A stretch of DNA of 42,839 nucleotides from a virus: positions 1 to 42,839 of the IMG/VR virus record IMGVR_UViG_3300046328_000382. The stretch is one strand, 5' to 3'. A model generated the notes under the pieces. That model was not told where the DNA came from and ran no database searches. It saw only the letters and a list, made by a program, of their open reading frames with translations. The position numbers and the translations under genes were made by a program. Shown piece after piece: positions 1 through 42,839 of this stretch. The first letter of the stretch is position 1; every line of letters starts with the position of its first letter.

Positions 1-17
1 TACAACTTATTGTATTT

Positions 18-98
18 TTTGTAGGAAAAAAGTATGAAAAACAGCGATTTTGCAAAAAACGTAAAAAAAAAACGCACTTTTATACCCCCCCCCCTAAA
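18..98. repeat. Long direct repeat, copy 1 (upstream of terminase genes)
   Basis: An 81-bp block beginning TTTGTAGGAAAAAAGTATG and ending in a run of ten C then TAAA recurs almost unchanged at 37560-37639; the only visible difference is a C run of ten versus nine. Both copies lie about 120-140 bp upstream of the first gene of a plus-strand transcription unit, which suggests a duplicated control region. Confidence 0.95.
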
Positions 99-129
99 AA
101 GTGTATCAAGAAATAGGGGGGGGTGTTTT
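84..129 (+). terminator. Poly-C/poly-G hairpin with T tail
   Basis: A run of ten C (85-94) and a run of eight G (116-123) can pair across a 21-nt loop, followed by TGTTTTT. This looks like an intrinsic terminator that isolates the terminase unit from upstream transcription. The copy upstream of 37765 has the same layout but an interrupted G run (GGGTGGGGGG). Homopolymers this long are prone to length slippage. Confidence 0.55.
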
Positions 130-199
130 TCCATTATTTTATAAAAAAAATTATTATTAAAAAAAATATATAAAATATATATAGTAGTATTAATTAATT

Positions 200-212
200 T
201 TGTAACTTTGTA
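200..212 (+). promoter_or_regulatory. Late promoter of the terminase unit
   Basis: TTGTAACTTTGTA contains the Bacteroidota -7 element TAnnTTTG (203-210), 25 bp before the terS start. No TTG is found 19 bp upstream. The same 13-mer lies upstream of the capsid and tape-measure genes. Confidence 0.7.
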
Positions 213-234
213 GCAATAATTATATTTTTTAAGA

Positions 235-675
235 ATGGAAAGAGATAAAGTATTTTTGGATATAATCCAACAGATTGAATTGGGTCGTTCTATAAAAAAC
301 ATATTAGACGATGATACTTACCCTATATCTCGTTCTACTTTCTACAACTGGTTAAATGAAAATCCCGACAGAATAGAATTATATAAGAAAGCTACTGAAA
401 TACGAGCTGATGGTATCTTTGATGATATGTTGGAGATTTCTGATGACAGGAGTAAGGATTACTATCTTGATGTGAATGGAAATAGACAACAGAGTATGGT
501 TGCTGTGAACAGGTCGAGATTACAACTTGATACTCGTAAATGGGTATTAGGTAGAATGAATCCTAAAAAGTATAGTGAGAAGTTAGATATTACATCAGGA
601 GGAGATAAGTTGAAGGTAGTTCCGATTATAGGGATGCAGATTATTAACCAAGAGGAAGAAGAAGTTGCAGAATAA
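235..675 (+). CDS. terS: Terminase small subunit (Sf6 gp1-like)
   Basis: A 146-residue protein with an N-terminal helix-turn-helix (about residues 10-45, including ISRSTFYNWL) and the block VNRSRLQLDTRKWVLGRMNP followed by KKYSEK, which is characteristic of Sf6-type small terminases. It is expected to bind the viral packaging site and load DNA onto the large subunit. It is the first gene of the late unit and overlaps the large-subunit gene by 11 bp. Function is assigned from family resemblance and from its position directly before the large terminase. Confidence 0.85.
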   Translation: MERDKVFLDIIQQIELGRSIKNILDDDTYPISRSTFYNWLNENPDRIELYKKATEIRADGIFDDMLEISDDRSKDYYLDVNGNRQQSMVAVNRSRLQLDTRKWVLGRMNPKKYSEKLDITSGGDKLKVVPIIGMQIINQEEEEVAE

Positions 676-2023
676 AAGTCTATCGTTAAATGTTAGAGGT
701 AATTTAAAGCAATTAGAAGCTATAAAGGCTTGGACTGACAAAACTACTATCGATATTGTTTACGGAGGTAGCAAGGGAAGTGGTAAAACTTTTATAGGAT
801 GTTCTTTGATATGTGCAGATGCACTAATGTACCCTGAAACGCATTATTTTATTGCGAGAAAGACATTAGCAGATTTAAGGAAGTTTACTATACCTTCTAT
901 TCAAGAGGTTTTGAGTGGTTGGGGAATAACAGAGGATTATTATACGTTTAACGGTCAAGATAACTACTTCAAATTCCACAACAAGTCTAAAATATTTTTG
1001 ATTGACGCAAAGTATTTGCCAAGCGATCCGAATTATATGCGATTTGGAGGTATGCAGAACACTCGTGGTTGGATAGAGGAGGCTGGAGAGTTTGATATAG
1101 AGTGTAAGAACAACTTACAGGCATCTATTGGTCGTTGGAAGAATAAGGAGTATGATTTAGCACCAAAGTTGTTACAGACTTGTAACCCGAGTAAGAATTA
1201 TTTGTACAAGGATTATTATAAGGCGACTATTGATGGTAACATACCAACGTACAAGAAGTTTATTCAAGCCTTGCCGACAGATAATAAGACGTTGCCTGAA
1301 GATTACGTTCCTAACTTGATGAAGATATTAAGCCATAACGAGATTCAAAGACTTGTGTATGGTAATTGGGAGTTTGATGACAACCCTTATGCGATGTTTG
1401 AGTATGCCGACATACTTGGATTGTACACCAATGAGTTTGTGAAGCCTACTCAAGATAGGTATATGACGTGTGATATTGCGTACACAGGTTCAGATAAGTT
1501 TGTTATTGTGATTTGGGCGGGGTTCGTAGCGTTGAAAATAATTGCCATTGATAAGATTGATGATACAATGGTAAGTAAGAAGATAAATGAACTGCGTATA
1601 GAGAATAGAGTGCCACTAAAGAATGTGATATACGATGCTGATGGATTGCAGACATTTACAAGAGCCTCGACAAAGTTGGGTAATTTAGTTGGAGCAACAC
1701 CGTTTAACAATAATGGTAAGCCGATAAAAATGCACGGTAAAACGGAGAACTTTAAGAATTTGAAGGCACAATGTTACTGGTACTTTGCAGAAGCAGTTAA
1801 AGATTCAAAGATGTTTATTCAAGAGGATAAATATAGAAAGCAAGTGATTGAGGAATTGGAGCAGATAAATAGAAGTCCTTTGCAAGATGATGGTAAAATA
1901 TCGTTGGAGAAAAAAGAGGAAATAAAAAAGAGGATAGGTCGGTCACCTGATTTTGCCGACGCTCTTATGATGCGATTTTTCTTTGAGTTGAAAGGTAAAC
2001 CGAGATTACGGATAATTTGGTAA
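665..2023 (+). CDS. terL: Terminase large subunit
   Basis: A 452-residue DNA-packaging motor. The Walker A motif GSKGSGKT is at residues 35-42, with a Walker B-like WIEEAGEF near residue 140. The C-terminal RNase H-fold nuclease shows conserved acidic positions in TCDIAY (near 270), YDADG (near 320) and SPDFADALMM near the end. The start codon is TTG; no ATG lies before the ATPase motif, and the TTG start overlaps the end of terS by 11 bp, which suggests coupled translation. It would translocate DNA into the prohead through the portal encoded next. Confidence 0.95.
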   Translation: MQNKSLSLNVRGNLKQLEAIKAWTDKTTIDIVYGGSKGSGKTFIGCSLICADALMYPETHYFIARKTLADLRKFTIPSIQEVLSGWGITEDYYTFNGQDNYFKFHNKSKIFLIDAKYLPSDPNYMRFGGMQNTRGWIEEAGEFDIECKNNLQASIGRWKNKEYDLAPKLLQTCNPSKNYLYKDYYKATIDGNIPTYKKFIQALPTDNKTLPEDYVPNLMKILSHNEIQRLVYGNWEFDDNPYAMFEYADILGLYTNEFVKPTQDRYMTCDIAYTGSDKFVIVIWAGFVALKIIAIDKIDDTMVSKKINELRIENRVPLKNVIYDADGLQTFTRASTKLGNLVGATPFNNNGKPIKMHGKTENFKNLKAQCYWYFAEAVKDSKMFIQEDKYRKQVIEELEQINRSPLQDDGKISLEKKEEIKKRIGRSPDFADALMMRFFFELKGKPRLRIIW

Positions 2024-2034
2024 ATAAATAAAAT

Positions 2035-3672
2035 ATGATATTCAAGAACAACGAAGAAGCCATATCGGCTATTAAGAGAAATTTAAAAGTTGATGAGGAA
2101 TTTGTTGAAATGCGTGAATGTTCGCAAGAATTAAGAGCGTTAGTAAATGGAGATGATTTCATAGATGAGCTTATAGAGAATATAGAGGGTATTGAGAGTG
2201 AAGTAAAGGCAAATGCGAGAAGGCAATACTCAAGAAGCATAAAAGATTTGTTTGGAAGGATATTTCAGCCTATCGACAACATTTACTACGCAACAGGAGG
2301 TGTTAAGGAGTACGACATATTGAACTCTGAAATTAAAGCGGAGTTTTTAAGTAAGATTGCCAGTATTAGAGATGGAAAGTCTTTAACGGAGTGGGTGCAG
2401 AACAATGCAATTAAATTAATGAATACAGATCCAAACGGATTGATGTTCTTGGAATATACTACTGAACCTGAAATTGATATTTATCCAACGTACAAAGCCA
2501 TAGACAGCATTCGTTATTACGAATCAAAAGGACAGATGGTTGAGTATGTAATATTTGAGCCAAAAGAGTTAGGAGAAAGGAAATTTTGGAGAGTTGTTGA
2601 TGAATTAACAGATAGAACGTTCGAGCAAATTGGAGATGTATTCAACATTGTTGAAGAATTATCGTTTCAACATCCGTTTGGTCAAGTACCCGCACTTATT
2701 TGTTCTAATATTCAGATACCAGCAGAGGAGGAAAGATTGTCAGCTATTGACAACATCATCGACATCTCTAAAGAATATGCTCGTGACCAATCATTTTTGA
2801 CATTATATAAAATTTATAAAGCCAATCCAATCTTTTGGAAATACGTTCAGTATTGTGGCGATTGTGGAGGAACAGGTAAAGTAGAGGAAGATACTTGTAC
2901 TACTTGTGATGGTCACGGAAAGATGATGGGTAAAAGCGATGTAACAGGAGTTGTTGAGCTACCTATTCCTGATGACAGAGATACACCAGTTATCGCACCA
3001 AACATCGCTGGATTTATATCTCCTGATTTAGATGTGTGGAAACAATATGGCGAGGAGTTGAATATGTTGGAGGAGAAGATGTATAAAACGCATTGGGGTA
3101 CAAGTTACGGTATTCAGAATATGAACAATGTAGAGAAAACTGCTACCGAAATTATCTACAACAAACAACCGTTAGAAAACCAACTAAACAAATATGCTGA
3201 CTTTATCGAATATGTAGAGTGGAAATTTTGCGAATGGATATTGAACTTCTACGATTTAGGTAAAAACAGGAACGAAAGTAGAATAACTATTAATTTAGGT
3301 CGCAGATATATCGTTGAAGGTTATGATACGTTATTGGAAAGATATGAGATGTCAGTTAAGGCTGAAGAAAATAGTGTGGTATTGGATAAGCTGTTTAGTG
3401 AGTATTTATCTGCGAAATATAGAAATAATCCTATCGATTTGCAAATTAATTTGTTAAAAATGCGAATTGAACCATATTTACACTTACCTTTACAATCAGT
3501 TTTGACTATCTTTGGAAACGAAGAAGCTCAGAAGAAAGTATTATATCAAAAATGGTGGCAGACCGTTACTGATTATAGTAAGTCAGAAGAATTGCTGACT
3601 GCTGAATTTAATAACTGGTTTGAATTAAATAAAAAGGTTGTAGTTACACCATCTGCACCTGTAACTAAATAA
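2035..3672 (+). CDS. Portal protein with an embedded zinc-finger-like segment
   Basis: 545 residues, placed directly after the large terminase where the portal normally lies. It probably forms the dodecameric portal ring of the capsid vertex. Around residues 279-300 it carries two CxxCxGxG-like motifs, CGDCGGTGK and CTTCDGHGK, as in the zinc-binding region of DnaJ. This is unexpected in a portal and is probably a small metal-binding insertion. The regions before and after it are portal-like in length and composition. The portal call rests mainly on synteny and size; the cysteine motifs are directly visible. Confidence 0.8.
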   Translation: MIFKNNEEAISAIKRNLKVDEEFVEMRECSQELRALVNGDDFIDELIENIEGIESEVKANARRQYSRSIKDLFGRIFQPIDNIYYATGGVKEYDILNSEIKAEFLSKIASIRDGKSLTEWVQNNAIKLMNTDPNGLMFLEYTTEPEIDIYPTYKAIDSIRYYESKGQMVEYVIFEPKELGERKFWRVVDELTDRTFEQIGDVFNIVEELSFQHPFGQVPALICSNIQIPAEEERLSAIDNIIDISKEYARDQSFLTLYKIYKANPIFWKYVQYCGDCGGTGKVEEDTCTTCDGHGKMMGKSDVTGVVELPIPDDRDTPVIAPNIAGFISPDLDVWKQYGEELNMLEEKMYKTHWGTSYGIQNMNNVEKTATEIIYNKQPLENQLNKYADFIEYVEWKFCEWILNFYDLGKNRNESRITINLGRRYIVEGYDTLLERYEMSVKAEENSVVLDKLFSEYLSAKYRNNPIDLQINLLKMRIEPYLHLPLQSVLTIFGNEEAQKKVLYQKWWQTVTDYSKSEELLTAEFNNWFELNKKVVVTPSAPVTK

Positions 3673-3677
3673 ACTAT

Positions 3678-4022
3678 ATGGAATTAATTGCTGTTTACAG
3701 AGCCTACAAGTTAGGTAGAGAAGGAGATGGATTTAACAAAGACTACAAATTAAAAGTAGAGCGTGATCCGCACCTATGCGAAATCGAATACGCAGAAGGC
3801 GTAAACCACCACTCAAAAATAAATGGGTTGTGGTACGAGAAAGATGAAAGGCTTTCTAAAATACATTATTCAGGTGGAGATTTTACTTTACACTTGGAAG
3901 ATGTAGAAGAAGAAAGCAAGGAAGTTTTGGTTGCTAAATACGAAGAATTGTCAGGAGAAAAAGCAAAGCCTATTTGGGGAGTAAAGAAACTTAACGAAGA
4001 AATTGCTAAACTTAATAAATAA
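3678..4022 (+). CDS. Small head-module protein with HeH/LEM-like C-terminus
   Basis: 114 residues, located between the portal and scaffold-like genes with 5-bp spacing and clearly in the same transcript. The N-terminal part (residues 1-75) is a beta-rich region with a histidine pair (NHHSK). The C-terminal 35 residues (LVAKYEELSGEKAKPIWGVK and on) resemble the short HeH/LEM-type helical domains found at the ends of phage head proteins. A role in head assembly is inferred from position; no function is proven. Confidence 0.6.
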   Translation: MELIAVYRAYKLGREGDGFNKDYKLKVERDPHLCEIEYAEGVNHHSKINGLWYEKDERLSKIHYSGGDFTLHLEDVEEESKEVLVAKYEELSGEKAKPIWGVKKLNEEIAKLNK

Positions 4023-4025
4023 TTT

Positions 4026-4817
4026 ATGGCATTAGAAAATATTGCAGAAATTGAAACCACGTTAGGAATTGAAAGTGGTAAGTTAATTGAAATGATAAAT
4101 AGTGATGAAGCGTTTAAAGTAGATTTGTCAGAAAAAGTTTTTTTAGATAAGACTGCTTATGAAGAAAGAATCGCTAACATCAAAAAAGAAAGTGCTATAG
4201 TGGCGATTGAGACCGCTGTAAAAGAACAAAGAAATAATCTTGGATTAGATTTTCAAGGAAAGACTATCGAGAATTTAGTAAGTGCGATTAAAGCCAAATC
4301 TGAATCTGAAAGTAAAATTGAGCCTGAAGAAAAGTATAAGACTTTGAAAACAGAGTTTGATGGATTGGTTTCCAAGTTAAATGAAAAAGATGCAGAATTT
4401 AATTCGTTTAAAACTCAAATAGAGAAAACAAACACATTAAATGAAATCAAAAGTGAATTTACGAAGTATATTCCTGATAATGTATTGGTATCTAAATCTA
4501 CTATATTTACAGAAGCAAAAGAAAAAGGATTCTCTTTTGAAAAAGAAGATGGTAAGATTGTTATTAAAGATACAAACGGAAATGTATTGAAGGATGACAA
4601 CTACTCTCCAATAGCTGTAAAAGATTGGGTAACTACATTTTCAACACCTTATTTAGCTAAAGTTGAAGGGGGAGCTGGAAAAGGAGATGATACTGGAGAT
4701 GGTAAAGCTGGAAGTTTTGAAGCGTTTATGAAAGAATCAGAAAGAAATGGTTGGAACGCAAGTAAAATGAATGGCGAGATGGCTAAACGTATTGCTAACG
4801 GAACTTTGAAGATATGA
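4026..4817 (+). CDS. Probable capsid scaffolding protein
   Basis: 263 residues, highly charged and mostly helical (rich in K, E and S between residues 45 and 150, probable coiled coil), immediately upstream of the major capsid gene. The C-terminus has a glycine/aspartate-rich linker (GGAGKGDDTGDGKAG) followed by a short helical tail, the usual build of a scaffold with a capsid-binding end. No protease motif is seen. The assignment is from position, composition and size. Confidence 0.65.
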   Translation: MALENIAEIETTLGIESGKLIEMINSDEAFKVDLSEKVFLDKTAYEERIANIKKESAIVAIETAVKEQRNNLGLDFQGKTIENLVSAIKAKSESESKIEPEEKYKTLKTEFDGLVSKLNEKDAEFNSFKTQIEKTNTLNEIKSEFTKYIPDNVLVSKSTIFTEAKEKGFSFEKEDGKIVIKDTNGNVLKDDNYSPIAVKDWVTTFSTPYLAKVEGGAGKGDDTGDGKAGSFEAFMKESERNGWNASKMNGEMAKRIANGTLKI

Positions 4818-4960
4818 GAAAATTAATCGAATGGTTTTTTTCTTTACTTATAGACAAAGATAAAGTAGAAGCATTTAAAAAAGAAGAAGCCGAAAAATTA
4901 AGAAAGGAATATCTTGACTATCAAAATGCGAAGTACCTTAATAAATTAAGAAAAAGGTAA
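4814..4960 (+). CDS. Small lysine/glutamate-rich protein
   Basis: 48 residues. The start codon overlaps the scaffold stop (ATGA), so it is probably translationally coupled. The N-terminus is hydrophobic (LIEWFFSLLI), followed by a strongly charged helix ending NKLRKR. It is the last gene before the terminator at 4991. Function unknown; a head-assembly accessory role is possible from position. Confidence 0.6.
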   Translation: MRKLIEWFFSLLIDKDKVEAFKKEEAEKLRKEYLDYQNAKYLNKLRKR

Positions 4961-4990
4961 AATAAATTGGAAGATTAATCTTCCAAAACA

Positions 4991-5031
4991 AAAAAATCCC
5001 TTACGAATTAAAAACTTGTAGGGGATTTTTT
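4991..5031 (+). terminator. Intrinsic terminator before the capsid gene
   Basis: AAAAAATCCCTTAC (4991-5004) pairs with GTAGGGGATTTTTT (5018-5031), 14 bp with one G-U pair, with a built-in T tract. It ends the first late transcript. The capsid promoter begins at its last bases. Confidence 0.9.
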
Positions 5032-5042
5032 GTAACTTTGTA
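5030..5042 (+). promoter_or_regulatory. Late promoter of the major capsid unit
   Basis: TTGTAACTTTGTA overlaps the last bases of the terminator T tract. The -7 element TAACTTTG is at 5033-5040. The predicted leader (about 5047-5123) is unusually G-rich (GGCGGTAGTTGGAGGG). Confidence 0.75.
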
Positions 5043-5123
5043 TCACTTTGGCGGTAGTTGGAGGGATTCGGGCGGTATGCTCAAAATAAAAAAAAGAGTA
5101 TTATCAATTAAATTTTAAACAAA

Positions 5124-6164
5124 ATGGCGAATAAAACAACCGCAAATTTAGTAAAAGCACAAGCTAAACTTATTGGAGCTTTTCAATCATCTGAGTTACG
5201 TTTCACGTATCCAGCAACTTATTTAGCTTTAAAAGCTATGTCCCCTATTATGTTTCCAAACTACGATACACTTCGTACAAGAGAAGATAGAGTAGTAGAA
5301 ACTAACTACATCGCAAGAGCAAGTAGAAGTGCTGCTTCAGGAGCAAGAACTCACAACCACACAGGAGTTAAACAAGATTCAGCAACACTTACTCCATCTT
5401 GGGCAATCTTTGCTGACAAATTTAACATTTCTTTGAAACAAGCTGACATTTCTGTTTATAGTGCTGATGAGCAACTATTCAATGAAATCTCAAATGCAGT
5501 TTCAAATATGATGGAATCTTACGAAACCGCTGCTGTTGATTATTTAGTAGCTCAAAGAAATGCTACTGCAACAGGATTAGTTTCAACAGGAGATGCTGTA
5601 TTTACTACCGCAACTGGTAAAAATGCTTTTGAAATTGCCGCTGCAAACATTACAAGAGGTATGCAAATCACTAAAGTAGCTATGATGGCCAACAAATATC
5701 CAGCTGGATATACTGTTTTCTGTGATTCTACTTCTTATGCTACTTTTGAATATCAAGCTGCTCAAGGAGTTACAAACGCTACTAACTTGTCATTCCAATT
5801 TAATGGTGTAACTTTCGTTCACTCTGTTGGATTAGGTGCTAAAGCTGCTGTAATCAACGCTTCTTACACAAAAGGATTTTGGATAGTTGTTCCTAACGGT
5901 ACAGTTGCTACTTTGCCCTGGATTCCTGTTCAAAACAGAAATGGTGTAGAAACTCCAGTTGGTAACTACTCTAACATTATCAACCCTATTGATGGAGAGT
6001 CTTACGCAGTACATACTTATTTGACTGCTGCTGACGATTCAGCTAATAACGGTTATACTCAAGATGTTGTTACACAATACGAGTTATCTCAAGATTTAGC
6101 TTTCGTGAAAGCTCCATTGAGTACTGCAAATGCTTCTACAATTTTAGCTTTTGCTCAACTATAA
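5124..6164 (+). CDS. Major capsid protein
   Basis: 346 residues, preceded by its own terminator-promoter pair, which fits a very highly expressed gene. Codon use is smoother than in its neighbours. The sequence is rich in A, T and S, with a central helical segment (QLFNEISNAVSNMMESYETA) and a beta-rich second half, compatible with an HK97-type capsid fold. It follows the scaffold-like gene and precedes the head-tail joining genes. The assignment is by synteny and composition; fold details are inferred. Confidence 0.85.
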   Translation: MANKTTANLVKAQAKLIGAFQSSELRFTYPATYLALKAMSPIMFPNYDTLRTREDRVVETNYIARASRSAASGARTHNHTGVKQDSATLTPSWAIFADKFNISLKQADISVYSADEQLFNEISNAVSNMMESYETAAVDYLVAQRNATATGLVSTGDAVFTTATGKNAFEIAAANITRGMQITKVAMMANKYPAGYTVFCDSTSYATFEYQAAQGVTNATNLSFQFNGVTFVHSVGLGAKAAVINASYTKGFWIVVPNGTVATLPWIPVQNRNGVETPVGNYSNIINPIDGESYAVHTYLTAADDSANNGYTQDVVTQYELSQDLAFVKAPLSTANASTILAFAQL

Positions 6165-6167
6165 TAG

Positions 6168-7241
6168 ATGATAAACATCACTAAAATACAAACAGCGTTA
6201 TCGGGACTTGTAGGGTTTAAACAGCCTTACAATCCTGATTATGCTATTGTAGATTCAACCAACCAAGCGAGTTCTTCAGGTTATTACATAACGGATAATC
6301 CGTATGCTAAAATCGAGTACATAAAGGACAACCAAGATTACGTTGATATATCTACAACAGGTTTTAATTCATTACTTGCTGACATTAAGAAGTCATCTAT
6401 ATCAAGTATATGCAATCAAGTGTTTAGTGATTATGATTTTATTGATAGAACATTATTGTTCAAAAATGCTTCTAATAAAATAGAAGTAGAAACATTGCCA
6501 ACTGGTTTTGTCGGGTATCGAATTAGAGTAACAGGAAAAGAAAATGTGGCTTTTAAAATTAGCCGAGTTTTACTCGACTTTCAAGGTACAGGAAGTTTTA
6601 CTTTACTACTTTGGAATACTGCAAAGAAGGCAGCGATACAATCAAAGGCAATAACAATAACAACCGACCATCAGGAAGTCACACTTGACTGGGTTATAGA
6701 TAATACAGACACCACTTACAAAGGAGAATACTACATAGGCTATATTAATGATTCGCTTACGGTAGCTCCATACAAAAGAGATTGGAATGCTGGTAATGTG
6801 TTGTCAAATCCTACATACTTACAGATTGAGAGAGTAAAATTAGTTAATCACTTAACTACTACTCTATTTGATTTAGAAGATATTGAAGGATTGTCAGAAG
6901 ATTCAGGATTGAATTTTGATATAAGTGTGTACGAAGATTATACTGACTTCATTATAAACAATAAAATGCTTTTCGCAAGAGCAATTCAAATTGAAGGTAT
7001 TATAGGTTGTATTCAACTTTACTTATCATCATTAAGAAGTAACTCAAATCAATCGCAATCTGCTCAATTATATGAGAAGTTAATGATTGAATTAAAAGGA
7101 ACAGCTAACGAAAGCGTGGTTAAAGTAATTGGGTTAGAAAATCAGTTGTTAGGCGAGATTGCTTCTATAAGAGCTGAAGTTGGTAAATTGAAAAAAGGTT
7201 TAGTAAAGTCAAATCAAATCTTTGCTTATACATTAAGATAA
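6168..7241 (+). CDS. Structural protein, head-tail region, unknown function
   Basis: 357 residues starting 3 bp after the capsid stop. The middle third (residues 95-225) is beta-rich and looks like a jelly-roll or carbohydrate-binding-like module (GFVGYRIRVTGKENVAFKIS, then FTLLLWNTAKKAA). The C-terminal 100 residues are helical (LRSNSNQSQSAQLYEKLMIE and on). It could be a head-tail connector or a capsid-attached protein. I do not recognise the family; a structural role is inferred from position. Confidence 0.7.
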   Translation: MINITKIQTALSGLVGFKQPYNPDYAIVDSTNQASSSGYYITDNPYAKIEYIKDNQDYVDISTTGFNSLLADIKKSSISSICNQVFSDYDFIDRTLLFKNASNKIEVETLPTGFVGYRIRVTGKENVAFKISRVLLDFQGTGSFTLLLWNTAKKAAIQSKAITITTDHQEVTLDWVIDNTDTTYKGEYYIGYINDSLTVAPYKRDWNAGNVLSNPTYLQIERVKLVNHLTTTLFDLEDIEGLSEDSGLNFDISVYEDYTDFIINNKMLFARAIQIEGIIGCIQLYLSSLRSNSNQSQSAQLYEKLMIELKGTANESVVKVIGLENQLLGEIASIRAEVGKLKKGLVKSNQIFAYTLR

Positions 7242-7759
7242 TGGCTAATTACACAAAAGAAAACCCAGTAGGATTAGATTTAGTTGTCGATGTAATACAA
7301 AAAAAATTGTATAACAAACTATCTCCATTGTGGAATGTGAAATTGGAAGGTTATCCAAGATGTTACGAGATTAAAAGAAGTAAGAAAACGACTATTGAAC
7401 ATTATATAGGAAAGGGAGAGTACAAATCACTTATAAGTAGTGATGAAAACAAATTCTTTTTTATCGTTAAGGACAACATAAGACAAGTTAGCTTTACGAC
7501 TTACAATGCAGTTATTGAGTTGTTTTTCATAGTGAATGTGCAAGATTGCAAACCGTCTATCAAGCATAGAGCAGATGAAGAAGTTAGAAGCGATGTTATA
7601 TCTGTGTTATCTACAATAGGTGTTGCAGATGCGTTAAAAACAATTATAATAGATACTGCTTCTGTTTTTAGAGGTTACGACTATGAGTTGTTAAATGATA
7701 TGCACCCTCACGATTGTTTTAAGGTTATTTTCGAGATAAGAGATTTTAAATTAAAATAA
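7241..7759 (+). CDS. Probable tail-completion (head-tail joining) protein
   Basis: 172 residues; its start overlaps the preceding stop (ATAATGG). Mixed alpha/beta, without membrane segments or signal. The size and the position just before the tail-tube gene fit a tail terminator or neck protein. The motif KPSIKHRADEEVRSDVISVL, followed by a C-terminal FEIRDFKL strand, resembles small tail terminators, but the match is only structural impression. Confidence 0.55.
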   Translation: MANYTKENPVGLDLVVDVIQKKLYNKLSPLWNVKLEGYPRCYEIKRSKKTTIEHYIGKGEYKSLISSDENKFFFIVKDNIRQVSFTTYNAVIELFFIVNVQDCKPSIKHRADEEVRSDVISVLSTIGVADALKTIIIDTASVFRGYDYELLNDMHPHDCFKVIFEIRDFKLK

Positions 7760-7921
7760 ATGGAATTTAAAGTAATTAAGCCATTTACATTTGACAAATA
7801 TTACAATAAAGGAGAAGTAATTAATCTCCATACAAAAGAATTAATAAAACGTTTAATTAATAACAAACACATTATAAAAAATGGCATTAGCAAATCAAAT
7901 AATAGTAGTTCCAAGCTCTAA
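7760..7921 (+). CDS. Small protein overlapping the tail-tube start
   Basis: 53 residues, ATG directly after the previous stop. It reads MEFKVIKPFTFDKYYNKGEV and then a helix (HTKELIKRLINNKHIIKNG). It overlaps the next gene by 41 bp in another frame, so its last 13 residues are coded across the tail-tube start. The first 40 residues look like a compact SH3-like strand region plus helix, as in small head-joining proteins. Function unknown. Confidence 0.6.
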   Translation: MEFKVIKPFTFDKYYNKGEVINLHTKELIKRLINNKHIIKNGISKSNNSSSKL

Positions 7922-8849
7922 AGCAGATTTATTAGGAACAGGATTGGAAGCAACAGCTTTCGATTGGGATAGAGTAGAAACGATTGAGCTTTCTTCAAGA
8001 AGCTATGTATATCCATCAACAGACCAAAATTTAGCAAGTGTTCAAGCTGCTCAAGTAAACGGAGATTTAATTATTCTTCAAGGAATAAAATCTTTCAAAA
8101 TTACTGCTGTTGAACCACAAGTAAATACCGCAGATGGTTCAGGTTATAAAACAGTAACAGGAGAGCTTCCTTACGAGTATGAAGTAATGTTCGATAACAA
8201 TGGTGTAAACTTTTGGAAAGCATTAAGAAAACTTAACTCTAAAGATTCTTACAACTGTGCGTTTTACGATGTTGAAGGAAACAAGATATTTACATCAAGC
8301 AAAAAAGGAGATGTATTCAAAGGATTCCAAGCTAAAATGTTGTTCGTAGGGCAATACAAAGGTAAAGAAGGAAATAACCCAGCGGAGGTTAAAATGAACA
8401 TCCAATTAGCCGACACAGGAGAAATGGAAAGACAAGTATGGATTTCAGGAGAAATTCTTGATTTTGATGCTAAATCTGATTTAGATGGTGTGAATGATTT
8501 GTATCTTGCTACAACAGGAACAACTCCTACTACTTCAACTACATCTTGGTCGTTTACTAACACATTAGCAGACCGTTCTCAATATGTTGCTGGTATTCCA
8601 TTATCTAATTGGGCGATTAAGAAAGTTAATGTTACAACTGGAGCTACAACTTATGTTATTCCTTCTGCTGTTTCAGAGAATCCAGTAACTAAAACCTACA
8701 CTCTTACACACACTGCTTTGACAACAGGTTTTACTTATTCTGTGATTACTGCTACTACTCCAACCACGAGTTCAATAGCTTCTCCTATAATTCAAAACTC
8801 AACAACTAAACTTATCTATAAGGGAGTTAGTGCTGGTATTGCATTGTAA
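7881..8849 (+). CDS. Major tail tube protein with C-terminal extension
   Basis: 322 residues. Residues 1-205 have the composition of a tail-tube monomer (long beta-hairpin segments, EVKMNIQLADTGEMERQVWI near the end of the domain). After a threonine-rich linker (TTGTTPTTSTTSW, about 212-224), residues 225-322 form a second beta-rich, Ig-like or surface-decoration domain (ADRSQYVAGIPLSNWAIKKV). It is upstream of the chaperone-like genes and the tape measure, as expected in siphophages. Tube identity is inferred from synteny and size. Confidence 0.7.
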   Translation: MALANQIIVVPSSKADLLGTGLEATAFDWDRVETIELSSRSYVYPSTDQNLASVQAAQVNGDLIILQGIKSFKITAVEPQVNTADGSGYKTVTGELPYEYEVMFDNNGVNFWKALRKLNSKDSYNCAFYDVEGNKIFTSSKKGDVFKGFQAKMLFVGQYKGKEGNNPAEVKMNIQLADTGEMERQVWISGEILDFDAKSDLDGVNDLYLATTGTTPTTSTTSWSFTNTLADRSQYVAGIPLSNWAIKKVNVTTGATTYVIPSAVSENPVTKTYTLTHTALTTGFTYSVITATTPTTSSIASPIIQNSTTKLIYKGVSAGIAL

Positions 8850-8874
8850 TATTTAGATTAGATTAATTTATTAG

Positions 8875-8898
8875 ACCCGATGCGTAACTGTATCGGGT
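8875..8898 (+). terminator. Hairpin after the tail-tube gene
   Basis: ACCCGAT (8875-8881) pairs with ATCGGGT (8892-8898), followed by TTATT. It is a probable terminator or transcript-end stabiliser of the tail-tube gene, directly before a new promoter. Confidence 0.7.
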
Positions 8899-8906
8899 TT
8901 ATTGCT

Positions 8907-8914
8907 TATATTTG
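8907..8914 (+). promoter_or_regulatory. Promoter placing the transcript start at the next ATG
   Basis: TATATTTG is a perfect -7 element four bases before the ATG at 8919. Transcription would start at or next to the start codon, so the message would be leaderless or nearly so. Confidence 0.6.
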
Positions 8915-8918
8915 TATT

Positions 8919-9389
8919 ATGACAGTAAGAGAATACATAGCGAGAGCTAAAACAGTTCAAACATCTGTAAAGGGATATGTTGATGATATTGCCTTAATGA
9001 AACAAGATGAGGTAATAAATATGAATATAATCCAAATGGAAAAAGGATTGGGTACTAATGATTCTAAATTAAACTATGCAAACGGATATACTGGAACATA
9101 TAAACAATCAACGGTACAAAGATCTTTATTAGATAAGACAGTGTTGCCTAAAGTATATGGAGAATTGTATAATTTCGGATGGTTTGGAGATTATTTATCT
9201 AATTTCAAAGTAAGAGTAGTTAAAGAAAATAAATTAGAAGTATATAGTACTGGAACAGGCACTGGAGGAAAGTCAGTTTTCCTTACTCGAACTCAATATA
9301 TGTATGGATTAAATGCAGAAGATACTCGCAAGTTAAACTACGAAATAATATACCCTGAATTAATGAAATTTATAAAACAATTTATATGA
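8919..9389 (+). CDS. Tail-module protein, unknown
   Basis: 156 residues when started at ATG 8919 (MTVREYIARAKTVQTS). An upstream ATG at 8880 lies inside the terminator stem and would add 13 residues (MRNCIGFIAYICI) that look like translated hairpin, so I prefer 8919. Mixed alpha/beta; a conserved-looking glycine/tyrosine patch NYANGYTGTYKQS is in the middle. It stops in an ATGA overlap with the next gene. The position between tail tube and tape measure suggests an assembly role; the family is not recognised. Confidence 0.65.
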   Translation: MTVREYIARAKTVQTSVKGYVDDIALMKQDEVINMNIIQMEKGLGTNDSKLNYANGYTGTYKQSTVQRSLLDKTVLPKVYGELYNFGWFGDYLSNFKVRVVKENKLEVYSTGTGTGGKSVFLTRTQYMYGLNAEDTRKLNYEIIYPELMKFIKQFI

Positions 9390-10012
9390 TTGAATACTAT
9401 GATAGCATAGAAGTGTTACCATTATACAACTGGGATAAATACACAACAACAAGAGATAATAATTGGTTAATAATAGGTTTCAACGGTAGGCAGACTAAAA
9501 TAGACAACGAAGAACTGCCTGTATTAGAAGCTAAATTACAAGAGGAATATTTTAAAGCAGTAGATGATAGGACTTTTACAAAAAAGTTGCAGAAATGGGC
9601 TAAAATCGATAATCTACGCACACGATATAATATAATCTCACTACTTTGTAAAAGAATTTGGTTAGGATTTGGAGATATGCAGATGGAATTAAGACAGCAA
9701 TACATTGAGATAATAAATAAGTTTGGTTTTAATATGCCAATAATAAATACGGTTGAAGGAGATGCTGAAGAAATTGCATTGATAACACAAGCTATGCAAA
9801 ACATTAAAACGCAAATTGAAATGCTTGAGTCAGAATTAAAAACTGATGACAAAAAACAGAGTTATAGTCTTAATAAGCAAATTGTTTTAGTAGGTTTAGG
9901 ATTAGGATTACCTTATAAAATCAATCCAAAAGAAACAACAGTAATGGAATGGGTAGAGCTATGTAAATTATTAGAGGAAAAAAATAATCAACAAGTAAAG
10001 AATAATAAATAG
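9386..10012 (+). CDS. Possible tape-measure chaperone
   Basis: 208 residues, ATGA overlap with the preceding gene. The protein is mostly helical; the centre is rich in glutamate and isoleucine (MQNIKTQIEMLESELKTDDK, about 135-155). It occupies the place of the tail assembly chaperones upstream of the tape measure. No slippery frameshift site joins it to the previous gene; the two simply overlap by four bases. Function is inferred from position only. Confidence 0.5.
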   Translation: MIEYYDSIEVLPLYNWDKYTTTRDNNWLIIGFNGRQTKIDNEELPVLEAKLQEEYFKAVDDRTFTKKLQKWAKIDNLRTRYNIISLLCKRIWLGFGDMQMELRQQYIEIINKFGFNMPIINTVEGDAEEIALITQAMQNIKTQIEMLESELKTDDKKQSYSLNKQIVLVGLGLGLPYKINPKETTVMEWVELCKLLEEKNNQQVKNNK

Positions 10013-10017
10013 AAAAG

Positions 10018-10030
10018 TTGTAACTTTGTA
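10018..10030 (+). promoter_or_regulatory. Late promoter of the tape-measure unit
   Basis: TTGTAACTTTGTA, identical to the motifs before terS and the capsid gene; -7 element at 10021-10028; no -33 TTG at the usual distance. Confidence 0.75.
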
Positions 10031-10033
10031 GTT

Positions 10034-10066
10034 CGGGGATTACTGTGAAAGCGGTAGTCCCTTTTT
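10034..10066 (+). terminator. Hairpin with GAAA tetraloop at the start of the tape-measure mRNA
   Basis: GGGATTACTGT (10036-10046) pairs with GCGGTAGTCCC (10051-10061), about 11 bp including G-U pairs, closed by a GAAA (GNRA) loop and followed by five T. It begins only a few bases after the predicted transcription start. It may be a terminator for the upstream transcript, an attenuator, or a 5' stabilising hairpin. Confidence 0.75.
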
Positions 10067-10080
10067 AAATTTAATATACT

Positions 10081-12900
10081 ATGGCAAACGAGATAGATTT
10101 AATTGTTGGAAGTGAAGCATTTGCACAGATAACTAAATTATTAACTGAATTAGGTAAAGTAGATACAGAGTTAGGTAAATTAGCCACGTCTTTTGGTAAT
10201 TTAGGAAAAGGAGCTACTAACCCTTCAGATTCTGCTGCTTTAAAAACACTTACAGATAATAACGCAAAACTTAATGCTGAAATACTAAAATTAAGTCAGT
10301 CGTACGATGTTTTAAATGATAAGTTAAAGAAAGCAACAGACGAAGGAGTAAAAAGAGGAAAATATGTTACTCAAGAGGTAATAGATACTCGAGCTTTAAA
10401 TAAAGAATATACAATAAAATATACTGAACTATCAAAAGTTGCTGGTGCTTATGCTAATTTAGACGCTGAACACAAAAAATTTGTAAAAACAGCTCAAGAT
10501 GAAGCTGCTGCAAACAGACAAAGTGGGGAAGAATATAAAAAAGCAATATTAAGAGCCAATGAATTAGGAGCAAGATTAAAAGCTATTGATGCCGATGTTG
10601 GAAAACATACTCGTAATGTAGGTAATTATTCATCATCTTGGAATGGATTAAGTAACTCTATAAATCAGCTTACTCGTGAAGCTCCAGCATTTGCTAATAG
10701 TGTCCAAACTGGATTTATGGCATTATCCAATAACTTACCGATATTAGGGGATGAAATCAATGCTATTCGAGAAAAAAATAAGGCTTTAGCGAGAGATGGA
10801 GAACCTACGGTTAGTGTTTTTAAAACACTTGCTTCAAGTTTCTTTTCTTGGCAAACTGCCATATCTATAGGGGTAACATTACTTACTGTTTATGGTGCAA
10901 AACTATGGGAATTAGCAACTGCTGGAGATGCTGCTTCAAAAGCACAGGCTCAATTAGCAGAAGCCAATGCTGAAGCAGCTAAAGATGCTTCAAAGGAGAT
11001 TGGTCAATTAGATGTATTATATAGAACTTCTCAAAATCACGCATTATCAATAGAGCAAAGAAAAAGAGCAGTTGATAAAATGCAAGAAGTATATCCTTCA
11101 TATTTTGCTAATTTAAAAGATGAAGAAATATTAAATGGTAGAGCTAAAGAATCTTATCTTGATTTAAGAGAAGGAATATTAGCATCTGCAAGAGCTAAAG
11201 CTATATCATCTAAATTAGATGAAAATGCATCTTCAAGATTCGATAAAGAGCTTGAACTTCAAAACAGGATAGTTTCTGCTCAAAAAGATGTAGCAGATGC
11301 TTATAGACTAAAGAAGGATATAACAACGCAAGTAATTGGTTCTGATGGTCAATACTATGAAACTACAATAACTAAAGAAAAAGAAATAGAACTGTCAAAT
11401 AAAAGGCTTAAAAAAGCAAAACAGGACTTGTTCGATTTCAATAAACAAGCTGGTAAAGATGACTTATTCTTATTGCAAGAATTAGAAAAAGCTGAAATAA
11501 AAGCTGCTAAAAGAAATTTTGACGCTACTAAACTTAAAAAAGAAAAAGTAGATAAACCAAAAGAAGATAGGTCAGCAGAAGAAGCTGCGAAAAAAGAAGA
11601 TGAAAGATTAAAAAGAGAGTATGAAGCGTTAAAATCTAACCTTGACAGACAAAAAGAAATAGATAAAGATGGATTAGAATCATTTAAAGGAAGTGTTGAT
11701 GATAAAATTAAATTATCAATCCAATTAGCTCAAGATGAAATAGATATTGCAAATGTAGTATTTAACGAAAAGAAAAGATTAGCTAAAGGAGATGTAGATT
11801 TAATTACAGTAGCCAATAATGAAAAATTAACAGCAGAAGAAAATGCTCAACAAGAAAATTTAAAGAGAGTAAAAAAATATTATGAAGATGTAAACAAGGA
11901 AACAGCAGAATATTATAAAAACAATCCTCCATTATTCGTAGAAAGTCCTGAAGCTAAAAAAGCAAGAGAAAAACAAGAAGCCGACAGAAAAAAATCATTA
12001 GAAGAACAAGCTGCTTATCTAAAATCATTTGCTACTGAATTTGCATCTAATTCAGGTTTTCCCGAAACATTTAAAATGTTGTCAGGAGAAATAGAAGGAT
12101 TTGGAACAAACTCGGCAGTAACGTTCAATGCAATAGCAGAAGGAGCGCAAGAAATGTTTAACTTCATAGGTCAAGCATCACAAGCAAGTTTTGACCAAGA
12201 ATATGCTCGTTTAGAAGCTCAAAAAGAATCATCTTTAAAGTTCGCTGGAGATAGTTCGGCAGCTAAAGAAAAAATTGAGGAGCAATATAGTAAAAAGAAA
12301 AAAGAAATAGAAATAAGAGAGTTTAAGCAAAAGCAAAAAATGTCCCTTGCTAATATAGCTATTGATACAGCTCAAGCTATTGTTAGTATATGGGCGCAAG
12401 TTCCTAAAGTAGATTTTGGTATAAGCGCGACTGCTTTGAGTATTTTCGTTGGAGCTTTAGGAGCTGTACAAGCTGGTATGGTACTTTCACAAAAACCACC
12501 AGCTTATGCTGAAGGTACAGATAATCACAGCGGGGGTCTGATGCTTGTGAATGATGGAAAAGGATCTAATTACGAAGAAAAAGTTATATTGCCAAATGGT
12601 AAAGTAATTAGACCTCAAGGTAGAAACGTGCTTATGGATGCTCCTAAAGGAACAAAGGTATTGAATCACGAACAGCAGTTATTTGAAATGCTACAAAGTA
12701 ATAATATATCAATGTTACCTCAACAATCAAGTGGAATGACTCCTGAAGAAATGGATTTAATTTTAGGTAAACATTTTGGAAATATTAAAACACAAAACAC
12801 TATCTTTGACAAGAACGGATTTCAAACGTATGTTAGAAATGGGAATAGCATAACAAGGTCTAATAGTAATCGTTCTCAAGCAATCGGGATAAGCGTATAA
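10081..12900 (+). CDS. Tail tape measure protein
   Basis: 939 residues. The N-terminal 200 residues are helical coiled coil. A membrane-compatible segment lies near 255-280 (TAISIGVTLLTVYGAKLWEL). A long charged coiled coil covers about 290-650, and a second hydrophobic stretch (NIAIDTAQAIVSIWAQVPKV, then ALSIFVGALGAVQAGMVL) is near 755-800. The C-terminal domain contains YAEGTDNHSGGLMLVNDGKG and VILPNGKVIRPQGRN, the usual ending of tape measures in this phage group. By the usual length rule this predicts a tail of roughly 140 nm. It has its own promoter. Confidence 0.95.
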   Translation: MANEIDLIVGSEAFAQITKLLTELGKVDTELGKLATSFGNLGKGATNPSDSAALKTLTDNNAKLNAEILKLSQSYDVLNDKLKKATDEGVKRGKYVTQEVIDTRALNKEYTIKYTELSKVAGAYANLDAEHKKFVKTAQDEAAANRQSGEEYKKAILRANELGARLKAIDADVGKHTRNVGNYSSSWNGLSNSINQLTREAPAFANSVQTGFMALSNNLPILGDEINAIREKNKALARDGEPTVSVFKTLASSFFSWQTAISIGVTLLTVYGAKLWELATAGDAASKAQAQLAEANAEAAKDASKEIGQLDVLYRTSQNHALSIEQRKRAVDKMQEVYPSYFANLKDEEILNGRAKESYLDLREGILASARAKAISSKLDENASSRFDKELELQNRIVSAQKDVADAYRLKKDITTQVIGSDGQYYETTITKEKEIELSNKRLKKAKQDLFDFNKQAGKDDLFLLQELEKAEIKAAKRNFDATKLKKEKVDKPKEDRSAEEAAKKEDERLKREYEALKSNLDRQKEIDKDGLESFKGSVDDKIKLSIQLAQDEIDIANVVFNEKKRLAKGDVDLITVANNEKLTAEENAQQENLKRVKKYYEDVNKETAEYYKNNPPLFVESPEAKKAREKQEADRKKSLEEQAAYLKSFATEFASNSGFPETFKMLSGEIEGFGTNSAVTFNAIAEGAQEMFNFIGQASQASFDQEYARLEAQKESSLKFAGDSSAAKEKIEEQYSKKKKEIEIREFKQKQKMSLANIAIDTAQAIVSIWAQVPKVDFGISATALSIFVGALGAVQAGMVLSQKPPAYAEGTDNHSGGLMLVNDGKGSNYEEKVILPNGKVIRPQGRNVLMDAPKGTKVLNHEQQLFEMLQSNNISMLPQQSSGMTPEEMDLILGKHFGNIKTQNTIFDKNGFQTYVRNGNSITRSNSNRSQAIGISV

Positions 12901-12902
12901 TT

Positions 12903-15900
12903 ATGGCACAAGAGATTTTCCAATTAAGATTTAAAAATAACGAAGATACAATCGTAAGCATTGATGAACCTATCAACTTTGCTACGGTTGATTTTCAGTT
13001 AAGCCAAAAAGAAAAGGGATATGGTCGTGATGTGTCTTTCAATGGTGGAGAAATACAGTTTGAATTTGTTAAATACAGAAACCATTATTTAGACAAGCTA
13101 CTATACTACAACAATACTTATGGTTTTGAGTCTATTGTAGATTTAATAATCATTTGTGGAAACGTAACAACAATAATTGGAGAATTAGATTTTGCTACCG
13201 CTATTACAGATGATTTGGAGTACTTTAAATGCAAAGTTATTCAGCAGTCCAATAGACAGATAGTAAAGAGGAGAAAAGCTGTTAAAGTTGATTTATTGAG
13301 CGATAAAGATATTGACGGAAACGCAATAGAACCGTTAGTTAAGAAAAACTTAATACTAATAGCTAAACCTATATTTGAAAGTTCAAGATTAGAGCAAACA
13401 GACGTTTTTGATAATCACGGAGTCCATTCATACGGAAGCGGAAGAACCAATTACAGATTGTTTGCAAGGAATTTAGTAGATTATTCTGTAATAACAACTT
13501 ACTCTCCTATTGATGATGGTAGTACAGAAGGCGTTAAAGTATTGACAGCCACTGCGTCATCATTAAGAAATATAACCATAAATGTAAGTGAGTTTACTTG
13601 CAAGTACGAATTGTATAATAAGGCTGGTAGTGGAGATGCTAACGGATATTTTGGTGTAAGATGGGGGAACACGTTTTCTTCAGCTTCAGGAACAGAGGTA
13701 AAGATCCCCGAGAGTATTTTTTCACTTCGGTATGGTCGCCAAAGCGTTTCTTTTACTAAAGGTCTTACTGCAATTATAAGCGAACTTCCAGCGGGGCATA
13801 GCATTTGGATATACCATAGTCTTTCTATTAATCATTCAGGAGGTCAATATAGTGCTATTCAAGTAACTCAAGGCTTAATGAATATTGATATAACAGCAGA
13901 AACACTTGCTTCTGATTCGGTTGTATATTCGTTTAGGCTTATAGATGTAATGAAGCAAGTTGTTAAATCAATATCAGGTTTGGATGTAAATGCTCCAAGA
14001 TTTGATGTTGGTGGAGAGTTTTATGATAACAGACTTGTTAGCGGTAATTTCTTGAGAAAAATAGACAAGATAGTAGATGAGGAAAACAAATTAATAAATA
14101 AAGCGTTTTTAGTGTCTTTGGAAGATTTAGAAAAGTCTATGTCTGAAATGAATGGAGATTGGGAAATTACTGATGATAACGAAGTGTTCTTTGGTATAGA
14201 AGAAGATTTTTATACGGACATTCAATTAAAAGAGTTTACTAACGCTCCATTTTCATCTTTTAATAAATCATTCAATCCTAAATTTACCATAAACGAATTT
14301 CACTACGGATATAAAACGTATCAATCTTTAAAAGAAAAAGAGGAGTTGTTTAGTGGAGATGTTGTAAACGGAGAATCTAAATGGGTTTTACAAAACAAAT
14401 CAGTAGAGAATAAAAAAGAGGTTTCAATAGAGTGGATTAGAGATTCGTTTTCTATCGAAACAAACAGAAGAAAAGCAATAGAAATATCCACAAGTAGTTC
14501 ATCTCAAGAAGATGATAGCTTATTTATTATAGATTCAACAGACACCGTTGCTTCTGCAATTTCTGAAAGTAATATTTTTAGTCATTTTTACGAAGGAGAT
14601 TCTGAATTGCTAAAATTAAGTAGTGAGGTTATAGATTTTACAAAACTTACTTTTAATGTTGGAGATAAGTTTGATATAGTAAGTCCTACAACAATTAACA
14701 TTGGAAAATACCTCATACGTTCAATATCTGAAAAGATTTTAGAATTAGAAAGGCAATCTGACATAACAGGTATTTTTTCAGATATTTACTATACACACTC
14801 AACAGGATATGTTGTTGGTATATCGTGCATTTTATTTTTCACAAATCAAGATAACGATAAAAATTTACAAGTAATTCAAACTATAATAACACCTCCAAGT
14901 ACTTTGCCAACTGCTGGTCAAACAATATCAATATTTACAAGTAGTGTAAGTGGAATATATTTAGGTACATACGAAATTAGCGATATAAACACTACTACAA
15001 GAATTATGAATTTAAGGAGAACGAGTGATACAAGTGCTACCGATAATGTATCAACGAGTTATGAGTTTACTTTAAATCCACTTGTTAATCCTTTTATATC
15101 TTACACTAATGATGGATTTACAAACGTTAAAAATATAATAGCTCCTGACAAGTTCGCTAATTTAAGGTATTCTATAAAAAGAAATATTCAGAAGTATTGG
15201 AGAAATTACTTGACTACTTGCAATTTATACAAAAGAATACAACCTATAAAGAATACGGTTTACAAAAATAACAAGTTCTTTTCTTCATCTTACGATGGAT
15301 TGTCGTTAGTAGAAAGCCACGATATTGCAACATCGTTTGAACCTCCTATTTTAAGTCCTTTTATCTATAATGATGTTGTTTTTGCAAACGTAGAATTTAA
15401 TGATTTTATTGCCTTGCAAAATGCTGTAAGAACAGATAGAGGTTATATCAGGACATACGATAACAACGGATTGCCTATTGAATTATATCCGATAAGTATG
15501 AAGTATGAGAATTTAACTAAGGAATTAACCATTAAAGCAGAGGAGAAGTTTGTATCAAATTTTGTTGCAACTATTGAAACCTTAGCTATAACAGACATAT
15601 CTTCAGACCAAGCATCATCAGGAGGAACAATATTATCTAATGGATATTTAGATATAACAGCTAAAGGAGTAGTGTGGGGAACAGAACCTAATCCAACCAT
15701 AGCTTTAGAAACAAAAACAAATCAAGGAACTGGTAACGGTTCATTTGTAAGTAGATTGACATCATTAACTCAAGACACATTGTATTATGTTAGAGCTTAT
15801 GCAACTACTTCATTTGGTACAGGTTATGGAAATGAAATAGCTTTCACATCATCAATAGGAGATTACTCTCCAACAGATTACGATTCAGAAGATTATTCAG

Positions 15901-15911
15901 TAACAATTTAA
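12903..15911 (+). CDS. Tail hub / tip protein with C-terminal FN3-like domain
   Basis: 1002 residues, 2 bp after the tape measure. The N-terminal region (about 1-140, FQLRFKNNEDTIVSIDEPIN) resembles distal-tail proteins, and the large middle part would be the tail-associated hub. Residues about 890-985 form a fibronectin-III or bacterial Ig-like repeat (ITDISSDQASSGGTI, TLYYVRAYATTSFGTGYGNE) of the type found in Bacteroidota surface and phage tail proteins. It probably forms the tail tip and carries the fibres encoded downstream. Confidence 0.75.
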   Translation: MAQEIFQLRFKNNEDTIVSIDEPINFATVDFQLSQKEKGYGRDVSFNGGEIQFEFVKYRNHYLDKLLYYNNTYGFESIVDLIIICGNVTTIIGELDFATAITDDLEYFKCKVIQQSNRQIVKRRKAVKVDLLSDKDIDGNAIEPLVKKNLILIAKPIFESSRLEQTDVFDNHGVHSYGSGRTNYRLFARNLVDYSVITTYSPIDDGSTEGVKVLTATASSLRNITINVSEFTCKYELYNKAGSGDANGYFGVRWGNTFSSASGTEVKIPESIFSLRYGRQSVSFTKGLTAIISELPAGHSIWIYHSLSINHSGGQYSAIQVTQGLMNIDITAETLASDSVVYSFRLIDVMKQVVKSISGLDVNAPRFDVGGEFYDNRLVSGNFLRKIDKIVDEENKLINKAFLVSLEDLEKSMSEMNGDWEITDDNEVFFGIEEDFYTDIQLKEFTNAPFSSFNKSFNPKFTINEFHYGYKTYQSLKEKEELFSGDVVNGESKWVLQNKSVENKKEVSIEWIRDSFSIETNRRKAIEISTSSSSQEDDSLFIIDSTDTVASAISESNIFSHFYEGDSELLKLSSEVIDFTKLTFNVGDKFDIVSPTTINIGKYLIRSISEKILELERQSDITGIFSDIYYTHSTGYVVGISCILFFTNQDNDKNLQVIQTIITPPSTLPTAGQTISIFTSSVSGIYLGTYEISDINTTTRIMNLRRTSDTSATDNVSTSYEFTLNPLVNPFISYTNDGFTNVKNIIAPDKFANLRYSIKRNIQKYWRNYLTTCNLYKRIQPIKNTVYKNNKFFSSSYDGLSLVESHDIATSFEPPILSPFIYNDVVFANVEFNDFIALQNAVRTDRGYIRTYDNNGLPIELYPISMKYENLTKELTIKAEEKFVSNFVATIETLAITDISSDQASSGGTILSNGYLDITAKGVVWGTEPNPTIALETKTNQGTGNGSFVSRLTSLTQDTLYYVRAYATTSFGTGYGNEIAFTSSIGDYSPTDYDSEDYSVTI

Positions 15912-15921
15912 AAATATAAAA

Positions 15922-16359
15922 ATGGCATTAAGAACAGCAGCAACAACTAAAATAAACACAGATTTAGCAGATGGAACAAGTATAACCGCTGCCGAACATA
16001 GAGATGTTGAGAAAACCATTGTTGATTATATAGCTCCATACAACGTTGGATATGTAACTTTGGGAAATATTCCAATAACAGCAACTACTTATAGTGGCGG
16101 TGGAGATTTAGTAGGAGGTACTGCTGTATGTTCTGTAGTTGCAGATGGGATATTATGTACAATTCCTAACGCTATGCCGAGTACTGATTATTTAGTTCGG
16201 TTTCATATTCAAAGTCTTGGAACAATTAGCAATGATTCAACTATTGGTATTCCAGTTTTTTACGTTGTATCTACTACTCAATTTAGATTTAGTATATCAG
16301 AAACAGCTGGTGTAACACAAAATATTAGAGTTTGGTTTGAAACAATACGATTAAGTTAA
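15922..16359 (+). CDS. Tail tip accessory protein
   Basis: 145 residues, 10 bp after the hub gene. The N-terminus has a helix (ISITAAEHRDVEKTIVDYI-like stretch, residues 18-35); the rest is beta-rich with many T, V and S. It resembles small baseplate or fibre-connecting proteins in length and composition. Function is inferred from position; the family is not recognised. Confidence 0.55.
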   Translation: MALRTAATTKINTDLADGTSITAAEHRDVEKTIVDYIAPYNVGYVTLGNIPITATTYSGGGDLVGGTAVCSVVADGILCTIPNAMPSTDYLVRFHIQSLGTISNDSTIGIPVFYVVSTTQFRFSISETAGVTQNIRVWFETIRLS

Positions 16360-16361
16360 TT

Positions 16362-17126
16362 ATGAGCGCAATAAATTTATACAACACGAAAACGGAAGCT
16401 CTTTATTTTAAAGATAGCCAAATAAATCAGTTTTACGAGTTTGGAGGAATACAGCTTCTTCCTAACGCAACTTATACTCAAAAATCAAAAGGTATTAAGT
16501 TAAGCGATGGTTATACCGCTTCTGCATATTCTGTTTATGATGACACTTTTTTAGGTGCGATGTCGATAACGAACATACAAGAAGAAGTTGATGGAGATGA
16601 ATACTATGCAAACTTTACCAGTATATACGCAAACTCAACCGTTATCAGCGTTACAATAAGAGCTTATTGGTCTATAACCTCAACTTTTGATTTTGGTACT
16701 GAATTGGTATATCTTAAATTCACTAATGGTGTCAATACATATTATTCAAATCCATTTTTCATAACAGCGTTAGATGAAGATAAAACCACGACATTTACTT
16801 ATAAAGATTTGGCATCGAGTAAATATCAATCAATAGGATTGAAAACGTGGTTTAGACAGAAATCAAGACAATCTGAATTGACTACATACTACGAATCTTC
16901 AACAAAGAACACTGTTACACAATCTATAAAAACAAATAACTTAGAGATGTATGAATCAGAACTTATGTGTATTGAGGATATAATTTTAACAGCTCAGATA
17001 GTAGAAAGTCCATATTTATATATTGGAAGTAAAAGATATAGCTTGTTTGAAGCTGTTAAAATACCTGAACTAACAAATCAAGAAAACTTTGGTAAAATAA
17101 AATTCACTTTAGCACCAAACAATTAA
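16362..17126 (+). CDS. Tail structural protein, unknown
   Basis: 254 residues, 2 bp after the preceding gene. Beta-rich with many aromatic residues (YYANFTSIYANSTVISVTIR). There is no signal peptide or coiled coil. It is probably part of the baseplate or fibre base, given its place between hub and fibre genes. The next gene starts after a promoter-like gap. Confidence 0.55.
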   Translation: MSAINLYNTKTEALYFKDSQINQFYEFGGIQLLPNATYTQKSKGIKLSDGYTASAYSVYDDTFLGAMSITNIQEEVDGDEYYANFTSIYANSTVISVTIRAYWSITSTFDFGTELVYLKFTNGVNTYYSNPFFITALDEDKTTTFTYKDLASSKYQSIGLKTWFRQKSRQSELTTYYESSTKNTVTQSIKTNNLEMYESELMCIEDIILTAQIVESPYLYIGSKRYSLFEAVKIPELTNQENFGKIKFTLAPNN

Positions 17127-17140
17127 CACAATAAATTTCG

Positions 17141-17148
17141 TAACTTTA
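17141..17148 (+). promoter_or_regulatory. Late-type promoter variant before the S74 fibre gene
   Basis: TTCGTAACTTTACA matches the phage's late motif with the final G changed to A (TAACTTTA). It sits 15 bp before the ATG at 17163, with no -33 element. Confidence 0.55.
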
Positions 17149-17162
17149 CAAAAAATTTCACT

Positions 17163-17996
17163 ATGGCTTTAATAGATTTTGGAACAAACCCTAACACATC
17201 AACAGGAGATACTCTATACGCTGCTTTCGTTAAGATAAACAATATAATCGGTAACGGTAAAGGTAATTTTTCTACCAATACAGCAACTGGAACAACAGCT
17301 TTAAATGCAAATACAACAGGAGTAGATAACACAGCTAATGGAAATTATGCTTTAGCAAATAATACAACAGGTATTAAAAATACAGCTGTAGGCTCTGTTG
17401 CTATGCTTGGAAATACTACAGGTTCGGGTAATACAGGAGTAGGAATGGGTGCTTTGTATAATGCTATTTCATTAAATAGTAACACAGCTGTTGGAGTTGA
17501 TGCTCTCGCTGCAAACACGTTATATTCTAATTGCAGTGGATTAGGTAGACTTTCATCCGTAACAGGAAACAACCAAGTTCAATTAGGAGATGGAGATACA
17601 ACCACTTATGTTTTTGGTACGGTTCAGAATCGTTCTGATTTGAGAGATAAGGCAGAGGTTAGAGATACGGTTTTAGGATTGGATTTCATAAATGAATTGC
17701 GACCTGTTGATTACAAATGGGATATGCGTGAAGATTATAGAACCGAAACAAATTCTCAATTAAGCGAATTAACTCACGATGGAACACACACTCGCTCAAG
17801 ATTTCATCACGGTTTAATCGCACAAGAAGTTCAAGATGTTATCGAAGCAAGTGGAGTTGATTTCGGTGGTTTTCAAGACCATAAAGTTGGAGGAGGAGAT
17901 GATGTATTATCGATTGGTTATGATGAGTTTATTGCTCCAATGATTAAGGCAATACAAGAATTAACAGCAAGAATTAACGCTTTAGAAGGTAACTAA
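17163..17996 (+). CDS. Tail fibre with YadA-like repeats and S74 chaperone
   Basis: 277 residues in three parts. Residues 1-35 attach to the tail. Residues 36-125 contain repeats of the NTTGxxNTAxG type (NTTGVDNTANG, NTTGIKNTAVG, NTTGSGNTGVG), like the head of YadA-type trimeric adhesins. Residues 155-277 form a Peptidase_S74 intramolecular chaperone: RSDLRDK holds the Ser and Asp of the self-cleavage site, then LRPVDYKWD and HHGLIAQEV, and a C-terminal helix that trimerises. Such domains fold trimeric fibres and then cut themselves off. Likely a receptor-binding fibre. Confidence 0.85.
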   Translation: MALIDFGTNPNTSTGDTLYAAFVKINNIIGNGKGNFSTNTATGTTALNANTTGVDNTANGNYALANNTTGIKNTAVGSVAMLGNTTGSGNTGVGMGALYNAISLNSNTAVGVDALAANTLYSNCSGLGRLSSVTGNNQVQLGDGDTTTYVFGTVQNRSDLRDKAEVRDTVLGLDFINELRPVDYKWDMREDYRTETNSQLSELTHDGTHTRSRFHHGLIAQEVQDVIEASGVDFGGFQDHKVGGGDDVLSIGYDEFIAPMIKAIQELTARINALEGN

Positions 17997-18127
17997 TGGC
18001 AAAGAATATAGAAACCAATAAGAAGGTTAAGATTAGAGTAAAAAGAAAAGGCAGACACTCTAAAACAAAGATGTCATCCTTAAAGAGTTCAAAGAATTAT
18101 ACTAAAAAATATAAAGGACAAGGATAA
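17996..18127 (+). CDS. Small very basic protein
   Basis: 43 residues, TAATG overlap at both ends with its neighbours. Very rich in lysine and arginine (IRVKRKGRHSKTKMSSLKSS). It may bind nucleic acid or a charged virion surface. Proteins of this build are common between fibre genes of Bacteroidota phages, but their role is unknown. Confidence 0.65.
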   Translation: MAKNIETNKKVKIRVKRKGRHSKTKMSSLKSSKNYTKKYKGQG

Positions 18128-18465
18128 TGGCAGAATTTCCAAATATAGAGCATTACAGAGGAGATACCTTTGAGCAAATTCCTATGGTTTATAAAGTTAA
18201 TGGAACTCCAGTTGATTTGACTGATGCTGTTATTCGTATGCAGTTGAAAAAAGAAAATGATGGTGTTGCTTATTTGGATTTAACTTCTGAAGATAACGAT
18301 GGAATTACGATTACAGATCCAACAGGTGGAGCTTTCAAAATAAACGAACAAGATATTGATATTCAAGCTGGTAATTACGTTTATGACATTGAGTTTAACA
18401 TAGGAGGAACTATTGAAACATTAATAAAAGGAGAGTTTATAATAATAAATGATGTAACAAGGTAA
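18127..18465 (+). CDS. BppU-like baseplate/fibre adaptor
   Basis: 112 residues, TAATG overlap with the previous gene. An all-beta domain beginning IEHYRGDTFEQIPMVYKVNG, with TDAVIRMQLKK and GNYVYDIEF. This pattern matches the N-terminal domain of BppU-type baseplate upper proteins, which anchor receptor-binding proteins. Its stop overlaps the long fibre gene, so it probably links that fibre to the baseplate. Confidence 0.65.
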   Translation: MAEFPNIEHYRGDTFEQIPMVYKVNGTPVDLTDAVIRMQLKKENDGVAYLDLTSEDNDGITITDPTGGAFKINEQDIDIQAGNYVYDIEFNIGGTIETLIKGEFIIINDVTR

Positions 18466-20327
18466 TGGCAGATACTAAAGAAATAAACGTATATGAAACT
18501 ATAAAGTCTATTAGCTTTCAAGTAGATACCAATACTAATGTTGTCAATATTAATAAGGTAATTATTGAAGGTGACGGAGGTACAGGTGCTACTAATTTAG
18601 GTTATACACCAAGTGCAACTAATGGAATAGTCACAAGTGACACAGGAGCAGATGCCACTATACCTTTAGCAGATTCCACAAATGCTGGATTACTAACACC
18701 AGCTGAAAAAACAAAACTTCAAGGAATTGCAACAGGAGCAGAAGTAAACGTAAATGCTGATTGGAATGCTACGAGTGGAGATGCGCAGATATTAAACAAA
18801 CCTACAATTCCAACTGCTACAAATCAGATAACGAACAATGGTTCTGATGGTGTAAATCCATTTATAACTGCTTTAGATATTCCTACTGCTGGTACTGCTT
18901 CAACAATAGTTCGCGAAGTGAAAAATATGACAGGCGCAACTTTAACAAAAGGTACAGTTGTTTATATTAGTGGTGCAAATGGAAATAAAGCATTAGTATC
19001 AAAAGCACTTGCTACAACCGATGCTTTAAGTGCAAGAACATTTGGATTACTACAATCTGACATTTTAAACAATAGCTTGGGAAACTGCGTTATAATTGGG
19101 GATTTAACTGGTATTGATACATCATCATTTGCAGAAGGAGCGCAACTTTATTTAAGCGGAACGGTTGCGGGTACTTATACTGCGACAAAAAATTTAGCAC
19201 CTACACATCTTGTTTATGTGGGTAAAGTAACTCGTTCACACCCAACACAAGGACAAATCGAGGTCGGTATACAAAACGGTTATGAGCTTGAGGAAATTCA
19301 CGATTGCCAAGTAACAACACCTACAAATAATGATGGATTGTTTTATGAAACATCGACAGACCTTTGGAAGAACAAATCTATTGCAACTGTATTAGGATAT
19401 ACACCAGCTAACGATTCAAATGTAGTTCATAAAACAGGAGATGAAACTATTGCGGGTATAAAAACTTTTAGTTCTAATCCTAAAATACCTATTAATTATG
19501 GTAATACTGGAGTTGGTTCATTAATTATTGATAACGGATTAGGAGAACTTGGCGTAGCATCTAATTATGTATATCCTAATTTAACTGAATTGAGTTATTT
19601 AAGGGGTATTACAAGTTCTGTTCAAACTCAAATAAATTCTAAACAAGCTACACTTACAAGTTCAATATTTGGTAGTTTTGTAAATGCTTTAAACTTAAAA
19701 AGTTTTTTAGTAGATAATGATTCAGTATCAATTAACGATAGTGCAGACTCAAATAATGCTAAAAAAATAACTTGGTCTTTAGTATGGACAACTTATCTTA
19801 AAAATAAAGCAGATGCTTTATATGCTACTATTAGTAATTTAGATTTAAAACAAGATAAATCTTTATCTGCTTATACTTTGATTGCTAATAACACGAATGC
19901 AACAGCAAATGGTGGTAATCAAGCATTTAAAAGTTTAGCACAACAAGCATATACAGGAACAATAGTAGTAACTGCAACTACAAGCCCAAGTGGTGCAACA
20001 AATCATAGTTATTCTTTTACTCAAGTAGGAAAATTAGTTACCTTACGAATAAATTTAGATTGGGCAACAACTGGAAATACTGTTTCTTCAATAGCTTGTG
20101 AGTTACCTTCTGATTGTCCTACCCCTGAATTACCAACAGCAGTTAGTGCAACAGGAGATGTTATAGTTTATGGTACAGGTACGCTATCAGCAAACAGAGC
20201 TATTGTCGGTGCTATGGGAATTATGGCATTAAGAATTAAATCAAGTGGAGTTTATGAAGTAGTAGTTACAAGAACAGGAGCATCATTTAATAAAGCATAT
20301 TATTCAATCCAATACTTCACAGCATAA
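18465..20327 (+). CDS. Long tail fibre / receptor-binding protein
   Basis: 620 residues. It contains fibre-shaft motifs common in phage fibres: NLGYTPSATNGIVTSD, AGLLTPAEKTKLQGIATGAE and NADWNATSGDAQILNKP near residues 40-120, and again LGYTPANDSNVVHKTGDETI near 310-330. The C-terminal 150 residues, beta-rich and without S74 motifs, are the probable receptor-binding tip. It is the last large virion gene of the unit. Confidence 0.8.
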   Translation: MADTKEINVYETIKSISFQVDTNTNVVNINKVIIEGDGGTGATNLGYTPSATNGIVTSDTGADATIPLADSTNAGLLTPAEKTKLQGIATGAEVNVNADWNATSGDAQILNKPTIPTATNQITNNGSDGVNPFITALDIPTAGTASTIVREVKNMTGATLTKGTVVYISGANGNKALVSKALATTDALSARTFGLLQSDILNNSLGNCVIIGDLTGIDTSSFAEGAQLYLSGTVAGTYTATKNLAPTHLVYVGKVTRSHPTQGQIEVGIQNGYELEEIHDCQVTTPTNNDGLFYETSTDLWKNKSIATVLGYTPANDSNVVHKTGDETIAGIKTFSSNPKIPINYGNTGVGSLIIDNGLGELGVASNYVYPNLTELSYLRGITSSVQTQINSKQATLTSSIFGSFVNALNLKSFLVDNDSVSINDSADSNNAKKITWSLVWTTYLKNKADALYATISNLDLKQDKSLSAYTLIANNTNATANGGNQAFKSLAQQAYTGTIVVTATTSPSGATNHSYSFTQVGKLVTLRINLDWATTGNTVSSIACELPSDCPTPELPTAVSATGDVIVYGTGTLSANRAIVGAMGIMALRIKSSGVYEVVVTRTGASFNKAYYSIQYFTA

Positions 20328-20491
20328 TGAAACACATAAGACAAATTAACACAGTAGGTACAGATAGTTATACAGTAGTAATAGCGGAAGAACCATTAGA
20401 ATCACATCCATCAGTAGTTAATAATCCCGAATTGTTTGAGATTTCGGAAGATGAAATACCTGAACAACATCAATATTTGAATTATGAATAA
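20327..20491 (+). CDS. Small acidic protein after the fibre
   Basis: 54 residues, TAATG overlap with the fibre gene. Acidic C-terminal half (NPELFEISEDEIPEQHQYLN). It may be a fibre chaperone or accessory protein by position. Not recognised. Confidence 0.55.
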   Translation: MKHIRQINTVGTDSYTVVIAEEPLESHPSVVNNPELFEISEDEIPEQHQYLNYE

Positions 20492-20660
20492 TTTAGACAA
20501 AATATTAAACAAAATTATATCACGAAAACTAATGGTGTTTTTGATTGCTTGTTTTGGCTTATTCGCTGGGGATTTAACTTCAGAAGATTGGGTTATTATA
20601 GCAACAGCCTATGTGAGCATTCAAGGATTTACGGATATAGTTACAAAATTCAAGAGTTAA
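20484..20660 (+). CDS. Holin-like small membrane protein
   Basis: 58 residues. Two hydrophobic segments, MVFLIACFGLFAG (about 17-29) and DWVIIATAYVSIQGF (about 35-49), are flanked by charged ends (basic SRK before, TKFKS after). It opens the lysis cassette and overlaps the preceding gene by 8 bp. Probable holin that permeabilises the inner membrane; the second segment is only moderately hydrophobic, so topology is uncertain. Confidence 0.65.
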   Translation: MNNLDKILNKIISRKLMVFLIACFGLFAGDLTSEDWVIIATAYVSIQGFTDIVTKFKS

Positions 20661-20661
20661 A

Positions 20662-20826
20662 ATGGAATCTACTAAACTATACCTACTAAATTCTTTAACG
20701 ATGATAATCACGTTTACCAACATCGAAAACACGTTGAAGATAATGCTTTTAATATTGTCTATAATATACACTTGCGTTAAAATTTACGAATCATTTAAAA
20801 AACCGAAAAATGAAAATACACCTTAA
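20662..20826 (+). CDS. Second small membrane protein of the lysis cassette
   Basis: 54 residues. The strongest hydrophobic segment is IMLLILSIIYTCVKIY (about 27-42), with a weaker one near LTMIITF. The charged tail is ESFKKPKNENTP. It overlaps the DUF5675 gene by 17 bp. It may be a holin partner or antiholin. Confidence 0.6.
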   Translation: MESTKLYLLNSLTMIITFTNIENTLKIMLLILSIIYTCVKIYESFKKPKNENTP

Positions 20827-21193
20827 AAGACTTCACAGAACAGGCAAATCCACGATAGGAGAATTAACTATTGATGGTAAATTTGAATGCTACACTTTGG
20901 AAGATATTGAAAGAGAGGTTAAAATTAAAGCAGAAACTGCAATTCCAAAAGGTACTTACAAGGTTATAATTAATCAATCCAACAGATTCAAAAGATTAAT
21001 GCCTTTGTTGTTAAATGTGTCTAATTTTGAAGGAGTAAGAATACACGCTGGAAATACTAATCACGATACAGAAGGATGTATATTGGTTGGCAGAACAAGA
21101 GGTGTGGATTTTATAGGTCAATCAAGAAAGGCTTACGATTCGCTGTTTAAAAAGATGCAAGAAGCTAAAGAAATCACTTTAACTATATCTTAA
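20810..21193 (+). CDS. DUF5675 family protein, probable lysis-related enzyme
   Basis: 127 residues. It contains IPKGTYKVIINQSNRF and the motif RIHAGNTNHDTEGCILVG, close in shape to the HxGN...S/TxGC active site of L,D-transpeptidase-like enzymes (His near 83, Cys near 93). DUF5675 proteins occur in lysis regions of phages from Bacteroidota. Lying between the holin-like genes and the spanin, it is the best candidate here for the peptidoglycan-acting protein. The enzymatic activity is inferred, not shown. Confidence 0.7.
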   Translation: MKIHLKRLHRTGKSTIGELTIDGKFECYTLEDIEREVKIKAETAIPKGTYKVIINQSNRFKRLMPLLLNVSNFEGVRIHAGNTNHDTEGCILVGRTRGVDFIGQSRKAYDSLFKKMQEAKEITLTIS

Positions 21194-21634
21194 ATGAAAT
21201 ATATTTTAGTTTTATTATTAGTATTTACGTCTTGCTCATCAAGAAAGGTAGCGATAAATAACGTTAAGAAGGATTCCTTGTCAGTAACAGTTGTTAAAAC
21301 TGCAACAGTTGAAGATGTAAAGATTGAAACTAAAAACGACATCGTAATCGATGAATTTACTATAACTCCACTTGATACTTGCAAGGATATTGTAATAAAT
21401 GGAATAAGCTACAAAAACGTTGTTTTAAGGTATAAAAAGACAAAAGACAACACAATACAAGTGCAAGATAAAAAAACGTCTAAAATCGAAGATAAACAAC
21501 AAAAAACAAAAGTTGAGGTAGAGCAAAAGAAAAAGGAAATAGAAAAGACTCCTATCCAACAACTTTGGTTTCTTTGGTTATTGATACCGCTAATTATTTA
21601 TATAATGTACAAAGTTTATGGCAGACAAATCTAA
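21194..21634 (+). CDS. Unimolecular spanin (lipoprotein with C-terminal membrane anchor)
   Basis: 146 residues. The N-terminus MKYILVLLLVFTSCSS is a lipoprotein signal with Cys at residue 14, so it would be lipidated and sent to the outer membrane. Residues 75-120 are very lysine/glutamate/glutamine-rich (KTKVEVEQKKKEIEK), likely a periplasmic rod. The C-terminus has one transmembrane helix, LWFLWLLIPLIIYIMYKVYG. One protein anchored in both membranes is the layout of u-spanins such as T1 gp11, which fuse the membranes at lysis. It directly follows the lysis gene at 20810. Confidence 0.8.
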   Translation: MKYILVLLLVFTSCSSRKVAINNVKKDSLSVTVVKTATVEDVKIETKNDIVIDEFTITPLDTCKDIVINGISYKNVVLRYKKTKDNTIQVQDKKTSKIEDKQQKTKVEVEQKKKEIEKTPIQQLWFLWLLIPLIIYIMYKVYGRQI

Positions 21635-21893
21635 AATGAAATGTAACGTTCCAGTTACATCGGATAGAAAAGGTAAAAAGATGATGGTTAAGGCTTGTTC
21701 TAATGGCAAGGAGAAGTTAATCCATTTCGGAGCAGATGGTTACGGTCATAACTATTCAGCTGAAGCTCGTAAGAGTTTTAAAGCAAGACATAACTGCTCC
21801 ACAGCTACCGACAAGATGACTGCAAGATATTGGTCTTGTAAAAAACTATGGTCGGGAGAAAAAGGCTCTAAATTACAACCCCCTAAAAAATAA
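21618..21893 (+). CDS. Conserved small Cys/His-containing phage protein
   Basis: 91 residues, overlaps the spanin by 17 bp. Shows HFGADGYGHNYSAEARKSF, then RHNCSTATDKMTARYWSCKK. This histidine/cysteine pattern (RHNC...D...ARYWSCK) recurs in many phages. It could bind metal. Function unknown. Confidence 0.65.
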   Translation: MADKSKMKCNVPVTSDRKGKKMMVKACSNGKEKLIHFGADGYGHNYSAEARKSFKARHNCSTATDKMTARYWSCKKLWSGEKGSKLQPPKK

Positions 21894-21898
21894 TTGAT

Positions 21899-22033
21899 AT
21901 GAAAAAGAACTCAAACAGAAGATACAGAATGGATAATACTACTGCTAAAAAAATAGGCGCAAAGCTAAATAAAAGTCGTAGATATATGATTTCCAAAGAG
22001 CAAGAGAAGAAACTAAGCGTTATTAGAAAGTAA
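21899..22033 (+). CDS. Stand-alone copy of the exonuclease N-terminal domain
   Basis: 44 residues, basic. It aligns with the first 44 residues of the following exonuclease: both have MKKN, RRYR, AKKIG, NK, RY and an EQE-K pattern at matching positions. It looks like a small helix-turn-helix or DNA-binding domain that has been duplicated or split off. It lies 8 bp upstream of the exonuclease in the same transcript. Role unknown; it may help bind DNA or compete for a partner. Confidence 0.7.
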   Translation: MKKNSNRRYRMDNTTAKKIGAKLNKSRRYMISKEQEKKLSVIRK

Positions 22034-22041
22034 TTTCATAT

Positions 22042-22944
22042 ATGAAAAAAAACAATGAAAGAAGGTATCGGTTTAATTACTATATCGCCAAAAAAATTGG
22101 GGTTACTATAAACAAGACTGGTCGGTATCGACTAACGCTTGAGCAAGAAAACAAATACTTTGACATTGTTCAAAATCAAGAGCAAATTAAAAGACTTTTC
22201 TTTGACATCGAAACATCTCCCAACCTTGTTTACGCTTGGAGAATTGGATATAATCTAACGATACACCCTGACAGCATTGTAGATGAACGTAAAATTATAT
22301 GTATCTCTTACAAGTGGGAGCACGAGGATAAAATCCATAGACTGACTTGGGATAAAGATATGTGTGATAAGCAAATGCTTATTGATTTTATATCGGTGGC
22401 TAACAAGGCAGATGAATTAATCGCTCACAACGGAGATCGCTTTGACATTAAATGGATAAGAACTCGTTGCATATTTCATAGGGTTTCAATGTTTCCACAA
22501 TACAAAACGTTAGATACGCTTAAAAAGGCTAAAAGTGGATTTAATTTCAATTCCAATAAACTCGATTACATCGCACAATTTTTAGGAGTTGGAGCAAAGG
22601 TAAAGCATAGTGGATTTGATATGTGGAAGGAAGTTATGAAAGGTAATCCTGATGCGCTTGAGGAAATGGGTAATTACTGCGATGGAGATATAGTTGTGTT
22701 GGAGGATGTGTTCTTAACGATGCAGAATTATATTAAACCCAACACTCACGCTGGAGTTTTAAATGGAAATCTAAAATATAGCTGTCCTTCTTGCTCAAGT
22801 GAAAATGTAGTGTTACTTAAAAACGTAGTAACCGCTATGGGAACTATCAAGAGATTAATGGAATGTCAAGATTGTGGTCAAGTTTACGAGATAAGCAATT
22901 CAGCATACAAACTCCATTTAGAAATGAAGGATAAATATAAGTAA
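22042..22944 (+). CDS. DnaQ/YprB-type 3'-5' exonuclease with zinc ribbon
   Basis: 300 residues. Residues 1-45 are the small basic domain duplicated upstream. Residues 50-235 form an RNase H-like exonuclease: RLFFDIETS (Exo I), LIAHNGDRFDIKW (Exo II) and NYCDGDIVVLED (Exo III region). The C-terminus has CPSC ... CQDC, a four-cysteine zinc ribbon (about 250-280). It probably acts on phage or host DNA or RNA. It is transcribed with the late genes and ends at the bidirectional terminator. Confidence 0.85.
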   Translation: MKKNNERRYRFNYYIAKKIGVTINKTGRYRLTLEQENKYFDIVQNQEQIKRLFFDIETSPNLVYAWRIGYNLTIHPDSIVDERKIICISYKWEHEDKIHRLTWDKDMCDKQMLIDFISVANKADELIAHNGDRFDIKWIRTRCIFHRVSMFPQYKTLDTLKKAKSGFNFNSNKLDYIAQFLGVGAKVKHSGFDMWKEVMKGNPDALEEMGNYCDGDIVVLEDVFLTMQNYIKPNTHAGVLNGNLKYSCPSCSSENVVLLKNVVTAMGTIKRLMECQDCGQVYEISNSAYKLHLEMKDKYK

Positions 22945-22953
22945 TAAAAACAG

Positions 22954-22987
22954 AAACCCCTAATAAATACATCTATTAGGGGTTTTT
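22954..22987. terminator. Bidirectional terminator between convergent transcripts
   Basis: AAACCCCTAATA (22954-22965) pairs perfectly with TATTAGGGGTTT (22974-22985), followed by T on the plus strand. On the minus strand the stem is followed by CTGTTTTT. It ends the late plus-strand unit and the minus-strand unit that contains the structured RNA. Confidence 0.93.
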
Positions 22988-22989
22988 AC

Positions 22990-23519
22990 GTTAATGTTAA
23001 AAACTGAGTCAATCCTCCTAAAAAAACATAACTTCCTACTTACTTATTTAGGCTCAGCTATCCTGTGTCATATATGGTTACCTGAAACTTCAAACGCTTG
23101 TTGATTGACCACTGCGCCCTACTCAAGTAGTTTTTATTTAGCACCCTCTCTTATACTCCTCAAGACGTATTTCTACTTACTGCCAGAAGCCAGTCATTCA
23201 TAAGAGTAGGGTCACGCAGTTATCACTTCGATTCTCCACTATAATATGGTATCTAACTACTTGCTGAGAACTCATTTGTGTTGTTAGCGTTTATATTTGC
23301 TACTCCTACATTCCTTTCTCAAGGGAACAACACATCTACCATTACTGATAGTATCTTTATGTAAATACCTCAAGCGAGTGTTTGCACCAACTCTACTTAT
23401 TTACATCAGGTTCAATGTTTAGCCTAAGTTGAGAGTTTAGTATTCATTGCAACTCACAAGTGTTCTCTAACATCAGAGACCAATCTTACAAGTTTTAAGT
23501 GGATGTAAGACCACTGTTT
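22990..23519 (-). ncRNA. Large structured non-coding RNA candidate
   Basis: About 530 nt with no plausible ORF, dense in long-range complementarity. On the minus strand, 5' to 3': an H-type pseudoknot (23511-23515 with 23498-23502; 23504-23509 with 23485-23490); hairpin 23475-23479/23464-23468; 9-bp stem 23398-23406/23359-23367; 9-bp stem 23326-23334/23277-23285 enclosing CCTT-GAGA-AAGG (a GNRA loop only on this strand); an 8+5-bp helix 23204-23220/23111-23124 enclosing 23173-23178/23125-23130; 7-bp stem 23103-23109/23008-23014. A further 7-bp helix (23053-23059/23002-23008) has a G-U pair only on the minus strand. The RNA would end at the terminator at 22954. Size, phage location and nearby tRNAs recall the ROOL and GOLLD classes, but membership is not established. 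Confidence 0.7.
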
Positions 23520-23654
23520 TTAAGTGTTTTTTACCTTTTGTAAGTGTTTTTCACGTTCCTTACACTTTTCTAACAATTCTTTAGCTTTTTGCTTTTGCTC
23601 TGATGCGTACTCCCATATTGAGAGTCTTTTCTCTATTGGTTTTCTTGTTGCCAT
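23520..23654 (-). CDS. Small charged helical protein
   Basis: 44 residues (MATRKPIEKRLSIWEYASEQ...), lysine/glutamate-rich, predicted to be one long helix. It overlaps the end of the preceding gene by 22 bp and ends one base before the pseudoknot that begins the structured RNA. Function unknown. Confidence 0.55.
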   Translation of the reverse strand: MATRKPIEKRLSIWEYASEQKQKAKELLEKCKEREKHLQKVKNT

Positions 23655-23788
23655 TCTTTTCTAATTTTCTTAATAAACTCTTTTACTGCTTCTTCCATTT
23701 CTAAAGGAACTCTTAATTGTAATATCTTGAAATCATAATCAAGTTTTTTTCTTCCAGCTCCTTGTCTTTTTCCTCCTTGTTTGTTCAT
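23633..23788 (-). CDS. Ribbon-helix-helix-like small DNA-binding protein
   Basis: 51 residues. It starts MNKQGGKRQGAGRKK, a basic GxRxGAGRK arm common in small phage and plasmid DNA-binding proteins. It continues with a strand FKILQLRVP and a helix MEEAVKEFIKKIRKEW, as in the first half of an RHH/CopG fold. It may be a regulator of this operon. It is located between the HNH gene and the 44-aa gene. Confidence 0.65.
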   Translation of the reverse strand: MNKQGGKRQGAGRKKLDYDFKILQLRVPLEMEEAVKEFIKKIRKEWQQENQ

Positions 23789-23794
23789 TTTATT

Positions 23795-24277
23795 TTAATT
23801 TGTTAAGTTATTTAATTTTTCTTCATATGCTATTGAAGCATCTAATTCATTTTCAAATCTTCCTAAATTAATAGTTTTTCCATTTACTTTTATTTTAGAA
23901 ATCCATTTATTCCTATTTTTATCCCAACTAACTCCAGTGTATTTAGACGATGATTTTAAATGTTTTCGATTAACGTTCTCTCTTGTAGTAATTATTTCTA
24001 AATTTTCAACATTATTATTAGTTCTGTTAAAGTCTATGTGGTTTACAACTAATTTATAACCGCATCTTTTATGGTTTAAAAATGACTCTGCAACTAATTG
24101 ATGGACTAACCTTGATTTTGACAAACCATTTATTACTAAATTAACTTTATAATATCCATCTAAATCTTTACAAGCGTTTAATATTTTTTGTTTATTGAAT
24201 TTTAAACTTTTTACATTGCCAATATTTGAAACTTGGTAATCTCCTTCATATCCAATTACATCTTTATATATCTCCAT
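23795..24277 (-). CDS. HNH homing endonuclease (NUMOD4-HNH-AP2)
   Basis: 160 residues. Residues 1-45 are a NUMOD4 DNA-binding module (YKDVIGYEGDYQVSNIGNVK). Residues 55-105 are an HNH nuclease (VNHIDFNRTNNNVENLEIIT). Residues 110-155 are an AP2-type DNA-binding domain (YTGVSWDKNRNKWISKIKVN). This is the classic build of free-standing phage homing endonucleases. It lies next to the tRNA genes and the structured RNA, which suggests it may have brought or target this region. Start overlaps the upstream gene by 14 bp. Confidence 0.88.
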   Translation of the reverse strand: MEIYKDVIGYEGDYQVSNIGNVKSLKFNKQKILNACKDLDGYYKVNLVINGLSKSRLVHQLVAESFLNHKRCGYKLVVNHIDFNRTNNNVENLEIITTRENVNRKHLKSSSKYTGVSWDKNRNKWISKIKVNGKTINLGRFENELDASIAYEEKLNNLTN

Positions 24278-24449
24278 TATCGTTCTGTATTAAGTTGTAA
24301 ATATATTCTAACGTTTCAATTTCTCTTAATTGAGCATCAATCAATGCGAGTGCATCTTCTGTTGCGATTTTCCAAAATGGTTCGTTATCTAAATCTCTTT
24401 TTGCTCCTTCAATCATACATTTAATTTTAATTTCTGCTCTTTGTTTCAT
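24264..24449 (-). CDS. Small phage protein next to the tRNA genes
   Basis: 61 residues from the ATG at 24449 (MKQRAEIKIKCMIEGAKRDL), which follows the A-rich start signal AAAATTATG used elsewhere in this genome. A longer reading frame from 24515 would run through the tRNA and is rejected. Mostly helical and acidic at the C-terminus. Function unknown. Confidence 0.65.
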   Translation of the reverse strand: MKQRAEIKIKCMIEGAKRDLDNEPFWKIATEDALALIDAQLREIETLEYIYNLIQNDNGDI

Positions 24450-24466
24450 AATTTTAATTTTTTTAG

Positions 24467-24546
24467 TGATTGAGATAGGACTCGAACCTATAAGGATTTC
24501 TCCACGCAGAATCACTACGCTTGTTTACCAATTCCAACACTCAATC
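24467..24546 (-). tRNA. tRNA with long variable arm, anticodon reads GAT
   Basis: 80 nt. Acceptor stem GATTGAG/CTCAATC is perfect, with discriminator A. D arm TTG-GAATTGGTAAA-CAA resembles tRNA-Leu. The anticodon stem GCGTA/TGCGT has two G-U pairs and a 7-nt loop GTGATTC (GAT at 24511-24513). A variable arm GGAGAAATCC forms a hairpin, and the T arm is ATAGG-TTCGAGT-CCTAT. A class II body (Leu/Ser/Tyr type) with a central GAT (Ile) triplet and T at position 37 is unusual, so the isoacceptor is uncertain. No CCA is encoded. Confidence 0.75.
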
Positions 24547-24624
24547 TGTACGGAGTTTTTGTCAATCTCTCTTAGGTTCTTCCGTTATTACCACTAAGTT
24601 CATTCAAGCGCTACTTGACCTCGA

Positions 24625-24687
24625 AGCAAGGACAGGATTTGAACCTATATTTTAGTTAAACTAATGATTACCATTATCAACCTTGCT
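24625..24687 (-). tRNA. Short tRNA-like element overlapping a gene end
   Basis: 63 nt. Perfect 7-bp acceptor AGCAAGG/CCTTGCT, D-like arm GAT-AATGGTA-ATC, and T arm ATAGG-TTCAAAT-CCTGT containing the canonical box GGTTCAAATCC. The anticodon arm is reduced (TTA-GTTTAAC-TAA, central TTA) and there is almost no variable loop. Its 5' half is the last 27 bases of the VRR-NUC gene including the stop codon. It may be a degenerate tRNA, a minimal tRNA or a tRNA-like processing signal. Confidence 0.45.
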
Positions 24688-24939
24688 AATATAATCTTTT
24701 TTATAATCAGTCCAAATATTAACTTCAAATCCGTTTGTACGGAGGGTTTCTATAACGTGTGTCTGGATTGGAGATAAAACTCCTTTAGGCTGTTTAACTT
24801 CTATAAATTGGCAACAACCGTCTTTTAGCGCCAATAAATCAGGTATTCCAGTTAGAGATGTTTTAATCAACTTCACTACTATCCATCCATCTTCTTGGAG
24901 TTTCTTCTTAATCTTTGTTTGTATATTTTTTTCTAACAT
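24661..24939 (-). CDS. VRR-NUC domain nuclease
   Basis: 92 residues, the whole protein being one VRR-NUC domain of the PD-(D/E)xK superfamily. Visible motif: TGIPDLLALKDG, FIEVKQPKGVLSPIQ (active-site Asp, Glu and Lys about residues 33-50). Stand-alone VRR-NUC proteins are structure-specific nucleases associated with phage replication and recombination. It overlaps the preceding gene by 32 bp; its stop codon lies within a tRNA-like element. Confidence 0.88.
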   Translation of the reverse strand: MLEKNIQTKIKKKLQEDGWIVVKLIKTSLTGIPDLLALKDGCCQFIEVKQPKGVLSPIQTHVIETLRTNGFEVNIWTDYKKDYISKVDNGNH

Positions 24940-25189
24940 TTATATTATCATTATAATCACATTCAAACTCTAATATTCCACTTCCATCTAAATACACAAA
25001 CATATATATGTAATGTTGCTTTGGAACTCCATTTACCCAACGACTGGGCATTTCTTCATTCACTCTAATACTACTGTACCTAACTTCTTTTCCTAAAGGT
25101 GTTGTTTGGATTCGTCTGTCTAACCAAAAATCACGATTCTGAAATGTAATATATTCAGGATGTATTGTTATAGTCGGTTGCTTTTTCAT
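24908..25189 (-). CDS. Hypothetical protein with its own promoter
   Basis: 93 residues, mixed alpha/beta, aromatic-rich (PSRWVNGVPKQHYIYMFVYL). No family recognised. It begins only four bases after a perfect -7 element (25194-25201), so its transcript would start at or next to the ATG. Its last 32 bp overlap the VRR-NUC gene, so the two are likely made together. Confidence 0.65.
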   Translation of the reverse strand: MKKQPTITIHPEYITFQNRDFWLDRRIQTTPLGKEVRYSSIRVNEEMPSRWVNGVPKQHYIYMFVYLDGSGILEFECDYNDNINVRKKYTNKD

Positions 25190-25193
25190 TTGA

Positions 25194-25222
25194 CAAATAT
25201 AATACTTTAATTTGAATTACAA
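25194..25222 (-). promoter_or_regulatory. Promoter TTG-N18-TATATTTG, leaderless start
   Basis: On the minus strand the -33 TTG is at 25222-25220 and the -7 TATATTTG at 25201-25194, spacing 18. Start codon at 25189. The -33 element lies in the 3' end of the HNH gene. Confidence 0.8.
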
Positions 25223-25740
25223 AATGTTTTGTACGTTTTATTTAATTTTATTTTTGATATTCCTGATTCGCACATATTAAATCTTATTGATAATTCTTTT
25301 AATTTTAAATTAGAGTTTCTAATAAATATAACATCTTCTAAATTTAATTTTGATTTTGAATTATTAACCCCTCTATTTTTTACTAAACCTAAATTTATTG
25401 CGTGATTGTTGTTTTCTTTTATAGTACACCATTCTAAATTAGATATATCGTTATTTAACTTATTTCCATCAATATGATTTATATAATCTTTATTCTCTAC
25501 TTTTTCAATAAAATGCAAAGCTATCAATCTATGAACTTTAAAAGTTTTTCTTTTGTTATTGATTTTTAAATCAACTACGTAATATCCAGTTTTTGAAATT
25601 TGATTTTTTAAAATCCTTTCTTTAACTAAACGTTTTGAATTTACTCCATTTTTAGTAATTCTCTCTAAACTTTTAACTCTACCATAATTAGATATTTTAA
25701 AAATTCCTTCATAACCATTAACGTCTTTCCATTCTTCCAT
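25207..25740 (-). CDS. HNH homing endonuclease (NUMOD4-HNH-HTH)
   Basis: 177 residues from MEEWKDVNGYEGIFKISNYG, the normal start of a NUMOD4 domain; an in-frame ATG six codons upstream (25758) lies within the leader hairpin and is less likely. HNH core INHIDGNKLNNDISNLEWCT (about 85-105). The C-terminus has LEDVIFIRNSNLKLKELSIR and a helix-turn-helix typical of homing endonuclease tails. It is preceded by a promoter and a structured leader (25740-25839), so its expression may be controlled by premature termination. Confidence 0.88.
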   Translation of the reverse strand: MEEWKDVNGYEGIFKISNYGRVKSLERITKNGVNSKRLVKERILKNQISKTGYYVVDLKINNKRKTFKVHRLIALHFIEKVENKDYINHIDGNKLNNDISNLEWCTIKENNNHAINLGLVKNRGVNNSKSKLNLEDVIFIRNSNLKLKELSIRFNMCESGISKIKLNKTYKTFCNSN

Positions 25741-25751
25741 ATAAGCAAAAA

Positions 25752-25821
25752 CCTGCACATCAAAAGGTCGTAGTCTTTATCAATGCAGGAATTTAATAAA
25801 ATTTTTAGTTGTAGCTACGAC
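25752..25821 (-). promoter_or_regulatory. Structured leader with interleaved stems (attenuator-like)
   Basis: In minus-strand order: GTCGTAG (25821-25815), CCTGCA (25789-25784), CTACGAC (25773-25767), TGCAGG (25757-25752), then TTTTTG. Stem 1 pairs the first and third segments (7 bp), stem 2 the second and fourth (6 bp). The interleaved order is a pseudoknot or a pair of alternative folds; stem 2 plus the T tract looks like a terminator immediately before the HNH start. Confidence 0.7.
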
Positions 25822-25831
25822 TCTACTAATG

Positions 25832-25839
25832 CAAATATA
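25832..25839 (-). promoter_or_regulatory. -7 element before the HNH leader
   Basis: TATATTTG on the minus strand, within a few bases of the first leader segment; a TTG occurs with only 15 bp spacing (25857-25855), so the -33 is weak. The transcript would begin at the first arm of the leader structure. Confidence 0.55.
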
Positions 25840-25844
25840 ATAAA

Positions 25845-27071
25845 TTATTCGTTACAATCTTGTTTAAAATTTGATAATGTGTAATTTTTTTTGTTTAAAA
25901 CTGATTTGTAAATGTTTTTTTCTATGCCGTTTTTTGCGAACACCCAGTAAACATCATTAGATGGTCTATCAGAAGTCGTAAGTCGTGAACGTGATTGCCA
26001 ATAAGATGTAGCAGAGAAATCAATGTTGTAATAGACAAGATATTTTGCGTTTTTTAAACTTATACCTTCACGACCTGAAACAATTTGTAAAGCTATAACT
26101 TTATTTGTTTGATTAAATTCATCTAAATCTTCTGTTAAATCACTTCCATAAACAGATTTTAAAGCATTAAGTTCCTCTTTAAACTTGTAGAATATAGCAA
26201 TCTTATTAAATCTAAATCGTTCTTCTATGAATCTCGCTTTACTATAATCTATAACTTTAGAAGTTCCATCTTCAAATTTGCAAGTACCACTTGATAGTTG
26301 GTGGATCTTCTGCATTAATTTTACACCAGTATCGCCAAGTATCAATCCACTCGTGCCTTGAACAATTTTATCACGTTTTAGTCGCTTAATAATTTCATAA
26401 GTAATAGGTTGCATATCGCAATATAAGATATGTTCGTTTACTTCGGATGTAAATCCAGCTTGTGCTTGTGTAAAAGTTATAATATAAGGCTGTATTTGTG
26501 GTAAAATTTTACTTTCAATGCCATCTTTATAAACCTTAACTCTCGCATATCCAAGATTCTGTTCCGTAATATTAACGTAGTCATTCGCCCATTTGTAGAA
26601 ATTTGTGTAATGTTTAAAAGGAGCGAAGTCATTAATCCAAAACTGATGGAATATTTGAGAAAAACTTTCAGGCGACATTGTTCCACTCAATGATATAGAA
26701 GGTATTTTATGAAATCTTTTCTTATATATTTTAGTAAACTTATTAATCTTTGGAAATGTACCGAAAAGACCGTGAGATTCATCACATATAACAATATCAA
26801 AGTCATTTGATTCTATTTTGTGGATTGATTCTTTATTTATAACAGTTAAGTCGTATTCATATCCAAAAGCATCGTAATCTCCCTGTATAGAACTAAACGC
26901 TTTGATTTTTGTTATAAATAGAACTCTTTTAGCTCCATATAACTTACAAGTTTCAAGAGCGGTTAAAGTTTTACCCAAACGTACTTGCATATTTAAAAAT
27001 ACAAATCCACGTTCTGATAGGATTTTGGTAGCTTTTCCAGCTATTTCCTTTTGATAATCTCTTAATTCCAT
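25845..27071 (-). CDS. SNF2/DEAD-type superfamily II helicase
   Basis: 408 residues. N-terminal LRDYQKEIAGKA (Q-like motif), motif I QVRLGKTLTA (about 30-40), motif II DESH (about 97-100), motif III LSGTMSP (about 130-136). In the C-terminal RecA domain, VSGREGISLKNA (motif V) and YWQSRSRLTTSDRPS (motif VI). Compact phage helicases of this type act in DNA replication, recombination or annealing. Second gene after the Mom-like gene in the same direction, separated from it by only 1 bp. Confidence 0.9.
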   Translation of the reverse strand: MELRDYQKEIAGKATKILSERGFVFLNMQVRLGKTLTALETCKLYGAKRVLFITKIKAFSSIQGDYDAFGYEYDLTVINKESIHKIESNDFDIVICDESHGLFGTFPKINKFTKIYKKRFHKIPSISLSGTMSPESFSQIFHQFWINDFAPFKHYTNFYKWANDYVNITEQNLGYARVKVYKDGIESKILPQIQPYIITFTQAQAGFTSEVNEHILYCDMQPITYEIIKRLKRDKIVQGTSGLILGDTGVKLMQKIHQLSSGTCKFEDGTSKVIDYSKARFIEERFRFNKIAIFYKFKEELNALKSVYGSDLTEDLDEFNQTNKVIALQIVSGREGISLKNAKYLVYYNIDFSATSYWQSRSRLTTSDRPSNDVYWVFAKNGIEKNIYKSVLNKKNYTLSNFKQDCNE

Positions 27072-27072
27072 A

Positions 27073-27672
27073 TTATAGTGTGGATTTGAAGTTCGCGACT
27101 ATTTTTTTCTTGCGTTTTAATTTATTACTTATCTCGTATAGCCATATTATTTTTGGTAATCCAGTTTTTATTATTGCATCTCCAACTTTAACAGCATCTC
27201 TCAATTCATAAGAATATGGTCTATCAATACTTAAACTTCTTGGATGATATATTTTATCTTTCCACTCTACAAATTTAGTCGGTGTAGTTTCTCCTATGTT
27301 TTTGAAATTAGCAGCTTTATAAATAGTTCCGCTGTGTCCTACTGTTTTATCTGAATAACTTAATACATAATTATAATCAGTATTACTTGCACACCACTTT
27401 ATAATTTGAGATAAAAACCAGCTTTCGCTGTTGCAAGGGGTGTCATCTAAACAAGCCATACGTCTAATATCTATGCAATTATTATATTTTTTTTCGTGCC
27501 TTGGTTTTCCCATTACACTACCTCCTACAAGTAATCCATCTATAAACATTCCAAAACATATACTTATTCCTCCGCCCATAGCTCCCTTTTTATAGTGGTA
27601 TTGTTCAAAAATATGTCTAATATCTGCAAACTTACAAGTTCGTATTTCGCATTTTGTTTTGTCTAATTTCAT
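27073..27672 (-). CDS. Mom-like DNA modification protein (GNAT fold)
   Basis: 199 residues. It shows the Mom-family pattern: FEQYHYKKGAMGGGISICFG, then GLLVGGSVMGKP, IRRMACLDDTPCNSESWFLS, and LSYSDKTVGHSGTIYKAANF. Mom of phage Mu modifies adenines in phage DNA and protects against restriction; related GNAT-like proteins occur in many phages. With the C5 methyltransferase at 32076 this gives the phage two candidate DNA-modification enzymes. The exact modification cannot be told from sequence. TAATG overlap with the upstream gene. Confidence 0.8.
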   Translation of the reverse strand: MKLDKTKCEIRTCKFADIRHIFEQYHYKKGAMGGGISICFGMFIDGLLVGGSVMGKPRHEKKYNNCIDIRRMACLDDTPCNSESWFLSQIIKWCASNTDYNYVLSYSDKTVGHSGTIYKAANFKNIGETTPTKFVEWKDKIYHPRSLSIDRPYSYELRDAVKVGDAIIKTGLPKIIWLYEISNKLKRKKKIVANFKSTL

Positions 27673-27911
27673 TACTCTATTATCCTATCAATGTTAATAT
27701 TATGCTTTTCAAGTATCTCTGCTATTCCTTTTGCCATAGCATCTATTCCAGTATATACATCGGTAACTGTGTCATCTTCCCAATATTTTTCTTCTAAAAT
27801 ATTACGCAGTTGCAGTATATCAAACAAAGCACAAGCCATATCTAAAGACTTTATTGCTCCATTAAATTCCTTTTGTTCTTCGGGTAAATTAAACTTTAAT
27901 ATTGCTTTCAT
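27672..27911 (-). CDS. Conserved phage hypothetical protein
   Basis: 79 residues beginning MKAILKFNLPEEQKEFNGAI, a start seen in many phage proteins of unknown role; the rest is helical and acidic. Translationally coupled on both sides (4-bp overlap upstream, TAATG overlap downstream). Function unknown. Confidence 0.7.
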   Translation of the reverse strand: MKAILKFNLPEEQKEFNGAIKSLDMACALFDILQLRNILEEKYWEDDTVTDVYTGIDAMAKGIAEILEKHNINIDRIIE

Positions 27912-28141
27912 TTCTTTTTATTTTGTTCAAACCATTCTTTAGGACTTAATGATTTTTTAATTAGTAAGCGATAATTTGAATAATCCATCATATCTTCTTC
28001 ACTATAACTTCTTTTAACATCTTTATCAAATGTTTCTTTTGGAATTATTAATCGCTCCCCTTCACATTGACATCCATTATACCAGCATTCCTTTTCCTCA
28101 CACATATAAAATCTACAATATTTCTCATATCCTTCTTTCAT
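27908..28141 (-). CDS. Small cysteine-rich protein
   Basis: 77 residues when started at the ATG at 28141 (MKEGYEKYCRFYMCEEKECW), which overlaps the TGA of the upstream 30-aa gene; a longer start at 28177 is possible. Five cysteines within about 17 residues (CRFYMCEEKECWYNGCQC) suggest a metal site. The C-terminus PKEWFEQNKKK resembles the end of the protein at 28967 (WFEQFKKK). Function unknown. Confidence 0.65.
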   Translation of the reverse strand: MKEGYEKYCRFYMCEEKECWYNGCQCEGERLIIPKETFDKDVKRSYSEEDMMDYSNYRLLIKKSLSPKEWFEQNKKK

Positions 28142-28230
28142 TCTGAACCTTTTTTTATTAAATAATACCATAGCCAAATAACTTTTGACCTTAAAAACTC
28201 GTATGCAACTAAAATTAATATATACTTCAT
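28138..28230 (-). CDS. Tiny hydrophobic protein
   Basis: 30 residues (MKYILILVAYEFLRSKVIWL...), probably one membrane segment. Stop overlaps the next start (ATGA). The coupling and the lack of other coding in this stretch support it as a real gene. Function unknown. Confidence 0.5.
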   Translation of the reverse strand: MKYILILVAYEFLRSKVIWLWYYLIKKGSE

Positions 28231-28233
28231 ATC

Positions 28234-28464
28234 TTAATTTACTTTAATTTCAAGTTCAAATTCACTTATTTCAATACTAAATTCTGATGATATGTTTTCA
28301 ATATCTTCTATAGAAAGTTTAATTTCTTTTTCATCAAAGTAGTATTCAAAAAATTCTTTACGCTGTCTAAAACAACCAATTAACTGAGGTAACAATTCTT
28401 CAATTAGTTCTTTTTCAACACCACCTATAACTCCTTCTTTTATTTGTATTAGTCTTTGTATCAT
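28234..28464 (-). CDS. Small acidic hypothetical protein
   Basis: 76 residues, strongly acidic (KLSIEDIENISSEFSIEISE), start overlapping the upstream 31-aa gene's stop. No domain recognised. Its acidity could suit a DNA-mimic or an inhibitor, but nothing in the sequence shows this. Confidence 0.65.
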   Translation of the reverse strand: MIQRLIQIKEGVIGGVEKELIEELLPQLIGCFRQRKEFFEYYFDEKEIKLSIEDIENISSEFSIEISEFELEIKVN

Positions 28465-28556
28465 ATCTTATAATAATTAATCCAAAAGCGTTTTAAACTT
28501 TCAGGTATTGTTTCCCAAGTATATTTTGTCACATCTGATTCTTGACCTTGATTCAT
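28461..28556 (-). CDS. Tiny protein, coupled
   Basis: 31 residues (MNQGQESDVTKYTWETIPES...), ending in an ATGA overlap with the next gene. Aromatic C-terminus FWINYYKI. Function unknown. Confidence 0.5.
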   Translation of the reverse strand: MNQGQESDVTKYTWETIPESLKRFWINYYKI

Positions 28557-28576
28557 TTTATCTATTATTTTTTGTT

Positions 28577-28822
28577 TCACAATCCTTTTTCTTTTTTATA
28601 GATTTCTAATAGTGATTTTGTTGTAAATTTTTCTGATTTTATATTGTTATACTTAATCCAAACATCAAAACTTTTATGGTATGTATAATCAATACACCAA
28701 ATTGAAAATCCAATAGCAAACTCGTCTGCTATTTCTTCACATTTATTTATGTTGTGATGATAATATATTAAATCTTTTCCAAAACTTGTATTTAAACTTT
28801 TAAACTTTTCTTGTAGTGTCAT
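28577..28822 (-). CDS. KCEEIADEFAIGF-family small protein, copy 1
   Basis: 81 residues from MTLQEKFKSLNTSFG. An earlier ATG at 28852 lies inside the upstream gene and is less likely. It shares MTL.EKF, KCE.IADEFAIGF.. W and the ending YKKEKGL with the gene at 35870. Small proteins with this motif are frequent in phages of Bacteroidota. Function unknown. Confidence 0.7.
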   Translation of the reverse strand: MTLQEKFKSLNTSFGKDLIYYHHNINKCEEIADEFAIGFSIWCIDYTYHKSFDVWIKYNNIKSEKFTTKSLLEIYKKEKGL

Positions 28823-28833
28823 CTTATTTCTTT

Positions 28834-28965
28834 TTAAATTCTCCAAAACCATTTACCTATTAAATGAATTCTATTTTTAGGATGAAATGCATCATCATCA
28901 AAAGCAATCCACCATAACTCAAGTTTCCATATAAAGAAACGTCTTTGTGCTACATTATATTCCAT
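28834..28965 (-). CDS. Small tryptophan-rich protein
   Basis: 43 residues (MEYNVAQRRFFIWKLELWWI...) with five tryptophans. It ends 11 bp before the next ATG at 28822, which supports both calls. Function unknown; it begins directly after the 228-aa gene. Confidence 0.5.
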   Translation of the reverse strand: MEYNVAQRRFFIWKLELWWIAFDDDAFHPKNRIHLIGKWFWRI

Positions 28966-28966
28966 T

Positions 28967-29653
28967 TTATTTCTTTTTAAATTGTTCAAACCAATTATAC
29001 AAATTATCATAAGACTCTGTTTGTTGTAGTCTAAGTAATAATTGTAAAACTTCAGTTTCGCTATACATTATTTTTTGTTTAGGTTTTCCACCAAAATAGG
29101 CAGATGATAAATCGTTAAACTCTTTTGTTCCAAATTTCGGAAGTTCTTTATAACTTATTTTAGCTTTATTAAACGCTTCAACTGTAAGTATTCTAGGCTC
29201 TTCTTTAGGCTCTTCTTTTGGAATGATGATTTTGTATTCTCCAATAAGTCCTTTTAATCCATCAATACCTCTACAAGCAAATAAGACCTCAACCTCATCA
29301 CAACTTGGATTCTTAACAAACCATTCAAGAAATTCATAATCAATAGCTTGTACACCATCTTTGATTAAATCTTGGTCTGTTGTTAGGATTATTTTTTTAG
29401 TTTCAAAATCATTATTAACAAGTTTTATAGCGTCATAAGTTCTCTCTTTTTTAACTTTTAACAATGATATACCACCGCATAACACCCAATCTCCTTCTTT
29501 AATTTCATCATCAGAAGTGATGTAGATGTTAAACTTTTTTCTATTTTTTCTGTCATTTTTAAATGACTTATTAGATTGGTAGCATAATTGATTTGCATCA
29601 TTATAGATTAACCTACTTGGTTTATCTGTTTGGATAACGTGTATGTTTTTCAT
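28967..29653 (-). CDS. Conserved phage protein, unknown function
   Basis: 228 residues. It begins MKNIHVIQTDKPSRLIYNDA, and includes IYITSDDEIKEGDWVLCGG, a block common to many flavobacterial phage proteins; it also has a proline/glutamate linker (IPKEEPKEEPRI, about 147-158) and the C-terminus NWFEQFKKK. The N-terminal 140 residues look like a small-molecule or nucleic-acid binding alpha/beta domain. Located upstream of several tiny genes and downstream of the strong hairpin at 29715. Confidence 0.7.
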   Translation of the reverse strand: MKNIHVIQTDKPSRLIYNDANQLCYQSNKSFKNDRKNRKKFNIYITSDDEIKEGDWVLCGGISLLKVKKERTYDAIKLVNNDFETKKIILTTDQDLIKDGVQAIDYEFLEWFVKNPSCDEVEVLFACRGIDGLKGLIGEYKIIIPKEEPKEEPRILTVEAFNKAKISYKELPKFGTKEFNDLSSAYFGGKPKQKIMYSETEVLQLLLRLQQTESYDNLYNWFEQFKKK

Positions 29654-29714
29654 ATCTTATTTTTTTTGTAAATGTAATACTTTATTCTATTAACTAAAAT
29701 TATTTAACATATTA

Positions 29715-29764
29715 TTAACATCAGCCAAAAGGTGTATTTACTCGGTAGATTTGGCTGATGTTAA
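29715..29764. terminator. 15-bp perfect inverted repeat
   Basis: TTAACATCAGCCAAA (29715-29729) pairs with TTTGGCTGATGTTAA (29750-29764). It overlaps the stop codon of the primase-helicase (29761-29763) and probably ends its transcript or protects its 3' end. The 20-nt loop includes ACTCGGTAG, part of the dispersed repeat family. Confidence 0.85.
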
Positions 29765-32076
29765 AACATAACTTGTTCTTCAACTCCTTCTTCGCCAACC
29801 ATAAACCACTTCATTCCGTTGCTATTACCATCATCGTATTTCAAGTCTTTAAACTGGCAATATTTCTGTATAAATATTTGGAATCGTTTGTGGGTTAATT
29901 TGAATTGAGCAAAGTCAGGATAATCTCGTTTGAAATTATCAAGGTAAATCTGCTTATCCAATCTAACTCCTATCGGTAGGTTCTCGCTATCTGTTACCCA
30001 TTCGTTAAACTCGGCAGATGTACTGGCTATGAATTTACGCAATTTAGTGTTCTTACTATTTTGAGCAATTAATCCATAAGTAAAGTAACATTGTAAACAC
30101 TCAACCATATAGTTATCAAATCTATTGAAGTCATCAAGTTCCCAATCATCAAACAACTGCCTTCCGAAATCTTGTTCAGGTGTTAGATTTTTACCATAGT
30201 ATTGAGCAATCTCTAATTCGTGCCTTCTACGATCTTGTGAATGTCCATCTCCTTTAATCGCATAGTTAGTAGATATAATTACCTTTGGAGATTCGTGTAC
30301 GTTCAGCTTGATAGCATCTTTATTTTTCTTCTCTAATGTAATTCCTTCTGTAATCAAACTAAAGTTATTCTCAAAATCAAATCCTTTCTTGACGTCATCA
30401 AACACAAGAACTTTGGTTTCTAATGATATGGTTTGGTACGAGAATTGTTTTTTACTATCGTACTGCTTTCCATCTATAATATCGGTTCTTCTAATCTGAC
30501 CTACACCTTGCACGAACAATCCTTTTCCAGTTCCTCCTTCAGGAGATTCTGATATGATTTCATCATTAAGGATTACAGCCTTGTTTTGAGAACGATTTTT
30601 ATAATTTAATAGTAAGTACCCTATCGTGCATTTCATTGCAAGAGAATCGTTGTGAGATATGTTCTCGATGAACTTTTGATAGTCGTTGTCGGTTGTTTTT
30701 GTTTTTACCCAGTCACGCTCCAATATTTGACTCTCCCATATATATTCATTCATCTCAAAATACTCCTTCAATTCAACTCCTGTTTGAGTAACCTTTAAGA
30801 TACCATTTGAAAATGGAATGTAGCTATAATCTTTGGCATCCTTGAGCATCATCAAGTCAATCGTTTCCAACATTATTAAATATTGCTCGGTAAACAAATT
30901 ATGATACGTTGAGCAGTAATTAAAAACATCAATATGTTTTCCTTGAAGTAGGTAGGTAAGAACAAAATCTTTAATCCTTGCTACTGATGACTCTCTTACT
31001 TTATTTTCATCTATAAATACAAACATTGGCTTATCACTTCCATTTGGATAGTGTTTTGCGAACCCTTTTTCCTCCAAGAACTTCTTGTATTTAAGCGAAT
31101 CTATCTTTACGTTGTCCTTTTTATCCAAGTACCAAAAGTCATCATTCTCACTCACTTCTTTCAAGTCATCAAACGTACCCTCATCAATGCTATGTATCTT
31201 CATCACTTCTGATTTACCTCGATGCAAGTCAAGTTTAATTCTATCGATTTTTTGATAATCCTCGAAGTATTTAGAATCAAATTGTCGTTTACGATACGCA
31301 GACTTGATTGTGTTCTTGGCTTCTTGCTCTGAAAACTCTCCAATGATTACGTTATTGATAATATATCCTTCAGCGGTGTATTGACTTACTCCATACTCGC
31401 AAAACGCTCCAGCAATATCAAAAACAAATGCGTTACGCTCCCCTTCTTTAAATCCTTTACCCCAATTAAACTTCATTATTTTATCAATAATTTTATCTTC
31501 ATCGGTAATTGGAACTAAAGGTACTCGTTCAGATATTGTAAATCCTTCATCAACTAATACAGCATCAAATACTTCTGCTTCGTAATTGACATATATGTTC
31601 GGGTCGTAAGACTCAAAACAAACTCTATCTACGTTTGAATTAGCAATATCAAAATAGTCAAAGTCAAATTTCTTCTGAAATGCCTTGAAGTATTTAGGGT
31701 GGGTTTCTTTGGTAGCTACTGGAATTTTTACAACTCCTTTTATACCGTTACCTGATGGAGATATGAACAACAAAACGAAGTGTGGATTCTTCTTTAATTC
31801 TTCAAAATGTTCATTAATAACATCATTATTAGGGTATTTGTCGAAATCTACAACCATTAGACCTGAATGTGAAATCAATCCATTTGAATTTCTCTCGCTA
31901 AACTCTCCAGCGAATAAGATACAAGGAAGTTGTTTCTTTAAATCTTCTCCTTTTCTGATTGACTCTATTAAATCTTTAGACTTTCCTTGTTTTATTCGTG
32001 CAACAACCTTTTCGATAGGCAAGATAAAAGGAACTTCCTTTGATTTTAATAAATGTTTGAATACTGATACGTTCAT
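29761..32076 (-). CDS. Primase-helicase (BT4734/VirE_N-like plus D5-type ATPase)
   Basis: 771 residues. The N-terminal domain (about 1-200) has GLMVVDFDKYPN and SPSGNGIKGVVKIP, the signature of BT4734/VirE_N-like primase-polymerase domains. A middle helical linker follows. The C-terminal SF3/D5-like helicase (about 470-680) has Walker A PEGGTGKG, Walker B KVLVFDDVKKG and the sensor-like VIISTNYAIKG, then RRRHELEIAQYY. It is the likely replicative primase-helicase of the phage. Start overlaps the stop of the methyltransferase (TAATG). Confidence 0.9.
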   Translation of the reverse strand: MNVSVFKHLLKSKEVPFILPIEKVVARIKQGKSKDLIESIRKGEDLKKQLPCILFAGEFSERNSNGLISHSGLMVVDFDKYPNNDVINEHFEELKKNPHFVLLFISPSGNGIKGVVKIPVATKETHPKYFKAFQKKFDFDYFDIANSNVDRVCFESYDPNIYVNYEAEVFDAVLVDEGFTISERVPLVPITDEDKIIDKIMKFNWGKGFKEGERNAFVFDIAGAFCEYGVSQYTAEGYIINNVIIGEFSEQEAKNTIKSAYRKRQFDSKYFEDYQKIDRIKLDLHRGKSEVMKIHSIDEGTFDDLKEVSENDDFWYLDKKDNVKIDSLKYKKFLEEKGFAKHYPNGSDKPMFVFIDENKVRESSVARIKDFVLTYLLQGKHIDVFNYCSTYHNLFTEQYLIMLETIDLMMLKDAKDYSYIPFSNGILKVTQTGVELKEYFEMNEYIWESQILERDWVKTKTTDNDYQKFIENISHNDSLAMKCTIGYLLLNYKNRSQNKAVILNDEIISESPEGGTGKGLFVQGVGQIRRTDIIDGKQYDSKKQFSYQTISLETKVLVFDDVKKGFDFENNFSLITEGITLEKKNKDAIKLNVHESPKVIISTNYAIKGDGHSQDRRRHELEIAQYYGKNLTPEQDFGRQLFDDWELDDFNRFDNYMVECLQCYFTYGLIAQNSKNTKLRKFIASTSAEFNEWVTDSENLPIGVRLDKQIYLDNFKRDYPDFAQFKLTHKRFQIFIQKYCQFKDLKYDDGNSNGMKWFMVGEEGVEEQVMF

Positions 32077-32894
32077 TATTGTATATTTTTAAATATATGT
32101 GCAATTACATCAACAGTCCAAGAATTACCAATAGCCTTAAATCTATGTTGATTACTTACTCCTTCAGTATAATTATTAGGAATTGTCTGTAATCTCTCAT
32201 ACTCATTTACATTAAGAAGCCTACATAAAGATTTATCTTCATTTAAAACATATTGATTAGTATGACAATTTTTAGTTGTCAAACAGTTTGATTTGTTATT
32301 TTTTATCCAATTAACACCTTTTTCTATTCTCATTTTATTACCCCATTTAGAATAAAAACATTTTGGAATTTGCCTAAAAGGAACATCTTGAATTACATCT
32401 TTAAATAATATTTTTTTATCCATAGGTACGGATATATTTGGTATATTAGTCCAATATAATCTATCTCTGTTTTGAGCAGAAACAAGATTTGAATTTAAAG
32501 CAATAGGCTTAACTTCTAAATTATCAGATATTATATCTTGCCATTCTTTTTTCATATTTACATTTTCAAGAAGAAAGTATTTTGGTTTAACTTCTTTTAA
32601 TATTCTGACATATTCAAAAAATAATCCGCTCTTACCTTTAAATCCACTTCCGTTTCCAAAAGAAGAAAAACTTTGACAAGGAGAACCACCAAATACAATA
32701 TCTATATCTTTAAATTGCTTTCCATCAAGGTTGCAAATGTCGCCAACTTGAATAGTGTTTGGATAGTTTTTCATCGTTATTTGCATAGCATATTTATCTA
32801 TTTCACTTGCGTAGTAATTATCTACTTTAATTCCAGCTCTCTCTAAAGCTACTTGACCTGCCGATATTCCATCGAATAAACTTAATACATTCAT
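32076..32894 (-). CDS. C5 cytosine DNA methyltransferase
   Basis: 272 residues, short but complete. Motif I LSLFDGISAGQVAL, motif IV GGSPCQSFSSFG with the catalytic cysteine, motif VI LLENVNM, motif VIII AQNRDRLYWTN, motif X GNSWTVDVIAHIF. The target recognition part between VIII and IX is about 60 residues. It probably methylates phage DNA as protection from host restriction. Its upstream region (32903-33075) is highly structured. Confidence 0.93.
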   Translation of the reverse strand: MNVLSLFDGISAGQVALERAGIKVDNYYASEIDKYAMQITMKNYPNTIQVGDICNLDGKQFKDIDIVFGGSPCQSFSSFGNGSGFKGKSGLFFEYVRILKEVKPKYFLLENVNMKKEWQDIISDNLEVKPIALNSNLVSAQNRDRLYWTNIPNISVPMDKKILFKDVIQDVPFRQIPKCFYSKWGNKMRIEKGVNWIKNNKSNCLTTKNCHTNQYVLNEDKSLCRLLNVNEYERLQTIPNNYTEGVSNQHRFKAIGNSWTVDVIAHIFKNIQ

Positions 32895-32902
32895 ATTGTT
32901 AT

Positions 32903-32954
32903 AATTTAAAAAGCCTTGATTTTGTTGTCATCCACTACAACTCGTCAAGGCTTT
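32903..32954 (-). terminator. Terminator hairpin immediately before the methyltransferase
   Basis: Minus-strand AAAGCCTTGA (32954-32945) pairs with TCAAGGCTTT (32919-32910), 10 bp, followed by a T run reaching 32903. Inside, GTTGT/ACAAC adds a second stem. The top loop AGTGGATG is complementary to CATCCAC at 32992-32986, upstream on the minus strand. Confidence 0.8.
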
Positions 32955-33005
32955 ATGGTATTTAAACCAAATTTCTTAAAAACAGGTGGATGGTCTGTTA
33001 GATAA

Positions 33006-33070
33006 ACCCCATTTTTTAGGGTCTTTGTTACCACGAAAGGTAATATATAAACCCTCCCCGAGAGGAGGGT
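33006..33070 (-). terminator. Hairpin cluster after the SSB-like gene
   Basis: Minus strand: ACCCTCC (33070-33064) pairs with GGAGGGT (33057-33051), then TTACC-TTTCGT-GGTAA (33043-33028), then ACCC/GGGT (33022-33006). The first is a probable terminator of the SSB-like gene; the others continue into the methyltransferase leader. Confidence 0.65.
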
Positions 33071-33078
33071 AATAAAAT

Positions 33079-33735
33079 TTAATATTCTAATACTTCTTCT
33101 TCCTCTTTAACCTCAATATCCTCTACTTTAGCAAGATATGTTTTAAGGTAGGCTTCTAATTCGTCAAACTTATCGTCAGCAGTTTTGGCATCAATATCCT
33201 CAATGTCAGCTCCTATTGTGAAGTTTGGAACAGAGAATACAACTTTACCTTTTTTGCTTTCGGTAGCAGTAGCCACATTTACCCAAGTACGAGTAATGCT
33301 GTTCTTGTTTGCTTTAACAAACTCTCCCCATTGTTGAGTAGCTGAACCCTTTAATTGGATATTCGCTAACTCTCCATCTTCGGTCATAATGTAGATAGAC
33401 TTTGAGTAGTGTCCACCCGCATTTTTTACACGGTCTTTAATCTCGTTGTACAAACCTTTAGCAATCTCTCCGCCTTTGAATGCTTTAACAGTCATTGGTT
33501 CTTTAGATAGGTACTTAACCTCGTTTGAGAAGATGCCTGATGTACTCGCATCGTGCCAACCTTTCACGGTTGATAATTCATCAAGGAAAACAAACTTAAA
33601 TGGAAGTGATACTTCGATGTTTTTGCTTAATCCTTTGTCGTAATAGGAAAATCCTTTTTGGTCAGATTTCCAATCTAAAAACTTTGTTGCTGGATTTTTA
33701 GATCCTCCAGCGAAAACTTGTGTTCTATTGCTCAT
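33079..33735 (-). CDS. SSB-like DNA-binding protein
   Basis: 218 residues. N-terminal NPATKFLDWKSDQKGFSYYD and KFVFLDELSTVKGWHDAS resemble a conserved group of Bacteroidota phage proteins placed in replication modules. The C-terminus is very acidic (DIEVKEEEEVLEY), as in single-stranded DNA-binding proteins, where such tails recruit partners. Located directly upstream of the methyltransferase and primase-helicase. The SSB role is an inference from tail and context. Confidence 0.6.
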   Translation of the reverse strand: MSNRTQVFAGGSKNPATKFLDWKSDQKGFSYYDKGLSKNIEVSLPFKFVFLDELSTVKGWHDASTSGIFSNEVKYLSKEPMTVKAFKGGEIAKGLYNEIKDRVKNAGGHYSKSIYIMTEDGELANIQLKGSATQQWGEFVKANKNSITRTWVNVATATESKKGKVVFSVPNFTIGADIEDIDAKTADDKFDELEAYLKTYLAKVEDIEVKEEEEVLEY

Positions 33736-33751
33736 ACAATATAAATTTAAT

Positions 33752-33776
33752 TATCGGAAATTTTGATGCTCCGATA
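33752..33776. other. Hairpin before the SSB-like gene
   Basis: TATCGGA (33752-33758) and TCCGATA (33770-33776) form a 7-bp inverted repeat 17 bp upstream of the SSB-like start on the minus strand. No T tract. It may be an mRNA processing site or an operator. Confidence 0.5.
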
Positions 33777-33784
33777 TAGCACCT

Positions 33785-33952
33785 TTACTGATTTTTATGA
33801 TTCAACTTTGCTTGTTTTTTTTCGTCTTTTGTAAAATAAGACTGCGCTTTAACAAGCCAATTAGTTTTATCATTATTGAAGAAAAAGTTTCTGACTATCT
33901 TAGTGCCATCCTTCTTTCTCTCTATTTCCTGTGTTATTAATACTTCTTTCAT
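33785..33952 (-). CDS. Small basic protein with leaderless promoter
   Basis: 55 residues (MKEVLITQEIERKKDGTKIV...), ending with a basic tail (DEKKQAKLNHKNQ). Its ATG lies four bases after the -7 element at 33957-33964, so the transcript begins at the gene. Function unknown; it is just upstream of the SSB-like gene. Confidence 0.65.
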   Translation of the reverse strand: MKEVLITQEIERKKDGTKIVRNFFFNNDKTNWLVKAQSYFTKDEKKQAKLNHKNQ

Positions 33953-33956
33953 CTGA

Positions 33957-33986
33957 CAAAGATAATACTTTTATTCAGTTATCCAA
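33957..33986 (-). promoter_or_regulatory. Promoter TTG-N19-TATCTTTG
   Basis: Minus strand -33 TTG at 33986-33984, -7 TATCTTTG at 33964-33957, spacing 19, followed by TCAG and the ATG at 33952. A full-consensus promoter driving the SSB-like, methyltransferase and primase genes. Confidence 0.85.
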
Positions 33987-34183
33987 ACAAAATTTAAAGA
34001 AAATACAAAAAAAAGTATTTGTACTATGTGTTCGGTTTCGTTTCCTTCTAATTCTTCACTATTATATAGTGTTCCAAACATTATTCCCTTTATTGGAACT
34101 ATTGTTATTTCTCCCTGATAACGATAAATTGTTTCCATTAAGCACCAAATCGTTAATACTACTATTCCTATTATCGCTATCAT
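33971..34183 (-). CDS. Small membrane protein
   Basis: 70 residues. N-terminal transmembrane helix MIAIIGIVVLTIWCLMETIY, and a second hydrophobic stretch near the C-terminus (IVQILFFVFSLNFVWI). The next promoter's -33 lies within its 3' end. Function unknown; possibly a host-membrane-targeting early protein. Confidence 0.6.
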   Translation of the reverse strand: MIAIIGIVVLTIWCLMETIYRYQGEITIVPIKGIMFGTLYNSEELEGNETEHIVQILFFVFSLNFVWITE

Positions 34184-34234
34184 TTCTCTAATCGTATTAA
34201 ATTAATTTTTCTGTACACTTCATTAACGTTTTCT

Positions 34235-34615
34235 CTATTTTGCCCCCTCTTGTGGTAAAATTCCATAATTCTTAAGATTCTCTGCCAGTGACTTAACTTT
34301 TTTCTCATATATGTATATAAATTTTTGATGTTCTTTTAATCCGTTACAATGGTCGTATATTTGATTCAATCCTACTGCGTTATCTTCGGCAGCGAGTTTT
34401 ACTGAATCGTATATCTTTCCATCACTTTTTCTTTTTATTTTTCTGTAAATAGAAACCTCGCTTTCTTCTTTTCTTCTTGGAACAGGTAAATTTCTTCTTA
34501 TGCACTCTAAAACAATGAAGTCGTAATCATTAAATTTAGGTCTTGGCTTATCCCAAAGGCGATGGTTTTTAAGACCAGCATCTGTTAGAATCTTACTTAT
34601 TTCGTGATTTCTCAT
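34235..34615 (-). CDS. NUMOD1-like domain protein
   Basis: 126 residues. The C-terminal half (KSDGKIYDSVKLAAEDNAVG, then IYDHCNG) fits the NUMOD1/IENR helix-turn-helix unit that homing endonucleases use for DNA binding, but no nuclease domain is present. The N-terminus has a short helical region (HEISKILTDAGLKNHRLWDK). It may be a regulator or the remnant of a homing endonuclease. Confidence 0.6.
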   Translation of the reverse strand: MRNHEISKILTDAGLKNHRLWDKPRPKFNDYDFIVLECIRRNLPVPRRKEESEVSIYRKIKRKSDGKIYDSVKLAAEDNAVGLNQIYDHCNGLKEHQKFIYIYEKKVKSLAENLKNYGILPQEGAK

Positions 34616-34633
34616 AGTAATTTTATTATTGTT

Positions 34634-34858
34634 CTACAAAAATACCGTTCTTTTACCACTTTTACAACTTAACTTGTGTATTCCAGCAAATTGACCACAA
34701 TAGGGGCATTTGTTTTCCCAATATTCATCACATTCTCCTTTTGAATTTATCGGTGGGGGTTCAAAGTATGATTGCCTATACTTATTAGGTATCGCTGTAA
34801 ATCTCCAACAAAACTCTCGCTTTTTACAACCTTCTCCTGAACACATTGTTATATCCAT
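34634..34858 (-). CDS. Small zinc-binding phage protein
   Basis: 74 residues with eight cysteines: CSGEGCKKREFCWRF at the N-terminus and CDEYWENKCPYCGQFAGIHK later. The N-terminal pattern with FTA..N.YRQSYFEPPP is common in small phage proteins. Probably binds one or two zinc ions. Function unknown. Confidence 0.7.
   Translation of the reverse strand: MDITMCSGEGCKKREFCWRFTAIPNKYRQSYFEPPPINSKGECDEYWENKCPYCGQFAGIHKLSCKSGKRTVFL
34637..34667 (-). promoter_or_regulatory. Promoter TTG-N20-TATTTTTG inside a gene end
   Basis: -33 TTG at 34667-34665 and -7 TATTTTTG at 34644-34637 on the minus strand, 21 bp before the ATG at 34615. It lies in the last codons of the zinc-binding gene. Confidence 0.65.
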
Positions 34859-34860
34859 TA

Positions 34861-35187
34861 TTATTTATTTAAAAATGTTTCTATTTGTTTAAACAACCAA
34901 CCTGTTAAATATGCTTCAGGCTCATCGTTGAATCTATCTAATTCTATTCCTTTGTCTTGGTAAATATAATTCTTTAAATGTACTATTTCGTGCGCTATTA
35001 TAGTTCCTTCACTGTACTCAAAAGCCATAACGTATTCGCTAAATTTATTAGGCACTCTCATTGTAACAGCACCATAATCAGACAAAGATTTTGTTCCGTA
35101 TTTATTTTCTATATAAGACAAGTCTTTATCCAAAACGATAGTTAGTTTGCATTGATAAATAGGAATATCGATTGTAGTTTCCTTCAT
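34861..35187 (-). CDS. Putative zincin-like metallopeptidase
   Basis: 108 residues. Contains AHEIVHLKNYI, an HExxH motif (about residues 66-70), followed at suitable distance by EPEAYLTGWLFKQIE, whose Glu could be the third zinc ligand. Small phage proteins of this shape are widespread. No signal peptide, so it would act in the cytoplasm, perhaps on a host protein. The peptidase activity is inferred from the motif only. Confidence 0.65.
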   Translation of the reverse strand: MKETTIDIPIYQCKLTIVLDKDLSYIENKYGTKSLSDYGAVTMRVPNKFSEYVMAFEYSEGTIIAHEIVHLKNYIYQDKGIELDRFNDEPEAYLTGWLFKQIETFLNK

Positions 35188-35188
35188 T

Positions 35189-35332
35189 TTATTTATTTAT
35201 AAAATTAATCCAACAATTAAAGAACATAAACTGCATATCTAATTGATATTTATAATCCGAATGATACTGCAATTTTTCAAATTTTAATCCTAATCCAAAC
35301 TCTGACCAACTGAAATATGTTTTTACTTCCAT
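35189..35332 (-). CDS. Small conserved phage protein
   Basis: 47 residues (MEVKTYFSWSEFGLGLKFEK...), aromatic-rich (MQFMFFNCWINFINK). Overlaps the end of the HTH gene by 10 bp. Proteins starting in this way recur in flavobacterial phages. Function unknown. Confidence 0.6.
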   Translation of the reverse strand: MEVKTYFSWSEFGLGLKFEKLQYHSDYKYQLDMQFMFFNCWINFINK

Positions 35333-35676
35333 TTATTTAATTTACTCGGTGCTATCACACAGAAATCGTTTTTAAAAAATTCACTTATAATTCTATCTAT
35401 TCTTGATTGAGGTATGAAGAACACCTTTTGCAAGTCAGAAGCTCTATTCTCTCTATGTGAGAAGAAGTACTCCAAAATCGCAAACCTTTCGTTTGGAGTT
35501 ATGTGATTAACTGGTATCTTAGCATCTTTTATAACCTGAATGTCAGACTTTAAAAAATACAGCTTATGATTTAGGTTTAATGGCTCGATGTCCACTTTAG
35601 CGAATCTCTTAACAACCGTGTTCTTACTTATTCCAAGCCTATTGGCTATATCTATTGCGCTTACATAATTTGCCAT
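35323..35676 (-). CDS. Helix-turn-helix DNA-binding protein
   Basis: 117 residues. The N-terminal HTH (SAIDIANRLGISKNTVVKRF) resembles MerR/excisionase-type or helix-turn-helix domains; the C-terminal half (RFAILEYFFSHRENRASDLQ, then RIDRIISEFFKN) looks like a second HTH. It is the best candidate for a phage transcription regulator in the window. Start overlaps the upstream gene by 16 bp. Confidence 0.7.
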   Translation of the reverse strand: MANYVSAIDIANRLGISKNTVVKRFAKVDIEPLNLNHKLYFLKSDIQVIKDAKIPVNHITPNERFAILEYFFSHRENRASDLQKVFFIPQSRIDRIISEFFKNDFCVIAPSKLNKWK

Positions 35677-35873
35677 TGTTCTAATTCTTGTTTTACACTA
35701 TACCAATACTTACTACCTGTTTCTTTTATTAATTCTTCAACTGCTATTAATGCACATTGTTTGGCTAAATTTATTTGAAATAGAACATCTACTCTTTGGT
35801 TTTCTGTTAATCCAATGTCTATTTTTATTTTAAATGCAAACAATAAAGATTTTGCCTTTTCTTTTGGTGTCAT
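35661..35873 (-). CDS. Conserved small phage protein (TPKEKA family)
   Basis: 70 residues: MTPKEKAKSLLFAFKI, then LAKQCALIAVEELIKETGSK and YWYSVKQELEQW. This pattern, helices around AKQCALIAV, is frequent in phage genomes with no known function. ATGA overlap with the upstream gene. Confidence 0.75.
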   Translation of the reverse strand: MTPKEKAKSLLFAFKIKIDIGLTENQRVDVLFQINLAKQCALIAVEELIKETGSKYWYSVKQELEQWQIM

Positions 35874-36043
35874 AATCCTTTTTCTTTTTTATAATTTTCT
35901 AATGTTTCTTCAGATACTCTCCAAGAGTCATCTCCTAACATCCATTCTGCAAATCCAATAGCAAATTCATCTGCTATTTTTTCACATTTACCAGCTTCTT
36001 TCCACCAAGACGTTATTGTTTGGAATTTTTCTATTAGTGTCAT
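35870..36043 (-). CDS. KCEKIADEFAIGF-family small protein, copy 2
   Basis: 57 residues (MTLIEKFQTITSWWKEAGKC...), paralogue of the gene at 28577: both have MTL.EKF, KCE.IADEFAIGF and YKKEKGL. Here the middle is shorter (EWMLGDDSWRVSEETLEN). ATGA overlap with both neighbours. Function unknown. Confidence 0.7.
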   Translation of the reverse strand: MTLIEKFQTITSWWKEAGKCEKIADEFAIGFAEWMLGDDSWRVSEETLENYKKEKGL

Positions 36044-36732
36044 TTTACTTGTAATTTACTATTAATTTTCTCGATATACGCTTCTTTGATAGCTATTGCT
36101 TCCTCAAGCCTTTCTTTAATCAGAGCAATCATTTCCTCATCTCTTTTTACTTCTATGGTGTGATCAAATTCCTCTCCGTCAATAACGCAGTAGTTGAAGA
36201 AATATGCTTTGTCGGAGTTACTGCATAACATCTGCATTTGCATTTGAGCGTAGTATTCCTTATCAATATTTTCATCGGCTACAATCTTGAAGAACTTTGT
36301 TGCTCTTGGACACTTAATCTCAAGTATCGCATCTTTACCAACAACTCCATCGGGGGATGCTCCAGCGTGTTCTCCATAAGGAAACATAAACGATTCGGTT
36401 GCTTCGGGGTGCATCTCTTGGAATTTCTTAAATGCGTGTGGTTCTAAATCAACACCACGTTGCATATCAGCACCACGATAACTATCTTCAACCTGACCAT
36501 ATAACTGCTCGATTGCTTTCTCAATAGCGTAAGATTTTCCAGTTTCTCCTAATCCACGAACTCCTAAAAGTTTATGGATCTCTGACGCTGTAAATTTACC
36601 ATATCGGTCTTTATACCATTCGTTGCTACGCTGGGTATGTGCAGAAGTCAATTCTTGACTATTGGTTGCCTCGTGGGTGTGGTTCATTGTGTATTGTTCG
36701 CTGTACTCTAATGCTAAATGTCTATTGCTCAT
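36040..36732 (-). CDS. YqaJ-type phage recombination exonuclease
   Basis: 230 residues starting at MSNRHLALEYSEQY; the ATG at 36732 overlaps the upstream TGA, preferred over the ATG six codons earlier. Visible: RSNEWYKDRYGKFTASEIHK (domain start), RGVDLEPHAFKKF, ASPDGVV, ILEIKCPR (catalytic Asp, Glu, Lys) and YYAQMQMQMLC. This is the lambda-exonuclease/YqaJ fold, which degrades DNA ends to allow single-strand annealing. It probably works with the SSB-like protein and helicase. Confidence 0.9.
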   Translation of the reverse strand: MSNRHLALEYSEQYTMNHTHEATNSQELTSAHTQRSNEWYKDRYGKFTASEIHKLLGVRGLGETGKSYAIEKAIEQLYGQVEDSYRGADMQRGVDLEPHAFKKFQEMHPEATESFMFPYGEHAGASPDGVVGKDAILEIKCPRATKFFKIVADENIDKEYYAQMQMQMLCSNSDKAYFFNYCVIDGEEFDHTIEVKRDEEMIALIKERLEEAIAIKEAYIEKINSKLQVK

Positions 36733-36890
36733 ATTGTTTTTGGTTTCCAAATTCCTACTAAACTATCTTCGTTCTTTTTTACTGGTATGCTAAATCTATA
36801 ATGACCTATTTGGTTTAATCCGATGAAATTATAAACTTCAATAAACCAACCTTTTCCTACTGGTGCATTTACTTTATATCCTTCTTTCAT
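36729..36890 (-). CDS. Small hypothetical protein coupled to the exonuclease
   Basis: 53 residues (MKEGYKVNAPVGKGWFIEVY...), beta-rich. TGA overlaps the exonuclease ATG, and its own ATG overlaps the upstream stop. Ends VKKNEDSLVGIWKPKTI. Function unknown. Confidence 0.6.
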   Translation of the reverse strand: MKEGYKVNAPVGKGWFIEVYNFIGLNQIGHYRFSIPVKKNEDSLVGIWKPKTI

Positions 36891-36994
36891 TTGTTTAGTC
36901 TTTCGTAAGCGTTACACATTTGTTCGTTGTCACTATAATAAATGGATTTTACTTTTGTTCGCATCCATTTGTCAAAACTTTTTATTACTTCCAT
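36887..36994 (-). CDS. Tiny hypothetical protein
   Basis: 35 residues (MEVIKSFDKWMRTKVKSIYY...). Its start lies in the 3' end of the upstream gene (8-10 bp overlap), and it stops in an ATGA overlap. The chain of overlaps supports translation. Function unknown. Confidence 0.5.
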   Translation of the reverse strand: MEVIKSFDKWMRTKVKSIYYSDNEQMCNAYERLNK

Positions 36995-37173
36995 TGTTCT
37001 AATATTAATTGTTTTCTTTTCTTTTCTTCTTTAGATAACTTACCAAAGATAATAAAATTTTCTTCAATAGATGCCAATTCTCTTAAATAAGTTGAATACA
37101 AATCTATTCTTCTTTGTTGGCTATTTAAAACCATTTCTAATGATTCTATCTGCTGTAAAATAACTTCTTCCAT
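36985..37173 (-). CDS. Small coiled-coil protein
   Basis: 62 residues, helical and charged (LQQIESLEMVLNSQQRRIDL, then KLSKEEKKRKQLILEQW). Starts in a TAATG overlap with the upstream gene. Function unknown. Confidence 0.6.
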   Translation of the reverse strand: MEEVILQQIESLEMVLNSQQRRIDLYSTYLRELASIEENFIIFGKLSKEEKKRKQLILEQWK

Positions 37174-37424
37174 TATAGTCTTGATATTTCTAAGGTTAAA
37201 TTTCTTTTTAATTTGTCAAGTTTTAATTTGTCAAGTTTTAATAACTCCACTTCACTAATAATACTCTCTTTTTCAATATCGTTAATAGCTCTATTGACTC
37301 TATCAATTGTACCAGCTATTACGTTAATTTCTTCAATCAATGCATTTAAAATGTCATCGTTGTACTCTCTTTCTGCATACTCTATAATATTTTCGATTGC
37401 AGTTCCTGTTTGGTCTATGTCCAC
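37173..37424 (-). CDS. First gene of the early minus-strand operon
   Basis: 83 residues, acidic helical protein. It contains a short duplication, LDKLKLDKLK, coded by two copies of a 15-bp repeat (AATTTGTCAAGTTTT, about 37208-37240). It follows the full-consensus promoter at 37475-37504 and so would be among the first proteins made. Function unknown; early acidic helical proteins are often host-takeover factors, but this is a guess. Confidence 0.65.
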   Translation of the reverse strand: MDIDQTGTAIENIIEYAEREYNDDILNALIEEINVIAGTIDRVNRAINDIEKESIISEVELLKLDKLKLDKLKRNLTLEISRL

Positions 37425-37440
37425 TTGTTGTTTTATTTAA

Positions 37441-37474
37441 GTCTGCCACAAATTTGCTTCCTTGACTTCGAGTA
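37441..37474 (-). repeat. Shared early leader, copy 1
   Basis: Minus-strand GAAGTCAAGGAAGCAAATTT and then GTGGCAGACTT. The same leader follows the promoters at 39609 (nearly identical) and 40186 (partly). Confidence 0.75.
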
Positions 37475-37504
37475 CAAATCTATATAAGTTATTCAATTCC
37501 ACAA
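37475..37504 (-). promoter_or_regulatory. Main early promoter, minus strand
   Basis: -33 TTG at 37504-37502, -7 TAGATTTG at 37482-37475, spacing 19: the canonical Bacteroidota housekeeping promoter. It drives the operon from 37424 leftward. Confidence 0.88.
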
Positions 37505-37559
37505 AATAATTTAGAAAACTTTAACATAAAACCGCTACAATTTACTTCGTAAGTACTGA

Positions 37560-37639
37560 TTTGTAGGAAAAAAGTATGAAAAACAGCGATTTTGCAAAAA
37601 ACGTAAAAAAAAAACGCACTTTTATACCCCCCCCCTAAA
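37560..37639. repeat. Long direct repeat, copy 2
   Basis: 80 bp nearly identical to 18-98 (nine C instead of ten). It is followed at 37655-37664 by GGGTGGGGGG, which can pair with the C run, giving the same hairpin layout as before terS. The 37425-37764 interval holds the early promoter (minus), this repeat and a plus-strand promoter, but no gene. Confidence 0.95.
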
Positions 37640-37735
37640 CGAAATACAAAAATAGGGTGGGGGGTCTATTTTCCGTATTTTTACACATAAATATTATTTT
37701 ATAAATTAGTAGTAGTATATATAAATATAATTTAC

Positions 37736-37743
37736 TACCTTTA
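37736..37743 (+). promoter_or_regulatory. Promoter-like element before the MazG-like gene
   Basis: TACCTTTA followed by TAGCAAT aligns with TAACTTTG-TAGCAAT at 203-217, so the promoter was probably duplicated together with the repeat block and has since drifted. Confidence 0.5.
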
Positions 37744-37764
37744 TAGCAATTAATATATATAAAT

Positions 37765-38121
37765 ATGAAAGATAGTATAGTAGAAAGTGTTATAAAACAA
37801 TTTAAAGACCGTTCTAACGTTGGAATTGCTAAATATGGTGTTACACTCGATAGAAATGATTTGAGTTTAATAGAGTGGTTAGAACACACAAAACAAGAGC
37901 AAATGGATTCTGTCTTGTATCTTGAGAAAGCGATTAAAGAATTAAGAAAACAAAGCATAATCGATATGATGAATTATGACGAACAGATAGGATTATATTC
38001 AAAATGTACTGCTGGTATTTCTTACGATGAAAGTTTGGAAGATAGAATGAATATTATAGGTCAAAATGGGAATGATGGAACTCACTATGAAATCCCTTTA
38101 TTCGGTGGGTTGCCTCGGTAG
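37765..38121 (+). CDS. MazG-like nucleotide pyrophosphohydrolase family protein
   Basis: 118 residues. Residues 1-65 contain QFKDRSNVGIAKYGVTL, DLSLIEWLEHTKQEQMDSVL, the all-alpha pattern (KYG..L...DLS..EWL.H...E.MD) of phage MazG-like NTP pyrophosphohydrolases, though the usual second acidic E before MD is partly changed (KQEQMD). The C-terminal 50 residues are unlike the family. The last six residues and the stop codon (GGLPR*, TAG) are encoded by the TCGGTRGGTTGCC repeat, so the original 3' end may have been replaced. Confidence 0.7.
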   Translation: MKDSIVESVIKQFKDRSNVGIAKYGVTLDRNDLSLIEWLEHTKQEQMDSVLYLEKAIKELRKQSIIDMMNYDEQIGLYSKCTAGISYDESLEDRMNIIGQNGNDGTHYEIPLFGGLPR

Positions 38122-38150
38122 GTTGCCTCGGTGGGTTGCCTCGGTAGGTT
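38102..38150 (+). repeat. 13-bp tandem repeats TCGGTRGGTTGCC
   Basis: Units at 38102-38114, 38115-38127, 38128-38140 and a partial at 38141-38150. GC-richer than the surroundings. Part of the dispersed family also at 38616-38648, 38776-38790, 29738-29748 and 40247-40400. Confidence 0.9.
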
Positions 38151-38157
38151 CATAAAT

Positions 38158-38192
38158 AAAGGTGTCCACATCGTTTTGATGCAGACACCTTA
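38158..38192. terminator. Hairpin between convergent genes
   Basis: AAGGTGTC (38159-38166) pairs with GACACCTT (38184-38191), with an inner ACAT/ATGC-type pairing. T tail present only weakly (TTTATTT on the minus strand). The remaining gap to 38323 holds two isolated -7-like sequences (38225, 38265) and no gene that I can support. Confidence 0.7.
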
Positions 38193-38323
38193 TAAACTGA
38201 TCTCTCCCAGTAGTCAAGAAAATGTATATTTGTTAGTATTATGAAAATCGTACCCTGATTAAACTAACTTTGACTCACGCATATACACAGCCGACAATAC
38301 ATCTTTGGTATGGATTTCTATTC

Positions 38324-38614
38324 TTAATCAAGGCTTATAAACTTTAATAATTTAACATCCACTTCGGATTTTAAATCGTATCTTAACTGAACCAATCCAC
38401 GTTCTATTATTTGCATAATATGTTCGCTTGATGCGTTCTTCCAAGACAATCTCTTTATTAATACGGTTTTCTTTTTTAGCGTTAAATAAGCTAAAGCAGT
38501 ATCGTACATATTTTTTCTAACTAAATTTACAAAATCATAATCAATTACTTCCATATTTAAAATGGTTTGATTGTCTTTTGCTATTTGTTCTAATTGTTCG
38601 TTTAATTCTTCCAT
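38324..38614 (-). CDS. Small helical hypothetical protein
   Basis: 96 residues from MEELNEQLEQIAKDNQTILN at 38614, which follows GTAAAAGGA just after the stop of the upstream gene. A longer frame from 38701 would run antisense to nothing but within the upstream gene and through the repeat, so it is not preferred. Last gene of this minus-strand unit. Function unknown. Confidence 0.6.
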   Translation of the reverse strand: MEELNEQLEQIAKDNQTILNMEVIDYDFVNLVRKNMYDTALAYLTLKKKTVLIKRLSWKNASSEHIMQIIERGLVQLRYDLKSEVDVKLLKFISLD

Positions 38615-38615
38615 T

Positions 38616-38648
38616 CCTTTTACTCGCTGGGTTGCCTCGTTGGGTTTA
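38616..38648 (-). repeat. Dispersed ACCGAGGCAACC-type repeat at a gene end
   Basis: Minus strand AAACCCAACGAGGCAACCCA then GCGAGTAAAAGGAA. It codes the last residues and stop of the gene at 38620 and supplies the start region of the gene at 38324. It matches the units of 40247-40400. Confidence 0.8.
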
Positions 38649-38775
38649 TAATTTCTCCAAGTGTCCACTCCTGAGAGCAGTCTAAATGGTTTGTTATCCA
38701 ATCTCTTGCGTCAGAGATGTTTTTAGCTTCAAAAATGTGCTGTTCTTTAAATGAATATGCAAAATATGTTTTCAT
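38620..38775 (-). CDS. Conserved small phage protein with repeat-derived C-terminus
   Basis: 51 residues (MKTYFAYSFKEQHIFEAKNI...). The start through DCSQEWTLGEI matches a common phage protein type. The last eight residues, NPTRQPSE, and the stop are encoded by the dispersed repeat. ATG overlaps the upstream TGA. Function unknown. Confidence 0.75.
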   Translation of the reverse strand: MKTYFAYSFKEQHIFEAKNISDARDWITNHLDCSQEWTLGEIINPTRQPSE

Positions 38776-38963
38776 TTTATGTCGGTGGGTTTTAATTTAC
38801 TTTGAATTTCATCAATAGATTGTATAATCTTAAATGAAAATTCTTCCATTTCTTTATCTTTATGCAAAATTGCGTATGCAATTATGTCTGAATGTTCTTC
38901 TTTTAAGTGATCCAAAGCTACCTGGATTACATTTGCTTGATATTTATTTATTGATATTTTCAT
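38772..38963 (-). CDS. Conserved small phage protein
   Basis: 63 residues (MKISINKYQANVIQVALDHL...), helical. Preceded by AAAAAATTATG, the genome's typical start context. The last residues KPTDIK are encoded by AAACCCACCGA, a fragment of the dispersed repeat. Function unknown. Confidence 0.7.
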   Translation of the reverse strand: MKISINKYQANVIQVALDHLKEEHSDIIAYAILHKDKEMEEFSFKIIQSIDEIQSKLKPTDIK

Positions 38964-39345
38964 AATTTTTTATTTCGTTATTCCATTTAATAAAATTGAT
39001 TACTCCTTCGTACACATTTTCTAATTTGTTTTTACTTGAATTTGTGTAAATTGTTACAACTTCTTCAACTGAATAAGCTGTGTACATTTTTGTATGTTCG
39101 TTTACTTGTATAGTTGTTTGATGAACATTAGCTTTTACAAATGGATTCCAAAATGATTTTACTTTAAAATCAACTTCTAAACCTTCTATTTTTTCTACAA
39201 CTTGCATTAACCAATTCCAGTCTTTATCGAAAATTAAATCATTTGAATTAAAAACTGATAGCGGTTTTGAATATCCGTCAGTATCTTTTAGGTATGTTTT
39301 TTCACCTAAAAATTCTGCTATTAATTTGTTGTTTTGTGTGTTCAT
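38944..39345 (-). CDS. Conserved phage protein (NKLIAEF family)
   Basis: 133 residues. NNKLIAEFLGEKT at the start and DWNWLMQVVEKIEGL near residue 45 are typical of a widespread phage protein of unknown function. Start preceded by TTAAAATTATG. Overlaps the next gene by 20 bp. Confidence 0.8.
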   Translation of the reverse strand: MNTQNNKLIAEFLGEKTYLKDTDGYSKPLSVFNSNDLIFDKDWNWLMQVVEKIEGLEVDFKVKSFWNPFVKANVHQTTIQVNEHTKMYTAYSVEEVVTIYTNSSKNKLENVYEGVINFIKWNNEIKNYENINK

Positions 39346-39355
39346 AATTTTAAGT

Positions 39356-39559
39356 TTAATTATTAAGATAAATTTCGTTTATTAAGTCTAATATTTCTTC
39401 CTCGTCTTGAGTAACTTTAAATCCTCCATTGTTATGCGTTAGATGACCTATTGTTGTGCAATCATCATTTTGCTTTATATCTCCAATCATATTTACATTT
39501 ATGTAGATTGGTTTTTTATCGTAAACACTTGTTAACAATATAAATCTTGGTTTTTCCAT
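39356..39559 (-). CDS. Conserved small phage protein
   Basis: 67 residues from MEKPRFILLTSVYDKKPIYI; an upstream in-frame ATG at 39586 would lie in the conserved leader and is rejected. It includes NVNMIGDI and THNNGGFKV, a beta-rich pattern shared with many phage proteins. First gene after the promoter at 39609. Function unknown. Confidence 0.75.
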   Translation of the reverse strand: MEKPRFILLTSVYDKKPIYINVNMIGDIKQNDDCTTIGHLTHNNGGFKVTQDEEEILDLINEIYLNN

Positions 39560-39569
39560 TTTATTAAGT

Positions 39570-39660
39570 TTTAAAGTTTGCCACAAATTTGTTTCCTTAA
39601 CTTCTCTGCAAATATAAGTTGATTTTTTGAATTACGAATTATGTTTATGATAATTTTAAC
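39570..39660 (-). repeat. Promoter-leader cassette, copy 2
   Basis: Contains the -7 TATATTTG (39616-39609), upstream GTTAAAATTATCATAAACAT, and the leader GAAGTTAAGGAAACAAATTT. Homologous over about 90 bp to the cassette at 40146-40240. Confidence 0.8.
39609..39616 (-). promoter_or_regulatory. -7 element of promoter cassette 2
   Basis: TATATTTG on the minus strand; the -33 position reads TTC instead of TTG. It drives the four genes to 38324. Confidence 0.7.
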
Positions 39661-39689
39661 ATTTTTTATAAGTGTCCATTAGTGTCCAC

Positions 39690-39910
39690 TTGATTTTTGA
39701 TTCAATTTTAGCTAAATTTTATTCTATTTTTTTGTTAAATTTTTCGATTTTTTTCGATTTTTTTCGATTTTTTTCAGTTTTTTTTTCGATTTTTTTGTTA
39801 AATTTTAGATTTTTTTCAGTTTTTTTGTTAAATTTTCAGATTTTTGAATTTTCAGATTTTTGAATTTTCAGATTTTTGAATTTTTGAATTTTCTGATTTT
39901 TCAGATTTTT
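39690..39910. repeat. T-rich low-complexity iterated tract
   Basis: Many short overlapping repeats on the plus strand: TTTTTTCGAT (four copies near 39740-39795), TTTTTTTGTTAAATTTT (three) and TTTTTGAATTTTCAGA (three, 39840-39890). No gene. On the minus strand it lies between the gene at 39911 and the promoter at 39609, so its transcript would be A-rich. It could be an AT-rich melting element of an origin. Confidence 0.75.
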
Positions 39911-40135
39911 CTAAATTTCTATTTTTTCAAAACCGTAAGAAATTTGTATTTCTCTATTTGGATATTTTTCAAGTATAGCCAAACGCAAATCTTCGTTATC
40001 GTAATCAATATCGTTATCTCTTTCGTTCATTACGATAGGGTTTATTACATCGATTATTTCTTGTTTAGTTAGGTTTGACGTGATAAAAAAATCTTCTTCG
40101 CTGTAACCTGTTGTGTTAATTCTAAATGTTCTCAT
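39911..40135 (-). CDS. Conserved small phage protein
   Basis: 74 residues: MRTFRINTTGYSEEDFFITS, then an acidic middle (NERDNDIDYDNEDLRLAILE). The beginning matches a common phage protein pattern. Start context AAAAATTATG. Only gene of the transcript from 40186. Function unknown. Confidence 0.75.
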   Translation of the reverse strand: MRTFRINTTGYSEEDFFITSNLTKQEIIDVINPIVMNERDNDIDYDNEDLRLAILEKYPNREIQISYGFEKIEI

Positions 40136-40145
40136 AATTTTTAGT

Positions 40146-40240
40146 TTTAAAGTTTGCTGTCGTTTTGACTTCCTTAACTTCTCTGCAAATATATGGCGAC
40201 TATCTGAATTAAGAACTATGTTTATGAAAATTTTAACATT
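40146..40240 (-). repeat. Promoter-leader cassette, copy 3
   Basis: -7 TATATTTG (40193-40186), upstream GTTAAAATTTTCATAAACAT, leader GAAGTTAAGGAAGTCAAAAC. Close copy of 39570-39660. Confidence 0.8.
40186..40193 (-). promoter_or_regulatory. -7 element of promoter cassette 3
   Basis: TATATTTG on the minus strand, followed by CAGAGAAGTTAAGGAA as in cassette 2. No TTG at -33. Confidence 0.7.
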
Positions 40241-40246
40241 TGATTT

Positions 40247-40400
40247 ACTGGGTTGCCTCGTTGGGGTTTATTCCTTTTACTCGGTAGGTTTAATAGCTGG
40301 GTTGCCTCGGTAGGGTTTATTCCTTTTACTCGTTGGGGTTTATTCCTTTTACTCGGTAGGTTTAATAGTTGGGTTGCCTCGGTAGGTTTAATAGGTAGGT
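40247..40400. repeat. Composite array of the dispersed repeat
   Basis: Alternating modules GGGTTGCCTCGGTAGG, TTTATTCCTTTTACTCG and GTAGGTTTAATAG, each two to four times, with small changes (TCGGTAGG or TCGTTGGG). No open frame here has gene-like features. The same modules, in the same order, are found once at 38616-38648. Confidence 0.9.
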
Positions 40401-40564
40401 TGCCCTTGTTCTGGATATCTCCTATTATGGTGCCCTTGTTCTGGATCTCTCCTATTATGGCGCCCTTGTTCTGGATCTCTCCTATTATGGTGCCCTTGTT
40501 CTGGATCTCTCCTATTATGGCGCCCTTGTTCTGGATCTCTCCTATTATGGCGCCCTTGTTCTGG
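40401..40564. repeat. 30-bp tandem repeat, 5.5 copies
   Basis: Unit YGCCCTTGTTCTGGATCTCTCCTATTATGG; units start at 40401, 40431, 40461, 40491, 40521 and a 14-bp partial at 40551. The changes are C/T at the first base and one A/C in unit 1. Length is a multiple of three, so frames stay open on both strands, but the changes are not biased to synonymous positions and no convincing gene is seen. Confidence 0.95.
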
Positions 40565-40604
40565 CAAAAAGTAAAAAAAATATAATAAAATCATTTTTAG
40601 CCTG

Positions 40605-40628
40605 TTTAAAGCATTATTTTATTCAAAA
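40605..40628 (+). repeat. 24-bp direct repeat, copy 1
   Basis: TTTAAAGCATTATTTTATTC followed by AAAA; one mismatch to copy 2 at 40719-40742, which carries the -33 of the promoter there. Confidence 0.85.
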
Positions 40629-40641
40629 TGTATCAATACAT
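40628..40641. promoter_or_regulatory. Palindrome ATGTAT-CA-ATACAT
   Basis: Six-bp perfect arms with a 2-bp spacer, directly downstream of repeat copy 1 and about 90 bp before the promoter. A plausible operator. Confidence 0.45.
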
Positions 40642-40718
40642 CAAAAAAGTTTTTTTTTGCCTTAAAACGATTAAAAAAGGTATCGAAATTTTAACAAAAT
40701 TTTATGATAAATTTAACA

Positions 40719-40742
40719 TTTAAAGCATTGTTTTATTCAAAA
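40719..40742 (+). repeat. 24-bp direct repeat, copy 2
   Basis: TTTAAAGCATTGTTTTATTC followed by AAAA. The single difference from copy 1 (G instead of A) creates the TTG of the -33 box. Confidence 0.85.
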
Positions 40743-40757
40743 ACTGTCTTATATTTG
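40728..40757 (+). promoter_or_regulatory. Promoter TTG-N19-TATATTTG
   Basis: -33 TTG 40728-40730, -7 TATATTTG 40750-40757, spacing 19. It drives the plus-strand unit with the twin peptides and the gp88-like gene. The 40136-40800 gap otherwise holds only repeats and the minus-strand promoter. Confidence 0.9.
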
Positions 40758-40800
40758 TACAAGAAATAAATTAATAATCTAAAATTAAAACTTAAAAATT

Positions 40801-40884
40801 ATGAACACTATTAAAACAATTTACAACAAAATTAGCTTTTTTCTTTTTGGTAATAAAAGCGCTTGTACTGGATTAATTAACTAA
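40801..40884 (+). CDS. 27-residue twin peptide, copy 1
   Basis: MNTIKTIYNKISFFLFGNKS then ACTGLIN. Preceded by AAACTTAAAAATTATG, as is copy 2. The two copies differ in eight codons but only one residue (N/T at position 18), strong evidence that the peptide itself is selected. Basic amphipathic N-terminus, hydrophobic FFLF core, single Cys at 22. First gene of a consensus-promoter transcript, so expressed early. Function unknown; a membrane-active or signalling peptide is possible. Confidence 0.85.
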   Translation: MNTIKTIYNKISFFLFGNKSACTGLIN

Positions 40885-40911
40885 ATTAAAAACATTTAAA
40901 ACTTAAAAATT

Positions 40912-40995
40912 ATGAACACTATTAAAACAATTTACAACAAAATTTCTTTTTTTCTTTTCGGAACTAAAAGCGCCTGTACAGGCTTAATTAATTAA
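40912..40995 (+). CDS. 27-residue twin peptide, copy 2
   Basis: Identical to copy 1 except T for N at residue 18. Changed codons include AGC to TCT for Ser12 (all three bases), TTT/TTC, GGT/GGA, GCT/GCC, ACT/ACA, GGA/GGC and AAC/AAT, all synonymous. The leader of about 17 bp before the ATG is also conserved. The duplication may serve dosage. Confidence 0.85.
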   Translation: MNTIKTIYNKISFFLFGTKSACTGLIN

Positions 40996-40998
40996 CTT

Positions 40999-41097
40999 AT
41001 GAAAAAGTTTCTACAACAAAAAAACAAACAGATTTTTTTAGCTCAGTTAATAGCTATTTATTTTTTAATCAATTTAATTATAAACTTAATACACTAA
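40999..41097 (+). CDS. Small single-pass membrane protein
   Basis: 32 residues. Basic N-terminus (MKKFLQQKNKQ) and one hydrophobic helix (IFLAQLIAIYFLINLIINLI). It lies 3 bp after twin peptide copy 2 and 5 bp before the gp88-like gene. Probably inserted in the host inner membrane; function unknown. Confidence 0.6.
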   Translation: MKKFLQQKNKQIFLAQLIAIYFLINLIINLIH

Positions 41098-41102
41098 ACA
41101 AA

Positions 41103-41810
41103 ATGAAATTATTGACAACAAATAACGCAAAGACAATTAAAGGAGAAAAGAAAAATTATAAAACATATATTCTTTATATGTCTCCAGCATATCAAAACGA
41201 CAAAAATATAAATCTTTGTTCACACGCTTCGAAAGGCTGTATAGAGGCCTGTCTATTTAAATCTGGTTTTGGAGGTATTTATAATAGTGTACAGAAGGCA
41301 AGAATATCAAAAAGCAATTATTTTCTAAATGATAGAACAAATTTTTTGCTCCAGCTAAAAAAAGAAATTGCCGCAGCAATCAAAAACAAAAAAGAAAACG
41401 AAAATTTAGCCTTTAGATTAAACGGGACAACCGATATAAATTTTGAAAAGTTTAAAATAGAAGATGATAAAAATATTTTCGAACTGTTTCCTAATGTTCA
41501 ATTTTATGATTATACAAAAAATTATATAAGACTTGAAAAGCGCATTTTGCCGCCAAATTATCACATTACATTTTCGAGAAGTGAAACCAACGAAGAAAAA
41601 GCACTCGAGATGCTCAAATTAGGTTATAATGTGGCTGCAGTATTCAACAATTTACCGACCAGCTACAAAGGTTACAAAGTTATAAACGGCGACGAAAATG
41701 ACCTTAGATTTTTAGACGAAAAAAACGTAATAGTAGGACTAAAATATAAAAAATTAACTGGCAAAGGAGCTGATAACAGCCAAGGCACTAAATCAAATTT
41801 TGTAATATAA
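41103..41810 (+). CDS. Gp88-like phage protein
   Basis: 235 residues. Shows YMSPAYQNDKNINLCSHASKG followed by C...C (cysteines at about 39, 46 and 50), then FRLNGTTDINFEKF, LFPNVQFYDYTKNY and ITFSRSETNEEKA. These are the motifs of the 'gene product 88' family, named after a mycobacteriophage protein and found in many phages. The three conserved cysteines near the N-terminus suggest a metal or cluster site. Biochemical role not known. Confidence 0.8.
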   Translation: MKLLTTNNAKTIKGEKKNYKTYILYMSPAYQNDKNINLCSHASKGCIEACLFKSGFGGIYNSVQKARISKSNYFLNDRTNFLLQLKKEIAAAIKNKKENENLAFRLNGTTDINFEKFKIEDDKNIFELFPNVQFYDYTKNYIRLEKRILPPNYHITFSRSETNEEKALEMLKLGYNVAAVFNNLPTSYKGYKVINGDENDLRFLDEKNVIVGLKYKKLTGKGADNSQGTKSNFVI

Positions 41811-41941
41811 TGAATTTAACACAAATTAAAAAAGAGAGAGCGCAAAAGCGCAAAGAACAAAAGCAGCTAAAAAAAGCAATCCAAGAGGCAAATAAAGATT
41901 TTTTTACTAACTTTTTTAAACATTTAAATGATGAAATCTAA
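41810..41941 (+). CDS. Small highly charged helical protein
   Basis: 43 residues (MNLTQIKKERAQKRKEQKQL...). TAATG overlap with the gp88-like gene and 14-bp overlap with the next. Basic helix followed by an aromatic end (DFFTNFFKHLNDEI). Function unknown. Confidence 0.6.
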   Translation: MNLTQIKKERAQKRKEQKQLKKAIQEANKDFFTNFFKHLNDEI

Positions 41942-42143
41942 AAAAACAAGACTAAAAGAGCATAACGAAAGACTTATTTTTTTAAATAGTATTAATCATT
42001 ATACACAAACTGGACACCCAAAAATAGAAAAATATTTTAAATTATTGATGCAGATAAAAAACGACATCTTTAAAATAAACAATTATAAACCATATACAAG
42101 AACATTCAACCCAACAATTAATTCAATTCAACAACTTAAATAA
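41928..42143 (+). CDS. Small basic protein
   Basis: 71 residues from MMKSKKTRLKEHNERLIFLN. Basic; asparagine- and threonine-rich end (TRTFNPTINSIQQLK). Two adjacent ATG codons at the start. Function unknown. Confidence 0.6.
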   Translation: MMKSKKTRLKEHNERLIFLNSINHYTQTGHPKIEKYFKLLMQIKNDIFKINNYKPYTRTFNPTINSIQQLK

Positions 42144-42145
42144 TC

Positions 42146-42403
42146 ATGAAAGAAATTATAGAAAACACAGCAGGAAAATTCTTTACCGTTACATTTGTAA
42201 AAAAAGACGGCACAATTAGAAAAGCCACAGGAAGAACAGGAGTAAGAAAAGGCACAAAAGGGATAGGTTTAGGTTATAACGCTGCAGACAAAGGAATAAA
42301 AATACTTTGGATATGTGATGCGGAAAACTTCAGAGCAATAAGATTAAACTCTATTTTATCGATTAAATTTAAGGGAAAGTTTTATTTTAATACTGTAATC
42401 TAA
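42146..42403 (+). CDS. SH3-like beta-barrel phage protein (WYL_2/DUF2693 type)
   Basis: 85 residues: FFTVTFVKKDGTIRKATGRT and GVRKGTKGIGLGYNA, then KILWICDAENFRAIRLNSIL. This is the usual pattern of a small SH3-fold phage protein (strands, RTGV..., 'YR.I....I.S I'), often annotated as DUF2693. It may bind nucleic acid. TAATG overlap with the next gene. Confidence 0.65.
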   Translation: MKEIIENTAGKFFTVTFVKKDGTIRKATGRTGVRKGTKGIGLGYNAADKGIKILWICDAENFRAIRLNSILSIKFKGKFYFNTVI

Positions 42404-42510
42404 TGAATAACAACAATAACCAAATGCCTGCGCTATTTTTAGCATTTTGCGTAATCGGCGCAATTTATGGAATTATACACCTATTCGGAATGATTATAGG
42501 AGTTAGTTAA
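42403..42510 (+). CDS. Small membrane protein
   Basis: 35 residues. Asparagine-rich start (MNNNNNQMP) and one hydrophobic helix (ALFLAFCVIGAIYGIIHLFG). It is the last gene before the terminator. Function unknown. Confidence 0.6.
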   Translation: MNNNNNQMPALFLAFCVIGAIYGIIHLFGMIIGVS

Positions 42511-42608
42511 TATTTTAGTAAGATCTATAATTTATGAAGATTAGACAAAAAAACCAACAGACAACTTTAACAATTCTCGCATAACGTAAAACATTTTTTA
42601 AGTAATAC

Positions 42609-42636
42609 ACCCCGTTAAATTTAGCGGGGTTTTTTT
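42609..42636 (+). terminator. Intrinsic terminator of the gp88 unit
   Basis: ACCCCGTTAAATTTAGCGGGGT forms a stem of six strong pairs plus a T-G and AT pairs, followed by seven T (42630-42636). Confidence 0.92.
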
Positions 42637-42654
42637 ATGCGCTGTAATTTGTTA

Positions 42655-42782
42655 CTTATTCAGGTGCAAACTTATTCAGGTGCAGACTTATTCAGGTGCA
42701 AACTTATTCAGGTGCAAACTTATTCAGGTGCAGACTTCTTCAGGTGCAGACTTCTTCAGGTGCAGACTTCTTCAGGTGTGCA
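42655..42782. repeat. 16-bp tandem repeats, eight copies
   Basis: Unit CTTATTCAGGTGCARA repeated eight times in perfect 16-bp register; the first five have CTTATTC, the last three CTTCTTC, the final one ends GTGTGCA. 16 is not a multiple of three, so it is non-coding. The position after the last terminator and, on a circular map, just before terS suggests a packaging (pac) site or origin iterons. Confidence 0.95.
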
Positions 42783-42839
42783 AAAAAGATCCAAAAACAG
42801 AAGAACCCACCCCCGAAAAATGCAAATAGGGTACAAAAT

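Follow-up and report, generated by a model that had tools for sequence, protein, structure and literature searches.

Few large structured RNA classes are, to our knowledge, known from phages, and we know of none whose function is settled. RNA C and RNA D of phage T4 are stable small RNAs of unknown function located in the phage tRNA gene cluster; integrative elements that bring along a tRNA-gene 3′ end, in turn, restore the tRNA. Of other phage RNAs, ROOL forms an octameric nanocage, and the expression of GOLLD increases during lysis. ROOL and GOLLD are large structured phage RNAs, often located near tRNA islands and containing variable linkers (PMC12286853). The window analyzed here (the whole 42,839 nt of IMG/VR record IMGVR_UViG_3300046328_000382) is an AT-rich phage record that encodes an Sf6-like small terminase, a large terminase, a portal, an exonuclease, a helicase, a Mom-family protein and YqaJ, and contains a structured non-coding interval on the minus strand, at 22986-23514. 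The RNAs from this interval resemble ROOL and GOLLD in their occurrence in a phage, in a tRNA neighbourhood, and in their variable inner segments (PMC12286853). Conversely, instead of a single RNA of about 600 nt, as in ROOL, we found three independent elements of ~290, ~150 and ~86 nt, as opposed to ~660 nt for ROOL env-120 and >800 nt for GOLLD; they also differ in being modules that change order and exchange loop cassettes. They share with RNA C and RNA D the phage tRNA setting, but are found in other hosts and comprise several families across many phages.

Searches with Rfam 15 in gathering mode did not retrieve any family match to the interval or to the RNAs in 20 homologous loci and, besides tRNA and tmRNA, e-value mode retrieved only chance matches (interval plus 19 homologous loci). 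Within the interval itself there was no tRNA or tmRNA match in Rfam or ARAGORN, such genes being located beside it. The initial annotation had hesitated between membership in ROOL or GOLLD and a new class; the lack of matches in both Rfam modes argues against the former and supports the latter, and our best reading is that RNA-A, RNA-B and RNA-C would be new families, analogous to ROOL and GOLLD and not members of them. We found no paper on these RNAs among the open-licence literature covered.

Organization of the interval

The order on the minus strand is a small ORF, RNA-C, RNA-A, RNA-B and a terminator. The ORF (23520-23654, minus strand; 44 aa, MATRKPIEKRLSIWEY..), located directly upstream of the RNAs, has no Pfam match, was identified by tblastn in relatives and forms the left flank of the cargo site described below. 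RNA-C (23429-23514, minus strand) spans ~86 nt and comprises an H-type pseudoknot plus hairpins; RNA-A (23138-23425, minus strand) has a ~290-nt core extending from AGGCTAAACATTGAACCT to GGGTGCTAA; and RNA-B (22986-23135, minus strand; ~150 nt, AAAAACTACTTGAG..ACATTAACG) ends at the terminator. The latter (22955-22984, CCCCTAATA..TATTAGGGG) is bidirectional and is common to the array and to the convergent DNA polymerase exonuclease gene (22042-22944, plus strand; PHROG 403, Pfam RNase_H_2), which is the right flank of the cargo site. Upstream of the array, and on its same strand, are a tRNA-Ile(GAT) gene (24466-24546, minus) and a degenerate second tRNA (24624-24687, minus; 37.8 bits, with a gathering threshold of 29). 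Two NUMOD4/HNH homing endonuclease genes flank this tRNA region (23795-24277 and 25207-25758, both on the minus strand), and a Mom-family DNA modification protein (Pfam PF25680) is encoded at 27073-27672 (minus).

The initial annotation had placed at 22990-23519 a structured minus-strand RNA of ~530 nt in a coding desert, followed by a bidirectional terminator and with tRNA genes ~1 kb upstream. Its limits are almost the same as those of the recurring elements, the terminator and both minus-strand tRNA genes are present, and an ORF scan of the window revealed no ORF of ≥50 aa in 22944-23633; together with the covariation described below, this bears out the structured RNA, whereas its being a single molecule did not hold. 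Each of the three elements occurs without the other two in other phages, and the comparisons indicate that the interval is a tandem array, C-A-B, of three independent non-coding RNA genes on the minus strand. RNA-A lacks RNA-B and RNA-C in most loci; the RNA-B stretch (22986-23135) matched only L056 and L109 among the RNA-A core loci, while the RNA-B pattern was found in 41 viral contigs and CM R1 detected RNA-A in none of the 39 new RNA-B loci; and RNA-C is present in about 20 viral contigs, with or without RNA-A.

This distribution weighs against a composite ~530-nt RNA of the ROOL/GOLLD type, forming a homo-oligomeric cage, of which C, A and B would be domains. Such an RNA would fit the total length, the phage tRNA neighbourhood and the variable inner segments, comparable to the linkers of ROOL and GOLLD (PMC12286853), as well as the location of C directly before A in five loci (L085, L077, L127, L128 and L136) and of A before B in L056. 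Nevertheless, we consider it unlikely given the lack of a ROOL or GOLLD match in Rfam, the absence of A from nearly all contigs with B and from many with C, the prevalence of A on its own, and the location of RNA-B upstream of RNA-A in L109. The 7-bp closing stem TTAGGCT..AGCCTAA of the initial annotation does not survive either, for it bridges two independent elements and its AGCC is kept in RNA-B copies without an adjacent RNA-A. Independent elements sharing a transcription unit could still be part of a composite RNA in the window phage.

Structure and covariation of the three RNAs

From its 5′ end, RNA-A contains P1 (loop UAAACAUUGA), P2, a short UAAAGAUA joint, P3 with a GNRA loop, P4 around P5 and a variable P6, a near-invariant junction AAAUGAGUUCUCAGCAAG, P7, P8 and GGGUGCUAA. 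Alignment A1, with 66 sequences and 18 tested pairs, showed two-sided changes in 15 of them, with 95% of cells paired and a covariation score of 0.532, compared to 0.121 for shuffled and at most 0.131 for slid alignments. A tree-based covariation test (our own R-scape-like script) on 77 distinct sequences yielded seven significant pairs, all within P3, P4 and P5, and RNAalifold recovered P3 and P4 unaided; the support for P1, P2, P7 and P8 comes solely from inspection.

P1 (23408-23425; all coordinates of RNA-A parts are on the minus strand) is an AGG/CCT hairpin with the conserved loop TAAACATTGA, which is kept across the stem variants AGG/CCT, AGC/GCT, GTCG/CGAC and GTG/CAC. P2 (23359-23406) pairs ATGTAAATA with TATTTACAT over 9 bp around a variable inner loop, as inspected in 62 distinct full-length copies. 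P3 (23336-23351) is the GNRA-capped hairpin CTATCA-GTAA-TGGTAG, with two-sided changes in all five tested stem pairs. P4 (23277-23334), pairing TGTGTTG (23328-23334) with CAACACA (23277-23283), surrounds P5 and the variable segment P6 and shows two-sided changes in 7/7 pairs, with 98.9% of cells paired. The three outer pairs of P5 (TTCCCTTGAGAAAGGAA, 23311-23327) covary, and its loop contains a conserved TGAGAA. The following junction, J (AATGAGTTCTCAGCAAG, 23260-23276), is nearly invariant and is interrupted by HNH insertions in relatives. In 98 of 99 sequences, the UUCUCA of J is matched by a complementary UGAGAA in the P5 loop, a candidate pairing that consists of complementarity without covariation, J being almost invariant. 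P7 (23216-23261), deduced from sequence comparison and cassette exchange, pairs AGTAGTTA with TAACTGC, including one U·G pair, and P8 (23143-23212) pairs ACCCTACTCTTAT with ATAAGAGAGGGT, a helix kept elsewhere by alternative pairs such as ACCCAAACAG..CTGTGGGT; both enclose variable inner cassettes.

Two features had been used initially to choose the minus strand. The helix with a G-U pair corresponds to P7 (GTAGTTA/TAACTGC, with TAACTAC in most homologues), and other G·U pairs also favour this strand; for instance, pair 4/13 of A1 is U·G in 26 of the 66 sequences. The hairpin CCTT-GAGA-AAGG also exists, as P5, but its description as a GNRA tetraloop is unsupported because there is little variation in the inner pairs and L012 has UUUAGA as its loop; the GNRA loop that comparison does support is that of the neighbouring P3 (GUAA, GUGA, GAGA or GAAA), whose closing pair covaries.

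In RNA-C, the stem GTGG/CCAC crosses TCTTACA/TGTAAGA to form the pseudoknot, followed by hairpins TCTCT/AGAGA and TTG.GAGT/ACTC.CAA. This is the H-type pseudoknot predicted initially at the minus-strand 5′ end, and alignment A3 (15 sequences) contains two-sided changes in both of its stems, such as GUGG/CCAC to GUGC/GCAC and UCUUACA/UGUAAGA to UCCUACA/UGUAGGA. For RNA-B, alignment A2 (23 sequences) scores 0.186, compared to no more than 0.065 when slid, with two-sided changes in seven pairs. The covariation sought in homologues was thus present in the three RNAs, although for RNA-B and RNA-C it is weaker, if still clear, than for RNA-A. Covariance models matched the corresponding window elements with E-values of 1e-16 for R1 (RNA-A, at 23254-23351), 7e-25 for R2 (RNA-C) and 2e-23 for R3 (RNA-B), which are rough values given the short calibration.

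The folding energy of the interval as a single sequence gave z-scores of −1.29 for the minus and −0.54 for the plus strand; by folding energy alone the interval is barely above chance, whereas by comparison it is clearly above it. These weak z-scores are what would be expected from chance complementarity or an unrecognised coding region, which are nonetheless ruled out by the two-sided compensatory changes and by the lack of a conserved reading frame across the interval, with loop lengths free to vary among homologues.

Distribution, cargo site and exchange of segments

RNA-A was found in ~115 viral contigs, of up to 306 kb, and in a cultured phage. A blastn search retrieved a single named relative, the Crassvirales phage Cellulophaga phi14:2 (E 3e-13), where RNA-A lies beside a tmRNA; among named phages RNA-A was present only in phi14:2, and RNA-B and RNA-C in none. 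The phi14:2 genes gp007-gp009 (L001, 3866-4191), annotated as hypothetical proteins on the opposite strand, overlap RNA-A and are probably false ORFs. A conserved 18-mer matched 93 IMG/VR contigs, nearly all of them true homologues as judged from their flanks, and an independent 20-mer from another part of RNA-A matched 60 contigs, 25 of them new. Nearly all of the 20-mer contigs with enough flank carry GTTCTCAGCAAG or a near form upstream, indicating that the conservation of the junction did not arise from the choice of the first search pattern. Many of these contigs are near-duplicates, and among 73 extracted full-length cores 62 were distinct. A plasmid search gave no match, and the three exact 18-mer matches in GTDB genomes were due to chance, each lying in unrelated DNA that appears to be coding and lacks the RNA-A flanks. 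RNA-A is tandemly duplicated in L029 (4090-4538), L044 and L087, and a permuted tmRNA (RF04321) adjoins it in phage contig L033 (3502-3726).

Relatives of the window phage were found through the exonuclease gene, most of them at 94–96% amino-acid identity. Five of them (L184, L191, L194, L199 and L201) have an empty site of 61–85 nt containing only the shared terminator, while filled sites are of 158–930 nt. The site is occupied by a calcineurin-like phosphoesterase gene in eight loci (L178, L181, L185, L192, L193, L195, L200 and L205; identity tested with Pfam in one of the eight), by a 74-aa ORF in L197, by RNA-A alone in L057/L187, L188, L190 and L202, by a decayed RNA-A without its 5′ half in L196, and by RNA-A with an HNH/NUMOD4 insertion in L179. 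These comparisons indicate that the site is a cargo hotspot among near-identical relatives, and RNA-A accessory cargo, which in other phages frequently resides in tRNA/tmRNA arrays.

The inner P6, P7 and P8 segments are common to otherwise different RNA-A copies, in changing combinations: one P6 cassette combines with four types each of P7 and P8, a P7 cassette accompanies five P6 types, and for 128 of the 277 cassettes another core contains a copy. Additionally, one P8 cassette also occurs outside of RNA-A, inside another recurring element. This mosaicism, the cargo turnover between near-identical phages and the closeness to tRNA and tmRNA genes would be compatible with a decoy or inhibitor RNA that targets a nuclease or a defence of the host, such as an abortive-infection protein that cuts tRNAs or senses RNA, with loop cassettes diversifying in an arms race. 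We regard this as doubtful, because the core junction hardly varies at all, which is not typical of a surface under an arms race, and no defence partner was identified.

The conserved junction also receives insertions. An HNH/NUMOD4 ORF was identified with Pfam inside RNA-A in L099, L101/L179, L111 and L120, and a remnant in L107/L112. In L099, L101 and L107, AAATGAGTTCT(CA) is followed by a hairpin, the HNH/NUMOD4 ORF (the remnant in L107) and a second stretch whose hairpins resemble P3, P4 and P5, after which come AGTTCTCAGCAAG and the usual 3′ half; in the insertion variants L111 and L120 the interruption falls after P3. The second stretches match CM R1 weakly (36–41 bits), and we read them as part of an HNH element that would home to the conserved junction and bring a substitute for the separated 5′ half. 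Most HNH-borne variants retain UGAGA despite unrelated P5 stems. The weak R1 matches of L099, L101, L107 and L112 had been considered as tandem RNA-A copies, which we rejected since they correspond to these HNH insertions. Short double-hairpin insertions occupy the same junction in L105 and L122. The putative replacement of the half that was cut off recalls the integrative elements that restore a tRNA, but here the target is a non-tRNA RNA, the 5′ half is restored and the enzyme is an HNH homing endonuclease. Endonuclease ORFs inside some RNA-A copies could also denote a self-splicing or mobile intron-like ribozyme; this is highly unlikely, as Rfam intron models had no match in the HNH-bearing loci, nor in the window, RNA-A is bounded by a stop codon and a terminator and has no exons that could be joined, and comparison with the empty site shows a plain intergenic insertion.

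Possible roles of the array

ARAGORN identified a tRNA or tmRNA within 2 kb in 34 of 114 core loci (a tmRNA in 19 of 114), and 85 of the 86 tRNA and tmRNA genes found within 5 kb are on the strand of RNA-A. A tRNA is within 2 kb in 31 of 103 loci (30%), versus 23% of positions taken at random from those loci. The tRNA link rests on same-strandedness, partly expected from phage operons, and on tmRNA adjacency, plain proximity being modest. A Bacteroidota promoter (TTTG-17..23-TAnnTTTG) was found within 300 nt upstream of RNA-A in 7 of 87 cases, versus 2%, a mild enrichment. In the 41 contigs, RNA-B directly follows a gene or tRNA and in many cases stops just short of a tRNA gene, and a tmRNA often follows RNA-A within about 150 nt, as could be expected from a cis-acting element that serves tRNAs or mRNAs located downstream as an antiterminator or processing leader. 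Against this role, which we consider quite unlikely, a terminator alone follows in the window and after RNA-A in L057, L187, L188 and L202; likewise, RNA-C precedes its own terminators (L003, L124, L129 and L137) or other elements.

We infer, instead, that these are stable RNAs acting in trans, since the array closes its transcription unit, with only a terminator behind, the elements pass as units among phages that are not related, and the HNH element that interrupts RNA-A appears to supply a substitute for the lost half. The reading that we favour, with some reservation, is that of an array of accessory trans-acting RNAs. RNA-A would fold into a compact core with P1 to P8, the GNRA-capped P3 and the loop-to-junction pair UGAGAA × UUCUCA, and this core would bind a conserved host component during infection, the outer hairpins being exchangeable. 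As a tentative guess, its target might be a part of the translation or RNA-decay machinery, or else a defence protein.

Other recurring elements are element D, which is non-coding and located in the same arrays (..CAACGTGGGAACTGCGGCTCTCCCAATGTGGCTGGAATGTTTT; L026, L056, L145, L153, L162 and L175), element E (ACCAATGCTCGCTGTTAG..AAAGACCAAGGTTGGTAAA; L026, L030, L075, L109, L145, L147, L148, L149, L153, L156, L171, L172 and L175), element F (CTCGTATTTAAAGATAAGCAGGTTAGCTC; L010, L047, L056, L067, L155, L178, L188 and L209) and element G (GAAGTGTTATGTTTGTTGAGTA..CCCAATCTTGATGGATGTG; upstream of RNA-A in L009, L010, L017, L049, L056, L090, L111 and L130). Element E is on the strand of RNA-A or RNA-B in the compared loci, and carries an RNA-A P8 cassette at several of them.

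A bolder, still probable reading is that phages, presumably of Bacteroidota, possess RNA islands. Such islands would be interchangeable arrays of three or more, and probably at least seven, structured RNA families without relation to each other. As cargo, the families would come and go, duplicate and recombine; their hairpin cassettes would be exchanged within a family and, in one case, between families, and a single conserved RNA site would house HNH endonucleases that reconstruct the very RNA they cut. Three new phage RNA families are put forward here with convincing covariation, and the presence of RNA-A in the cultured phage phi14:2 makes it directly testable, while its presence or absence at a near-identical site provides natural knock-outs. 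The HNH insertion restoring RNA-A, as we read it, would be evolutionary evidence that the RNA is worth keeping. These results also suggest that the ‘empty’ stretches around phage tRNA arrays hold many more RNA families, missed by annotation or filled with false ORFs.

Follow-up and report, generated by a model that had tools for sequence, protein, structure and literature searches.

Introduction

In the pT181-type plasmid and phage P4 CI RNA systems, loop-loop pairing between two RNAs is linked to a terminator in the leader. The putL and putR sequences of phage HK022 encode antiterminator RNAs of about 70 nt, which consist of two stem-loops and are located at or near the 5' end of the early transcripts (PMC9378689). 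Hairpins sequester the ribosome site of the T4 and Aeh1 genes I-TevI, mobE and segB, and late promoters lying inside the hairpin escape this control (PMC3014915). The leader of T4 gene 32 contains an H-type pseudoknot 67 nt upstream of the AUG, to which gp32 binds (PMC3014915). Flavo-1 (RF01705), a structured RNA of Flavobacteriaceae, is found in Bacteroidota 5' leaders, and its function is unknown (PMC9723704, PMC2864571).

Here we describe a leader RNA in the DNA of a virus (IMG/VR record IMGVR_UViG_3300046328_000382); the whole stretch of 42,839 nucleotides that was analysed is referred to as the window. The leader belongs to a conserved RNA family of Bacteroidota phages that has no Rfam match and is new with respect to the open-access literature; the assignment of hosts relies on the type of promoter and on cultured relatives, which form three groups.

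Architecture of the leader

The original prediction placed four segments in the order 1a-2a-1b-2b, followed by a T tract, between a -7 element and the start of an HNH gene. All of them were found in that order on the minus strand, flanked by a helicase stop codon (25845) and the HNH start codon (ATG, 25740-25738). Read 5' to 3', this strand carries TATATTTG, CATTA, hairpin A, a linker, hairpin B, UUUUU, GCUUAU and AUG. The -7 promoter element TATATTTG (25839-25832), a TAnnTTTG box of the Bacteroidota sigma-A type, stands immediately 5' of the leader, which spans positions 25827 to 25747. Hairpin A (25811-25826) has a stem of GUAG and CUAC enclosing the loop A GUCGUAG, the last seven bases of which (GTCGTAG, 25815-25821) constitute segment 1a. 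An A/U-rich linker of 21 nt (25790-25810), the AAATT end of which abuts stem 2, leads to hairpin B (25752-25789). Here stem 2, CCUGCA/UGCAGG (2a, CCTGCA, 25789-25784; 2b, TGCAGG, 25757-25752), is followed by an internal loop, UUGAU/UGAUG, with tandem G.A, by an inner stem, AAAG/CUUU, and by the apical loop A CUACGAC, which contains segment 1b (CTACGAC, 25767-25773). A U tract (UUUUU, 25747-25751) abuts the 3' side of hairpin B, and the start codon of the gene for a NUMOD4-HNH_3 homing endonuclease of 177 amino acids (25207-25740) lies 6 nt 3' of it in the window.

The apical loop CUACGAC is the exact complement of the hairpin A loop GUCGUAG. Since 1a forms the loop above a 4-bp stem and 1b the loop above the inner AAAG/CUUU stem, stem 1 is a loop-loop helix, and the interleaved stems make up an intramolecular kissing loop of 7 bp. 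On its own, hairpin A has little stability (-1.7 kcal/mol), compared with about -9.9 for the duplex of the two loops and a median of about -11.9 kcal/mol for hairpin B. Pseudoknot-free folding gave a z value of only -1.7; plain secondary-structure stability was therefore rejected as an explanation, and the support for the structure is comparative rather than energetic. The window copy was not flagged by a strict short-loop terminator scan, because its loop is larger than the limit of the scan. A coding reading, in which an upstream ATGTGCAGG in hairpin B would enter the gene, was also rejected: in the window the frame is wrong, and conservation is absent.

An architecture-only scan of loci that had partly been fetched by sequence patterns yielded at least 139 distinct copies linked to a promoter, with 19 loop sequences, from phage contigs and from cultured phages of three groups. 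The TTTG of the promoter is separated from hairpin A by 5 nt in 108 and by 4 nt in 24 of the 139 copies (132 together). In F. psychrophilum the TAnnTTTG box is at -12 to -5 from the transcription start (PMC9723704), thus transcription should start at the base 5' of hairpin A or at its first base; in the window the predicted start is the A at 25827, 1 nt 5' of the hairpin. The linker is 19-22 nt long in 130/139 copies, hairpin B has a 15-nt 3' arm in 117/139, and there is no correlation between linker length and hairpin B length (rho 0.09). By string matching the internal loop of hairpin B was classified as tandem-GA-like in most copies and as AGUA/GAA-type in some. An internal loop of the tandem-GA or loop-E-like kind points to a structure that is rigid or bound by protein, something more than a plain terminator. 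T occupies each of positions +1 to +5 past the base of the hairpin B stem in 91-99% of the 139 copies; most U tracts are only U5-U6 in length, and some copies (L217, L240 and L259) have GGGCATTAAC after hairpin B, without a direct U tract. In 83/136 copies 10-12 nt separate the stem base from the start codon, and in other gene families the spacing is 15-20 nt or more. Upstream of the start codon, U is found at -1 in 95% of the copies, positions -7 to -10 are U-rich, and A is found at -3 in only 34%. We regard as established where the promoter lies, that two hairpins are joined by a kissing helix, that a U tract is present and that the leader stands 5' of a gene.

In a subgroup of copies (L250, L254, L295, L308 and L315) CTATTTATATAA stands upstream in place of TAnnTTTG, the linker is longer and the internal loop is of the AGUA/GAA type. 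This subgroup precedes a different HNH family (MNYQRIYD) or GIY-YIG and probably belongs to another host or sigma factor.

Covariation of the helices

All helices of the leader covary. In 80 distinct sequences 97.8% of the cells were paired, and the covariation score was 0.273, compared with 0.070 for shuffled sequences and at most 0.046 in slid registers. Two kissing pairs had been left free by the search pattern: pair 11-82 is CG in 70 sequences, AU in 6 and GC in 3, and pair 14-79 is CG in 55, AU in 23, GC in 1 and UA in 1, which amounts to 34 double changes and a single broken cell. Compensatory changes occur likewise in stem 2 and in the inner stem of hairpin B, and the hairpin A stem varies with compensation among the relatives (GTAG, TAGG, TCGG, TCAG, ACAG, GTAT and others). 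In the leaders of cultured phages stem 2 is CCACCA/TGGTGG and CCTATTCT/AGAATAGG, and stem 1 is GTCGTCG/CGACGAC, all compensatory with respect to the window.

Because the search pattern had fixed the remaining kissing bases, two less biased tests were made. When only the promoter, GTAG-N8-CTAC and GGTTTT were selected for and the loop was left free, a downstream complement of at least 7 nt was found in 86 of 99 distinct stretches, as against 0.2% by chance. When the search used segment 1b only, 80 of 88 cases had an upstream hairpin of 4 bp (stem GTAG, TAGG, TCGG, TCAG or ACAG) whose loop contains the complementary 7-mer; among the remaining eight, most resemble hairpins in which a pair is G.U or mismatched. 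A structure-only scan of 3.3 Mb of loci, partly fetched by pattern, yielded 137 distinct matches compared with 2 in shuffled sequence, with 19 loop sequences and many stem sequences that were complementary throughout; in the window this arrangement was found once, compared with 0.03 per shuffled window. The compensatory changes that had been proposed as a check in related phages are thus abundant, and the suggested pseudoknot has turned out to be a real kissing loop under strong selection.

Copies residing in the same contig differ in their kissing-loop sequence in all 12 pairs found (from L217, L228, L247, L256, L259, L273, L279, L290, L298, L311, L317 and L409). Since the probability of this by chance is 0.07, the difference is only a hint of selection against cross-pairing.

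Distribution

The family was searched for by patterns, and all family counts are lower bounds. A search of viral contigs gave at least 109 viral stretches, 88 of them distinct, among the matches listed; in 84,980 bacterial and archaeal genomes there were five matches, of which one (L320, a contig of a Bacteroidetes MAG) was real. These numbers led us to reject a reservoir in host genomes: the kissing-loop leader is a phage feature, essentially absent from bacterial genomes. Nearly all copies come from metagenomes, and the phage records examined contain one or two copies each. By BLAST, the leader was found, about 80% identical, in 34 records of cultured Flavobacterium phages (Hattifnattvirus, Muminvirus and related) 5' of a NUMOD4 endonuclease gene, and in the Polaribacter phages P12002L/S 5' of a replication gene with an HTH_36 domain; BLAST of other leader subtypes against named phages gave no matches. 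A loose pattern made of the stem-2 and 1b sequences only returned mostly unrelated matches, because the stem-2 sequence is not conserved.

No Rfam family matched the window leader or its relatives at the gathering score, and in evalue mode the window leader gave one unrelated match (E = 7.8). The proposed comparison with group I intron and riboswitch models accordingly produced no covariance-model match to a known riboswitch or other Rfam family.

Downstream genes and insertion site

Among the 125 distinct proteins encoded downstream there are matches to HNH_3 (59), NUMOD4 (49), GIY-YIG (12) and AP2 (11). The remainder comprises, among others, ResIII helicases, BT4734/DUF3987 and DUF5906 primase-helicase-like and replication-initiator-like proteins, a DNA methylase, an AntA antirepressor and a family of 78-79 amino acids with the N-terminus MNTISVQGFK and no Pfam match. 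Among the relatives with the neighbouring helicase, the leader also stands 5' of a different HNH gene (L009) and of a GIY-YIG gene (L010). The leader is therefore specific neither for HNH genes nor for homing endonucleases: apart from GIY-YIG (L010) it precedes the HTH_36 gene of the Polaribacter phages and helicase, primase, replication, methyltransferase and AntA antirepressor genes. Since one leader serves unrelated nucleases, promoter and leader behave as a module.

L002, L003, L008 and L012 have an empty site, in which AATTTTAAA is joined to CGTGAAAACATTTTG. Compared with these, the unit inserted in the window consists of promoter, leader and HNH gene (approximate boundaries 25236-25862, minus strand); it sits in the last codons of the ResIII/Helicase_C helicase gene (25845-27071, minus strand), replaces the helicase C-terminus and supplies the stop codon. 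The gene beyond the insertion retains its own promoter, and the empty site lacks an intron 3' part.

In L017, L019 and L020 the leader has another location, inside a helicase stub. In these three loci a homing endonuclease unit is found about 130 nt upstream of the leader, at the helicase codon between SMEV and RTGKT (Walker A motif); the insertion has left a 5' helicase stub, and a complete helicase gene is downstream. This looks like an invasion replacing the 5' part of its target.

Some further features of these phages were observed. In the window another NUMOD4-HNH gene, which has an AP2 domain but no kissing-loop leader, lies near a tRNA-Ile(gat) gene (23795-24277 and 24466-24546, respectively, both on the minus strand). 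A Mom-family protein (27073-27672, minus strand; PF25680, E 2e-24) suggests DNA base modification in the window phage. AttC-like imperfect palindromes (TATAACGTTYCGC...GTTATA), each with an ORF and sometimes several per contig, were seen in the same Flavobacteriia phages, including the cultured hattifnatt (L289, minus strand, offsets 10766, 11550 and 11945; L255, L304, L325 and L011:2266), and they may represent gene cassettes of the integron type in lytic phages. An attC-like site is directly 3' of a kissing-loop leader in L240, L247, L260, L277 and L304.

A second form with 6-nt loops

Leaders with 6-nt loops, in which GGUCAG/CUGACC is fully paired and the stems are variable, occur in the same kinds of phage and precede ERF and AAA_24 recombination-type genes. 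Three of them (L486, L487 and L498) have sigma70-type promoters, called by eye, and Shine-Dalgarno sites; in these, hairpin B has the form of a GC-rich terminator with a T4-T7 run, 3' of which a separate GGAG-type site is found. The 6-nt-loop leaders with putative sigma70 promoters are the main evidence that the design in general would act on transcription.

Possible function of the leader

The best explanation, which we hold with moderate confidence, is that the leader is a cis-acting transcription attenuator, in which a terminator hairpin is tied to a 5' hairpin by the kissing helix. RNA polymerase would start at the sigma-A promoter, one nucleotide 5' of hairpin A, and in the emerging leader the loop of hairpin A would pair with the apical loop of hairpin B over 7 bp. 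Hairpin B and the immediate U5 would make up an intrinsic terminator, at which an RNA of about 80 nt would be released before the start codon; the kissing helix would govern how well this terminator forms, and the outcome would be low, delayed or conditional expression of the downstream gene. Several homing endonuclease families probably took the promoter-leader from early or replication genes of phages. We infer termination, as well as the direction of the kissing effect and any relieving signal, which might be a phage protein, the ribosome or the state of RNA polymerase. The attenuator reading agrees with a stable hairpin that runs directly into a U tract (T1-T5) and with the location of the leader, 3' of the promoter and 5' of the start codon in the gene that it would control. 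In the original prediction stem 1 was a candidate for a competing antiterminator, a role that does not fit two helices that are conserved together and sterically compatible; in a non-exhaustive look no conserved competing antiterminator pairing was noticed. Because the kissing helix would already form ahead of the synthesis of the 3' arm of stem 2 and can coexist with hairpin B, we lean to the view that kissing favours termination rather than hinders it. Against the attenuator count the distance between stem and start codon, which in most copies is shorter than transcription control needs, the shortness of the U tract, the rigid-looking internal loop and the GGGCATTAAC copies.

The sharply peaked start-codon distance and the composition of the bases before the start would be accommodated by translational control, in which a kissing-stabilised hairpin B about 11 nt 5' of the AUG blocks the 30S subunit, or forms with the U-rich tract a standby or enhancer site. 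In F. johnsoniae, A at -3 promotes initiation and structure within -20 to +20 lowers it (PMC6847099). Such control would have no need for a U5 tightly abutting the stem, the wider spacing in other gene families does not agree with it, and the 6-nt-loop relatives have a free Shine-Dalgarno site downstream of the hairpin; we consider it unlikely, though a serious rival. A hairpin that sequesters the ribosome binding site, of the T4 I-TevI/mobE type, was rejected, the ATG being mostly 10-12 nt past the stem base and outside the helix. An antiterminator or anti-pausing RNA that binds RNA polymerase at the 5' end of early transcripts, as HK022 putRNA does, would explain the rigid internal loops of hairpin B and the occurrence of the leader before replication and recombination operon genes, and it shares with the leader the position (putL is just downstream of PL), the size of about 70 nt, the plan of two stem-loops and the phage origin (PMC9378689). 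The conserved U tract abutting hairpin B fits a terminator and not put, and processive antitermination would be of little gain to single-gene homing endonucleases, which makes this reading quite improbable.

A transcript start predicted 0-1 nt from hairpin A would also suit a 5' stability element, a kissing-locked hairpin beginning at +1 or +2 that shields the phage mRNA from 5'-end-dependent decay; this would leave the U tract and the terminator-like hairpin unexplained, and we think it very improbable. The adjoining homing endonuclease gene had suggested the remnant of a self-splicing intron, and it could likewise point to an endonuclease guide RNA of the HEARO/omega-RNA type. We give practically no credence to either: besides the missing Rfam match and the structure of the empty site, there is no rejoined exon, the helicase C-terminus being replaced by the insertion, the identical leader type stands before GIY-YIG, helicase, primase and methyltransferase genes, and the neighbours are NUMOD4-HNH, GIY-YIG and non-nuclease proteins rather than IscB-type.

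Taking the two forms together, it is conceivable, as a tentative reading, that the leaders are a widespread phage-specific class of 5'-end kissing-loop RNA switches comprising two or more classes of loop (a variable one of 7 nt, and GGUCAG/CUGACC of 6 nt) in phages of more than one host phylum. They would control replication and recombination genes and would have been adopted by several unrelated homing endonuclease families, and the loops of copies in the same genome would have diverged, avoiding cross-pairing.

To our knowledge, little is known about the timing of early genes in Bacteroidota phages, and the leader is a candidate for such timing. Its function can be tested directly, because it is present in cultured, workable phages (those of Flavobacterium sp. 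LMO6/LMO9 and the Polaribacter phages). The leader represents an RNA family of exceptionally clear covariation that is missing from Rfam, and unrelated selfish endonucleases are seen to share one promoter-leader module. An intramolecular kissing loop joined to a terminator hairpin would, if true, be an unusual regulatory design.

Comparison with known systems

Unlike Flavo-1, the kissing-loop leader is phage-specific, and it gave no match to the Flavo-1 covariance model. In contrast to the pT181 and P4 CI systems, both kissing loops are within one RNA. With the T4 and Aeh1 hairpins it shares the position of a structure 5' of a phage homing endonuclease gene, but here the structure does not include the ribosome site and lies wholly downstream of the promoter. 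Like that of T4 gene 32, it is a phage 5' leader with a pseudoknot followed by A/U-rich sequence before the start codon; it differs in that the pseudoknot is a kissing loop and the downstream genes are many and unrelated. HK022 put is similar in having two stem-loops just downstream of a phage promoter, the earliness of the promoter being deduced in our case from the genes that follow, whereas in the leader described here a kissing helix of 7 bp joins the loops, and the second stem continues directly into U5 in the manner of a terminator.
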